A stretch of DNA of 64,000 nucleotides from Bryum argenteum. Lineage: Eukaryota; Streptophyta; Bryopsida; Bryales; Bryaceae. This document shows, piece after piece, positions 1-64,000 of the stretch (its first letter is position 1; each line of letters opens with the position of its first letter). Where the stretch lies: positions 2,496,648 to 2,560,647 of the forward strand of contig CM073329.1 in NCBI GenBank assembly GCA_037043015.1, given 5' to 3'. Made by a program: the position numbers and the translations under genes. The notes beneath the pieces were generated by a model that had not been told where the DNA came from, did not search any database, and saw only the letters and a program-made list of their open reading frames with translations.

Positions 1-1286
1 AACATTGATCAGATCTTGATAGTGCCAGTGGAGTCCTTCTTCGTGTACTTGCCGCACCAGGACAAAAGCTCCGAAGGCGTGTTCGAAGTGCTGGAGGCCG
101 CACTGGGGAAGCTCCTGGTGCCGTATCACTTCATGGCCGGCAGGTTCATCAGCGAGGACGGACGCCGATTGCACATAAAATGCAACCGAGCTGGTGCAGG
201 ATTCGTGGTGGCAACTTCGGAGCAGACGATTGACGCTCTCGGTGACTTGAAGGTGATGAACCCGAACTTTCGAAGGCTTGTCCCATCAAATCCTGCTGCC
301 AATATCAGCCTCTTCGATGACTTCCTGTTCATGATCCAGGTATCACTCCTCCCATTGAATCTGCACGCATCTCGTGATATGGATTCTAAGTGGAGTTCGT
401 GCAGGTGACGAGGTTTAGGTGCGGAGGATTCACAGTGGCGTTCCGGCATAGCCACGCCCTGATGGACGGAAGCTCCTCCGCGCTTTTTAGAAACAGCTTC
501 TGCAAACTAGCGCGAGGGGAGGGGCTCACGACGTTCCCGGACTTGGACAGGACGTTTCTCAAGCCGCGAGAGCCGCCATCACCGGAGTTTTCGCATCCTG
601 AATGCTTCAAACTCAGTGAGGTTCCAACGATTGACAACGAGGCTATGGTCATAACGCCCGAGTATATTACGAAGCACATTCCGGTGACGGCAAGCGAGAT
701 TCAGGCCCTGAAGGCCATCGCTATGGCGGATGGGAAGCTTACCAAGTGCTCCTCGTTTGAGGCCACGGTCGCCCACTTCTGGCAAGCGCGAACTCGCACC
801 CTGGAGTTTCACCCCAGCGAGCTTTCCAACATGCTGATTGCCGTGGACTTCAGGTCGAAATTCCAGCCCCCTATCCCGGCCACGTTCTGTGGGAACACGA
901 TTATCTGCGCCTATGTCAGTGCTCCTGCTGCCGAGGTTGCTCGCAGCCCACTGTCGTTCTGTGTGGCGAAGATACAAGAAGCCGTGGCGAGAATCGATGA
1001 ACGTTATGTACGTTCCGCGCACGACTGGCTGGAGCTTCATGGCGGCGTGCCTGCACTCGGCAGCCCGAAAGACGTGCTGGTTTCGGCGTGGCACAGGTTC
1101 CCGTTTTATGAGCACGACTTCGGGTGGGGAAAACCTGTCCATGCTGGTCCTCCCACCGCTAGTACCACCCAATACGCCCTCCTTGTTGCCACTGGCAACG
1201 AGGACGACGGTGGTCTCCTCCTCTTGGTCAGCTTCCGACCCCACGAGATGGCCAACTTCGAGCACTATCTCAAGTCTAACCTCTGA
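1..1286 (+). CDS. BAHD acyltransferase, HCT-like (5' truncated by window)
   Basis: The frame is open from base 1, so the gene starts upstream; the first residues (NIDQILIVPVESFFVYLP) align with the usual BAHD N-terminal segment that begins LSNLD. Exons are 1-339 and 405-1286; the 65-nt intron (gt at 340, ag at 403-404) is phase 0 and restores the family join FMIQ-VTRFRCGG. The HXXXD catalytic motif is present as HALMD within SHALMDG, and the structural DFGWG motif is present as DFGWGKP near the C-terminus. About 406 residues lie in the window, close to a full 430-450 aa family member. BAHD enzymes are cytosolic and transfer acyl groups from acyl-CoA to alcohols or amines. HCT-type hydroxycinnamoyl transfer to shikimate is the best guess from overall resemblance, but the acceptor cannot be read from the sequence. 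Both active-site motifs are intact, so it looks functional. Confidence 0.9.
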
Positions 1287-1719
1287 CCCTCTCTAATTGC
1301 ACTCTTAGTGATTCCACAAGAGCTCATATTAGACACTGTATGAGATAATAACATGCTGAGCCGCGAGCATAAGCTCGATGCAACTCCTGCTCAATCAGGA
1401 CAGGATTATGAGATATGACCCTGCTGTTCATATTTACTGCTAGGTTTCAAGCTCTGTAGACATACCAATGGAAATGTGTCGGACTTGGCTTTCTATTTAC
1501 ACATGAATCATGAGTAAAATCTTGATTTTTACCATGAGGTTGCGTTAAGAGAATCCTGCCACCGTGGGTCGACGTGAGGCTGGGTAAAGAAATGGGCTTC
1601 CTTTCACCTGCATGGATCCCTTCGTGTAAAAGTCACGAAAGGTCTTCAATGCTTGAACACGAATGACCTGCGTTCTCATCGTCGGCTTGTGCCGCATCTG
1701 TGCATTTCCAGGTTCGTCA
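1287..1719. other. Intergenic, convergent gene ends
   Basis: This stretch holds the 3' flank of the BAHD gene (+) and of the EF-hand gene (-), which converge here. It is AT-rich with no convincing open frame and no repeat that I can see. Confidence 0.5.
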
Positions 1720-4135
1720 TTAGTACACTAGTAGATGCACCACAACACGAATGCTACATAGTAAGCTCCATGATAAATACATGGTTTGAATGGGCATTAC
1801 ATCTTCCCGAAACGTTACGAGCTTCTCTCGCAAATACCTCGGGCTCAGTTCCTTGCCTGCATAATAAGTAGCGTGTCATTGCTCAACCATCGCAGACTGC
1901 ATACTGAAACATCATTGAGTACAATAAAAAAATCTGATGGTTTTGATAAGAGAAATCGATCATATATGAGCATACGCACCTCCAGGTCCTAATATTGGTC
2001 GATCGACCTCGAAGCTTCTTGTAGTTGGCTTCTTGAACATGACAGGTTTGTCCAGAGCAGGTTTTATCGCTTCAGTTCGTTTCTCTCCGAGCAGAAGCTC
2101 GCACATGTCGGGGGCCATGTTGGATATTAGGTAAGATGGAACAGCTGGCTCTGCAAAGACAATCAACGATTTTAAGCTTCGATCTCGAAATGCGTCACTT
2201 GAATTGATAAAGCTAGTAGCAACATTGGCGTGGATGGGAGGAACTGACCAGGTCCTAGCTTCTTCGGTTTCGCGTGCTTCTTTCTCGATTCAGCAACTAG
2301 TGCCTTTCTCTTGTCTTTCTGCAGTGCGAGGTGACAAATGTTGATTAGAATATCATTGCAGATTGATGAATTTTCTTAACAAGCAAGTGATTAGAGCATA
2401 CATACCTCTGTTGGTACAACTTTCACGGAGGTATCCTGCTCCGGTTCCTGTACACAAAAGCGCACAAGCTCGAGTAAAAGCCTTCTTAATACCAAATCTG
2501 CAAAATCACCGTTTCGAATGCGAGTGGGTCGATTTCTTTGTAGAAAAAGCGGACGGGCACTCTTTTAATGCAGAATATGATAATGTGAGATATCGGATTC
2601 AGAGTGGTTTCTCTATACAAAAATCATACGAACATGTTCATGTGCAAGCATGGCATTGCTGTTGAGTATGATAACAAGTCTTTTACCTTGATGTGTCAGT
2701 TATCGAGAAGAAGAGGAAAAATGCAAATAATGAGAATGTATGTTCGCTATGTAATAATCTTCACGGGAAACTCGAATAGAAATCCCCATACCTTCTCTGG
2801 CTCCTTTCCAGATAAGAGATCTCGCAGTGCCTTCCGCTCAACCATAGCCTTGCGGGATCGGTACTTCATCCGCTCCTGCAACTTCCTGTCACCTCCCATG
2901 ACGGCCTCGATCAGCTGCGTAGCACCGCGCAATTCAGATAGTGGCCTTTATTATATCTGCCCCCATTCTTGAGGCATTTAGAATCATGAAACACTGCTCC
3001 ATGATCACGCTCATTGTTAGTGAATCAACTCCTCTTGGAAAGGTAAAGAAACGATTTGGTTATTCATGCTGAAGTTGACCAGTGAGTTCACCTTCTTTCT
3101 CCTGAAAGCTTGCGCCAGAAGAGCAAACGGAAGCGTATACTCAGTGCTCGGATCCTTACCTGCACATATTTCAGAAGTTCCATGAGTTTCTCCAACAATG
3201 CCATTCCAAAAACTTGATTCAAATCATGAAGGTAGCCTGAGGCTTAAACCCTACAAGAGAACGACACACTAATTCAGTCTCATTTTTTTAAGGAGTTTCG
3301 TGTGTGATGCGATCTCAAATCAGTCGAATTGGCAATTGCTCTCATGGATATTGGTAATTGATCAAGATTCAAATTTCAATGCTCATCATTCTTCAAACCT
3401 TCAGAATCTAAAGCACAACTGTGTGGCTTATACCTTACAAGACGCTAGTTCAATGAGTATGGCTTTTCACTCAGAGGATTTGGTGAAGGGTTTTAGGGCG
3501 CAAACCGCTGTCGGAGGGGGAGTATTCATCGACAGGCAGCATGTCGATCTGCGACACCATCACTCGCATGAACTGGGCGAGGTTCATCTGCAACAACAAA
3601 AATCACAGACCTCAAAAAACATCCGAGTTTTGCAGTTTAAAGAAAGAGAGATCGAGAGGTATACTCACAGTCCGCTTGGTACCCATGATCTCCCGGACTG
3701 CATCGTCGATTTCTGATCTTTTCATATCCATGCCCAGCACAGCGAAGGCCAAATGCACATCACGAGTTGATATCGTCCCTACTCAATCAATCCAGCTTCT
3801 TATCCGAGTTAGAGTGATAGGAGCTTGCAGCAAATCAAGAGATCATAGCTTCTTCTCCGAGTCACAAGTAGCTTGAATCATAGTACCTATCCCATCCGCA
3901 TCGATCAATTCGAAACACTCCCGAAGCTCCAAGGTTTGTTTCCTGGTTATGTCGGGTCGCAATCTCTTGCCATGCTTCTTCAGCCACGGCTGAGCGCCCA
4001 GCTTCGCCAACAGGTTCTGCACATAGCCAGTATGCCAATCAGTAATGATTCTTGAAAGAAAGAGATGGTGGGTTGCATGAGGGAGTGATCGAGAAGTACA
4101 TCCGCTTCATTGAGCGGCATCTCCAATGGCGCCAT
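1720..4135 (-). CDS. EF-hand protein with Lys-rich C-terminal half, ten exons
   Basis: Exons by GT-AG junctions that all keep phase: 4100-4135, 3887-4016, 3669-3778, 3506-3587, 3160-3242, 2792-2914, 2406-2447, 2249-2318, 1980-2150, 1720-1856, giving about 327 aa. The start chosen is MAPLEMPLNEAD. The N-terminal part resembles a centrin/calmodulin-type EF-hand half: ITRKQTLELRECFELIDADG, a loop DADGIGTISTRD that is degenerate (Ile at position 5, Asp at 12), then RSEIDDAVREI and MNLAQFMRVMV. The C-terminal half is basic and low in recognisable domains (ERMKYRSRKAMVERKALRD; KELSPRYLREKLVTFREDV). The weak point is the join between exons 4 and 5: its donor is poor, and exon 4 can instead run to a stop at 3471. 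That would give a separate ~130-aa EF-hand gene, with a second gene (195 aa) starting at 3204. I do not recognise the family; a role in the motile-sperm axoneme is conceivable but is a guess. Confidence 0.62.
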
Positions 4136-5339
4136 TGTGGCGCCGTTGAATGGATTATTCCTCTAATGGGTTTGGACTGCTGTTTGATTGTGGCGAGAGT
4201 GGCAAAAGCGTGAGTAGTTGAGAAGCTCTCGATCACTACCGTCGCGTCCATAGGCCTCCATGGCCACCTTTCCATGCATGCAGTCAATGGCTTTTCCAAT
4301 TCCTTCCAATTGCAATGCAGATGAAAGTGGGATCGAAGCACTCTCACTTGCTTGAGTGTGAAACTGGCGCTGCAGATTCTTGCATGTCCCTCGATCGAGA
4401 CTGGGTCGAGTTTACATACATAACTTTACCACCTGCAGCTACGAATGATTCTTTACATCGGTCTACTTGTATAAAAGTAATCTACTTTACATCTCATAGG
4501 TCTTTTCTTTGTAATCCCTAAAATCAAGGAACCTAAATTCTATGCTTTATGTTCAAACCTGCCCTATTTTGAGGAATGTACCCTTATAATTTGGTACATT
4601 ACTTGTAGATGTACATGTACATGAAATTAAAGACTTGAATTCCTCCTTGTTTGTGAGATGAGACTATTCACAGTTAGAGATAGTGGCAATTGAATCAAGG
4701 TACTAACTTAATAAGATTAAATAACTTGTTAACCCCTAAGATTACTCCATGAATCACTCCACAAAGATTTTGGTGGTCTTAATTTTTCTTGGGTATTGAA
4801 CAATCCATTTTGAAAATATAGCATCCAACACTTGCCACCTATCTATACGTGCTAGCTACAAAAACACTGCACTAGCACTCAACCAATCCTTTGTCCAATC
4901 TTGTTAACGAGAGTGTGAAATCGCAAAGATATGGTAACAAAGCATTCATGAAGTTGTTCCCATGGCTTATTTGTAATATCTATGTATCTAGTTTAGTAGT
5001 AGCTCTGATACCGATTTAGATAGAAATATTATTAATATTCAACTCAACTCCCGATTTAAAAAACACAACCAACTTTTGCATGATATCACAAAATCAAGGG
5101 ATGTTCTTATATGCTTAAGGGCATTGCCACACCCACATGAACTTTCTCCACGATGTTGTCTCCTCTTATCCCTTACTAACCCTAATAGTGCCAAAGTTAG
5201 GGGATTTTTCTTTTACCTTTATTTGTTCAGTCTCTCATGTTTGCCCATCAAGTCCTATCGACTTCTAGTTTATATAACTCAACACCACAAATTCATTTTA
5301 ACATCTGCATTCGCAAATAGTGTTCTTCCTACTTTATAC
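4136..5339. other. Intergenic, AT-rich, no gene seen
   Basis: This is the upstream flank of the EF-hand gene. About 200 bases next to its start are less AT-rich and could be 5' UTR and promoter. The rest is AT-rich DNA without a credible coding frame. Confidence 0.4.
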
Positions 5340-5620
5340 AAAGCTATATACTGTATTACACAATGTCAATGCTTGGTGTAATATCACGTCATCCAACTTT
5401 TGTAATATCACATTAATTAACCTATGTAACATCACAAGATTAACCCATATTACATCACCGCATTCAACATCCAACATGTGCAATATTATAGCACCTAACT
5501 TCGACCTTTGGAATAGCCCGACATCCGTTATATAATATCACGGCATTTGACATGTGTAATATCCCGGACCTCATATGTGTAATATCAAGGGGTTCGACCC
5601 ATTGTGTGGCCCATTTATTA
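5340..5620. repeat. Degenerate short repeat around GTAATATCAC
   Basis: The motif TGTAATATCAC, with variants, recurs roughly every 20-30 bases about ten times (for example at 5378, 5401, 5429 and 5448). The spacers vary, so it is an old, decayed tandem array. A similar GTGATATTA/TGATATAAC vocabulary occurs inside the CCCCAATTCCG MITEs elsewhere in the window, so it may derive from one of those. Confidence 0.5.
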
Positions 5621-5771
5621 TGACGTTTTTCAAAGCTAACTCCTAGTTAATATCTTAACACTTAGTATTATGATCTTTTTAGCTTATCTAAAATCTCTAA
5701 TTTTCCCAGCAATAAGTATTTTGAAGCTCCATACTTTACAACTATTTGAAATCCGATCCATGTGTGGAACC

Positions 5772-5881
5772 CTATACATAATCAATGTGTGTAACCCCCT
5801 AAACATAATCAATGTGTGCAACCCCCTAAACATAATCAATGTGTGCAACCCCCTAAACATAATCAATGTGTGCAACCCCTA
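5772..5881. repeat. 27-bp minisatellite, four copies
   Basis: The unit begins CATAATCAATGTGTG and continues with a C-run (AACCCCCT). It is repeated four times almost without change; the first copy has T for C after GTGTG. Because 27 is a multiple of 3 it produces open frames on both strands with periodic peptides, which are not genes. Confidence 0.9.
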
Positions 5882-6003
5882 GAAATATGGGAAATTCAAA
5901 TAAAACATGTCCAAACTTTATATTGGTTCTCACTCATACAATATCAAAATTGGGCATGCTTGGTGGCAAAAAGTAGCTTTAGCAACTACTTTGTACGGTT
6001 TTG

Positions 6004-6120
6004 TGAATAATAAGTTCCTAGATGAACAAGATTGTTTTGCTCAGGAGTTGCCCGAAGGTTTTATGAATAATAAGTTCCTAGACGAACGAGATTGTTTTGC
6101 TGAGGAGTTGCCCGAAGTTG
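6004..6120. repeat. 60-bp tandem duplication
   Basis: Two adjacent copies of a 60-base unit start at 6005 and 6065 (GAATAATAAGTTCCTAGA...). They differ at only a few positions. No gene context is visible. Confidence 0.85.
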
Positions 6121-6198
6121 CTCGAATTGATTGAAATTTCCGTGGCATGTAAAGGCCAGTTACAAACACTCAAGCCAACAAGAAAGGGGCACCCTTAA

Positions 6199-6559
6199 CC
6201 CTTAAAGGTCCTTCCACTCCTCAATGGGTAGCCCGAAATTGGATCTCAGCATCTTTAGGACTTGGGCGACATGAATAGTGCACTTTATGAACTTGGGCAG
6301 CATGAATGAACCAATCAATGATGAGTTTGCAACCCCCTACAAGGTTTTGTGCAATCCCAACCTACCTACCACAATCTTTTCAAAGCACAAATCACTCATA
6401 CAAATTGCAATTTGAATTGTAGGATTTCACTTTGTAGATGCATCACAAAAAGGTGACCAGAATGATATAAAGAAATAAGTGAAAATTTGAGAATCAAAAG
6501 AGCTACATGCAAGATTCTGTTGGAAAACAGCCCGAGGGGCTAACAGGCGCCTTTAAGGG
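6199..6559 (+). mobile_element. piggyBac-type MITE, 361 bp, copy 1
   Basis: The element is flanked by TTAA at 6195-6198 and 6560-6563, the target site of piggyBac transposases. Its terminal inverted repeats are CCCTTAAAGG at the left and the complement CCTTTAAGGG at the right. It has no coding capacity. It shares its whole interior with the copies at 12345, 12704 and 13891, including the TGGACTTGGG/GCATCATGAATAG region and the CCTACAAGGTT region. The 361-bp size recurs in the copies, so this is one family. The autonomous element at 14250 shares the TTAA flanks and the first ~10 terminal bases and is the likely source of transposase. Confidence 0.9.
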
Positions 6560-6566
6560 TTAAACT

Positions 6567-6762
6567 AGTGCTACCAGCGTTTCTTAGAGACCCATCAGAT
6601 AATGGGATTTCCAATTCGGACCCCACGACCGTTTTATGGCTCAAAATTACTTCCGAGAGCCTACTGCACGACATTAGCATTTTAAGCCTATACATCAAAA
6701 ATTTAGGGCTCTACACCCCTCCCCCTCCCCCTCCCTTGCCCCCGAAAAATGCTGGTAACACT
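6567..6762. mobile_element. Short TIR element (AGTGCTACCAGCG family), copy 1
   Basis: The terminal inverted repeats are AGTGCTACCAGCGTTTCT at the left and the complement of AGTGTTACCAGCATTTTTCG at the right. A homologous copy in the opposite orientation lies at 45293-45521, sharing the TTTTAAGCCTA, AAAAATTTAGGG and pyrimidine-rich blocks. No target duplication is clear, so the superfamily is open. It starts 7 bases beyond the piggyBac MITE. Confidence 0.7.
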
Positions 6763-7721
6763 GATTTACAGTGATCCACAAGAAAAGAGCGAGTGGGCGC
6801 TGAAAGTGCTTGATGCATGGCCACTTCATAAGCAGCAGGCACAGAATGGGGGTGGGGGGAGGAGCCGGCAGTCCACTCGCGCAACTGAATACCATTTCCA
6901 GTTGACTTGGACAGTAGAGGCAGCGACGACGTCTTGGCGCCGCATCCACGCCACCACTCCCACTTCTCGCACTACCCCTGCTTGTCACCACCTGCACTTA
7001 CACACACACACACTCGTTGCCACCGGCCACACTCTCGTCACTCACCTCCGGACAAACCAGCTTCTCATCCGGACAATCAATACAACTGTTGCATTGTACG
7101 ATAATCTATGACCTCATCATCTCCTCATGTCGTTGGAATGGAATGAAACGATCGCCCAAAGAGGACCCAATTGGAAAGAATACAATGAATGTGGCTTGTG
7201 TAATCACCCAACAGTAAAGTAGAATGCATGACGATGAGGAAAGTACACTGGCAGTTACTTGCCAGCATTTATTCAATCATATTCTCGGGGTGAGCAACAT
7301 GCCCATTCGTTGATTTCGAGTCACAACCAGAACGGTACAGTACAGAGTATCAGCCTCGTTCATGGAGGAATAAACATTTGGTGAAAGTCCAACAATTTCT
7401 AGTTTCAAGTAATAACCAGAACGCTACAGTCAAGGCTAACAGTCTCAACAACTCGCTCGCTACGAGCACCACGCATTGATCTAGGGTCGAAGTAGTAATG
7501 AACAGGGTCATTCTATCGATACAGAACTGAAACGGGTGAAAGAAGCTCCGTGATTGCGCGAACGAGCATGAAATTTACAAATTTGCTCTGAAAGCGCTAC
7601 GAGGGAGCTCCGGCAATGACGAGGGGGGATAGGCATTTGGTGTGCGGGCAAAAATGGACACTCTGCGAACAATAGGGTGACTAATCTAATCCGAGGACCC
7701 GCCATAGCCAGGAGGAGAGGA
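6763..7721. other. Intergenic and 3' flank of the membrane-protein gene
   Basis: A short CA-rich run lies near 7000-7015 and a G-run near 6849-6860. The several hundred bases before 7722 may be 3' UTR of the minus-strand gene. No credible protein is seen. Confidence 0.4.
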
Positions 7722-8258
7722 TTATGGAAGACGAGGATTATTAAAGAAGACGAGGCCTTCTTTCTCGTCACTTTTGAGGTCTGCTTCTGCTCTGGTCTTA
7801 TCATCTACGGGGAGGCTGTGATCCTCCGCGGCTTGGAACGGTCTCGGCAATGCGAAGAATTGCGGTTTCTCGTCGCCCGGGAGTTGCACGAACACGGCGT
7901 CGTCGAACTCCGGCGAGTCCACGGGCGGCGTGGCTTGAGCATTCGCTCCTACAGCTAGTGCGGCAGCAGCAAGAGCCGTTGATCGTTCCGAGTCGGACTC
8001 GCGGCGGCGGCGTTCGTTGCGGCGTTGGCGCACGACAGACCAGCAGAGCAGCAACAAGGCGACGCTGACGAGGAACATCATGCACGACATCCCCGCCACG
8101 ATGATGACCAGCGTGTGCGGATTCTGGCACGGCACTGTCGCCTTCGTCTTCACGTCATAGCACTTGTACACACTAGGCGATGGCGCTACCGCTGCCGGCG
8201 TCGGCTCCGCTTTCCCTGCCAGCAACCTCCTCGCCGCTGCTCGATCAACCCACGCCAT
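7722..8258 (-). CDS. Single-pass membrane protein with acidic C-terminal tail
   Basis: A 178-aa open frame starting MAWVDRAAARRLL. It has an alanine/proline-rich N-terminal part (about residues 1-30), a CYDVKTKATVPCQNP segment with two cysteines, and one clear transmembrane helix at about residues 50-74 (LVIIVAGMSCMMFLVSVALL). A strongly basic stop-transfer stretch follows (RQRRNERRRR). The ~100-residue tail is rich in Ala, Asp and Glu and lacks a recognised domain, and the positive charges after the helix suggest it is cytosolic. Upstream, 8321-8419 is an open 33-codon segment (METGSRTETHLLNLF...) ending at a strong donor (CTG|gtgagt). It may be a first exon joined to an acceptor inside this frame, or part of the 5' UTR; the phases do not settle which. 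I do not recognise the family. Confidence 0.7.
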   Translation of the reverse strand: MAWVDRAAARRLLAGKAEPTPAAVAPSPSVYKCYDVKTKATVPCQNPHTLVIIVAGMSCMMFLVSVALLLLCWSVVRQRRNERRRRESDSERSTALAAAALAVGANAQATPPVDSPEFDDAVFVQLPGDEKPQFFALPRPFQAAEDHSLPVDDKTRAEADLKSDEKEGLVFFNNPRLP

Positions 8259-8320
8259 CAGTCAAATTCTCAAGCATTCCAATCACTCGCTCACACACAA
8301 TCAATCAAGAGTCCACTCAC

Positions 8321-8419
8321 CAGCGTGGAGACGCCTTGATTCCATTCCTCTAAAGTCCATGAGTGCAGCTCCGAGAACAGATTTAGCAAATGGGTCTCAG
8401 TGCGTGATCCAGTCTCCAT
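8321..8419 (-). other. Possible first exon of the membrane-protein gene
   Basis: It starts METGSRTETH, is 33 codons long and ends in phase 0 at a consensus donor (gtgagt). The only in-frame phase-0 acceptor nearby would drop the first 18 residues of the downstream frame. It could equally be a spliced 5' UTR with a short upstream frame. Confidence 0.35.
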
Positions 8420-8421
8420 GA

Positions 8422-9676
8422 TGAGGTCGATCGCCGGCAAGCTCAGAACGCATCCATGGCTCTGCGACGAGATCGGAAGAAGCGAGCCAATGCTAATGGG
8501 TGCGAGAATGGCTAATTTTAGAGGTGGGTGCGCACAAAGTCTAGTGGGTGAGAGGCATATGCCAGACGAAAGTTCGAGAGCAAGCCTACATCCATGCAAG
8601 TTAAGGTGAATGGTGAAGAATCTGTTGACGTGGAGGATGGAAGCGTCGGTACTGCGATCGTTCGAGGAGTGTAGTCCAAGTGGGAGAAAGAACCGGAGGC
8701 AGGAGCTCTTGAATTTTATCTTTGCATTTGTGTAAAAGAAAAGAGAAAGAGAAATGGGGGAGAAAGTGGGTGCTGCTCGCGGCGCCGGCGATGGCGGCAC
8801 GGCCGCGCTCCTGGAGAACTGTGTATTGGAGGAGCCGATGCCTTGTGGCGCCCATGCGCCGCCAGGCGTCCTTCAGCGTCAGTCTGTTGGCGCCGCCGTG
8901 CGTCCTTCTGCGTCAGTCTGCTGTCATCCCCCTGCCTTCATGCTCAAGCTTTGGCTGCAGGAAACAGCTGCCCTCTCTATCTAAATTGTAGAGTGGTTTT
9001 GGTTGTACAACTTTTAACTTTAAAGATTATGAAGTAAAAGTAACATGCACAACTTTGTTTGTTGTTGCAACTGCCCAAAATTTTGTTGTAGCAAGCTCAT
9101 TGTGGAGTGGCCAATGGAATCATTTTTGAAAAATGTGTAATGTGTAAATGTGGGATCAATTGGAATCATGGTTTATTTTATTAGTTTTCTGAATTTAGAA
9201 TGAAGGGTCGTAAGTGCACCAAAGATTTCACATTCTAAATTTTTACTCAAGATATAATTCTTAGTTACATTTATTGTTTGGTAGAAATGATGTCCTTTAG
9301 GACTTGTTGGCTTCTACTCTAGTCACGTTTTTAGTCGTGATTGAGTCATGTAGGTGTAGTCTTAGTTGTAATGAACAAGTCGTATAGGACACCATTTTCT
9401 ATTAGTAATAGGAATTTGAAAATGAAAGCAAAATACTTTCTCTTGATTAATTGCGTAGAGTGTGTAGTCTCTCCTTTTATGCACTTTTTGGCATTGTGGG
9501 ACAAACCAATGTGATCATCAAATACACTACTTTCATTTGTATTTAATGAATAAATCAATAAACTCTCTCTCTATATAAATATATAAGTATATTTCTCTTA
9601 TAGTAAATAATATCCAATATAATTATCTTGAAAACCACATTATTCTTTGATACCACTTTTACATATTCACCTATAA
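8422..9676. other. Intergenic; promoter side of the membrane-protein gene
   Basis: 8422-8970 is GC-richer and probably holds the promoter and 5' leader of the minus-strand gene. CTTCWGCGTCAGTCTG occurs as a short direct repeat near 8871 and 8907. Beyond 9000 the DNA turns AT-rich with no gene seen. Confidence 0.4.
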
Positions 9677-9929
9677 CCCCAATTCCACTAAAATGACATT
9701 ATTCCGGTAAAATGGCTCACCTCAACTTTCTGAACAGTAGCTCATAAACCATGTGATATAACAAAATTTGAGGGTGATATTATGGAAAATGAGTGACAAT
9801 ATATATAAAGGAGTGACATTATTAAAAAAATTGTGATATCACAGAATACATAATTCCATGTGAGCACATATGTAAGATCTTGTGTGACAAAATGGCACAT
9901 GGCATAGTTGCATTTCAACAAAATTAAGG
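9677..9929. mobile_element. MITE of the CCCCAATTCCG family, copy 1
   Basis: It begins CCCCAATTCCACTAAAATG and ends in a decayed complement of that terminus. The interior (ACCATGTGATATAAC, TGATATTATGGAAAATGAG, TGACAAAATGGCACATGGCA) is shared with copies at 42434-42686 and 55590-55845. It is about 253 bp, without coding capacity. The class cannot be fixed because no reliable target duplication is visible. Confidence 0.8.
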
Positions 9930-10137
9930 TTATATACAAAGATTATGATCTTTGCCAAGATAGTTTGCAAAATTCCCAAAACTCCATAAACATTCCTACA
10001 TGACCTCTAACAACGGTTAGGATGTCAACCATAGCATTCCATGGGCACTACATTTAAATAATCTAGTTCCCAACAATCATTGGAGCACCAACAAGATCAT
10101 CTCCTAAACACGGCATTGAAGTAGAACTCTAGACGGT
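9930..10137. other. Short intergenic stretch
   Basis: AT-rich DNA between a MITE and a SINE with no feature that I can see. Confidence 0.4.
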
Positions 10138-10456
10138 TAGATAGAAACTCCGGTCCCTTTCTAAGTGGCCGGGGTGAATGAAGTGTCTGTTTGTAATGCT
10201 AACAACTGGATGCCCACTAGACAAGAGGAAATTGGACGATACTAATTCCCCCTTTCGAGGATGAACACTATCACTAAGCTAGTTTCTAACTGGTTCCCAA
10301 AGAACTTTGAGGTACCCATACAACAAGGTCCAAGGACCCTCAACCATAGATGGGTGGACTATGGTGATGAACACCACGTCAGCATGGGGATAAAACCCAC
10401 GACATCCTCATTAGGTATCATGAGCCCCAATCACCAAGCCAAGGCGTGTGGTGCCT
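10138..10456 (-). mobile_element. tRNA-type SINE, copy 1 (full length)
   Basis: Read on the minus strand, the head is GGCACCACACGCCTTGGCTT. It carries a box-A-like TGGCTTGGTGATTGGG and a decayed box-B-like GTCGTGGGTTTTATCCC about 35 bases on, as in a tRNA promoter. The body (CCTTGGACCTTGTTGTATGG, TTCATTCACCCCGGCC) and 3' end (GGACCGGAGTTTCTATC) are shared with the copies at 50725 and 12136. Length is about 319 bp, with no coding capacity. SINEs depend on LINE machinery, and no LINE is visible here. Confidence 0.85.
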
Positions 10457-11914
10457 GAGCTTTGGACACATTTTACGTCAAATGAAAATTTGTTCAATGT
10501 AAGCTCCATCTTTCTATGCATGAAATAACAACATTTGAAGTAGAATAAAAAGTGCACCGTTACCGTACTCACAACAACAGAATTTGGTACTTCACTTACA
10601 AAGATCTTCAAAGGACCCTTTTTATTTTATTGTTTTATATGTTTTATGTTAGTTGACTTCGCAAATTCCACAGCGAGCCAAGCTAATTCTCTTCTTTTTT
10701 ATTCCATCCTTTGACAAATCTTCCTTGTAAACAGGAGAAGGAATATTCAGTTTTGATTTATGTGGGGAATACTTGAAGCCCAAGCAACTGCATAAATTAA
10801 CGTTTAATTAAGAATCTGAAGATGAAGCTTCAGCGGAAAATACCTACATCCTCAAAAGGTGACTTCAAGTTACAAAAATGTTTGATACCGGAATACCGGC
10901 AAAAACAATGCATTTCCATAAGTATTGTTATAGCTTACCATGTATTTGGCCCTAGAGTAGCTTTACATATTAATTGGATTCACTCACAAGCACTTATGTA
11001 ATCTAGTCTCCCATGAGGCAAATACTACACCAATTACAAACACGTAATTTTTTAATTTTTTTCTAAAAATAATTTTTTATATTTTTATATTTTTATATAT
11101 TTATATTTTTATAATTTTATATATATTTATATTTTTTTTGACAATGTATTATTGATTGAGAAAGAATATATTTGGTTCATAGCACACATGCTTGGAGAAT
11201 CTATAGCTTTTTATGATATTTTAGAGGATATCTAGAGGGGTAGAAGGAGGTGAGAAAAAGAAGTGGGAGGATGATCTCAACCAAGGTCAAAAAAAGTTGC
11301 CAAGTGAAGGTGCAAGGTGAAGCCACTCAACCCTCCTTAAATTTTTAAAAAAAGTGGCTTCACCTTGCACCTTCCTTAAAATTTAAAAAAAGTGGCTTCA
11401 CCTTGCACAGTCCTTAAAATAAATAAATAAATAAATAATAAACTAATAAAATTGGGTATATGATACAAAGTACACATGAGTAGATCCAAAATGTTCTCTA
11501 AATCCATAACTTGGTAGTTGGGCAACTTAGATGGATTTTTTGAGTGCATTTTTTTTTTTTTTTTTTTAAAAAAATTTACAAGCTTTGAGGAACACCAAAT
11601 ACGACCAATTATTTTGCTTCTAATTGAAGAAGTTACAACCTAATTTGTAAATTTCTTTGTGAATTACCTTCAGTTTTGGAATGTGGGCATGATGCAAATA
11701 CTGCACCTTTTGAAGACTTGGTATTCTTGTACATGACAAAAGTATGAGAGATGATTTTGGGGCACTTTTTGCCAAGAGCTTTTTGCTTTTCCGAGGTGCC
11801 AATAGCTGCAAAGATTCAAGTCCCAGAATATTCACCTAAAGCAGATGTTTGTCCTCACCAACCCTTTCCTTATTCCAACACCTTCATGAAGAAGAAGAGA
11901 AACTCCAACCAATG
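10457..11914. other. AT-rich intergenic DNA
   Basis: No credible gene. It holds an extremely AT-rich tract at 11045-11140, a T-run at 11551-11568 and the hairpin listed separately at 11306-11374. Confidence 0.4.
11306..11374. repeat. Perfect 22-bp inverted repeat plus third copy
   Basis: The arms at 11306-11327 and 11353-11374 are exact complements (AAGGTGCAAGGTGAAGCCAC core) with a 25-base loop. The right arm is repeated in direct orientation just downstream (AGTGGCTTCACCTTGCAC, ~11391). The RNA would form a stable hairpin. Confidence 0.8.
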
Positions 11915-12115
11915 ATAGGGAAGAACCGACGGCTAGTTTATTATCAGTCCATAAATTTAGCACACTCGCCGGTCCATTTATGAAACCACTCGCTGAAAAC
12001 CCATGAAAATTAGAAATACATTTCTATTCTTAATATAAAGTAAGGCAGTTGGTGAAAAAGATATGTGAAAAACCAATGGGTGGGGGAAATGCCGGTTATT
12101 AGCCAGTAAAAGTCA
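11915..12115 (-). repeat. Dispersed ~200-bp repeat, copy 1
   Basis: The inverted homologue is at 40120-40330. Both contain GACTTTTACTGGCTAATA..CCGGCATTT at one end and TCGGTTTTTCCC/GGGAAGAACCGACGG at the other, with AGAATAGAAATTTAT-like and CGGTCCATTTATGAAACCA-like cores. Probably a decayed MITE. Confidence 0.65.
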
Positions 12116-12344
12116 AAGAACTTCCTCAACCCTGACTCTAACCTATTTAGAGGTCGGAGTGAATAGAGTATTTCTTCGACCTATCCTTGGATGTATGCCT
12201 GGAGGTCATCATACCAATGGCGAGACTACTAATCCCTCTCCGGGTAAACATTATGCTAGTTCCTTCCTAGCCACTGGTGTCTTAGAGATACCTGACATAG
12301 TATTCCCCCACAAGGCTTTAAAGTACCCGTACAACAAGGTTTAA

Positions 12345-13071
12345 CCCTTAAACGCCCATGGGGTCTGAAATGGGCAGCCCAAAATTGGATCACAGCATCT
12401 TTTGGACTTGGGCATCATGAATAGTGCACTTTTTGAACTTGGGCATCATGAATAGGCCAATCAATGATGAGCTTGCAACCTCCTACAAGGTTATGTACCA
12501 CCCCAACCTACCTACCACAATCCTTTCAAAGCACAAAATCATTCATACAAATTGTGATTTGAATTGTGAAATTTCACTTTTTGAATGCATTAGAAGAAGG
12601 TGACCAGTTTGACATCAAAATATGAGTGAAATGTTGAGTACAGTGAGAGCTACAGGGAAGATTCTGTTGGAATCATGCCCCTCGGGCTTGCTTGGGCGTT
12701 TAACCCTTAAACGGCCCTGTCAGCCCCTCGGGCTGTTTTCCTGCAGAATCTTCTCTGTAGCTCATTTGATTCTTCACTTTTTGCTTATATTTTTATATCA
12801 TTGTGGTCACCTTCTTATGATGCATCCACATAGTAAAATTTCACAATCCAAATCACAATTTGTATGAGAGATATGTGATTTGAAAGGATTGTGGTAGGTA
12901 GGTTGGGGTTGCACAAAACCTTGTAGGAGGTTGCAAGCTCATCATTGATTGGTTCATTCATGATGCCCAAGTTCAAAAAGTGCACTATTCATGATGCCCA
13001 AGTCCAAAAGATGCTGAGATCCAATTTCGGGCTGCCCATTGGGGAGTGGAAGGCCATTTAAGGGTTAAGGG
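12345..13071 (+). mobile_element. piggyBac-type MITE, copy 2 (outer), interrupted
   Basis: Flanked by TTAA at 12341-12344 and 13072-13075. The body is 12345-12703 and the last three bases (GGG) lie at 13069-13071, because a second MITE sits in the subterminal TTAA of the right end. With the insert removed the length is 362 bp and the right end reads GGGCGTTTAAGGG, complementing the left CCCTTAAACGCCC. Confidence 0.88.
12704..13064 (-). mobile_element. piggyBac-type MITE, copy 3 (inner, inverted)
   Basis: Flanked by TTAA at 12700-12703 and 13065-13068. Ends are CCCTTAAACGGCC and GGCCATTTAAGGG. It is 361 bp and lies in reverse orientation to the MITE it is inserted in, so the pair would form a long foldback. 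Its interior is the same as copies 1, 2 and 4. Confidence 0.9.
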
Positions 13072-13202
13072 TTAAGAACCCCCCACCATAGGTTGGGTGG
13101 ACTATGGTGGTGAGCATCATGCCCACATGGGGAGTAGAACCGACCACCTCCTCGTTAAGAGCCGTAAGCCCTGACCATGAAGTCGAGGCTTGTGGTGCCT
13201 CC

Positions 13203-13886
13203 AACACCTTCACTCGTACATTCTACTTTAATATATACTGTAGTATATTAGGATGAATGAGTAAGGACATCTCTTATCGTTTCTACCATCTGTGTCCCAC
13301 ATATAGCATGGAGTCTTTACGGGCCACTCTACTCGTCGAGAGAAAAAATATAGTCATTTGCCTATTGCAAACCGGTTTGTAGTGTGTTTCCAAAGTGCCA
13401 TGGCAGTGCGTGGTTCACTTTTCTCGCTTCTCCCCTCTTGAAAGATCTCATCATTCTCTCTTGAACTTGTCCTTATGTTGTTGAACTCATAATTACTCTC
13501 GTCAAAAGAGGTCTCTTTGCCAAAACTCGGTTTGAAGTAGCTAGGGCGCAGGTTGTGGAGGGAGGAAAGCGAGAACCATTGTGGCCCTTGCCGGCCCGCC
13601 TTCCCACTTGATGTTGTTGCGGTAAGGGATGCCCTAAGCACATCTCTAGCAATGATCTCTGGCAATGAGACTCCACAAACCCGACATTTGATGGAGATGT
13701 TGGATAGTTGTTCAATCTAGAGCGTGTGAACATACTCTTATTGAATAAACATGGGATAACAGTACATGACGAGTGGAAGCTATAAATACTATGGGCTTAT
13801 GGCAATTCAAATAAAAATGTCATTCCAAACGTTTGAAGACAAAATTCAAACATTCTCTACAACGATTTTTTATTTTTTATTTTTTA
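13203..13886. other. Intergenic, no gene seen
   Basis: Open frames exist on the minus strand at 13354-13733, but they overlap in two frames and resemble nothing I know. I take this as old repeat DNA. Confidence 0.4.
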
Positions 13887-14262
13887 TTAACCCTTAAACG
13901 CCCATGGGGTGTAAAACGGGCAGCCCAAAAGTGGATCACAACATCTTTTGGACTTGGGCATCATGAATAGTGCACTTTTTGAACTTGGGCATCTTGAATG
14001 AACCAATCAATGATGAGCTTGCAACCTCCTACAAGGTTATGTACAACCCCAACCTACCTACCACAATCCTTTCAAACCATAAACTCATACATACAAATTG
14101 TGATTTGAATTGTAAAATTTCACTTTTTGAATGCATCATAAGATGGTGACCAGATTGACATCAAAATATAAGTGAAAAGTTGATTACACTAAGAGCTACA
14201 GAGCAGATTCTGTTGGAATCAAGCCCCTCGGGCTTGCTTGGGCGTTTAACCCTTAAGCGGGC

Positions 14263-14283
14263 CGAATGTCGAAAATCGACATT
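14263..14283. repeat. Subterminal palindrome of the piggyBac element
   Basis: Nine-base arms GAATGTCGA and TCGACATTC surround a 3-base centre. It lies 13 bases inside the left end, a position where piggyBac-type transposases bind subterminal repeats, so it may be a transposase binding site (inference). Confidence 0.6.
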
Positions 14284-14980
14284 CTGGATGAAGCAGGGGA
14301 TGTTGAAACTCTTCCCGTCTTCTCGTCGTCGCTGTTTTTCATCCGCCGTTTTTTTTCCCTCAAGGGTAAATGGGTGTAGTTTACTGTGCACTTACTCCCG
14401 TTGTCATAACTCATTCCTACATTTTACAGTAGCGATTTTAGTGGGCTACATTTTTGTCATGAGAGGAGTTTTGTCTATTTCGGTATGAAATTTTGCCATT
14501 TGGGCATAGAAATGGGGCAGTTAGGCATTGAAATGGGGCAGTAGAGCATTGTGTCCAATTTGCAAAAGAAAGAATACTTGAAAGATGGAATTGGGTAAGT
14601 ATGTCATAAATTGGAAAGAAGTGGAAGGAATGGTGCATAATTGCTACTGTCAAGGCAATTGAGCCGCCGTTTTTGGATTGCACCACCATTTACAAAGAGC
14701 CAGCCATTGGTTTTTGGCCACAAAGAGGATTTTCAAATTTCAACATTTTACACACGAGTGTTCACCATACAAAACCAAACCTTCATCAATGCACTAATGG
14801 GAAAATGGTGCAAGATTTACACATCCGTCATCTCAAATTCAAATTTGAATTCAACAAGATCTAACCTACAAGATCACATTCCAACAACTATTCTTCAATG
14901 CCACCAAATTTGAATTTCAAAATAGGTGTACATGGGTAGCTCAAACAAACTCTTCTTGAACTTAGCTTCACTACTCCTAC

Positions 14981-17900
14981 ATGCAAAGTTTGTCTAGCAC
15001 ACATAAAATGGGGACATCAATGGAAAGTTTGCTTGATGCTGCAAGAGAGGAGTTAGTGAGATGGGCAAGACATGAGAAGGGCTTGGGAGAACAACAAGTT
15101 GGTTATTTGTTAGATCTATTGAATAGAGATGTGCTCTTGAGTTTGTCATGCTCATCCAAGGTAGAGAAACAAGACACACCTGTGGGTTTACGACACTTAT
15201 TTTATCATCATGTGAGCAACATCTTGGGGTGGAAGGAGAGAGTGCCAGAAGGAGACAAGTTTGGAATTACTCCTCTTTTATATACTTTAGTGCGAAAAAT
15301 GTGGCCTAGTGAGCATGATGACAACAACCAGGAGCAAATCAGCACAACTATCACAAGAGATGGAGGAAACTTTGCACCAACAAGAAGAAGCCAGCAACTT
15401 CCAAGTGAGTATAACACTTACTTTCAATCTGTTCCTATATGTAAGGTGGGATGCATGAATATGACGTGGCGGCTAACACCATTGGTGGATGGCCACCTTC
15501 AGAGTCCACTCCTGCGAAGCAGAAACGTTTGCGATGCAGGCCGTTGCCACGACAAAAGAGACCCCGCGCCAGTGCTGCCACCGACAGTGACAGCAGCCAA
15601 GGAGGGAGGGAGATTCAGTACCTTGAATCCATCGGCGATACCGGATGTGAGGAGGTCGGAAAAGATCAGCAGCCGATCGGACGCGGTCGTAGGAGGCAGA
15701 GACGAACCTCCAGCTTCGAGTCGGAGGAGAAGGGTCGATCAGGGCCTGCACATACCACAAGAGCGAATGACATTGGCGAAGATACTGGCCGCAACACCAC
15801 GTCCGTGGCGCCCAGCAGGTGCTCCACCGAATTCCAACTTCGGCAGGATGGACGATCAGAGGGATTCGAGGTCCAGCAGGGGTGCACCTCCGAGCTCCCA
15901 GCGGAGGGGTGTGACGTCGAGCAGGGCTGCACCTCCAATCTCCCAGCGTTCGCATCCAACGTCCAGCAGGGGTGCGCCTTTGGCCTCCCGGCGAGGGGGC
16001 TCGACGTCCAGCGGGAGCGCACCATCAACTGCCCAGCGGAGGGAATCTGCAGTACCGACTGCCGGCGACGAGACGGTGTCGCCAGTTGCGAGTGGTCAGC
16101 AGACTGCCGGCAGGATGCAGATCTCCCCGACTGCTAGGATGCGAAGCATGAAGCCGGATCAGGCGGGAAGCGCAGCTTCGATGCGGCCAGTTGCGAGCGC
16201 CACGAGGGAAGAACAAAATCAGTCGGGGATGCGAAGCAGGAAGCCGGATCAGGCGGCAACACCACCTCCGTGGTTACCAAACAACCTAGCCCGAGTAACG
16301 AGGTCTACAAGCAGCGGGTCCAGAGGTTCAACGTTACCTCGTATGCATCGGCCGAGAAGTCCCGCGATCACCACTCCGCCTTCTGCTCCACTTGGAGCAA
16401 CTCCAGAAACACTTGGACCTCCAGATCCGAAACTGCCGCAACATGTTGTAGAGCCTATAGCAGTTAGGATATTAGTAAGAGATAGATTAGAATCTTGTGA
16501 CGTTGACATTGAAGAAGAAGATAATGAAAGCAAAGAGCAGTGGGAGAGAGGCGTAGCAGTTAGAAGTTTCGTTTGTCCAACCTCTTCTAGGCTCATGTAT
16601 GAGGTGCAAGTCAATGAGACAACAAGAAATGTACCATTTGGAGAGATAGCAAGCATCTATGCTCACACGGAATTGCCTGATTCACAGGAAGAAGAAGTTA
16701 GAGTTTCAGAAGAACCTGGATCCGGTACTGAGCTCGGAGACTCCGATTCTGAAGAGGAAATGGACCTCTTGCTCCTACAGGACGATCTTGGCCACAACGT
16801 AGCAGAGCAACGTCATGAGATTCAAATCCTCAATGCTTCCGGCGAATGCATGGAGAAGATGTCCGATGCGGTGGTCCACAGGCAAGGCAGCGGCGTCCCT
16901 GCCGAGGAGATCATGATCGCTTGGAACGAGGGCCACGGAATGGCGCTCCCTGCCGTTCAGGGCCAGTCAACTGGAGTTTCGGGGGGTCGAGCCATTGGGC
17001 CTGGCTCTTGCCTGGGCAATCGGCCGGATGGCCAGCCTGTAACGCTGCCCTGCAGCAGCGACCGCCACGAGGGCTACGGGAGGGGAGAGCCCAATTGGGG
17101 CGGGGATGGGCAGCCGATCAGTGGCAGTGGGGCCGGGCCTTTGGCCAGTCAAGGCAGCCCCTTGGCTAGTAAATCCAGCCCTTGGGACAGTGAATACAAT
17201 GCTGCTGTAATGCAGGTGGAATCTGAACTGGCTCCGGTGAGTGACGCTGAGAGCATTGGGGTCTCTCAACCAGGGGCCTCTTCTCAACAATTTTCGCCTC
17301 TACAAAGTGGAAGGGTAAATGGCCCAAGCCATGGTGGAAGAGGTAGAGGAAGAGGGGTAAGAAGGGATTGGGATAGTGGACCATCTTTCAAGGATTGTTA
17401 CGAAGATGAGTTTTGGGGGAAATTCCGTGCAAAATTCACACATGATGATGTGATTTTCACGGGTCCTAGTGAAGGTCCCCCTTACACATTTAGAAGTGCT
17501 TCTTCCCCTTCTAATTTGTTCCATAAGTTTTTTACAAAGAAGACCTTGAGGAAGATATGTAGGGAGAGTAACCGCTATGCGGCTTCCGTCGACCCGACCA
17601 CCGGATTTACAAAGGGGCCAAACCATTGGTGGCGATTGACGGTGCCCGAATTGGAGGCTTGGTTGGGAATATCTCTTCTCATGGGTTTAAAAGTCTTACC
17701 CAACCGTAGATGCTATTGGAAATCTTTAGAGCCTTTTTTCTATTGTCACACAATCGCTAGGACTATGACCATGAAGAGATATGAAGCCATAACAAAATGT
17801 CTTCATATCCATAATGATAGCATGGCACCGACCGATAGAAACGACCCTAATTTTGACAAGTTGGTCAAATTACGTTGGCTAATTGAGGAAATTAGAGTTT

Positions 17901-18961
17901 GTTGTGTGTCAAATTGGAACTTAGGCCAATTTGTCACCGTAGATGAGCTCATGGTGAGATATAAAGGTATTTACGGCCACGGGATGAAGCAATACATGCC
18001 AAACAAGCCGGTAAAATTTGGCTTCAAAATTTGGGCGGCGGCGGATTCCAAGTCCAAGTATCTTTGGAACTTCCAAATCTACACCGGGGCAGATTTGAAG
18101 AAGAATCTACGCACGCCAAAACCAGGAGAGGCTAAGACGGGGTACGAGGTCGTGATGGGGCTAATGGAGGGCCTACATGGGCGGGGCCATGTAGTTGTGA
18201 CGGACAACTTCTTCACATCCCCCCGACTTTTTGTGGATCTACACGAGTTAGGCACGTACGCCACGGGGACGGTCCGCGCCAATCGAATTGGCTTACCAAG
18301 CGATTTGGTGGACAAGCGGCGATGGGCGAAGCAACCCCAAGGTGCATCCGATTGGCGCATGCATTGTACGGGTACGTTGTGCTCACTCGTTTGGTGTGAT
18401 AAGAAACCGGTTTTATTGTTGTCTTCCCACGCGGAGCCCTTGTCTCCCGATCCGAGCGTGCCACTCACCGTGCCACGATATACCCGTGGCCGGACCGAGC
18501 ACATTCCCACTTCGCCCATGCACTTAGAGTACACGACCATGATGCGCGGGGTTGACGTTAGTGACCAACTTAGAGGTGTTTATACCGCCTTGTCGAAAAC
18601 CCATAAGTGGTGGCATAGGATCTTTATGTTCCTAGTTGATCTTGCCATCACCAACTCTTGGGTTATTCACAAGCGCGAGAGTAGGGACTTCGGAGTAGCA
18701 CCTGAGAATCACTTGGAGTTTGTGACCGCGTTGGCATTTTCTCTCATGGAGCCTTGGAGGCGAGATCGCAAGGGCATTGTCTCTCTATGTACATATACCC
18801 CCGGAACACATGGCCTTGAGAAGGTTCCGCGGGCTAGGCGACAATGCGGTTTTTGCAAGAACAAGAAGAAACTCACGAATCTTGTGTGCAAAGATTGTGG
18901 TGGTGTTTTTTATCACATGGGGGAGTGCTTCAACAAGTCCCATTTCACGCGACATCGGTAG
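14981..18961 (+). CDS. piggyBac-type transposase with long N-terminal extension
   Basis: An uninterrupted 1,326-codon frame. The DDE_Tnp_1_7 transposase domain lies at about residues 800-1250. The acidic catalytic triad is visible: D988 in TVDELM, D1075 in VTDNFF, and D1192 in RGVDVSDQ, with the usual companion D1195. A C-terminal zinc-binding cysteine-rich domain ends the protein (CGFCKNKKK..CKDCGGVFYHMGEC). This enzyme cuts the element out and inserts it at TTAA in the nucleus. The first ~800 residues are unusual, since common piggyBac transposases total ~600 aa. They include a helical first 110 residues (MESLLDAAREELVRWARHEK), an Arg/Ser/Pro-rich low-complexity part with four 15-residue repeats (SSRGAPPSSQRR type) and an acidic segment. 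A donor-like CAA|gtgagt at ~15405 leaves room for an intron in this extension. All catalytic residues are present, so it is a candidate active transposase. Confidence 0.92.
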   Translation: MQSLSSTHKMGTSMESLLDAAREELVRWARHEKGLGEQQVGYLLDLLNRDVLLSLSCSSKVEKQDTPVGLRHLFYHHVSNILGWKERVPEGDKFGITPLLYTLVRKMWPSEHDDNNQEQISTTITRDGGNFAPTRRSQQLPSEYNTYFQSVPICKVGCMNMTWRLTPLVDGHLQSPLLRSRNVCDAGRCHDKRDPAPVLPPTVTAAKEGGRFSTLNPSAIPDVRRSEKISSRSDAVVGGRDEPPASSRRRRVDQGLHIPQERMTLAKILAATPRPWRPAGAPPNSNFGRMDDQRDSRSSRGAPPSSQRRGVTSSRAAPPISQRSHPTSSRGAPLASRRGGSTSSGSAPSTAQRRESAVPTAGDETVSPVASGQQTAGRMQISPTARMRSMKPDQAGSAASMRPVASATREEQNQSGMRSRKPDQAATPPPWLPNNLARVTRSTSSGSRGSTLPRMHRPRSPAITTPPSAPLGATPETLGPPDPKLPQHVVEPIAVRILVRDRLESCDVDIEEEDNESKEQWERGVAVRSFVCPTSSRLMYEVQVNETTRNVPFGEIASIYAHTELPDSQEEEVRVSEEPGSGTELGDSDSEEEMDLLLLQDDLGHNVAEQRHEIQILNASGECMEKMSDAVVHRQGSGVPAEEIMIAWNEGHGMALPAVQGQSTGVSGGRAIGPGSCLGNRPDGQPVTLPCSSDRHEGYGRGEPNWGGDGQPISGSGAGPLASQGSPLASKSSPWDSEYNAAVMQVESELAPVSDAESIGVSQPGASSQQFSPLQSGRVNGPSHGGRGRGRGVRRDWDSGPSFKDCYEDEFWGKFRAKFTHDDVIFTGPSEGPPYTFRSASSPSNLFHKFFTKKTLRKICRESNRYAASVDPTTGFTKGPNHWWRLTVPELEAWLGISLLMGLKVLPNRRCYWKSLEPFFYCHTIARTMTMKRYEAITKCLHIHNDSMAPTDRNDPNFDKLVKLRWLIEEIRVCCVSNWNLGQFVTVDELMVRYKGIYGHGMKQYMPNKPVKFGFKIWAAADSKSKYLWNFQIYTGADLKKNLRTPKPGEAKTGYEVVMGLMEGLHGRGHVVVTDNFFTSPRLFVDLHELGTYATGTVRANRIGLPSDLVDKRRWAKQPQGASDWRMHCTGTLCSLVWCDKKPVLLLSSHAEPLSPDPSVPLTVPRYTRGRTEHIPTSPMHLEYTTMMRGVDVSDQLRGVYTALSKTHKWWHRIFMFLVDLAITNSWVIHKRESRDFGVAPENHLEFVTALAFSLMEPWRRDRKGIVSLCTYTPGTHGLEKVPRARRQCGFCKNKKKLTNLVCKDCGGVFYHMGECFNKSHFTRHR
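15870..16050 (+). repeat. 45-bp tandem repeat inside the transposase gene
   Basis: Four 45-bp units encode repeats of the type TSSRGAPLASRRGGS. The unit is a multiple of three, so all frames stay open; this explains the long second frame across this area. Confidence 0.75.
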
Positions 18962-18965
18962 ATTT

Positions 18966-19240
18966 TTTGGTAAGTACATCTTTTTTCAAATCTTTGTGTT
19001 ATGTTTAGAAATTCTTAGTTTGCTTCCAATTTGGGCTTCAAACTAATTCTTTTTGAAATGACAACCATGTTATATAACTTTGATAATTGTATGGCATTTT
19101 CACAAAAACTTTTCACTTGTAGGTAACTCCTATCTCAAATCTTTATGTTATGTTTGAACATCCTTATTTTGCTTCCAACTTGGACCACCTAATAATTATG
19201 TATGAAATGACATACATATAATATAACTTTGAATATTTAT
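18966..19240. repeat. Two ~150-bp tandem copies after the transposase stop
   Basis: The blocks at ~18970-19115 and ~19122-19240 share CAAATCTTTRTGTTATGTTT, TTTGCTTCCAAYTTGG and ATATAACTTTGA. They lie in the 3' flank of the gene, inside the element. Confidence 0.7.
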
Positions 19241-20135
19241 CTTTGAATATGATGTTTTATGAATAAGCATGGAGGGCCATTCCCAAGGACCTCCAGCTTC
19301 GTGGAAGGGGCTCGCCTGGGCTTAGGGGGTGGCCAGGGATGGCATGGAGCCATTCCCAAGGCAATGGACGGCCTGTGATGGCGGCCCCCCCCCCCCCCCG
19401 ATCGGTGGTCACGAGCAGAGTAGAGGGAGCAGCGCCTCGAGCTTCTGACAAGCACAGACCGCATGCGCTTGGCTTTGTTATTATTATGCTGGACATGTGG
19501 CATGGTGTTTATGACCTTGCAAGCTATTTTCAATTCATCTTTCTGTTCTTTTCTTTGTAAAAGCCTGCCCACCTTACATCATCTTTTGTCCACGGAGGAC
19601 AACAGCTTGTATGGGCACCCTTGGAATACCAAGCACCAAAAACAGTAATCCCAAGTGACTTCCATTTCAAGTAGGATTGTGTGCAATTGGAAAGAGGCAT
19701 GTTTGTTTTTTTTTTTTTGGATTAGCTTCTTTACTTGATTCCTCACCCATTTGTAGTTGCCATTTTTGCTTTCGGGGCAATTTGTAATACGACTTTTCAC
19801 TCCAAAGTCCAAAATTAGTGACTGCCCCTCCATTTCGGGCTCCCTTTTTTCGCCTTCAATCAAGTGGATCAAGCCCCATCCCAACTCCAAATGGCACAAA
19901 TATTTGCCCATGCAATCTTTAGACAATGGAGATCAAGATCCTACGGTTGGATTATAGATTTACTGCCCTCACATTATTTTACTGACCTTGACATTTTTTA
20001 CGTTTTTGGACCCTACTCCAGTGGGCCCAATGGATCGAAACGTTTAGGGGTTAAGGGTTAAATCAATTAATGTAGTATCAATTGAAATAATATATTTGTT
20101 CCATAGCAAAAAAATTGCTTGAGAATCAACCAAGG

Positions 20136-20452
20136 GAGAGTGCTCAGAAATGGAGCAGTACCAATAAAGGAGCGCTAGTCTTCTTAAGCTAAAAGTTTAT
20201 AATAGCTTCACACTTTAACAATACCATGTATCCATCCCAAACATTACAGGGTTTCAATTAGGGCAGTATTTTAGAAACACCTATAACTCCACCTTCATAT
20301 ATACATAGCACATTGAAGAAGTGTCCAAAATTTACAAATCCACTTTGACTATCCTTCTACTTACTTTCCCCATTCACAAAACTTATTTACACTATTTACT
20401 TCACTACAGATTAAGAAATTTGAAATTTGAGCCATTTTTGAGCACTCTCCCT
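20136..20452. mobile_element. MITE with GGGAGAGTGCTCA inverted repeats
   Basis: The left end GGGAGAGTGCTCAGAAATGG and the complement of the right end match at 19 of 20 bases. Length is 317 bp, AT-rich, non-coding. No clear target duplication, so the superfamily is unknown. It lies 75 bases outside the piggyBac nest. Confidence 0.75.
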
Positions 20453-21483
20453 ATCCTATGTGAATGAATTTTCTTTGGTGATCTATTTTTCAAGCAATTA
20501 TTAAATCAAAGTTGAGGTTGGGCAGGATGCCAAAAACTCTATAGAGCCAGCTATTAAATGAACTACCAATGATGTCTACAGAATGATTCCAAATATTTGA
20601 CCTACTTCAAATGATTCCAAGACTTTACCTACTACAAATGATTCCATTGACTTTTATTACAAAAATGCTACATATTTTGCATTCTTTTTGGAAGAAGTGA
20701 GGAACCCTCAACAAGGGGCCTACGCTAAAGGGATGTGAAGATACATTGCTCAAGAATCCAAACGGTTCGATCATGCTTTATCACCTCTTTTACGTGTACA
20801 AAAAAAAGAGTTGGAAAAAAAAGTAAAATTTGACCCAAAAAAAAATAAAAAAATAAAAAAATAGAGTTATTGTGATTTGATTAATTTGGGCACATCTTGA
20901 GAATATTTGAGCAAATATGTCAGTTTTGAGTAGATTTTGACATGCCTTGACTACAATTTTAATTTTTGATGGTGAATATCTCCCAAAGTGCGAGGATTTT
21001 TAGGCATTAATGGTCGTGTTAGGAAGTTATGGAAAATCTCTATAAAATGCCAAATAAATTAACTTCATATGATAAGAATTGAGTCAATGGAATTGCCAGT
21101 TGAACCTTTTTTGGGCGTCCTCCAACTTTAGAGGTTAATGAGGGCACTCCACTATTGACTAAACACCCTCACCACACTTAAAGCAAAACAATCCCAAATT
21201 TTTAAACAACCTCAACCAAAGAACTGAACTTCCACTTAATTCTCACACTGAAAGCAAAACAATCTCAAATTTTTAAACAACCTTGACCAAAGAACTCACC
21301 TTTCACTCAATTCTTGTGCTACTCTCTCATAGCCGCAAAGCCTTTGTGCCTGATAAGTGTTAAAGCACCATTGCACTTCTACACCCATTCCATAAAGAGT
21401 GGCACCAAATTTTGCCACTATCGAGGGGTAGAAATCCCGCTATCCAACTAGCTTGCTCTTATTTTGTGACTAAAAGTAGAACA
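20453..21483. other. AT-rich intergenic DNA
   Basis: No gene seen. A short direct repeat (AAGCAAAACAATCYCAAATT) lies near 21183 and 21250, and an A-rich tract lies at 20800-20865. Confidence 0.4.
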
Positions 21484-22283
21484 AGACCTTGTAAAACTTA
21501 ATCTAACCATAACGCACAAGATCCAACCGCACGATCTTAACTTGGCATTTCACTCACATGAACCATCAATTCTCCGATCACACCGATCAAAATGGGACGA
21601 ATCATTTCCGTACGAGAACCCCAAAAAATCATTTACTGGCTTTCTTGGATCGGTTTATAACTTCTCAACACCGAATCTAAGCTATACATGATTTGTTCCA
21701 TGGGAACCCTATCAAGTGCCAATAGTATCATTGCCAAGCCTTTTCAAGAGGGTGTACAGAACATATAGCACATCCAAAATAAGGCCTAGTAAAACTTAAT
21801 CTAATCCTAATGCATACGATCCAACCGCACGATCTTAACTTGGCATTACACTCACACTTGAACCATCAATTCTTCAATGACATTGGTCAAAATGGGACAA
21901 ATCATTTCCGTACAAGAACCCAAAAAGCATTCATTGACTTTCTTGAACCTTTAGGTGGGTTTATAGCTTCTCAATACAAAATCTAAGCTATACATGATTT
22001 GTTGCATTGGAACCCTATCAAGTGCCAATAGTATCATTGCCAAGCCCTTTCAAGAGGGTGTACCGAACATATAGCACATCCGAAGTAAGTGCTTCCAAGC
22101 ACAAAGCTAGCTAGTAATAAACCATCAATTCTTCCATCACATCGCTCAAAATGGGAAGAATCATTTCCGTACGAGAACCCCAAACAATCATATCGCCTTT
22201 CTCGGATTGGGTTGTAACTTCTCTCTACAAAATCTAAGCTACACATAATTTGTTCCATGGGAATCCTATCAAGTGCCAATACG
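21484..22283. repeat. ~298-bp tandem repeat, two full and one partial copy
   Basis: Units start near 21484 and 21781 with a third, shortened one from ~22118. Shared blocks include CCAACCGCACGATCTTAACT, GAACCATCAATTCT and CCCTATCAAGTGCCAATA. A further fragment (GTATCATTGCCAAG..ATAGCACATCCGAAA) lies at 22600-22665, beyond an interruption. No coding capacity. Confidence 0.85.
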
Positions 22284-22324
22284 GTTGAACTACCTAAAAG
22301 CGCCAGGGGACCTAAAATGGCGTT

Positions 22325-22410
22325 GTACCTCATTTGTAGATTGTGAAAATACAGATGTACCTCATTTGTAGATTGTGAAAGTACAGATGTACCTCATTTG
22401 TATATAACGC
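22325..22410. repeat. 32-bp tandem repeat, about 2.5 copies
   Basis: GTACCTCATTTGTAGATTG starts at 22325, 22357 and 22389. It interrupts the ~298-bp array. Confidence 0.85.
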
Positions 22411-22865
22411 TTATGGGTCAAACCTTACTTAGCACTTTGGAATTTTGTATAAAATTCACAAATGCGAATTACATGTTGCAAATTTTTGCAATCCTCCTGA
22501 AAACCTATTTCGAATGTGGTCATAATTTTATTTTGAGTTTACTGGTGCTAAAAATAGGTAAGATCTCTTAAGTTGGTGCTTGTAGGACACCCAACCTTAG
22601 TATCATTGCCAAGAGGGGTGTACAAAACATATAGCACATCCGAAAATGAGTGCTTGCAAGCACGAAGCTAGTGATGAATGCATGGTGTAGCCAAATCATG
22701 GTAGCTCACATGTAAATGATGAAATATGTGAACATGACTTGTATCATTGACAAGCTATGGCTCTGGCTCACATGCAAAGCCACTCCCTCGGCTTGCGCAT
22801 GCAAACCAAAGTTGTGGTGGTGGCCCGAGATTTGGCACCATCACCCCGTCGGTGTCTTTACACTA

Positions 22866-22953
22866 CGCATGCCCCATTCGGACCTCGTGAATGGAGCCTC
22901 TCCCAAATAGTGTATCTTAGTTAAAGAGACGACGCAAAGTTGCATCTCACCCA
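22866..22953. repeat. Dispersed ~85-bp repeat, copy 1 of 3
   Basis: GACCTCGTGAATGGAGCCTC, then AATAGTGTATCTTAGTTAAA and GAGACGACG. Related copies lie at 25988-26071 and 26222-26282, on the other side of the CACTA element. Function unknown. Confidence 0.7.
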
Positions 22954-23130
22954 ATTTTGGTCCCAACTTTGGCACCATCACCCCCACCTTCTACCATCGA
23001 TGTCTTTACACTATCCACTGAAACTTGCATGTCTGGGGCATTAATTCATTAGAGGCTTGAACTCCTGGGGTCCTGGGGGAGTTCCGGGGGGGGGGGGGCA
23101 AGGGGCCTGCACGGCCTGGGGTCTTGGAGG

Positions 23131-25734
23131 CATTAGAGGAAAACATTGATTTGTCCCGCGTTATTTCGCGTTAAAAGTGACGTTTACCCAGACTAGTCAA
23201 AATTAGTGTGGGTAACTTGACCACAATGAACTTTTGCATGTTAATCGGTGTAACATACTTCCGTCACTATTGACTATGGTTTAACAACGAGTGTCATAGT
23301 AATACCCATGGATTTTGGAAGAACAGAACCGCGTTAAAACAAACAGAACCACGTCAACGTTGACATGTACGCCCCCAGGGGGGGTAACTTTAGCACTTCA
23401 TTTTTTACCCTCTAGTAATATTTAAATGATTAAATATATTCATGATCCACGTCAGCACGTTTCTTTTAACATTGATGACGTTTAAAGTGACATGGGCGAC
23501 GTTCAGTGTGTTACTTTTGACATATTCATAAATCCTACGTGGAATGCCCTGGTGATGTGGAAGGCTTATGTGGAGGATAGAGGTGACTACGACAAGTTGG
23601 TGTTTGTCCCACGTGGATGTCAATAGTGACGTTGGCGTTTATTTTGACGCACAATTGTGTCACCGTATGTTTAAGGAAACGTAATGACATAGCTGACGTG
23701 TCAAGTGCATTTATGATAGGGTGACGTGGCAGTTCGGGTTTGACTTGGTCAATGATCCTAGAGAGTGTCAATGGTGACGTAAATGTCAAAAGTAACATAT
23801 ATCATTTTAAACTATGCTTTAGGGTTAGGGTTTGACATGCGTCAAAATTGACGCACGTGTCTCAAAAGACATAAGATGTGTTAAACACTAATCCTAAAGA
23901 TGTCATCATACATGCATTTCTATTGACGCATGGTTAACGCCAGCGAGTCATTACTGACGTCGTGTTACTTGTATAGCGTGAACGTGTCACTAGTGACATG
24001 ATCACATCAACACAAGCATGTGAAGAAAGACGTCTACTATGACGTCTAGAATAACGTACTTTAGTCCGTTCAGAGGGATGACTTTCATCGGGGTGGATGA
24101 ACAGAGGCGGCTAGGGTTAGCCGCCATAGTTAGGTCATGGTACTTTTAGGGAAGATATAAGCTAGAATCTCACTCTTGCTTTCATTTCTACACATTTTGT
24201 GTTAGAGTTCTACAGTTTTAGAGATTAACATGTTAGATTATTAAAATATGAGTTGTAGAGGTGTTGGAGTTTTACAAGTTTTTCTTCTTTCTTTGCAATT
24301 TCTCTTCTTCACATTTTGTGTTAGAGTTCTACAGTTTCAGAAAGTAACATGTTAGATTGTTAAAGTATGAGTTGTAGAGGTGTTGGAGTTTTACAAGTTT
24401 GTCTTCTTTTTTTGCAATTCTTAGGTTGTTCAAGAGTTGCATCGTGATGATCTTCATCACAGTTTGATTACATGATGTGCCTTATTAAACTCAGCGTATC
24501 CGTGGTAATGTGTGTTGTGCACATCAAGAAAAATCGAGCATGAGAGAAACCCAGAAGGTCACCCTACGGCGGCTAGGGTTTTTGCATCAAAAGTGACGCG
24601 CCCGTCAAAAGTGACATAGGTTGTGTTAAACACTGTTTTTAGAGACGTCATCATATAGGGTACTTGAATGCGTCACTATGGATGCAGGTTTAACGCTAGC
24701 GCGTCACTTTTGACGTAGTATAACGCAAGGAGTACCCTAGCACATAGCACATATATGTAGCCTTTATGCTTTATGCTACTCAATACTTGCATCTTTGTAC
24801 CAGTGGCTAATTTTCCATCTAATACAGTGAAAGCACTGACCAGGTTTATGTTGCACTCCATTTCGTGTATGTTTCTGTCAGAGTGTATTATGTTTGACGT
24901 TGCATATACATTATCGAATGTGTCATGTAATGTCACTTTTAACGTTTTCATTTCCGTCATATTGTGTCATGTTGTGTTTCTTTTGACACACGTCTGCCAT
25001 CGAATTGCGTCGAATGGATGACGTGGCGAACGTCATCCTACATCTTGTCTCTTTACTTGAACCACGCTAAAACACGTGGCATTCGTGTTTAAGTGCGTCA
25101 ACTTTGACACGAGGCGCTGTTTCTTTTCACACATAACTTGATAACGTGAATGTCACCCTACGTCTAAAGACACATCCAAAACGCGTTAAAACAAACGACA
25201 TTTGTGTTTAACAATATTAAACAACGTCTAAGGATGTTTTGGAAATCGCGTTAAAACAGAGGACACAAGTGTTCCTCAACGTCAATGTGGACACTATCTC
25301 CTCTTTCTTTTGACACAAACTCCGAACTTCTTTCACATTCTAGGATGTGGCCACGTGTCACGATCTCAGCCACCAAAATTGAAATGCCACGTCAGATTTC
25401 TGATGCCACATCAGATCAGATTTCATTCATCACAAGGATGAAAACTTGTCCCACATGGCATGTACAAACGCGGGAAAAGCTGACGTGGAAAGTAATTTAC
25501 TTACGAAGTTACTGACCCTCGGTAACTTACCCAACTGGAAAAATGTCATTTTAACACTGCGTCATAAATCATTTGTCCCCATTAACATTTTTTAACACTA
25601 CACGTTAAACTCAAAAGACGTTCGTGACATTTTCGATTTATTTGCGTCACTTTTTCTGTCTGCGTTAAACCACGTTAAACCGCGTTAAAAACAGCGTTAA
25701 AAACAGTGTCCGAGGACCCTGTTTTCCTCTAGTG
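23131..25734. mobile_element. Non-autonomous CACTA (En/Spm-type) transposon, 2.6 kb
   Basis: The right end, read inward, is CACTAGAGGAAAACA and the left end is CATTAGAGGAAAACA (one change in the CACTA terminus). A 3-bp target duplication AGG flanks it (23128-23130 and 25735-25737), as the superfamily makes. Both subterminal regions are crowded with short motifs around CGCGTTAAAACA, AAAAGTGACG and ACGTCA in both orientations, as expected of subterminal transposase-binding arrays. No transposase frame remains, so it depends on another element. The decayed left CACTA suggests some age. Confidence 0.85.
24191..24420. repeat. 119-bp tandem duplication inside the CACTA element
   Basis: Two copies start at 24191 and 24310 (CACATTTTGTGTTAGAGTTC) and are about 95% alike. 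They lie centrally in the transposon. Confidence 0.85.
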
Positions 25735-25987
25735 AGGGATTTATCCCATACTGTTTGGAGCCGCTTCCTCTCCCTAAAAAGCATAAGAGGGTTGAGGGCA
25801 GGGCCGGTCAGAATGATATTTTAATTTTAAATGCACCCCAGGTCCATGTGGCACCCCCTCAAGGGGGTCCATGTGGTAAAACAGGCCCCCACAAGCTTCA
25901 TCTTGTTATTTAATTAATTCAAAAATATAGCCAGTGACACTATACACCTTAAGTGCCTATTACATACTATACATTACACTATACACA

Positions 25988-26071
25988 TGCCCCACTCATT
26001 CCGACCTCGTGAATGGTCCCAAATAGTGTATATTGGTTAAAGAGACGACAGGAAGTCGCATCTCACCCAAA
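25988..26071. repeat. Dispersed ~85-bp repeat, copy 2 of 3
   Basis: GACCTCGTGAATGGTCCCAA and TTAAAGAGACGAC match the copy at 22866. It lies ~250 bases beyond the right end of the CACTA element. Confidence 0.65.
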
Positions 26072-26221
26072 TTTTTGTACTTTTATTGAACTACTAAACG
26101 CTTTCAGATGATTTCTTTGAGTATAACACAAAAAGTGGCAAGACCTAAGGTAGGAGGTACCGAAATGGACATGAGCATTCAAATGTGGCTGCACACAAGT
26201 ATTCAAATTTGATGCAAATAT

Positions 26222-26282
26222 GAGCCTCGTGAATGGAGCCTCTCCCAAACAGTGAATATTAGTTAAAAAGACGACGGGAAGT
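26222..26282. repeat. Dispersed ~85-bp repeat, copy 3 of 3
   Basis: GCCTCGTGAATGGAGCCTCT then TTAAAAAGACGACGGGAAG, shorter than the other copies. Confidence 0.6.
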
Positions 26283-26419
26283 GTTTTTTGTTGTTGCAAA
26301 GTTTCACATGCACAAGCTTGCAATACTTTTGACGCTTGGAGTAACTATAAATGCCAAGAAAGTCTTGTGCATTTAGATTTGAGCTACCCACAGTCGATTC
26401 CTACTTCGAATTATGATAT

Positions 26420-26570
26420 TAATGATGATAGAAACTCCGGTCCTTATTACAGGACCGGCGTGAATAAAGTGTCTGTTTGTCTTGCCAATGAGCCGGTGCC
26501 CACTGGACAGAGGGCCATTGGTGCAAGACTATTCACCCCTTTCGGGAATAAACACTATAGTAACCAAAAT
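26420..26570 (-). mobile_element. SINE 3' fragment
   Basis: Matches the tail half of the SINE at 10138 (AGAAACTCCGGTCC, GTGTCTGTTTGT, CCTTTCGGGAATAAACACTA). The tRNA-like head is missing. Confidence 0.7.
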
Positions 26571-27537
26571 AAAGGGGAGGATCCCGACGTGGATCATATG
26601 GGGTATATCTAGTGTTTTGAGTGTGTTATGGACGCCAAGCCATGATTCCAGGTTGATTGGAAAGGATGTTTAAACTTCCAATTACATATGTACTTCAAGT
26701 ACAAAGTATTGTTTTTCTTATGCGTTTTTGACATTTAGTACATGCATTTACATTTTTTAGTACACGTTTTAGTACATGGGTTTCACATTGAGTAGGTGCA
26801 TTTGTATCTTCCTTCACAAGAAAGATGTGAGTGTATTCAACACGGATGAGAGTTCAATTATCAAGTGACTTGCATTCCCATTGGACATGTATTCAAGTTT
26901 TCAAGGTAACTTGAAACTCTACCCAAGCCTAGCATAGAAGGCGTGGTGCTGCTTTGTTAGTAGACATTAAAGTGTGTGAAGGTAGGGAAACAAGCTGGGA
27001 TTAGTATACCTCTTTTTTATTCTCAGATTACATCAAAGTGTATCTCTACTACCCTTAGAGCATCCCCACCCACTCCTGAACTGAACTGAAAAATGGATGT
27101 AGAGTAATTCAGTTGAGGCTGAAGTGCCCCACCAACCGGCAAAACGGATGCCCCGAACTACTCTACATTCGTTTTTTTCAGGTTGACCTGCAAAAGGGAG
27201 GCGTTTTGCAGGGAGGTGGGCGGGCCTGAACTCCGAATGAAACAAATCCTTTTGTCGAGATGCTAACTTCCTGGCGCCCCTCATCGTCGAGGCTGACACG
27301 GGATTCGGCTATCGTCAAGTTGTTCGTGTTCATGGGTGGGGCTCCTCCTCCGCCCTCACTATTCAGGATGATGGATTTCATGAATTCAGTTGCTGGATTT
27401 AGTTCATGTCGCCCTACGGGTGGGCATGCCCTTAGAAGCTTAGACTTGTATGTCAAGTTCGTTGTTTGACGTACCGAGGTCAAGTCATCAAAAGTATTCC
27501 ACAACTTTCAACACTTACTATATATTAGAGAAATCCG
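26571..27537. other. Intergenic, no gene seen
   Basis: 26690-26790 repeats AGTACA-type phrases. 27060-27440 is GC-richer, but its frames contradict each other and resemble no family. Confidence 0.4.
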
Positions 27538-27800
27538 TTAAGTACAGACTAGGGACCAAAACATCCAGTTTTAGTCGGATTGGGGACCAGACGTCCAACT
27601 GGGCACCAGATTTCTACTCTTAGATCGAAGTGGGGACTAGATTCAAAATGCATAATTTTGATGGTTTATTGAGTTTGGTCCTTAGTTCAACTTGGTGCCG
27701 TAACGTGATGTGCCGAAGACGGAGTTGATTTGGTCCCTAGTTTACATCCGGTCCCGAGTTTGATGCATTTGGTCCCCAATCAACTATTTTAAGGTCAATC
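27538..27800. repeat. Repeat rich in GGGACCAA / TTGGTCCC
   Basis: The motif GGGGACCA or its complement recurs about eight times, in one orientation in the left half (GACTAGGGACCAAAA) and the other in the right half (ATTTGGTCCCCAATC). That suggests a foldback element of plant MITE type. The ends are not sharp. Confidence 0.55.
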
Positions 27801-28083
27801 CCAACTCTTTTTTTTTGTCTTTTTCTTATTTTATTTTTTAAAATTATATATTTTTACTTTTCATAAGTTCGGTAAGTTAGGAATTACATCCACTCTATAA
27901 AATCTCGTTTGGATTCATAGATTGTTCACAAAACCCTTCAAACATAAACAGGGTAAGATTTTTTTAGTGTTAAAAGCTTACTATCTGAGGAAACAAATGG
28001 TGTTACTTGTAGATTATTGGTGGCCTCTCCCTTTATTATCATGGAATATGTGATTTTGGCCAATCATATCAATTCCCAAGCAC

Positions 28084-28210
28084 TAGCACTAAACAATAGC
28101 AATTACATTTTATGTCAATTTTCACTAGCACTAATAATAGCAATTACATTTTATGTCAATTTTCACTAGCACTAATAATAGCAATTACATTTTATGTCAA
28201 TTTTCATTTG
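28084..28210. repeat. 41-bp tandem repeat, three copies
   Basis: The unit contains CACTAGCACTAATAATAGCA and ATTACATTTTATGTCAA. The last two copies are identical. Confidence 0.85.
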
Positions 28211-28479
28211 AAGCCCAGAAGCACACCAGCCCTCGTATGTAGAAAATGATTGCACCTGAGATTTAGATTAGTGCTCTAGGTACATGCCATACAGATGGGC
28301 ATGAATGTGTGTACCGGTATTCGAGAACTACCAAGCATTGCTGCATCGGCCTTTCTACACTAAGTGCCCACTTTGGATCATTTGAGAGCGTTCAGGTCAG
28401 CTCTAACAGTAATTTGACACTCTGTATTCACATGTTGCATCAAGATGTGCTTTCACCTCATTTCACAAGCCGATCACAT

Positions 28480-28930
28480 GCTACAACGGCTGGTGGAGAC
28501 AACAGACGCAAAGGGTCCAAAGGCGACCGAGCTCCATGACATGGGAATGGCCACGTCTTTGAAGTTGCAACATCACGGCCTGACTGCGAACATGATTGAA
28601 GGCAGTAAGAGCATGAATAGTTTTATGTTCTAGATCCGTGTTCCGTTATTCGGTAACTGTGTTACTACTCTCGTATGTAGATGAAAGGATTCGGTTATGA
28701 AAACTCCACCTCCGGGGATGAGTCACGGTACAATGATGCCCTTCATGAGTTGGATGTGTTCAAAAGAGGTATGTTTCTGTTTCGTTCCAGCGAGGAATGC
28801 ATATTTAATCTGTAACAGCAGAAATTGCTGCACATACTGTGTGGAGGGTAAGATTCCAATCCTCATACGTGTTCGGGTATTCTCCGAGATAGAGGCTCTG
28901 CTTTTCACAAGTTACGGGACATATGTCACA
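28480..28930 (+). CDS. Possible small multi-exon gene or gene remnant
   Basis: Two exon-like segments read well. One is ~28470-28604: DHMLQRLVETTDAKGPKATE then LHDMGMATSLKLQHHG, ending at a good donor (GGCA|gtaagag). The other is ~28690-28769: RFGYENSTSGDESRYNDALH then ELDVFKR, in phase with the first and ending at G|gtatg. A short third exon (EIAAHTVWR, donor gtaag) may follow at ~28819. The upstream exons and the start are not found, and I recognise no domain. It could be a real small gene, a remnant or chance. Confidence 0.3.
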
Positions 28931-29210
28931 GGCGGCTAGATAGCTCGGATTTGTTGATAGCTAGTTCACGACTCTTCCTTTCATGTCTTCCTCGTGCATG
29001 GCTTCAATAGAGATCAGTACTGATGAACAACCGGAGATCGGCTCCTGATGGGTGGTCACAGACTTCATTGTTCTCCGCGATAGAACTCGGAACGGCGAGT
29101 GAAGTTGGGAATCAGTTCGTTCTTACAGGCACAAGCTAAGCTTCGGGACTTTTCGATCACATACCTGTCTAAACACACATAACCCTAAGTACTGTAATAT
29201 TAAGGCCTCA

Positions 29211-29500
29211 GTCAGCCAGTTCACAGCATCTTGATTTTATTACAAATCATCAGCCGGTAATTCCAAAATATTAATCACTGGCCATAGCAGTACGAAAGAA
29301 TGTCGGTAGGCATCAGTTCTCCAAGGTGTTTCGCATCACAGAAATCAGGCGCAAATTACCCATTCGAATTTGTTTCATCCTGCACCTGCCGATAAAACCT
29401 AAAACCTAATACTCGAAGAAGCACTCAGAATGAGTAGGAGGTTGGTATGCATCAGCGAGCAAGCTCTCAACCAAAAGATAGAGTCATCCTCATTGTGCTA
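29211..29500. repeat. ~290-bp direct repeat, copy 1
   Basis: Matches 30110-30400 at about 95%: TATTAAGGCCTCAGTCAGCC through CTCTCAACCAAAAG. The two are 0.9 kb apart. The composition is less AT-rich than the surroundings, but no protein is convincing. Confidence 0.85.
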
Positions 29501-30109
29501 CGCAACCGAGACAGATCACCAACGTTACAGAAAGTGAAAGACGAGTATGAAGGCCTCAGCTCTTGGTGGTAGGTTCATGTCAGCTGACCGAAGCCATCCA
29601 TTAAGTAGCAGATAACAGTTGTCATCATAAGCCTCGTTAAAGCTAATAGAGATGCTCAGACAGCCAAGAGTGGTTTCTTCAGAACTGGCTACTACCCCAG
29701 ATCAGAAACTCTAGTCCGAAACACTTTGGTATCATCACCGCAAAGAAAGAAAAAGATAAGAACCTTCAGAAACCCGTGTCAAATCATTCATCGCTGCCAT
29801 AAACCTATCAACTTACAAAACCTTCCGAAATAAATTCCGGACACAATCGTAAGGATGAGTAAAGCGGGCCAACGATATAAAGTGTCATACGGCACTTCCT
29901 ATCTTGGGAGACTGTCATCACCAGGTTCACTGATACCTAAAAAGCAGATGTTATTACCCTAAGTGGCACCAATGAGCAATAAGGATGCGCTTGGCTTCCT
30001 ATCGAGAAGTAAAAGTCTCTGTGCGCCGAACCCTGGTCGAATGTTGGATCATTGCAAATGCTATCCACTTCGTGGCAGGTTGGCGACCTGAATACTAGGT
30101 ACAATATTA

Positions 30110-30400
30110 AGGCCTCAGTCAGCCAGTTCACAGCATCTTGATTTGAGTATAAATCATCAGCCGGTAATTCCAAAATATTAATCACTGGCCATAACAGAAC
30201 GAAACGGACATCGGTAGGCATCAGTTCTCCAAGGTGTTTCGCATCACAGATATCAGGCGCAAATTACCCATTCGATTGTGTTTCATCGTGCGCCTGCCGA
30301 TAAAACCTAAACCTAGTATTCGAGGAAGCACTCAGAATGAGTAGGAGGTTGGTATACATCAGCGAGCACGCTCTCAACCAAAAGTATAAAGATATCCTCA
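30110..30400. repeat. ~290-bp direct repeat, copy 2
   Basis: Second copy of the block at 29211, same orientation. A minus-strand frame of 94 codons covers part of this copy, but copy 1 has a stop in that frame, so coding is unlikely. Confidence 0.85.
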
Positions 30401-30859
30401 TTGTGCAACCTCCATGACAAACCCTATAACTGTACACAACGACTACAAAAGTAGCGAGATAAGAGCAGTGCTAGGACAACGGGACATCAAAGATCAGCAG
30501 CCGCTGGCTCGGGAGGCGAACCCTAACGGCGCACGCTGCCACAACCAAAAGACACACTGGAAAGCAAAGAGAGAGATGAGAGAGGAGAATATGGACACCC
30601 GTTTATATGGAAACCCTGAAAGAATCATCCAGTATACTGACGAATATATGTGTTTTGGATGGATGATAGTTTAACTTTCGCTTTCCCCCGTCCGCATTTT
30701 AAAGTCTTACTTCTTTCTTTACTTTTTTAATATTTTGTTACATCTAAAGGAAAATATTTCCTTGAGTGCTATTTGTCCTTATGTAAAAAATTAACTATAG
30801 TTAGCAATGTATACAAGAAGATCACAGGCTTTTACTACATGGATTTGGATGTTGTTTAA

Positions 30860-31084
30860 CCCCTAAAGGTCTGAGCATGCCGTGGCGACCAGTAGAATAC
30901 AGTATATTTTGGTTGTATTTGGAGTGAATGCACACCTTTAATGGGTTTGAGTTCAAAGAAGAAGTTGACACTTGAATTAATGCGGTTCTAGTGAGCTATT
31001 ACTATTCCAGTTTAGGGTTTCTCGTTGGTGGCAAATCCTAATTATAGGACAGCGTACATACTATCTCCAAGGGACCTTTAAGGG
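30860..31084. mobile_element. Short piggyBac-type MITE, 225 bp
   Basis: TTAA at 30856-30859 and 31085-31088 flank it. Ends are CCCCTAAAGGTC and its near complement GACCTTTAAGGG. The interior differs from the 361-bp family, so this is a separate family using the same type of transposase. Confidence 0.82.
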
Positions 31085-31088
31085 TTAA

Positions 31089-32030
31089 AGAATACAAGAA
31101 GGGTATCAAAAAACTCCAAAGTCCCGAAATATGTTCCTTAAGCTGTTAGGAAAAATGAAGCTCGATTATCAAATAATAAAGGTGAATGTAAGATATATAT
31201 CTATTGCATCTCTGATATTTTAATATCACCAATTGCATTTCAATGAATTTGCAAACCAAAAAGTTCCCAATAGGTTTACTTTATGGAGAATGTTGGAAAC
31301 CAAAAATTAGAACTTCAATCCCAATGGGCATCAAAAATCTTAAACCCTAAATCCTAAAGCTTACACAATTGCACAATTATAGTTTAAGTTGTAATCTTTG
31401 CACAGGGTAATATACTCAAAGATATAACTACATGTTCTTTTGATGAATCTTTGTATATAAAAAAGCACAATATGTCTGTCTTTGGTGATCCACCATACAT
31501 GCACGGTCATGATCATGGTCATCATCATTTGGTCATGTATATATGTTCTAAAGAGTTTTGAAGATTTTGAAGGGTTTCCGTAAGTGGTATTTGATTGTTA
31601 ATAAGAGTTTATTAGATCCCAATACTATAACAAGGAGTCGAATGAACAAGGAAAGTGGAACATGTAAAATGAGAACAAACTAAGGAGTGAGTAGGAGATT
31701 GAGGGAACATGGAACAAGAACTAAGAACTGGGAACTAAGGATGGTCACAAGGAACAATTAATGAGTACCATGAACAAATGATAGGAACTAGGAACAAATA
31801 ATAGAAACCAAGAAGGGGAAGGAAGAAGAAGAAGAACTTCATTTTTTTTTAATACCTCGGTTTAGATTTTTTACATATTTTTTGAAAATTTCGATCTGAC
31901 CTTTTTGATGTTCGGAGGACACGGGTAAGGACTTGTGCAAGATAATTGGAGAGGGGAGAACCTGCCGTTCAAAATTGTACATTGTTAAAAAAAATGAACG
32001 TGTGGTATTTGATTGTTAATAAGAGTTTAT
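31089..32030. other. Upstream flank of CURT1, no gene seen
   Basis: AT-rich. A purine-rich GGAACAA-type low-complexity stretch lies at 31640-31835. A 27-base direct repeat (GTGGTATTTGATTGTTAATA...) occurs at ~31587 and ~32003. Confidence 0.45.
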
Positions 32031-32110
32031 TGCCCAAAATTGCCCAAAATTGCCCAAAATTGCCCAAAATTGCCCAAAATTGCCCAAAATTGCCCAAAAT
32101 TGCCCAAAAT
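32031..32110. repeat. 10-bp minisatellite, eight perfect copies
   Basis: TGCCCAAAAT is repeated eight times without change, ending about 200 bases before the CURT1 start codon. Copy number probably varies between individuals. It creates a periodic open frame on the minus strand that is not a gene. Confidence 0.95.
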
Positions 32111-32312
32111 ACATAGTGGTCGCTCATAGGTGCCTCTACCTCAAATGAAGGAGGTTGCACGCGTTCACACTGCACCCGATTCGAGACTTTTCCTTCTTCC
32201 TCCTCCTCACTTCGTGACCGCCGATCCTTTGGCGCCATAGCCGACGATTCTTGTAAGCATCGACATTGGTATTGCGAGCGATCATCTACGTAAGAAGGAA
32301 GGACGACCGATC

Positions 32313-34432
32313 ATGGCGATCGCTGCAGCTCAGGTGGCTGCTTCGTCCGTCGCCCCGCAATTTGCAACCCCGTCGATTTCTCGCGCCTCGTCCTCTGGCA
32401 CTTCTTTCGCTCTTCGAAGGTTGCAGTCGATCGGCGGATCGTCGAGGATTGGTGGCAGGATCTCGAAAAGAGATGGTAAGTTCATGCTTTTAAGATTGAT
32501 TAAATCGGGTCAAGGCCCCTTGATCATCGTTTTCTCCTTAGGTTGTGAGTTCAGCATTTTTGCCAGTAAATCACCTCCGATCGTCATTTCATACATAAGA
32601 CTGTATACTATTTGGTGTTTCTTAATTTTAGAAATTAGCCATCTGATGATCGAGGGCTTCAACTTCACTGTCATTTTTCTGTATATGGAGTGATCAGCAT
32701 GTTCTTGATCACCTTCGCATTAAGGGAAGGTTCACTAATGTGAGGAGCACCGAGCTTTTGTTGTAACTAGGGAAAAATTCAAGAGTCATGTTGCGTGGCG
32801 GAATTTGATCTTCACCTAGCTGGTCCGTCTAGGTTCGTCTAACATGACCTTCCTCGATGTGGTAAAATTATGAATGGAGTTGTTTCCGATTCTTTGTTGT
32901 ATGGTGCCATTTAACTGTTGGACGTGGCTATCAAGTAACAATGCCTGAAGTGTGATCTGATAATATGTATGTTCATGTGTGTTCCATGGAAAGTTAAGCC
33001 TGAATTTTCCTCAATACTAAACGTCTCATTAAGAACGATCGATTCGTCCAGCTATGGTAGTCAGAGCTGGACTAATCCTTTGTTTCAACTCGAAGTATTT
33101 GAGTTGTGAATGAAGATGTTCGCTTGTAACCACTGACTCCTATTCGGGCGGTGATCCATCATCTTGGCATATGAGTGAGATATCTGGTGATGATGTGTTA
33201 TGCTTTTCATATGATACTGGAGAAATTCAGTTTCTTAGAATTATGTTTAGTCTGTAGTTATTAGACAATTAGCATTCCTTTGTCAAAGTCCACCTCTCAT
33301 ACTTTAAGTTATCTCTTAGGGCTGATTTATGGACAAGGAAGATGGAATAGTCATAAACAGCTGTTGGCTCATTATTGGATCTGAGGACTGCGTTATGACT
33401 TTGCAGGATTGGCGAGAGTTAAACTGTTGCCCATCAAAGCAGCTGCACCAGAGGAAGCCGGTGAAGAATTCAAAAGGCAAGCTAAGGAAGTATTCGACGA
33501 CTTAAAATCTAAGGTTGGTTGTGGACATAGGATGAGGTGAATTTCAAGATCATAGCCATGCTTCATACCTGTAGCTAGAATCCTAATGCCTTTCCATGAG
33601 CCGGTGCTTCACAGCAGTTGCTTCGGACACCTTTATCATTGACTTTGTTCTCAAATTCTGGAGGCACCATGCAAAGCAGGTTACAATTGTAGTGCGGATC
33701 AAAGGTGACAGATTGGATGTGAACTAGGGACTGGAGGAACCATATCAACTTTCTGAGCTTATCTGTTATCCTGTTTCGCAGTGGGATGGAGTTGGAAACA
33801 AGTCAAGCGTAGCGCTTATTGGTTCGGGGGCTTTCCTAGCCTTGTGGTTTTCATCGACGGTTGTTAATACCATTAATAATGTGCCCTTGGTATCTTCTTT
33901 GGTCTTTTGTGATTGACGTACTTCTACAGTGCAATCCACGATTTAATTCCTCTTGAAAAGGTTCTGCTGCAGTTGTACTTGTGTGGTATTCCAGCCGTTG
34001 TTTGCAATGTCGTCTCTGTACGACTCACTTTCGTCAGCTCAATGTGTACTTCGCACCAATCTGATGATTGTCACTCACTTGAACTCCTGTACTTTGCAGC
34101 TTCCGAATCTGATGGAGCTCATTGGCCTCGCCTACTCTGCCTGGTTTTTCTATCGGTACTTGCTGTTTCAGGTACGTTCTTCTGGCTATTTTCCCGTGAC
34201 AGTACATGAACCTGTGTTGCCCAACTTGATAATATGACCAATCGCACTTTGAAAGTACTCTCACTTTTGATACTTTCTCTTGAGGATTTTGTTATTCCTG
34301 TCAGAGATTGCTTTGCTTAGAAACAAACTCGGTGCTTGCTTCCACAATCAGGATAACAGGAAAGAATTAGCAGCAGAAATCAAGGAGCTGAAACATAAGA
34401 TCACAGGAACGACAGACGATATCTCAAAGTAG
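32313..34432 (+). CDS. CURT1: CURT1-type thylakoid curvature protein
   Basis: Five exons: 32313-32475, 33407-33513, 33782-33889, 34100-34171, 34352-34432. All junctions are GT-AG and in phase, giving 176 aa. The N-terminal ~55 residues are Ala/Ser/Arg-rich without acids until late, a typical chloroplast transit peptide. An amphipathic helix follows (GEEFKRQAKEVFDDLKS), then the family core WDGVGNKSSVALIGSGAF with a first membrane helix (~97-118). The second helix is at ~130-149 (LMELIGLAYSAWFFYRYLLF), and a charged C-terminal helix ends the protein (DNRKELAAEIKELKHKI). CURT1 proteins sit at grana margins and bend the thylakoid membrane by oligomerising. The order of domains and the YxYLLF stretch fit the family well; which A-D subtype is not clear. 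The gene looks whole. Confidence 0.93.
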
Positions 34433-35829
34433 ACACTTTCAAGACTCCAGGAAAGTATCTAATTCTCTATTGTGAGAAAAAGCAAGATTGTAATAGAGAA
34501 TGCCGTTGATTAGGTCAGTATCGCTTACATCAAATCAGTTCATCAACATCAGGACTAGTTTTCTACATACACCATGGAGTCGTTGCCTGATACAGTATAG
34601 GCATACACGTGCAGTTTAATTCAATGCAGTAGCTGGGAAGCACAGGTGACGAAGAAGTCATGGTGTTGCCATTGAACTACAATGCTTTCAAATCTTCTCT
34701 CAAATTAGGTTCGTGAATAGAACTTGCTAGTACTATTCGTGGTCAGAATAGAGAAATGTATCTGGATACATTATGCAATTAGGTGAGTTCTACTCACATC
34801 AGGTACACACGAATCGTCACGTGCAAGTACTCTGCAATTAATTGTCAAAGTAACGCGAGAGGTATATCTTTTATAGAGCTGTATCAATGCAAGAAGTATA
34901 AGAAGTATACTACCCTACCTTCATGGCCGTAGAGAAGTCATTCAAAATTTCAAATGATAGTAAAGTATGTCATTTCAACTCATCATTTATTTATGCAACA
35001 AGACATTTTTGGTATGAGATATACGAACCTTGTGGTTGGGTCTTAGGTCCATTATTGCTGTTTATCTAGCAAGGTAATAGTGAGAATGAAGGGTGCTTAC
35101 ACTATAGATCGTGAAGATTAACCATAGCTTTCTAGAATTAGTGATTGATTAGAAAGTGCTCTTGATCAAACTTTGCTTTACACTATCTTGAAAAAAGGAG
35201 AATGATCCCAATATTTGATGTTCCCTAAAGTGTGCTCAATTTTCTAGTGGGTAGTGCTCCTTGATCCTAGTTGGGTTCTTTTGAGTTAAGGCAAATACAT
35301 TGGCTCGACTAAAATCTAGGAAACCATGGAGCTCAAAAAACATATCTTTACTTCAATAATTTAGGGAATGGAATGAAAAGTTCATAAAGTAATCTCTAGT
35401 TTTTGAACATTAGTAAATGGACGTGGTAGAGGCTCAAGAAACTTCCAATCAATAACTTTTTTTTATTTTTTAATATTTAATTTTCAAGTTTTTCTAAATT
35501 AATGGATTCAACATAGGAAATCTCAACAAATACCAGAGCAAGCTTCAAAATTTTTAGTAATTTGATGTTGTTTTTCTCTTAAGATATGTCATAATTTGGA
35601 GATTAGTCATTTTTCAAGATATATTCCATTTGAAATTCACAACTTCATGTTGCCACCTAACAATGTTTACTTTTTCATGCACCAAACAAATTTTGACAAC
35701 CTGCGTGTTTTAGTATGTTGTAATTTCATACATTCTTTTAAGATGCATGAAGATTCAAAAAGATATTATGAGTCACTATTATTTTAAATGGTCATACTGT
35801 ACTTATGTATGTGGGAGAAAATACGAGCA
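34433..35829. other. Intergenic; contains a dispersed repeat
   Basis: No gene seen. 35085-35350 is related to 44500-44775 (CTTTACACTAT, GGAAAAAGGAGAATGA, CCATGGAGCTCAAAAA phrases), an old dispersed repeat. Confidence 0.5.
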
Positions 35830-36107
35830 TAATGTTGGAGGTAACAATCAACAATTCCCCCTTTGCACAAAGTAAACTATGTCTATAACAATGCCTAACT
35901 AAAGTTTAGCATTCATTTTGGATGTTATAATCTCACATATGGTACACATTTAACTGTTTCAAACATAGTAGTATAAGATCCTAAGGTTGAAAGTACAATT
36001 AAAAAGTATAATATCTGACCATACCTCAATTTCAATATGGCAGTACATAGTCGCAATTCTCGGATTTTTAGCTCTAAAAAAATGCAAGGGTCTTTAGGAG
36101 TTAGCTC
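35830..36107. mobile_element. Decayed TTAA-type element (second piggyBac-like family)
   Basis: Shares the phrase order of the element at 51936 (CAATTCCCCCTTTGCAC, TATAATCTCACA, AAGATCCTAAGGTTGAAAGT) and ends in CTTTAGGAGTTAG, a worn form of TTTAGGGGTTAA. The left end is not identifiable. Confidence 0.4.
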
Positions 36108-37969
36108 ATAATGGCTCAAGAGAGCAACAACCTTTGATCTTCCCCAGAAATGAGCGAGTAAATAATATAATTCTTAGGATACCTACGATTTTTCAAATAA
36201 CATATATTCATAAATTTTGACTCACGGTATTAAAAATTTGCAGTTTTTAAGATTATGTTATTATTAAATGTGACAACCTTTTGCATCAAATGAAGAGTTC
36301 TCACAACTAAAATAACATAACTTTTAAAAAATTCAAGTTTCTCATTGGAAATATGGTGAGTCAAGAGTTATACCCAATTTACAAAACTTAATTTAAATTT
36401 CTTCTTTTCTTTCTAAGGCTTCAAAAATCAAGGTCATATTCTTGACTTTGCAAATATTGGGTAGAAATGTAACCCAATTAGATTTGTGTAATGTCATGAA
36501 AAACGCACCACCTTCATATTCTCACTTTTTAAATTCTAACCAGAGGTGAAAGAGGTTGAAGGGTCAAGTATTGATAAACGTTACTCGAACACGTATTGGG
36601 ATGTTCTAGTGTTGTTTGAAACATTTCTTATAAGTGTTGCGAGCATTCTCATACAACCAACGAACGATGAACAATCGTTATAATTGGTTGATGATGATTC
36701 TAAACAGAGAAAGCCAACAAAAACACTAAATTCCTGTAACTACACAAAGCACAGATGCATTTTGCAACTTTGGTTTGCACAATCACACATACCGTTGGGT
36801 TCAAAGCGGTTCGATCATCACATTCCATTAAAGCCCTCAAGCGTGAACGTAAAGTTAAATTCCTCATCTCCCTCTGAGAATCATAGATGGTGGTGGGGTG
36901 ATGGTCTGGTTGGGGTACCCAAAAAGGTTGTCCCATGAACAATTGCACTCTATGCTGGTGAGACAAACATATCCATTTTTAAACTGTAATACAATAAGAC
37001 TTCATTAGATGTGGTTTTAGTTGTCTATACTTATAATGTATCAAGAAAAAAAAATTAAAATTTAAAAAAAAAATTGAAGTAATTTTATTTGATTTTTTAG
37101 TTGAAAAAGTAAGTCATGTCCCAATAACCTAAAATCCATAGAATCAAGCAAATGGAATATCAACCATTTTTATTTTAATATGATTTTTGAATATGACCTA
37201 CATCTTCTTGTATAGAATACAAAATAATTTATTTAATAATAAAAAAATTAATTCATTGTGCATTATAATGCCTGCAAATCCCCAAATTCAACACTTTTTC
37301 CCTCATCTATGAATGGATCCAAAAAAAAAAAAAAATCTAAAAGAAAATCTATAGGCATACATACTTTGATTTCAGTGAGGTGCATGATATTTTATTTTCT
37401 ATTTTAGGGTCTTTTTACTTGATTAAAATGACTAAATTAGACAAACTTTGGAGGCTTTCAATAAAAATAACCTAATTAGTGTGTCCAAAAAGTGATACCC
37501 CAAGCTTACCATTGCCCGGTGCAAAACATCATAACCAAAGAGATTGATATATACCTACGTTTTGGCCAATAAGCACACCAAAAGTCTAAAACATACGCAA
37601 GATTGTACACAAAACTTCAACAAATTAGAAGTTACAACAAAAGATATACCATGACGATATGCGAAGATACGCGATTGCATTCTCGGGATGTAGGATTTTG
37701 CACCGGTTGGTTTAGACTGCGAAGAAACTTTCACAGTACAAAATTTCCAACCGTTACATCATCTCCCAACTCAAAACTCTGAGAAGAATTCATGTAGTCA
37801 CTTCTCTGAAGGTGATGCAACTAGTAAAACTATCTATTAAAGCCTTGAGAAAAAGACCTCCAATTGTATCAATATGAAAATAGCATTACATGTATCACCA
37901 AAATCTTGTGATTCACAATAGTTGACGACACTTGTAGAAGCAAGTTTGAGAAGCTAAATAAGTCACGAC

Positions 37970-38517
37970 TTATTGCATAACCTTGCGCTTTCCAGCATAG
38001 TTGAACATATAAACCTCAAACGTGGAAAATGCTATCCATCTGAAAATAATCACGTCACCTACAACGAGGCCATGGCTAGCAACAAAATCCCTCCATCCAC
38101 CAACCAAGACCACTTCTGGGTTGCGTGAATAGGTAACACTCACGCTAAGTTGACAATCCCAATTGTTGTTGTGGACCGTTTGAAGTACAATAGACCGCGT
38201 GGTTTTGTCTCCATAACGTTCAATGAACCATTTTGGCATCTACTGCAAAAAAAAGGAAAAGAGTGACACATCTCCAAACCTACGTTGTAGATAGTGAAAA
38301 TCAACCTCGAAATTCCCTTCATTTAGTGTCTATTGAAACTAAAAACAAGGGATACCGCAATACAAAGATGAAAAGGGAAAGAACACACCACTTGATTGTA
38401 AGCTCTCATAGTGGTACGTGTAATTGCACCTACATTGCTTCCACAAAGTTGTTTTACAAAGTAACTCTCTTTTGGCAACTCTGCCAAAGCCTCCTCGATA
38501 GTTTCGAAGTTCTTCAT
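37970..38517 (-). pseudogene. B3-domain gene, copy A, probably broken
   Basis: Exon-like segments are 38392-38517 (MKNFETIEEALAELPKESYF start) and 37970-38242. The second carries the DNA-binding B3 domain of plants: MPKWFIERYGD, IVLQTVHNNNWDCQL, GGWRDFVASHGLVVGDVIIF, and the closing strand FEVYMFNYAGKRKVMQ. The B3 C-terminal end is complete here, unlike in copy B. However, the second exon opens with an in-frame TAG directly after the acceptor, so the spliced message would stop there unless translation starts at the next Met (38239). B3 proteins bind DNA in the nucleus. The N-terminal exon matches no domain I know. Upstream exons may exist. Confidence 0.65.
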
Positions 38518-38844
38518 GGTGTTCTTGAACCAACATCATCAATGTGAAACAAAAATTAGATCATTTTATACACCATGTCATAGCTTGGTGACAAAAAACG
38601 CGTCGTATGTTAATATTTCTACTATAGACACCACTCTTGGTTATTTTTACAAACACCCGAGTGGCCATGGCCATAGTTCGATGATTCAAGATACACTATT
38701 ATGACAATCCCAAGCCATCCCATTAGTGAAACTATACGATATAAGAGCAATTGAACTATACGCAATGAGACACTGTGCAATGCGGCAGTGATCAATCGGA
38801 CAATGAGTAATTCAACATTCTGCAACCTAACAATGCGCAATCAT

Positions 38845-38990
38845 ATAACAAGCACTTGAACAATAAGCAAACGAGCAAAGAGTTGAACAATAAGCAAACG
38901 AGCAAACACTCGGACAACAAGCAAATGGACTAGCAATTGAACAATAAGCAAAGGAGCTAACCGTTGGAAGTTGAGCAAACAACTACCTTG
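38845..38990. repeat. Degenerate AACAATAAGCAAACGAGCA array
   Basis: About five variants of GAACAATAAGCAAACGAGCA in tandem. They occur only in duplicate A. Confidence 0.7.
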
Positions 38991-39390
38991 ACTATTGATT
39001 CAAGAAAATTAAAGCACGAAGCACTACTGCAGTTAAAACCTTTCATAGACATACACTTACTCAACCACTAATTCTTGTCGGAGATCAACTCTACAAAATT
39101 ATGCGTAATAAAACGTGATGCAACGTTGTGATTCTCGTGATGCCACTAACACAAACTGCACTGAAATGAAAATCTAAATACAAAGTTGAACAGACTCTAA
39201 CTCTCGCAGCAAAAATGACTCTAATGAAACAATTCCTGAGACTCTGAGACACCTACTGTACTGTACAACTCTGCCTCTCGAATCCTCGGCGGCTGGAATA
39301 GAAGCTATCAAACGACTGAACTCAAGCACAAAAGCGAGTTCTTACGGATTACTCGTCTCTCCCGATAGTGCACAATGGTGGCGAGTCTAC

Positions 39391-39505
39391 ACCAGCAAAC
39401 AATGGCGATGGCGAGCAAGGAAAGGATCCAGCAAACAATGGCGATGGCGAGCAAGGGAAAGGATCCAGCAAACAATGGCGATGGCGAGCAAGGGAAGGAT
39501 CCAAG
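39391..39505. repeat. ~36-bp minisatellite, three copies
   Basis: The unit AACAATGGCGATGGCGAGCA plus AGGAAAGGATCCAGC is repeated three times. Duplicate B has a single, altered unit at ~56095-56140. Minus-strand open frames of ~90-110 codons here are products of the repeat. Confidence 0.85.
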
Positions 39506-40119
39506 GCTTCTATGGTGAAGAGGGCCTGTCTGCTGAACAGACGTGAACGGCTGTAGCTGTCTACGGAAAAGCTTTCCTCCATTTTCATTCCCAAAATTTC
39601 CAGAATATACCAACCCAATTATCCATCTGGTCGCAAGACACATCGGAGATCAAAGAAAAATTGGATTTGCACGTAAATTTCCATCACTCCCGGTAAGACA
39701 TAGAAGATCGCATCCCTTGAATAAGAAAGCTCAATTGTTGAGCATCAATCGTAACTACGATGACATATTCTTATACAGGATTGAAGTATCTCATGTGTCT
39801 GCATTCAAACTACAAACAGAATACCTTATACACTGTCTCCAAAAATCCATGAAACCCAACAAGTACTGAAGTGGCTTCCATATGTGAAGTTCATATGAAA
39901 GGTATTGATGACATTCCGGCATTCCGGCGTGGCGACCAGCTCCCATCATGATTTACCTTCCAGAAGAGATGAGTAGGCATTTCTCCTCTTACCGGATCGA
40001 CAGAAATACGAACCGTGTGTTCACTGCAGCTCCCACAACCCCTGTACACTTCGAATCCCTTCAAGGTGCCTCTCATATATCACCCCGCCCACCACCGAGC
40101 AGCGTTCGGGGAATTTTTT

Positions 40120-40330
40120 GACTTTTACTGGCTAATAACCGGCATTTCTCACATCTAATCGGTTTTTCACAGAATTCTTCCGGAAATTTTCTTATTCTAT
40201 ACTGAGAATAGAAATTTATTTGTAATTTTCATCGGTTTTTAGCTGGTGGTTTCATAAATGGACCGGCTAGTGAGCTAAATCCATCGGCTGATAATACACT
40301 AACGGTCGTCGGTTTTTCCCGATCATTGCC
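40120..40330 (+). repeat. Dispersed ~200-bp repeat, copy 2
   Basis: Inverted homologue of 11915-12115, probably a MITE. It ends in TCGGTTTTTCCC. Confidence 0.65.
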
Positions 40331-41448
40331 ACCGAGGACTTGGGGATAGAAGCTCTCGATTACTCCCACCATCGAGGCTCCAACATCGTCGACGACATCA
40401 TCGGGCACTTACCAAGCAATCTCCAAACTCCTCTAGATTTGGACAACCAACCCGCCTTTCGGACAAGCCAGGCATGAATCGACAAATTGTATACTCTTTT
40501 ATTCAATACCCCGTATGGGCTTTCACTGAAGTTCATATGAAAGACACAAAATGGAACTCAAGGTCAATCAGCCTCAGAGTGGTCGGCAATGAGAAACTCT
40601 TCGTAATTATTTCCACAAGGACTTTCGTGTGTGAAAATAATAAATCCAGTCTTTTCTCTTGTAAGTCTCTTTCTGCCAGAACGCTCACTTGCTTAGTATG
40701 TTTACATTTTGATACTTACAAGATCTCATAATACTCCGGTTCATGTATGTATTTCTCTCAATTCATCAATACATTAATTGGTTAAAAAATAATAATAGAA
40801 ACAAACTTGTAGTAAATCCAAAGTTTGAGGCATTTGACACATTCAATGTAACTTCAGAAAGATTGTTAGAGGCACTTTGACAAGTTTGAAGGTCCCATTA
40901 GTTGGAATTGGAATTGGAATTGGCGGTAGTAACTTGTATGAGATGCATGAAGAGACTTCTATATGGTATCTTCCTTATCATTATAATTGTAGTTGTTTTA
41001 CAGAGAGTAGCTTTTATATGTCTTGTTATATGTGATTCACTTGGAGGAGAAAGGGTTACGAAGGAGTCTGTCTAAATTTACTAAGCATTGAGACATATTA
41101 AACTACTTTTAGACATAAGAGTATGAAGGATAAATCAATATTGTGATATGAGGATTCTCTATGTTGTGATTTATTATAGTGTGAATTAGGAATTTCCAAA
41201 TGGTTCAATCAATCATTTTCCATGTTGATATAATAACAGTCGATCACTTTTTAGAATTTCACTACGACACGTATTTACAATGCGGTTTGACATTGATTGT
41301 GAGGAGTTTTAGTGCAGATCTTTGACACCCTAAAATGTTCACTTAGAGTAAATGGCAAATATAACTTGAAAGTCAATAATAACCTCTTTGTGATAGTTTT
41401 TAACTAGTCATGTTTGAACACGCGTCACGTGTAAGCCGTTGCCTTAAA
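40331..41448. other. Intergenic, no gene seen
   Basis: AT-rich with scattered short frames. GGAATTGGAATTGGAATTGG at ~40908 is a small 6-bp tandem. Confidence 0.4.
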
Positions 41449-41878
41449 CCTCAATTCCGTTAATTTGGCAATATTCTGGTAAAATGGCACGATTTAAGGT
41501 GGAAAAAATGAAAAAAACAACACTCGTTTTTGTCATTTTTTGACATAATAGAGCAAATTTTTCTATGCGGCCGCTCAAAACCAGAGATATTTCTGAGCGG
41601 CCGTTGAGAAAAAACTCCCCTTCGACAAAATTTGAAGGTCAAAATTCATCAAATAGTGTGATATTATGGAATTTTTGATGATATTACAGAAATTTGTTGA
41701 TATAATGGAAGATGTGGGTAATATTAAAAAACGTGCCATTTTGCAAGCATAAATCTTTGAGATTTTGAGTTCAAAAATATGCCGGTAAAATGGCACGTTT
41801 CAGAAACGCGACCAAATTGGCACAACATGGCTTTGGCAATATGGCACAAGGAATTGTGCCATTTTAACGGAATTGAGG
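41449..41878. mobile_element. CCTCAATTCCG-type MITE, longer variant
   Basis: Left CCTCAATTCCGTTAATTTGG and right CCATTTTAACGGAATTGAGG are nearly exact complements. It is ~430 bp. The interior has paired CGGCCGCTC and GAGCGGCCG segments also found in the partial element at 55153. Confidence 0.8.
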
Positions 41879-42433
41879 TTCTTACTACATGTTATGATTG
41901 GAGATCTCTATGTTCTGACAAGAAGATCCGTGATATCGTTCTCACACTTGGAGGAATTTGAACATCATTGGTTAATTTCTTTGTGATTACAACTAGGGTG
42001 TTTTGGGATATTACTTCAGGACTATACTCATCATAAATGTTCTTCTCAAAATTGAGTTAAATAAGGTCAGTTGACCCAAATTGGTGCTCATTGGGATTGA
42101 ACGAGTTAGCATCAATCTACTTCTTAGATATGCACATGTTGAATGGCTTTTCATATTTTTTTACATGAATCATTTGGAGAGAAAGTGTATAGAAGAAGCA
42201 CATCCTATACAACCAAAATGAACTTATTAAACTACTTTATGGCATATGGAGTATAATTGTCACATAAATATTGTGATAGGAGGATTTTCTATATTGTGAT
42301 CCAAGAAATCCTATGATGTATTCAAAGATTCCCAATTGTTGTGATTGACGACTTTCCAAGTTGATGAATATGGTTAGCTGCTCAATAATGTTTAGAATTT
42401 CATTATCGCAAGTTGTCTACAATGCACTTTAAA

Positions 42434-42686
42434 CCCCAATTCCGATAAAATGGCATTATTTCGGTAAAATGGCACACTTCAACTTTATATACTTCAGTTC
42501 AAAAACAATGTGATATAACAGAATTTTGAGGTGATATTAGGGAAAATGAGTGACAATGTATGTAAAGAAGTGATATTACAAAAAAAATTGTGATATTACA
42601 GAATACACCACTTTGTATGAGCACAAATGTAAGATCTAGTGTGACAAAATGGCACATGGCATAGTGCCATTTTTACAGAATTGGGG
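42434..42686. mobile_element. MITE of the CCCCAATTCCG family, copy 2
   Basis: The ends CCCCAATTCCGATAAAATGG and CCATTTTTACAGAATTGGGG pair. It is 253 bp, the same length as the copy at 9677, with the same interior phrases. Confidence 0.85.
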
Positions 42687-45292
42687 TTTTAAACACTGTG
42701 AGTGTGAGTGTGAGCAACTTTAGAGTGTGGGCAACGTAAGTGGGAGAATAGACCAAGTGATATCATCATACCTTGTCCCTTTTAAAATTTGTTATGAATC
42801 TTTTAAAATACACTTGGAGGTGTTTCTAAATGGTGTTTTAAGATGGCACTTTCAAAGGGTACATGGCAAATCCAACTTCAATGCCGATATGTACATGTTT
42901 GTAATTAAGTCTAATAAGTATTGTTGGACACACGTCACTTTTGGGTAGTCGACCTTATTACATGTTAGGGTTTGGGATTCTCTTGTGTTGAGACAAGAAG
43001 ATCTCTAATATCGTTCTTACACTTGAAGCAAATCGAACATCATTGGTCAATTCCTTGATGATTACAAACGGATGTATCAAGAGATCACTTCATTCTACGA
43101 AGCCCATACTCATCATGAATTTCCTTCTAAATTAACGTGATTCTACTTTTTGCATAAATACATACTACATGAGCACATTTAAATTCATCAAGGGGTACCT
43201 CGCTTTACATGGGCCTCTTCCTTACATGTGTGATTTTTTATGATATTTGTAGAATTGAGTGAAATATGAAAAAAATATGGGAAGTTTGGTTGCGTGTGAG
43301 GAACAAATGGAACGTCTAATCCGGCATTTCACAACATTGGGAGATTGTTTTTGGAAAAGGTGCACAAAGCAACATAGAAGTTTGGCAAGATGAAGCCGTC
43401 CAAAATAACATAGGTGCAGAGAGCATCGACAACAGTTGAAGAGGATGTTGTGGATATAAGGAGGGAAGACCTAGGAACGAGAAAACAATTGGGAACACCA
43501 TTATGTTGCAAGCATAGGTGGACAACTACTTTTTCTTGAGGGCCCAATGACAAAATGCACACTGAATGCCAATTTTCCGTGTTTAAGGGCGTGCTTAGAC
43601 GAGAAGCCAAGAGATTGATGGGGCCAATTCATTTAAAATCCTCTCTAGTAATTGGCATATCTCTTGAATTGGCCCCAAAGACTTTGCATAGGGAGTCAAG
43701 GCCAATTCTCTTAAATTATATAACAACTAGTGGGACCCGTGCTGTTGAGCACGTTCAACTTGGATTGCCTAAAGCTATAAAACATTCATAAACTTCAAAT
43801 AAGTTGACACATAAAATATTAAAAAATACATATCGAATTTATATATTTAGAATAATAAAATATACATCAATATGACGGTTGAGCGGGAAGTGTGGATACA
43901 GGAGGCAAGTCTCCACAACGGATTCCAGCGCGGAACCGTCATGTGAGACAAAGTCTCCTGTATTGTAATATAGATTGGTGGTGGACAGGTTATGACACGG
44001 CCCGCCCTCTAAAAGTTGGGAGATACAAAAATGGAAGGCCAAATTATGGCCTAGAGGCCAACTCTAGATCTCATTCCAAAAATATTATTTCACTAAAATA
44101 TCTAATTGCGAACAAATCAAAAGCATGGAGTGTAGCTAATGATACAAATTGGCCCCATGACTTTATTTATTCTTTCACAAATTGGCCTTAAGAGCTTTGC
44201 ACATGGAGGAATCGGCCCTGACTTTATTAACTATTTAATTTGTTCTCTAAGCAAGAACTAGCATAGTTTTCACCCTAAGACGAGTTAGTAGTCACGCCAT
44301 TGGTGTGATGACTGGGGGGCATAAATCGAAGGATAGATCGAACAAACACTCTAAAAAGGTTGGAGTTTCTCTTCTTCTTTTTTCTCCAAGGATACCATTA
44401 AGTCAATTGGGCTACGAATGTGAGTGAATTGTTGTGGAGATTTATTGGCCTTGATTACCCATGTACAACGTCTCTAAGTTTAGTGCAAGTGTAGCCAAGC
44501 CCTAAGTGACGCTTTACACTATGGACCATGAAGATTGACCACGACCTTTTAAAATTTGTGATTGGAGAGTACAGTGCTCTTGGTGCCATTTAAATTTACG
44601 CTACCTTGGAAAAAGGAGAATGACCACTAACATTGAGGTCCCCAAAGTATACTGAATTTTCCATAGTGGATAATGTTTTCATAGTCTCCTTAATTATAAT
44701 TGAGTCGAATCAAATGCCTGGACTGACTACAATCAAGTAGACCATGAGGCTCAAAAATCATTGATTGACTAGAGCTCAATTATTTTAGGAGAGGGAAAAA
44801 GAGAGTGATGAGGATTTATATTAGAAAGTTGAGCTTAATCTTGTTCCAGTCTAAATTCATTGTACACTATAAGAGTGACGAAGTGACTTAAGTATCCATT
44901 TTTTATTTATCATGGTCATGTCTCTTGGCCAAGAGCCATTACCATGAAAATGATTTTAATTTTGAAATATACCAAAAATCCCCCCCCCCCCCTCAGACTT
45001 CTCCCTTGGTTCTTGGTGTATTGTTCAAATTATCAATACATTATTTGGTTAAAAAATATATATACATAAAAGATAAAATGATAAGAATTTTCTTGGCCAT
45101 GGCTCTTGGTCCATAGTGTGATCGGACACTAAGATTTCCATGTCAATAAGTGAAGTTGCTAAAAGACGATGAGGGATTGGACGAGCACCGAGCCTCGAAA
45201 CCTTGGATGAATTCGCACGGATGAGAAGGCGGAGGGTTTTGTCAGCTTGGTAGCTGCCACAAACCCTTGTATCACTGTAAATAAGTGCTAGG
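42687..45292. other. Intergenic with old dispersed repeats
   Basis: 44500-44775 is a diverged relative of 35085-35350. Phrases around GAATTGGCCCCAAAGACTTT at ~43671 recur at ~44147-44210 (AATTGGCCTTAAGAGCTTTG). No convincing gene in 2.6 kb. Confidence 0.45.
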
Positions 45293-45521
45293 AGCGTTTC
45301 TCGGGGGCAAGGGAAGAGAGGGGTAAAGAGCACCCTAAATTTTTTAATGCTTAGGCTTAAAATGCCAAGAAGCACCCTACCACTTAAACTCGGAGCCTCA
45401 GCCCTATTTTTTAATTCAAAATTATCGAAAACGGTCAGTAGGGGTCCAAATCGAAAATTAGTGGGATTCTGAAGAAAAAATCCCATAGACTGATGGGGCT
45501 TCGAGAAACGCTGGTAGCACT
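45293..45521. mobile_element. Short TIR element (AGTGCTACCAGCG family), copy 2
   Basis: The ends AGTGCTAGGAGCGTTTCTCG and CGAGAAACGCTGGTAGCACT are complementary. It is the opposite orientation of the copy at 6567 and better preserved; no clear target duplication. Confidence 0.75.
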
Positions 45522-45826
45522 CATTTAATGGAGTCCCGAGCCCCTTACCCTATGCAAACCCACAATCCCACATGTGAACAAACAAGGGTCAAAATGGCTG
45601 CCATAGGCCCACCCTTTCACTTTTAAAAGGTCCATGTCAGGCCCCCCTACGAAGAGCACCGAAAAGTCCGCGCCTCTATCTGTCCACTTCTCATCCATCC
45701 ATCCACCGACGACCCTGCCACTTTCATCCACATCTGCTCCCAACATTCACATTCCCTCATCCATTGGCTTTCCATTGACAAACAAAAATACAACTAAAAC
45801 TGTTGGCCCGTATCCCACTATAGAAA
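45522..45826. other. Short intergenic stretch
   Basis: GC-richer DNA with a 73-codon frame on each strand. Neither resembles a known protein. Confidence 0.4.
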
Positions 45827-45830
45827 TTAA

Positions 45831-46170
45831 TCCTTAGACGCTCAAGCATGCCCTTGGGGCTGGGTGAGGGTTCGCAGCAGCTACCAAGAGGATGAGAAAG
45901 TGCCACCCCATCCTCCCTCCCATCCCTGGAATTTTAATTTGAACCCCCCCAAGGTCATTTTTGATGATTTTGATGATTTTGCGGCCCCAAATTACTCTAG
46001 GAGCCTACTCCTTGGCAATTTAAACCAATACACTAAAAAATTAGGGGGCTCCTTTACCCCTCCCCATCCAACGCTCATCCTCATCTTCATCCTCTTGGTA
46101 GCTGCTGCGAACCCTTAGGCCTTGGGGCTTACTTTTCAGTGTATTTTCAGTGGGGCTGGGCGTTGAATGG
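45831..46170. mobile_element. TTAA-flanked foldback element, decayed
   Basis: TTAA at 45827-45830 and 46171-46174. Ends are TCCTTAGACGCTC and the worn complement GGGCGTTGAATGG. Internal inverted copies of GGGTTCGCAGCAGCTACCAA lie at 45869 and near 46095-46115. The centre resembles the AGTGCTACC family (TAGGAGCCTACTCC, AAAAATTAGGGG). Confidence 0.6.
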
Positions 46171-46448
46171 TTAACAAAATCTCAATACCATTAGATTCCT
46201 TCTCACCCGAAAGTTCAGCAAATACAAAAGGAATGCAAATGCCGAGAAATTCATCCGATGTGGATGAGATCATCCATCCGTAGGAATGATTCGTCCACGG
46301 TGGACACTAGGTGGCAGTCAATAGGGAGGTCTCCGGGCGCTTGACCAGAGAAACCGAGTTCACGTAGAAAACCGGCTCCGCCCAATACTCGCTCCAGGCC
46401 AAGGGCCTCTTGATCGTAAGCGCGTCCCATTGACTTTCACGCCCCCCT

Positions 46449-46456
46449 TATATAAT
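46449..46456 (+). promoter_or_regulatory. TATA box of the VQ gene
   Basis: TATATAAT stands in a GC-richer stretch 290 bases before the VQ start codon. It is a typical plant core promoter position if the 5' UTR is ~250 bases. Confidence 0.45.
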
Positions 46457-46738
46457 AAGTAGCACCCTCAAAAAGCTACCGAACCCACAATCCCCTCCCT
46501 CACACTGACTCCCACAGTCGAAAATCCTCTCCACTAGCTCCTGCAATCCCACCTCCAATTCCCCTCGCATTGCTCTCCTTTTCAAATTGCGCTTCTTTCG
46601 AGCCCGAGCGCACTCGAATCGGTTGACCATTCCGTTTTCTAGCGCAAGTTCCCTAGTGAGAGTTTTGAATTCCGGAACTGCATCAATGCCGTTTTGCTGA
46701 TTCGGCGATTCGCAATTCGAAGTGAGCAAGTGATCGTG

Positions 46739-47197
46739 ATGGCTGGGAACGGCAAGGGGGGTAAGCCGGTGACGGGCGAGAAGAAGAAGCGCAAGAGGCC
46801 GTCGAAGAAGGTGCCGACGACGGTGTTGGAGTCGTCCAGTACCAATTTCATGGACTTAGTGCAGCAACTGACGGGGTCGGCGGACGATGCAGCGTCAGCG
46901 TTGGAGAAGCGGCCGATAGCTGCTGCAGGCATCATCCCTCCAGGTTCCGATTCATCGCTCCTGAACTCGTTCCTCTACAACGATAACTGCGAAACTTCCT
47001 CGTCGTCGTCGCGCCACTCGCCACCAGCACCACCGCCGCCGGCGGCGTTCCCACAGTTCACACTGGACCCCATTCTCGCCGCCCACGACGACGATTTCTA
47101 CTTCACCGGATCATCGAGCGATCTGCCGCTCTCATGGCGAGAGCCCACCTCCCATCCCGATTACTGGTACCACCAAATGGACGCAATGCGCGCTTAA
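46739..47197 (+). CDS. VQ-motif protein
   Basis: A single-exon 152-aa protein, start chosen at MAGNGKGGKPVTG because it follows the long leader and fits the family. The VQ motif FMDLVQQLTG (FxxxVQxLTG) lies at about residues 38-47. Before it is a Lys/Arg-rich stretch that could act as a nuclear signal (GEKKKRKRPSKK). After it comes a Ser/Pro-rich tail (SSSSRHSPPAPPPP) and a Trp/Tyr/Asp-rich end (HPDYWYHQMDAMRA). VQ proteins are short, mostly intronless nuclear cofactors that bind WRKY transcription factors or MAP-kinase modules and tune defence and development. The gene is intact. The bases before 46739 are open for 15 more codons but lack a better start. Confidence 0.9.
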   Translation: MAGNGKGGKPVTGEKKKRKRPSKKVPTTVLESSSTNFMDLVQQLTGSADDAASALEKRPIAAAGIIPPGSDSSLLNSFLYNDNCETSSSSSRHSPPAPPPPAAFPQFTLDPILAAHDDDFYFTGSSSDLPLSWREPTSHPDYWYHQMDAMRA

Positions 47198-47339
47198 ACT
47201 GCCTCAGTCTTGTACATTCAATGACATTCAAGCCCACTTCAGGCCTTTTTCGAGGCGATCAATGGTTTTGTGCCCACAGGGAGTGAAGGAAGCAATTTTG
47301 TAAACATCTTATACAGGGGGCTGCCTGCTTAATCACATT

Positions 47340-48850
47340 ATTAGAGGTGTATAAATTAGTGATTGCTGAGGCTTTTGTTTATATCGATGCCAGGATAGTT
47401 ACTATCATAACTACGGGTTCGTTTTTTTGTAATGAAACTGGAAAGTTCACCTTTTCTCGTAATGGAAAGCGGAAGCTTTTGTGCACATTGTTGCAATAGC
47501 TTGTCTTTGTAATGCTGTTGTTGGACTGGAGCTGCTGGTTGCATTAATCGAGATTGGGGTGTATGATTAGTGACTTCGATTAGTTGCTGAGGCTTGTTCC
47601 ATATCGATGCTAGCTATGACTATGGTTCATTCCATTCGAAGCATCTGGGCAGTGGTTGACAATTAGTGAGTTACTAATTGCGAGGGGTTCATCTGATAGT
47701 GGCTTGATTAGAGTCGGCGCTGGTATCTTGTATGCAATAATATACAGGCACTACTTAATCAGAGTTAGAGAGTATGATTAGTGACTTTGATTAGTGACTT
47801 TTATTAGTTGCTGAGGCTTGTTTCATATCGATGCTAGCTACTCTTATAACTATGGTTTATTCCATCGGAAGCTTTTGGGTGATTAGTGACATTGGTGAGT
47901 TACTAATTGCGAGGGGTTCATCTGATAGTGGCTTGATTAGAGTCGGCGCTGGTATCTTGTATGCAATGATATACAGGCTCTACTTAATCAGAGTTAGGGT
48001 GTATGATTAGTGACTTGGATTAGTGACTTTGATTAGTTGCTGAGGCTTGTTCCATATTGATGCTATCCACTATGGTTCATTCCATTGGAAGCTTTTGGGC
48101 AGTGGTTGACAATTAGTGAGTTACTAATTGCGAGGGGTTCATCTGATAGTGGCTTGATTAGAGTTGGAGCTGGTATTTTGTACGCAATAATGTACAGGCT
48201 CTACTTAATCAGAGTTAGGGTGTATGGTTAGTGACTTTGATTAGTTAGTAGGTGGCTGAGGCTTGCATGTGGAGAGCTGGTATACAGGGGCTGCTTAATC
48301 ACGATTAGTGTGTAGTCGTTTATGATTAGTGACTTTGATTGGTTGCTGAGGCTTGTTCCATATCGATGCCAGCCAACTATGGTTCATTTCATTGGAAGCT
48401 TTTGGGTGATTAGTGACAATTAGTAAGTTACTAATTGCGAGGGGTTCATTTGATAGTGGCTTGATTAGAGTTGGAGCTGGGTATCTTGTATGCAATAATA
48501 TACACGCTCTACTTAATCAGAGTTAGGTGTATGGTTAGTGACATTGATTAGTTAGTACGTTGCTGAGGCTTATAACTATGGTTCATTCCATTGGAGGCTT
48601 TTGGGCAGTGGTTGGCAATTAGTGACATTGGCGACTTACTAATTGCGAGGGGTTCATCTGATAGTGGCTTGATTAGATTCGGTATCTTGTATGCAATGAT
48701 ATACAGGCACTACTTAATCAGAGTTAGGGTGTATGGTTAGTGACATTGATTAGTTAGTAGGTTGCTGAGGCTTGCTTATGGAGAGCTGCTTAATCACGAT
48801 TAGGGTGGAGTGGGTTATGATTAGTGAATGGTTGTTTACTGAGGCTTGTG
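47340..48850. repeat. ~225-bp tandem array after the VQ gene, about seven units
   Basis: GCTGAGGCTTGTTCCATATC-like starts recur near 47367, 47587, 47810, 48040, 48257, 48344, 48560 and 48764. Each is followed by AACTATGGTTCATTCCATT, ACTAATTGCGAGGGGTTCAT and ACTTAATCAGAGTTAG. Some units are shortened. The first overlaps the likely 3' UTR of the VQ gene, so the array may have grown from it. Confidence 0.9.
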
Positions 48851-50510
48851 CATTTTGATGAATCCAATTGCAATCGTTAGTATTATGATTCAAATAATTT
48901 GCTTGCAATAGCAACAACATGTTCCATGTTTAAAATCCCTAGAACGAAGTTACATGTATTTTATGAATCACACCATCTTGGCTTAATGTGAAAAATAGTA
49001 GAAATGATTTGGGTTTAATCCATCAAATATGGGTGAAAATAGACATTGAATGAAGAAGTTGTGGCTCTGCAAGGTTTCAACCGTTCATCCAAAAATAAAC
49101 ATTGAATGAAGATTTTGTGGCTCTTCAAAGTTTCAACCCTTCATACAGAATAAAGATTGAATGAAGAAGTTGTGGCTCTTCAAAGTTTCAATTGTTCACC
49201 TAGAATGTTGAATTTTTGACATAGGTGATGTCACATGGTTCATTGTACATATAATGCTTGATTTAAGACTCTGAGTACAATCAATACTAGCATGTTACAC
49301 CCATGGAGAGTATAAGCGTATTGGTTGGTGTAATGACAAGTTTACTTGTTTCTACTAGTAGAGGTTTATAAGACAATAGTAAAGGATGATAAATTTACAA
49401 CAAGAAACTCCGAGGGTTACAATTTGGTAATCAGCTCAGAAACCACCAGTCAAATTTCAGACTTGTATACCCATTGGGAAATTCAATTTTGGAAGATGTG
49501 CAAAGTATGAAAAGGATTGGACCAATCAAAAAAACCAATACTATATTAGTTATGAAATCTAAAAGAGGAACCCATGAGTGTACCAGTACCATGATGTACA
49601 CCATGATTACATTGAAATTTGAAGTTGCAAGCTATACTATACCTCCTACTTGGATAAGTCTAGTGAACAGTTGCTGATGTTGTATGGATTTTGAGCCACC
49701 TACTAAAAACTTGGTACTTCATCCACAACTTTCCATTCAACAATATTTTTGATTGGTTTATTCTTCTTCTTTTGTTCTTGGTTCGCTTAACATTCTGTCC
49801 GAACATAAGCTATTTAATTTATGTTACCTTTTGCATGCATGGGGTCCCATTTGTTTGATTATCAAAGGAAAATCAATGTTGTTGAAATTGATGTTGTGGA
49901 TTCTTCACTGTAACAGTCGGTGTTCTTTTGTTAATTCAAATGGTCTTTGAATTTGGTAAAAGACCGTTGAATAGTCCTAGTACCAATGCCGTGCAATCTC
50001 ATACAAGTGAGATTCTTGGATATAAGGGTCAAGGATAAGTACAAATATGGAATTTTAGAACATTCTTTTTCATGTATACTTGAATCTGTACTTGAGGAAA
50101 CCTTCTATTGGTGGAAAAAAGAAAAGTGGATTTAAAATGGAGGTGATGAATTCTTAATTGCCCAAGATGCTGATAAACGATATTTTGGATGAACGGCAGA
50201 AACTTTGGAGAGTCATAATTTCTTCATCTAGACTCCGTTTTGGACGAAATGTCAAAATCATTGGTTTGGTTCCCATTTTAGCATTTTCATTTCAAAGTGA
50301 GAATGTTGAATTTATGTGATCATTGTTGAGTACTAATATGTTACGATCTCACAATCTATGAGGCCTCATTTAACCCACATCACCTACAACAAGTATACTA
50401 CAAGATTGTACGGTTGAGATCTAGATAGCTTGCCTTCATTTTCACCTATGACACTTTGCATAAAATTATGTTCCTAGCCTATAGACCCACCTTCGGGCGT
50501 TCAAGGGTTA
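48851..50510. other. Intergenic; possible worn TTAA element near its end
   Basis: A phrase AAGAAGTTGTGGCTCT recurs three times at 49050-49180. 50330-50507 has wording of the second TTAA family (TACGATCTCACAA, AAGATTGTACGGTTGAGATC) and ends GGGCGTTCAAGGGTTAA, a piggyBac-type right end. No gene seen. Confidence 0.45.
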
Positions 50511-50724
50511 AGAGTTAGACTTGAGGTTCTTAAAACCAAAAAACAATAATATATTACAAACCTTAAGTTTTAAGATTTGAGTGTATGACAAACGTATCAA
50601 ATTGTTATATAAGACTTTTGATATTCCATATATTTTAAAAAAAGAAAAAGAAAAAAGAAAATAACACTTTCTTTATCAAAGTCCAACAACATGTTTGTTC
50701 ATTGTAATTGCGGCAAAGCAAGAA

Positions 50725-51045
50725 GGCACCACAAGCCTTGGCTTGGTGGTTAGGGCTCATGGCACCCAATAAGGAGGTCGTGGGTTTTGTTCCCCATGTC
50801 GGCGTGGTGCTCACCCAACTATTGTGGGGGTCCTTGGACCTTGTTGTATGGGTACCTCAAAGCCCGTTATGGGGATACTATGTCAAGTATCTTCAAGGCA
50901 CTAGAAACTAGCATAGTTATAGTGTCCACCTTCGAGAGGGGGAAGTAGTATTGTTCCAATTTCGCCTTGTCGGGATATTAGCATTACAAACAAACACTTC
51001 ATTCACGCCCCGACCAGAGTTTCTATTCATTTTTAAATTTTTCTA
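50725..51045 (+). mobile_element. tRNA-type SINE, copy 3 (full length)
   Basis: Head GGCACCACAAGCCTTGGCTT with a box-A-like TGGCTTGGTGGTTAGGG and a box-B-like GTCGTGGGTTTTGTTCC. The body and the tail (GACCAGAGTTTCTATTC) match the copies at 10138 and 12136. No coding capacity. Confidence 0.85.
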
Positions 51046-51794
51046 TTCATCTTCTTGCAAAGCAAAGTAAATGAGAAATTGAAAGTGGATAGGTCAATGA
51101 ACCTTATAGTTGGGTCAAATGCAAAGACTTTGTGTGGATGAGGATCGACAATCTAATGCATGTAATGCAAGTGGATACTTGGGGAGCATAATAATTAGAT
51201 ATTTAGTCGGTGATAACATATCAAGAAGTGCATTCTTTTGATGAAAAAGGGAATCAAAAAGGCGTTTCATTTCATTGTTGTGTGGGGAGAATGTTTCAAG
51301 TGGTTGACCAAGTTCCTTAGCATGGACTTTAGTGGCTTCCCAAATTTCAAGGGAGTGTCAGCAAGGGATTCCTTTGCTTGGAATCTAGTCATGCCGGAGC
51401 TCATGTAGGGAAGGTAGGGTGTCCGAAAGTCAAGCTGATGCAATCCTCTCACTTTTTTGTCATTTTCTACTTGATTCTGTCACAACAGTGTCATTGATAG
51501 TGGGTAACTTCACCCCTCATGTTGCAACGAGCCTTTGGTCAGGCTCTCAGTTACTAAATATAGATTGTATGAAGTTGAGAATTTTTGGGGGGTGTAGAAG
51601 TTTTCCTTACCTTTCTGAAGAGTCATTTTGAGCTTCGGAATTCCTCATACTTTATGAGATATTTGTGGTCAAAGTTTAAAAATGCTATTTGAAAATTTGC
51701 CCAGAATTGCCCAAAGTGTGGTGTATGCTCCGATTTATTCTCGGAATGTGCCTGATTAGATCACACAGTAACTTCGGAAATTCACCAAGAGTTG

Positions 51795-51830
<36 letters not shown>

Positions 51831-51935
51831 GTTAGTTTTGTAATTTTGTACATGTAGAAGAGGTACTGAGGTATGATATCACTGTTTGGATCAGCAATCC
51901 AAGAATTTTTCACATGCCTTTTTTTAATGTCTTAA
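51046..51935. other. Intergenic; 42-base T-run
   Basis: The T-run is at 51798-51839. The rest has no feature I can support. Confidence 0.4.
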
Positions 51936-52854
51936 CCCCTAAAAATCCAGGAAAACCGATTCGGTTTTCTGAGATTTCGGGCAGCTCGTTTTAAGCATTT
52001 AAATTTATATTTTTGCCTAAGATTTTTATTGGGTGCTTCCCATACAATAATGTGTATGTGGTAAAATTTTCAAAGTCAAATTTTAATTTTATAACCTTCA
52101 CCTAGAAATTTTAGGTTTCAGGTCCTAAACGGGCAGTTTAAAATATTTTTTTTTAATTTTTTTTTTTTTAGAAATATGTTCATTACCAAATTACTATTCA
52201 AATTCCAAAGTATCCGAAGTCAAAAAGTTTACCAATTTTACAAGGGCAGCCTCCAAAACTTCCAAAAACAATCTTCACAATTTCTAGTAATTTTACAATT
52301 TTTTCTTTCAAAAATTGCCAAAATTCGAGATTTTGGATTTTTTCCAAGATTTTTTTTTTTTTTTTTTCAAAATTCACATTATCATAAATGCACCTTCTCA
52401 CCGTTGAGATTTTTCTCAAACTAAATATATCATACGTGGTGCTTGTTTTACTATATGGTTGTTTTTAGACCTTCTTTCATAAAATATTTTACGTTAAGGT
52501 CAAAAAGTGGAATTGGTCTCTAAAATTTTTCATGAGCATACCCAACTTGATTACCTACATGAAAAAAAATGAGGGAAAAATATTTGGAATAACAATCATC
52601 AAGTTGCCCTTGGCACCATTTAGACAATGCCTCTCACGCAGCGGCAAACTTTGATTGTTATGATCTCACAAATGACAAACATCCAACGGTTGAAATTTTG
52701 ACCAGTCCTTTGTATACAAGTTAGGTACAAGATCTTACGGTTCAAAGTCTAAAACCAGAAAAAAAAAGTTTCTCCATTTCCCCATTTCCCAACGAAGGTG
52801 AAAAATGGCAGTTTTTGGTTCTGGAGGTCGAGGAAACCCCTGGATTTTTAGGGG
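51936..52854. mobile_element. piggyBac-type element, 919 bp, non-coding
   Basis: TTAA at 51932-51935 and 52855-52858. The 16-base ends CCCCTAAAAATCCAGG and CCTGGATTTTTAGGGG are perfect complements. The AT-rich interior contains ACCCAACTTGATTACCTACA and TACAAGTTAGGTACAAGATC, shared with 54143-54646 and, partly, with 53090-53330. Confidence 0.88.
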
Positions 52855-52858
52855 TTAA

Positions 52859-53333
52859 GATTGGACTTTGCATTTGCATTTCAACATACCTTCATGTGAA
52901 TGATCAAGTATTTCTACAGGTGGGACATAGGTCAAATAAGGGTAAAAACTATGTAAAGGTAATTATAACCCGCTTAGGAACAAGGAGTTGAAGAGCCTCA
53001 ATTCAAATTTACTCTTGAAATTGGTTTATTTGCTTTACGAAACACTTCAAACTCATTTTATAACTAGGGAAAAAAACATTCTTTTTCAACTTTGAATATT
53101 ATGATCTCACAGTTGTATACAAATGTAACTCAAGTATCCACGACATGAAATGATACAATATGATTTCAATATGCTACAAAAGTAACTCAAGTACAAGATT
53201 TCATACAGACATACATGTACAAGTTAGGTACTAGATCCTACGGTTACATACTTTTAAAATATGCACCTTGCAATGATTGAGCGTTGTTTTGCGGCTTTTT
53301 GGCAGTTTTGAGGCCTACGACATTAGGGGTTAA
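52859..53333. mobile_element. Partial relative of the 919-bp element
   Basis: 53090-53250 repeats the right-half wording of the 919-bp element (TATGATCTCACA, ACAAGTTAGGTACTAGATCC) and the stretch ends ATTAGGGGTTAA at ~53329. No matching left end is visible, so it is truncated or rearranged. Confidence 0.5.
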
Positions 53334-53514
53334 ACAATGCAAAATTTATTCCCTCCATTCTTATAGTGGGGTTAGGGCCATTGGAAATGACCAATCACTT
53401 CAATGTGGCATGCAAATGGGCCCTTCCGGCCATGGATACCACTCAAGGGACTTCCTTTTTATATGAAGTTAAAAGAGACATCCTAATGTCCGGGAGGAGC
53501 ATAAGGCACTTGTA

Positions 53515-53595
<81 letters not shown>

Positions 53596-54138
53596 TATAT
53601 ATCGACCAACTAAATTTTAAAAATAAAGGAACAAAGATACATGAACTTTTGACATAATTTTCTATTTACAGTATGAATAGATGGAAAAACTTATGAGATT
53701 TTGAGGATTCTTGAGTGGTTAAACTAGAATATCACAACCCTCTTGTTAGTTTCTACGATAACGATGTGTAAATTTTTGTTCAATTTGGTGTAAATTTGAA
53801 CAAGAACATAAATCTATATTTATTCTTTTCTTCATGACAAATTACTTTCATATTTGTAGATGTCACCAATTTGAAAATACGATTTTTATTTTTTATTTTT
53901 ATATATTCATTAAAATCAAACAAATGTTTCGTTCATAGTTCAAGCAAAAACCCTCGCCCAACCCAATTTCTTGAGAGATTATTTGAGCATTTTAAAATAT
54001 CTCTTAACTTTTACTTTGCCCAAACACACTATATGTATTAACCATTTTAAATCATTAAAAACCATTACCCCTATAACCAACAAGCTCAGTAAAGCATTGA
54101 ATATAAAATGTGAAATTTTAAGATATCAAGGTGATTTA
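53334..54138. other. Intergenic with AT microsatellite
   Basis: 53517-53592 is an uninterrupted (AT)n run of about 38 units. The rest is AT-rich with no gene. Confidence 0.6.
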
Positions 54139-54142
54139 TTAA

Positions 54143-54646
54143 CCCCTAATTATCATTAAAACTCAAAATGAGTTTTTGCGATTTTAGGCAGCCCATTTGA
54201 AAAGGTTAAAATTAATACAGCTAATGTGGTACATGTTTTTGGACCTTATTCTAGAAACAATCTGCATGAAGGTCAATAAAGCAGAATGAGTCTCTAAAAT
54301 TTTGCATGAGCGTTACCCAACTTGATTACCTACATGAAAAAAAAATATACCCGAAATGTTTGAGGTAACAAACTTCAACTTGCTCTTGGCACCCTCTACA
54401 CTATGTGTCCCGTGCAATGGCCAAAATAACTTTTGCATCAACTTTGAACGTTATGTTTCCACAATGGAGAAAGATCTAACAGTTGAACATTTGAGTAGCA
54501 ACTCAAAAACAAGTAAGGTGTAAGATAAGACGGTTTGAAGTCTAGAATTAGATAAAGGATTTGATTCACATGACCGAGAGTGCACAGGACTTTAAAAAGG
54601 CAATTTTGAAACTTCTTTCTCCTAAATCTAAAAGGAAATTTAGGGG
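54143..54646. mobile_element. piggyBac-type element, 504 bp, second family
   Basis: TTAA at 54139-54142 and 54647-54650. Ends CCCCTAATTATC and AATTTAGGGG pair over the first ~8 bases. It shares TACCCAACTTGATTACCTAC and other phrases with the 919-bp element, so it is a shorter member of that family. Confidence 0.8.
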
Positions 54647-54650
54647 TTAA

Positions 54651-55152
54651 GTGATTTGTGACGGGAACTTAGGACTTTCATTCTCTGTAAAGAAAAGAGG
54701 GCACATTTTAATTTTATTAAATTTCATTAACCAATCAATAAAGAATCAAGTTGAGTACCAAACTTAGAGTAGTAGGAAACCAATAGCTCTCACGAACACG
54801 GTTTTAGTATGCAATTCATATAATTCTTGAAAAAGCCTATCTATCTACTAATGGTCTTAAGCACTAAATGCTCATGCATACAAACCTTAGACAATCAACA
54901 ACTTGCTTTGGCCATTTTGTACTCATCCAACCCTTCCCTTTTTGGTGTACGAATCGATGTGATGTTTAATTTTGAAAGACATAACCCACATTGAGTTGAA
55001 GGCCTTAGTCAAGAATTTGAAGTTTAAAAGTTGTGGATACAAAATGTTTAAGAGTTGCAAGTGTTTACATTTGAACACTAATAACTTCAATATTTTAAGT
55101 CGCATGATTTGTGCATGAGAAAAATCAATCAATCATGCAAGAAGGGTAACAA
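54651..55152. other. Intergenic, no gene seen
   Basis: AT-rich DNA. A 69-codon minus-strand frame at 54923-55132 resembles nothing I know. Confidence 0.4.
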
Positions 55153-55440
55153 ACCTCAATCTCTTGAATATGGCGCTATCTTGCTAAAACGGTGCGTTTT
55201 CTAGTGCAAAACAACATAGGTTTTTGTCAGTGTTTGACCTCGAAGAACAATGTTTCTGAACAACGTTGCCGCTTTTGGATGGCCGTTGAGGAACATTTGC
55301 TCTTCGACAAGATATTTCTCAGCGGCCGTTCAAGAAGAGCAATGTTTAGAAATATTGCTTTTGAGGCTTCGATGGCCGTTTTCAAAGATCTAAAACTATC
55401 AAAATGTGTGGTGTTAGGAATTTTTTTGTGATATAACGAA
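55153..55440. mobile_element. Partial CCTCAATTCCG-type MITE
   Basis: It starts AACCTCAATCTCTTGAATAT and has GGCCGTTGAGGAAC and CAGCGGCCGTTC blocks also found in the element at 41449. The right terminus is not present. It borders the left edge of duplicate B. Confidence 0.55.
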
Positions 55441-55589
55441 CATGAACTTCAGATATGGACGCCACCTCTATACTTGTTGGTTTCAGGTATTCTTTCCTGT
55501 AATTTGAATGCGGACACATGAGAAACTTCTTTTATAAGAATATATCATCTTACTTACGATTAATGCTCAACAAGTGAAAGTCTCTGAAT

Positions 55590-55845
55590 CCCCAATTCCG
55601 TTAGAATGGCGTTATGCCGCTAAAATGGCACACCTTAACTTTCTGAACTGCAGTTCAAAAACCATGTGATATAACAGAATTTGAAGGTGATATTATGGAA
55701 AATGAGTGACAATGTATATAATGGAGTGATATTATAAAAAAAAAAACTGTGATATAACATAATACACCACTCCTTGTGAGCGCATATGTAAGATTTGGTA
55801 TGACAAAATGGCACATGGCACAGTGCCATTTTAACGGAATTGAGG
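55590..55845. mobile_element. MITE of the CCCCAATTCCG family, copy 3
   Basis: Ends CCCCAATTCCGTTAGAATGG and GCCATTTTAACGGAATTGAG pair; 256 bp. It sits inside duplicate B and is absent from duplicate A, so it inserted after the duplication. Confidence 0.85.
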
Positions 55846-56309
55846 ATACTGATGTAATTTGAGCTTTCTTATTCAAGGAATGTGGTCTTCTATGTCTTAT
55901 TACCGGGAGTCATGGAAATTTGGACTTGCAAATCCAATCTTTCGATGTTTCTTGCGACCAGATGGATAATTTGGTTGGTATATTCTGGAAATTTGATGGA
56001 ATGGAATCGGAGGAAAGCTTCCGTAGCTTCACGTCTGTTCGGTCATCGTGGCTGAAAGGCACTCTTCACCTTAAAAGCCTTGGGTCCTTCCGATCCCTTG
56101 CTCGCCATCGCCATTGTTTGCTGATCGCCATTGTTTGCTGTTTGCTGGTGGAGCACCTCCTGAGTAATCGCCACCATTGTGCACTTGCGGGAGGGACGAG
56201 AATCCGTAAGAACTCGCCGTTTTGGGCGTCCAATTGCTTGAGTTCAGTCACGTTCATAGCTTCTGTTCCGGCGGCCGAGGTCTCAAGAGGCAGAGTTGGA
56301 CTTGGAGTT

Positions 56310-57180
56310 GTACAGTTGGTGTTTCAGAGAGGAATTGAGTCATTTGTATACTTGGTGTTGCTGCGGGAGGTAGAGTCGTTTTAGATTTGTATTTAAATCT
56401 TCATTTCAGTGTAGTTTGTGTTAGTGGCATCGCGAGAGATACAACGTTTCATCACCTTTTCATTGGAGTCACGTTTCGTTAAGTCATTAGTATACTTGGT
56501 GCTGCTCCGAGAGTTAGAGTCTTTTCAGGTTTGTACTGAGATCGGTTCGGTGTAGTTTGTGTTAGGAGCATCACGAGAGATACAACGTTTCATCATCTTT
56601 TCAATAGAGTCACGTTTCATTAGAGTCATTTGTATACTTGATGAGGCTGCGAGAGTTAGAGTCTTTTCAGCTTTGTATTTAGATCTTCATTTCATTGTAG
56701 TTTGTGTTAGTGGCATCACGAGAGATACAACGTTTTCATCATCTTTTCAATAGAGTCACGTTTCATTAGAGTCGTTTGTATACTTGGTGCAGCTCCAAGA
56801 GTTACAGTCTTTTCAGCTTTGTATTTAGATCTTCATTTCAATGTAGTTTGTGCTGGTGGCATCACGAGGGATACAACGTTTCATCACCTTTTCATTAGAT
56901 TGACGTTTCATTAGAGTCATTTGTATACTTGGTGCTGCTAGAGTTAGAGTCTTTTCAGCTTTGTATTGAGATCTTTGTTTTGTTGTAGTTTGTGTTAGTG
57001 GCATGACAAGAGATACAATGTTTCATCACTTTTTTATTAGAGTCACGTTTCAAAGAGTCATTTGCGTAATTGGTGATGCTGCAAGAGTTAGTATTTTCAG
57101 CTTTGTATTGAGATTTTCATTTCGGTGTAGTTTGTGTTAGTGGCATCACGAGAGATACAACGTTTCATCACGTTTTCGTG
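56310..57180. repeat. ~145-bp tandem array, six units
   Basis: Units centred on TTTGTATACTTGGTGCTGCT near 56345, 56490, 56630, 56775, 56918 and 57060. Each continues with TTAGAGTCTTTTCAGCTTTG, GTAGTTTGTGTTAGTGGCAT and GAGATACAACGTTTCATCA. Duplicate A keeps one unit (~39110-39240), so the array grew in B. Confidence 0.9.
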
Positions 57181-57336
57181 TGGCTATGGCCACTTGGGTC
57201 TTTGTAAAAGTAACCAAGGGTGGTGTCTATAGTAGAGATATTGGCATGCGATCCATCTTTTTCCACCAAGCTACAATATGGTGTATGAAATGATCTAATT
57301 CTTGTTTTACATTGATGATGTTGGTTCAAGAACACC

Positions 57337-57936
57337 ATGAAGAACTTCGAAAATATCGAGGAGGCTTTGGCAGAGTTGCCAAACGAGAGCTACTTTGTAA
57401 AAAAACTCTGTGCAAGCAATGTAGGCGCAATTACACGTACCGCAACGAGAGCTCATTATCAAGTGGTATGTTCTTTTGCTTTTCATCTTTGTTTTGCGGT
57501 ATCTCTTGTTTTTAGTTCCGATAGACACTGAATGAAAAAAAAAATTGGAACTGGTTCTCACTATTTACAACTTTGGTTTGGAGATGTGTCACTCTATTTA
57601 AACTCTTTTGTTTTTTTTTTGCAGTTTATGCCAAAATGGTTCATCGAACGTTATGGAGACAAAACCACGCGGTCTATTGTACTTCAAACGGTCCACAACA
57701 ACAATTGGGACTGTCAACTTAGCATGAGTGTTACCAAAACACGCAACCGAGAAGTGGTCTTGGGTGGTGGATGGAGGGATTTTGTTGCTAGCCATGGCCT
57801 CGTTGTAGGTGACGTGATTATTTTCAGCTGGAAAGCGCAAGGCTATGCAATAAGTCGTGACTTAGTTTGCTTCTCAAACTTGCTTTTACAACCTTCATCA
57901 ACTATTGTGGATCACAAGATTTGGTGCTTCATGTAA
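57337..57936 (+). CDS. B3-domain gene, copy B, C-terminally altered
   Basis: Exons 57337-57462 and 57625-57936 join in phase (HYQ|FMPKWF), giving 145 aa. The start is MKNFENIEEALAELP, though upstream exons are possible. B3 motifs match copy A: MPKWFIERYGDKTTRSIVLQ, NNNWDCQLSMSV, GGWRDFVASHGLVVGDVIIF. After VIIFSWKA, 44 bases present in A are missing. The frame shifts and the last B3 strand is replaced by an unrelated tail (ISRDLVCFSNLLLQPSSTIV). A B3 fold without its closing strand may not bind DNA. Unlike A it has no stop at the exon 2 start. Identity between copies is high, so the duplication is recent or both were kept for a time. Confidence 0.62.
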
Positions 57937-58294
57937 GGCCCTTTTCATATTAGTACGATTGGAGGTCTTTTTTCTCAAGGCTTTATTAAATAGTATTACT
58001 AGTTACATTACCTTCAGAGAAGAGACTATGTGAAATGTGAAGACTTCCCAAAGTTTTGAGTTGGGAGATGATGTAACGGTTTCAGTCACGTATTAACACT
58101 ATTACAGGAGGCAATATTTGTACATGGATTGCACAATTACCATGCTCTTTTAGGAAAGTTTGTAATGTCAAAGGTTTTTCGCAGTCTAATCTATCCAGTG
58201 CAAAATCCTACATCCGGAGAATACAATTCTCGTATCCTCGAATACCGTCGTGGTATATTTTTTTGTATCTCTTAATTTGTTGGAGTTCGGGTAC

Positions 58295-58350
58295 ATTACG
58301 AACGGACAATTCATTCACGCCGGCCCCTTAGAAAGGGACCGGAGTTTCTC
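58295..58350 (+). mobile_element. SINE tail fragment
   Basis: ATTCATTCACGCCGGCCCCT then AGAAAGGGACCGGAGTTTCT match the 3' end of the SINE family. The head is absent. Confidence 0.6.
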
Positions 58351-58538
58351 TCTATCTTGGAGTTCTTTGAACCCAACGTTATGTGTGATTGTGCAAACCA
58401 TAGTTGCAAAATGCACCCCTGCTTGGTGTAGTTACAATAATAACACCTTTTGTTGGCTTCCTCTGTTTGGAATCATCATCAACTAATTATAACGAATGTT
58501 CATTGTTCATTGGTTGTATGAGAATGCTCGCAACACTT

Positions 58539-58616
58539 AAACGTTACTCGAACACGTATTAGGGCAACGTTACAAACAATACTACGAACACCCTAATACG
58601 TGTTTGAGTAACGTTT
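58539..58616. repeat. 26-bp-arm palindrome
   Basis: The left arm AAACGTTACTCGAACACGTA(TTAGGG) and the right arm pair at 25 of 26 bases around a 26-base loop. Duplicate A has only the right arm (at 36578-36603, inverted), so the left arm is a new inverted copy. Confidence 0.85.
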
Positions 58617-59225
58617 ATCAATACTTGACCCTTCAACCTCTTTCACCTCTAGAATTTAAAAAGTGGGAATATTAAGGTGGCGCGTTTTTCATGACAATAC
58701 ACAAATCTAATTGGGTTACAATTCTACCCGGTATTTGCGGAGTCAAGAATATGACCTTGAGTTTCAAAGCCTTAGAAAGAAAAATAGAAATTTGAATTAA
58801 GTTTTGTAAGTTGGGTATTACTCTTGACTCACAATATTTCCGATAAAAACGTGGAGTTTTGAAAATTATGTTATATTTTAGTTGTGAGAACTCTTCATTT
58901 ACTGCAAAAGGTTGTCACATTTACTAATAACATAATCTTAAAAACTGCAAATTTTCAATATCGTGAGTCAAGAGTCATACCCAATTTGCAGAACAACGTT
59001 CCAATTCGTTGATTATTTGTTTCAAATCATCTAACTCAAACTCAAATAAGAAAAAGAATAAAAAAGAATCTTCTTCTTGTGGTTTTGAGCCAGTACACTT
59101 CTCGACGGAAATAACACGGAAATAAGTGTAAAGCGTAATGTTGTAACTTTGTACTTTCACAAGTAGGAATTAACCAAGAGAGCCTATTCAATTGAGTAAG
59201 AGAGCTTGTTCATTTATACTTCTGA

Positions 59226-59365
59226 AAACATAATTTCTAAAAATTATATTTGTTATTTCTCATTAGATTTTTCTTGCTGTAGTAAACTATATTGTAAACA
59301 TAATTTCTAAAAATTATATTTGTTATTTCTCATTAGATTTTTCTTGCTGTAGTAAACTATATTGT
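59226..59365. repeat. Perfect 70-bp tandem duplication
   Basis: Two identical 70-base copies start at 59226 and 59296 (AAACATAATTTCTAAAAATT...). No mismatch is seen, so the event is recent or it is a variable site. Confidence 0.92.
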
Positions 59366-59922
59366 AGCCTGTTGAAAGTGCAATCTACACTAGCACTCTT
59401 TTGTCGCTTGGGACAAGTGTCTACATTGTTTTAGGCATTACGTGAGCTCCGAAAGGCTGATTGTCTTACACAGATGAACAAACCAGCCGATGATAGAAAT
59501 TGAACTCATGTTGGCCGGCGATTGTTCTTTTTCTTTACTTCCAATCGCCAGAACTGCAACAGCTGACGACCCTAAGCAAGTACGTAGAGAACAAAAAGAA
59601 AGGCATTCACAGAATAAGACGGCATAATTTTCAGAATTTGCATTAAACAACAGTCGTGGAAGTGGAAATGATTCACCAGACCCTTGTGACTAGATTACAG
59701 TCTCGGAATAAAATTAGGGAGGTGAACCACTATAACCGACCCGGGTCACTTTCTTATATACACTTCTGCTCGGGATAGAAAGGACCAGCTCAATTAAGTT
59801 AGATGGGTAGGATCAGAGTATAGAATCTCAAAAGAAAACGGCCTCGACTATCAGAAGGCGGTTTCTGATAAGCTCAGCCGGATTCAGAGATAGTCTGCAG
59901 CGAAGGTGGTTCTGGTTAGTGC
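59366..59922. other. 3' flank of the XRCC4-DUF3444 gene
   Basis: Probably 3' UTR and terminator region of the minus-strand gene. GCTCAGCCGGATTCAGAGAT is repeated at 59872 and 59921, the second copy overlapping the end of the coding region. Confidence 0.45.
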
Positions 59923-62206
59923 TCAGCCGGATTCAGAGATAGTTTGCATGATTTCCACAGCGACAACAGGGGTGTTGATGACTTTGCCCTGACAAGTGGA
60001 GGACAAAAATTCCTCGGGCGTGGAAGCAGAGTCGAGGCCGAAGGAGCCGCGCGGCACCACGCGCGTCTCGCTGCCGTCGAAGCGGTGCGTGGCGATCTGG
60101 TGCGAGAACATGGCCTGCAGGTCCTTGCCCGGGATCCAGTGGGGTGGCATGAGGCCTCCGGAGCGGAAGACGGTCTTGAACCCCGGCACCTTGGTGATCG
60201 GCCCCACTTTCACGCCCTTCTCCTTGGCGTAATCGCTCAGGAGCTCCACCAGCTCGTACTCGAACTTGGGCACCTCGTCCTCCGCGAACTGCTTCCCCAG
60301 CGGCTTGTCCCAGTCCTTGTACAACGCCCACACCTCCCCCTTCCGAGGATAGATCCGGTACATCTTCTTCTTCGCGTCGGCCTCCACCTCCACGCGGTGC
60401 GAGAATGCTGCCAGTGTCTGCGCGCTGATCGTATCCCTCTTGAACTCCCCGCACGCCACCGATAACCCCGCCGACTTCACCAGCCCTGAGAACGCCAGCG
60501 CCGGTCGGTGCGGCTCCAGCCACTCCACCTCCACCTGCAAAGCCAACGACATCAGCATGGCGGTTCGTTAATGGGAGATGATCCGTTTCAGGGGATGTTT
60601 GATACCTGGAAGGGCTCCAGCACGAGATTGACGATGCGGCCGTAGAAACGCGGCATGCCGTCCTGGTTGTCGTACAGGGCCCAGTATTGGCCCAGGCCCA
60701 TGACGTACTTGGAGCGTTCGTTGTCGAAGTCGTAGAAGTCGGCGTTGATGACGCTGAACTCTTTCGGGAGCAGCGTCGTTGCCGGAGGGGCGTTGGTGTC
60801 GGTGTCAGTAGTGGGACGTTCCACGAGTGGAAGGGCGACGCTGCTTTGCGTGGAGGTGTCTTCGGACGGTTGCCGGAGGTGGAGTTTGGGGTGTTCGTTG
60901 ATGTTGTTGTTGTTGTTCGCGTTTGCGGTGTTGGTGGTGCCTCGCTTGCGTCCCGCAGTTTTAGGGCCCTTGGGAGCTCCCAACGCGGACTTGCTGAGTG
61001 CTCGCGGGTTCACGAGCTGGCGTGTGTAAGGCTCCAGCAACTTGATGGCTCGCTCGGACTGCTCCTCGATTCGGTGCTCTGATAGCTGGTCCCTTGTCAG
61101 CGCGTCTCTCTGTGGCCCTGCACGGAGGGAGGGTTGGAACATCATGCGAGGTCGTTGACAGAAAAGCTAGGGAATGTGAGGGGGGAGCTACCTCCACAAG
61201 CGAGCGTGCGTGCCAGAGGCAAGCGAGCGTCGGTGTCAGGCGCTTGCACCACGGTGCCCTTGGGCTTCCTTCCGCGTTTCTTGCCGACTCTCGGCACCGT
61301 GTTGGGTGCGGAAGTTTTGCAAATTTCGACGTTGTGGAGCCCGGTGGACAATTTCGAAGTGGACTTGTTCCACTGGCCATCACAGCCACTGAGCTCTTCC
61401 TTGGCTGGGGAGCCGTTTTCAGTGATGGGGGCCTGAGCGTCCGTCTCCTTTGCGGGTATCGGTGGCGGTGGCAACGGGGCCCAATTAGGGCGCTGCTGGG
61501 AGCCTCGCTTCGCGGGCGCAGTGTCTTCACCACCGCCTGCATCAAACTTGCGCTTCAACGCCGACGGGTCCGGCGGCACGGGGACGATGGCGAGCTCCGG
61601 CTTGAGCTCGGAGCCTTTGATCATCCGCACCTGCGATTCCAGCTGCGACTTCTCGTACTCCAACTGCGCTTTCTGGCATTGCAGCTCCTCCACGGACTGC
61701 TCAATGGTGGCTTTGGTGCGCTCGTAGGTGCGGGACTTCTTCTCCATCTTCTCCTCGAGCTCCTTGTTGGCGTGCATCAGAAACTCCACCACCTCGAACG
61801 CCAGGTCCAGCACGGGCGCCACCTTCAAGGGCAGGTTGATAGTGAGCTCCATGTTGAGATCGCGCCCGTCGCGCGGCGTGCACAGCAGCTGGGCACCAGT
61901 GTTTGGGCTGGGGCCCAGGCAATGCAAGGAGTAGAGCGAGCTCTTGTGGCCGTGGCCCAGATGCAGGTGCGCTTTGTCCACGAACTGCGTCGCCGTGATT
62001 TTCATGTCGCTTGCACGTTGGGTCACAAAGGCTTCAGTGGCCTCAATCTTCCACGCATTTACCCCATCTGTGACCGCCAGGGAGAAATGCTGCGGGTACC
62101 ATATGCCTTTCACCACCAGCGAGCTCGTGTGGTGGGCTATGCCTGTCTTGGCCACGTTGTGAAGCTGCACGCATGTCTGGTTACCCTTTCTCGCCATTGC
62201 AATCAC
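59923..62206 (-). CDS. XRCC4-DUF3444 fusion protein
   Basis: Three exons: 61192-62206, 60606-61117, 59923-60534. Introns are GT-AG and in phase, giving 712 aa. Residues ~10-125 match the XRCC4 head of plants (VKGIWYPQHFSLAVTDGVNA, ATEAFVTQRASDM, SLYSLHCL). Residues ~135-198 are the long coiled coil (VVEFLMHANKELEEKMEKKS) through which XRCC4 dimerises and holds DNA ligase IV in end joining. A low-complexity linker follows, with an AT-hook-like KKRGRKPKG and a polyAsn run. Residues ~459-712 are a DUF3444 domain (YDFDNERSKYVMGLGQYWAL, YDNQDGMPRFYGRI, VEVEWLEPHR, YRIYPRKGEVWALYKDW, FSHQI), normally found behind a J domain in plant DnaJ proteins. The first intron (74 nt) has a pyrimidine-rich acceptor. 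If retained, the frame runs 16 more codons and stops, giving an XRCC4-only 354-aa form. Nuclear, likely DNA repair; the role of DUF3444 is unknown. Confidence 0.85.
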
Positions 62207-63910
62207 ACCCTAGTCCAGCATCTGCACCAGAACCACAATTGTTAAGTCGTATATTCATGGCCGGATGCTCGAACTGCTCACCCGAAACACGTAGAAGTAG
62301 CTTGCCCATACATAAACCAACCGAAAACTTCCACACAAAGGGTATGAATTCAGCAAACACTTCTCAAGCTCGGTATACAACCCAGGAGAATGATCAATGA
62401 CAGAGAACGACCAAATTTCATGTGTTTGTCAGGTACATATGACGAAAACGAATAGTTGCAACAGAACCTACTCAGGCTTGGCTACAAGGAAAACATGGCC
62501 TCCGTTGTCGAAGGCAATCAACGAACCTTCACTTTCAAGCTTGCGTTACGAACACTTGGATGACTTCCTCCAACATATAGCTGCTCTCGCCACTCCTGCA
62601 GAGTAATAACAGTCATCGCATCCAACCAAAGTTGCTAATTACGTCACAACCTCAATCAAGGCCATGAAAATCTCGTCAACGGAACCCTAAAACTGCACCT
62701 TCACATGATCGGTCAATCAGGTGTACCTCCAGCGGCCCCTTCACCCACGCTGCCATCACGAAGACACCTCTTGCACCACCTTGGGCTTTCTCCCTTATCA
62801 CCTGCTCACAACCAGGTGCCGCTTAACTTCGTGATCAACACAATTGATGTAAGTCATCTGGACAAAAAACCAAGAAACCTCCAAAGTCACCACGGCAACA
62901 TAAACCTCCCAATTTGCTGCAAAGAAGACATCTTCTGCAAGCCACTCAATGACAATGACAGAGCGCACACAGATTTTCTTGACCTGATCAAAGCTGAAGG
63001 GACTGGACAACATCCAAATTCTGAATTCCAAGTCAACTCCCAAGTGAAAAAAAGGTCATACAATGCATCCCAGATCCCCGAGACACTTTGATATATCAAA
63101 ACCACTACGCCAAGAACGGTGTCGTTGATTCTGTCCACATTGAGAAACACTCTTCAATAACTACGAGCTCAGCAAATAATCTTGGCATTGTCATTCTCGA
63201 GTGACACCATTACCACAAAGGAATGACAATAAAATGCTTCTTGCCAGGCTCCCACATTACAATGTCTCTCCCTTCCACTCCAGTAAACAATTGCAACTCA
63301 GAGGCTCCACATTGCAATGTCTCTCCCTTTCACTCCAGAAAAAAATTGCAACTCGAGGACCCACATTGCAATACCTCCCACTTCCCCTCCAGAAGAATTG
63401 GAACTCTCCGAGTCTCGACAACAGAATGCAGGAGACACAAATTGCAAAGTTCGGTTCGCTCTCAAGCAGGCATTAGATGCGAAATCCGGTTCATGAACCT
63501 CACAATGTCGTGCATCCGATCGTTGGGGGAATTGGGTAGGGATCGCCAGCTGCTGCAGAGCTATGGTTGAGGGGAGAATGAGGCTAAAACCTACTGAGAA
63601 GCTGAGAATTGGGGGCACATTGAGAGTAATAAGAGACAGTTGTTGTTTGTTTGTTCACCACCAAGAACCGCGGCGATGGCCAATGCCGCAACCGCTCCGA
63701 GAGAGGGACGGCGCCCTTCGATGACACTAGTGGTGGTTCTCTCTCTAGCAATGCAAGACTCGGGGGGCAAAGTGCCCGTCTTTGCCATCCAGGCCTGCCT
63801 TTCGCCCCCACGGTCTTAGGCCCCCCTTCTCATCCCATCTCCGTGGGAATCCTTACCGTTCGCATTTTTGAGATTCGTTCCCAAGCAGGGTCCTCATAAC
63901 GGATTCTCCC
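62207..63910. other. Upstream flank of the XRCC4-DUF3444 gene, no gene seen
   Basis: Holds the probable promoter and 5' leader of the minus-strand gene. Open frames at 62705-63091 and around 63600-63900 resemble no known protein. GC content is moderate, so untranslated exons of either neighbour are possible. Confidence 0.4.
63245..63405. repeat. ~57-bp tandem repeat, three copies
   Basis: CACATTGCAATGTCTCTCCC-type units start near 63253, 63310 and 63363, each with CACTCCAG and a following AATTGCAACT-like stretch. Confidence 0.8.
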
Positions 63911-64000
63911 ATGGAGCCTCTGTATTTCTCTATATGGGACATTTTCAGCAGTGACCTCCAGACGGCCATATTTGAAATTGATTTTGGAAATTTCAACCGT
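63911..64000 (+). CDS. Possible start of a gene running off the window
   Basis: An ATG opens a 30-codon frame to the window edge, beginning MEPLYFSIWDIFSSDLQTAI. Its composition looks protein-like, and it diverges from the XRCC4-DUF3444 gene. There is too little to name it, and it could be chance. Confidence 0.3.
   Translation, partial: MEPLYFSIWDIFSSDLQTAIFEIDFGNFNR

Follow-up and report, generated by a model that had tools for sequence, protein, structure and literature searches.

A single predicted gene in the moss Bryum argenteum joins an XRCC4-type head and a predicted coiled coil to a C-terminal DUF3444 domain, and the same head-plus-DUF3444 layout occurs in two further genes of this genome, here called the C2 and C6 fusions after their contigs. 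The gene lies in the window, that is, the whole stretch of 64,000 nucleotides that was analysed (C9:2496648-2560647), and the genome searches covered a 259-Mb, 25-contig assembly of this one plant. Among PDB chains, the plastid psaA of the assembly matches 8htu and 6l35 of Physcomitrium patens best, as would be expected of a moss. Judging from the domain and profile comparisons given below, the fusion is real and recurrent, and it is carried by a paralogue family rather than by the core factor. Plant XRCC4 is usually regarded as a small scaffold protein, as a rule encoded by one gene. One ordinary XRCC4 together with at least three diverged XRCC4-DUF3444 proteins in a moss genome would mean that scaffolds of the end-joining type have diversified there. 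DUF3444 is now known behind three N-terminal modules, namely DnaJ, DNMT3 and the XRCC4 head, and its joining to the head may point to a scaffold of the end-joining kind that is connected to a chromatin-type domain. Mosses are efficiently gene-targetable and the balance of repair pathways in them is a current question, which makes the family directly testable.

The window gene is located on the minus strand between 62197 and 59923, and its three exons encode a protein of 709 aa that is in frame throughout (Table 1). The first ATG is at 62197; the outer end given in the sequence-only reading, 62206, precedes this ATG by 9 nt and shares its open frame. That reading had described one three-exon gene with an XRCC4 head, a coil and DUF3444, and two frame-keeping GT-AG introns. 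Both descriptions stand, as the two domains exceed their Pfam cut-offs, two further genes are built alike, and the spliced model keeps an unbroken frame. When intron 2 is removed, the matches to profile positions 3-57 and 54-211 merge into a continuous DUF3444, and because splicing restores a single domain, this intron is well supported. At intron 1, 32 frame-keeping GT-AG pairs are possible and the best-looking pair was chosen, which leaves the exact boundaries of this intron provisional. Exon 1 has 335 open codons, more than the longest open run (270) obtained in 2000 mononucleotide shuffles. The GC3 of the window gene (59923-62197) is 0.80, against 0.43-0.60 in XRCC4, the DnaJ-DUF3444 gene and the other fusion genes.

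Table 1. Features of the XRCC4-DUF3444 gene in the window (positions are those of the window).
Feature	Residues	Coordinates	Strand	Basis or remarks
Exon 1		61192..62197	-	XRCC4-like head, coil and first linker part; 335 codons + 1 nt
Intron 1		61118..61191	-	74 nt, phase 1, GT-AG (GAG/GTAGCT ... TGCAG/G); ends provisional
Exon 2		60606..61117	-	Remaining linker and DUF3444 start
Intron 2		60535..60605	-	71 nt, phase 0, inside DUF3444, GT-AG (CAG/GTATCA ... TTGCAG/G)
Exon 3		59923..60534	-	Ends at TGA 59925-59923
XRCC4-type globular head	~1-127	61817..62197	-	Pfam match at residues 28-90 = 62116-61928; globular fold putative
Predicted long helix (coil)	128-195	61613..61816	-	Single-sequence AlphaFold model
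AT-hook-like motif RGRKP	308-312	61262..61276	-	Sequence, in linker
DUF3444, first part	454-506	60606..60764	-	Pfam
DUF3444, second part	507-661	60070..60534	-	Pfam

The XRCC4 N-terminal domain was matched in the window protein with 39.8 bits (Pfam cut-off 26.2; E 4.6e-10), and DUF3444 with 199.8 bits (cut-off 26.1; E 5e-59) over positions 3-210 of the 211 in its profile. In the same Pfam search, no match at E up to 1 was obtained for XRCC4_CC, for DnaJ (the J domain) or for the C5 methyltransferase family PF00145. The coil is the sole confident part of a single-sequence AlphaFold model of the N-terminal piece (block means of pLDDT 85-97 at residues 141-190); residues 1-135 stay below 50 in this model. 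The corresponding exon-3 model has a mean pLDDT of 34 and no interpretable fold. Searched by sequence against solved structures, DUF3444 gave best E-values of 0.32 and 1.2, both for unrelated proteins; of 81 pattern matches in viral and 54 in prokaryote collections, none was confirmed by tblastn. An internal duplication of DUF3444 is not claimed, since hhalign of its two halves gave a probability of 35%. AT_hook is not among the Pfam matches of the window protein, and when the 240-aa linker was shuffled 5000 times, RGR[PK] came up in 73 cases (1.5%). An AT-hook-like motif is also present in the C6 fusion and is absent from the C2 fusion and from XRCC4.

Across the genome, DUF3444 was matched seven times at E up to 0.001 and eight times at E up to 10, and all matches are located within four genes. 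Three of the four have an XRCC4 head, while the remaining one encodes DnaJ, a zinc ribbon and DUF3444 in an open frame of 842 aa. The C2 fusion (C2:17052767-17056540, 7 exons, 893 aa) scores 38.6 bits for XRCC4 and 187.6 bits for DUF3444; the C6 fusion (C6:1137674-1132038, 8 exons, 1221 aa) scores 32.8 and 163.1 bits, respectively, and all four values are above the cut-offs. The middle of the C6 model is provisional, and an extra coil exon was dropped from it because it broke the frame. By eye, without a coil predictor, the long coil is absent from both of these fusions. Their assignment to DNMT3 was considered and rejected, as both have XRCC4 heads upstream that exceed the cut-off after splicing. 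No DNMT3-DUF3444 gene was detected in the genome by the profile search, which placed DUF3444 only in the four genes listed.

A six-frame search for XRCC4 gave three places. Besides the window gene these are C2:18126106 and C6:13337432, of which the latter, with 19.4 bits, is below the cut-off. This search missed the heads of the C2 and C6 fusions because introns split them, and the number of XRCC4 heads is therefore a lower bound. Three of the five head loci examined carry DUF3444. An extra, odd XRCC4-like gene runs from C2:18126613 downward, with an XRCC4 head of 27.6 bits in one exon and an AT-rich, low-complexity open frame of 1190 aa. No DUF3444 was found in this gene by profile, and a scan of its strand to 18112000 for motifs of this domain gave only three isolated FSH and one YPKKG, which we do not regard as DUF3444.

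The fifth head locus is an ordinary XRCC4 gene, located at C6:13337169-13338586, with 5 exons and an unbroken frame of 225 aa. The spliced product scores 44.9 bits for XRCC4 and 18.1 bits for the XRCC4 coil, below the cut-off of 27, and its alignment with human XRCC4 runs from residue 29 to 199-211. A segment of the coil, read by eye as KF..(I/V)(L/V)N.KK.K.R.L, is conserved in the human and the moss protein, and we take it to be the ligase-IV-binding residues. The pathway in which such a protein would act seems to be in place in its ordinary form. Ku was matched at two loci of the genome, and the family of ligase IV's XRCC4-binding helix was matched at two loci with 24.2 bits each (cut-off 22.1) and an E of only 0.014. 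The helix loci, C1:42342588-42342671 and C8:655515-655598, are near-identical stretches, which suggests two copies of ligase IV. The XLF family gave no match in the genome; its profile matched nowhere, so this null result falls short of absence.

By profile comparison, the window head comes out as a clear relative of XRCC4. When the three fusion heads were combined in a profile without the canonical gene, PDB yielded 27 sequences with E up to 1. The top 17 are XRCC4 itself or engineered XRCC4 chimeras, with E from 1.3e-6 to 4e-4 and unmodified human XRCC4 (3ii6) at 8.3e-6; the others are unrelated, with E of 0.09 or more. The window head alone reached an XRCC4 chimera at E 0.008 as its best PDB match and native XRCC4 (1ik9) at E 0.17. 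Aligned with the 225-aa XRCC4 by hhalign, the three-head profile gave E 1.6e-13 over XRCC4 residues 1-142. The window protein alone gave 26% identity over 180 columns (E 6e-18 in a single comparison) and the alignment ended at residue 173. Its likeness to XRCC4 (PF06632) extends over the head and the first part of the coil, and the window head shows 20-26% identity with XRCC4 as well as with the heads of the C2 and C6 fusions.

Beyond this region the two kinds of protein differ. The three-head profile ends at human residue 162-167 in 3ii6, 1fu1, 1ik9 and 7lsy, chains that continue further, and the ligase-IV coil segment was not recognisable in the window protein or in the profile by PDB search, hhalign or single alignment. 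The window protein additionally has about 500 aa of linker and DUF3444. Because a separate 225-aa XRCC4 exists and the fusion has no recognisable ligase-IV segment, the window protein is in all likelihood not the core XRCC4 of this genome and is regarded as a paralogue. The sequence-only reading had put DUF3444 directly on a core end-joining factor; on these alignments, it is an XRCC4-like paralogue family that carries the domain, rather than that factor.

The gene structures provide information on the origin of the copies. Three head introns are common to canonical XRCC4 and the C2 and C6 fusions, in the same columns (72, 124 and 172) and phases (1, 0 and 0), whereas the window gene has none of them. 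For this reason the window copy looks like a retrocopy, which probably arose from a spliced mRNA and later gained or recruited its two short introns. At 74 and 71 nt, both introns are below the size range of the 17 in the other three models (87-541 nt). In the trees of five heads, the best topology pairs the window head with canonical XRCC4 (AU 0.93 in full, 0.87 for the head only) and several others are not rejected, among them topologies that unite the three fusions (highest AU 0.24 in full, 0.19 for the head only). The best DUF3444 tree pairs the window domain with DnaJ and the C2 domain with that of C6 (AU 0.94 versus 0.055 and 0.091). These trees are too weak to separate one fusion event from two.

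Our main reading, to which we give a probability of roughly 0.5, is that the window protein belongs to a small family of XRCC4-like-DUF3444 paralogues and acts as a dimeric adaptor of XRCC4 type that uses DUF3444 as an arm to recruit partners from chromatin or the methylation machinery. The head and coil would form a parallel dimer, either with itself or through contacts with XRCC4 heads of the kind made between XRCC4 and XLF. The linker would be flexible and touch DNA, while the two DUF3444 domains of the dimer, placed together at the far end, would bind the chromatin or methylation partners. Such a protein would tether assemblies of XRCC4 type to chromatin or regulate that link, and would not be the partner of ligase IV. 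We infer the chromatin link because DUF3444 sits on plant DNMT3 and because an AT-hook-like motif is found in the window and C6 fusions. The absence, by eye, of a long coil from the C2 and C6 proteins argues against assuming a dimer function for all three fusions.

Several known systems resemble parts of this protein. XLF has a globular head, a coiled-coil stalk and a disordered tail, a layout that the window protein would resemble; XRCC4 and XLF build head-to-head filaments, and the BRCT pair of LigIV encircles the XRCC4 coil (PMC8376411, available in part). Unlike a member of the XLF family, however, the window protein scores only 14.1 bits with the XLF profile of Pfam (cut-off 24.6), and no XLF chain is found among the PDB matches at E up to 1. 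Its DUF3444 is 34% identical to that of the DnaJ-DUF3444 gene of the same genome, but the J domain and the zinc ribbon are missing. The sequence-only reading had called DUF3444 typical of DnaJ proteins and possibly chromatin-related. The first description applies to the DnaJ gene and is too narrow, since in the available part of one report DUF3444 is also C-terminal on plant DNMT3, including a DNMT3 of Physcomitrella; the same location lends some support to the second (PMC6453930). As in that protein, DUF3444 of the window gene is placed at the C-terminus behind a DNA-linked N-terminal module in a non-flowering plant, but there is no methyltransferase domain.

Different explanations have to be weighed against our main reading. 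It is extremely improbable, in our view, that a pseudogene, a mis-assembly or a pair of adjacent genes has been misread as one gene, even though intron 1 allows several frame-keeping boundaries and the GC3 departs from that of the relatives. The frame of exon 1 stops at 61144 and that of exon 2 is open already from 61166, and because the frames overlap, two ordinary plant genes would have no intergenic space between them. Additionally, GC3 is high through both halves of the gene (0.73-0.91 by block), the frames are open and the splice sites are GT-AG. Since the unlinked, multi-exon C2 and C6 fusions have the same architecture, the fusion is not an artefact of the gene model, and with these two loci at hand a chance juxtaposition of head and DUF3444 is very unlikely. 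At the level of the predicted gene, the joining of an XRCC4-type head and coil to DUF3444 is confirmed. The view of the sequence-only reading, in which the fusion is the plant's working XRCC4 with a domain added, is favoured by the strong match of the head to XRCC4 and by the pairing of the two in the best head tree, where several other trees are not rejected. We nevertheless consider it quite unlikely, as the separate XRCC4 carries the ligase-IV segment, which is not recognisable in the fusion.

A serious but tentative alternative is a neofunctionalised scaffold outside end joining, in which the XRCC4-type head and coil only dimerise and the partners are of the DnaJ or DNMT3 type, in chromatin or transcription. 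The lack of a recognisable ligase-IV segment is consistent with this explanation, as are the low identity of the window head to XRCC4 and the other fusion heads, and the fact that the companions of DUF3444 so far are DnaJ and DNMT3. The window head, however, is still a clear XRCC4 relative over 180 aa, and a long coil is predicted behind it, which speaks against this alternative. A more elaborate scenario, which we regard as unlikely, is that XRCC4-type heads joined DUF3444 twice independently, once as a retrogene chimera in the window and once from a duplicated multi-exon XRCC4 in the C2/C6 pair. The products would then constitute a chromatin-tethered second XRCC4 system, perhaps in the role of XLF as the head-to-head partner, steering break repair in methylated chromatin.

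In the literature searched, which included few subscription papers and no domain-database architecture lists, no paper was found with XRCC4 and DUF3444 together, and such a fusion was not found in the available parts of work on XRCC4 from mosses, bryophytes or plants at large. Physcomitrella has a second XRCC4-like gene, Pp3c14_21160, which was not differentially expressed in one study (PMC8803787, partial text); more than one gene of this kind is thus present in another moss, too. Physcomitrella XRCC4 was induced 149-fold in a bleomycin study (PMC4990234, partial text). The DnaJ proteins of the SUVH-SDJ system were considered as a lead to the function of DUF3444, but the accessible literature on them gave nothing on this domain, and the available text of the paper on SDJ1/SDJ3, Arabidopsis DnaJ proteins acting with methyl-DNA readers, has no mention of a DUF.

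Some additional features of the locus and the genome were observed. Downstream of the window gene there is a 70-bp tandem duplication (59223-59362, 99% identical), and a 28-bp direct repeat (59872-59899 and 59921-59948, 49 bp from start to start) overlaps the stop codon of the gene. The DNMT3 with DUF3444 reported from Physcomitrella (PMC6453930, partial text) has no counterpart among the DUF3444 genes found in the genome of the window. Nine of the 17 matches to the cytosine-methylase family PF00145 in this genome coincide on one section of the profile (~47-131). They lie in open frames 187-1278 aa long on C1 and C3 (for example, C3:24556159, C1:43310210 and C1:28763441), as if a repeated element carrying a methylase-like domain were behind them.
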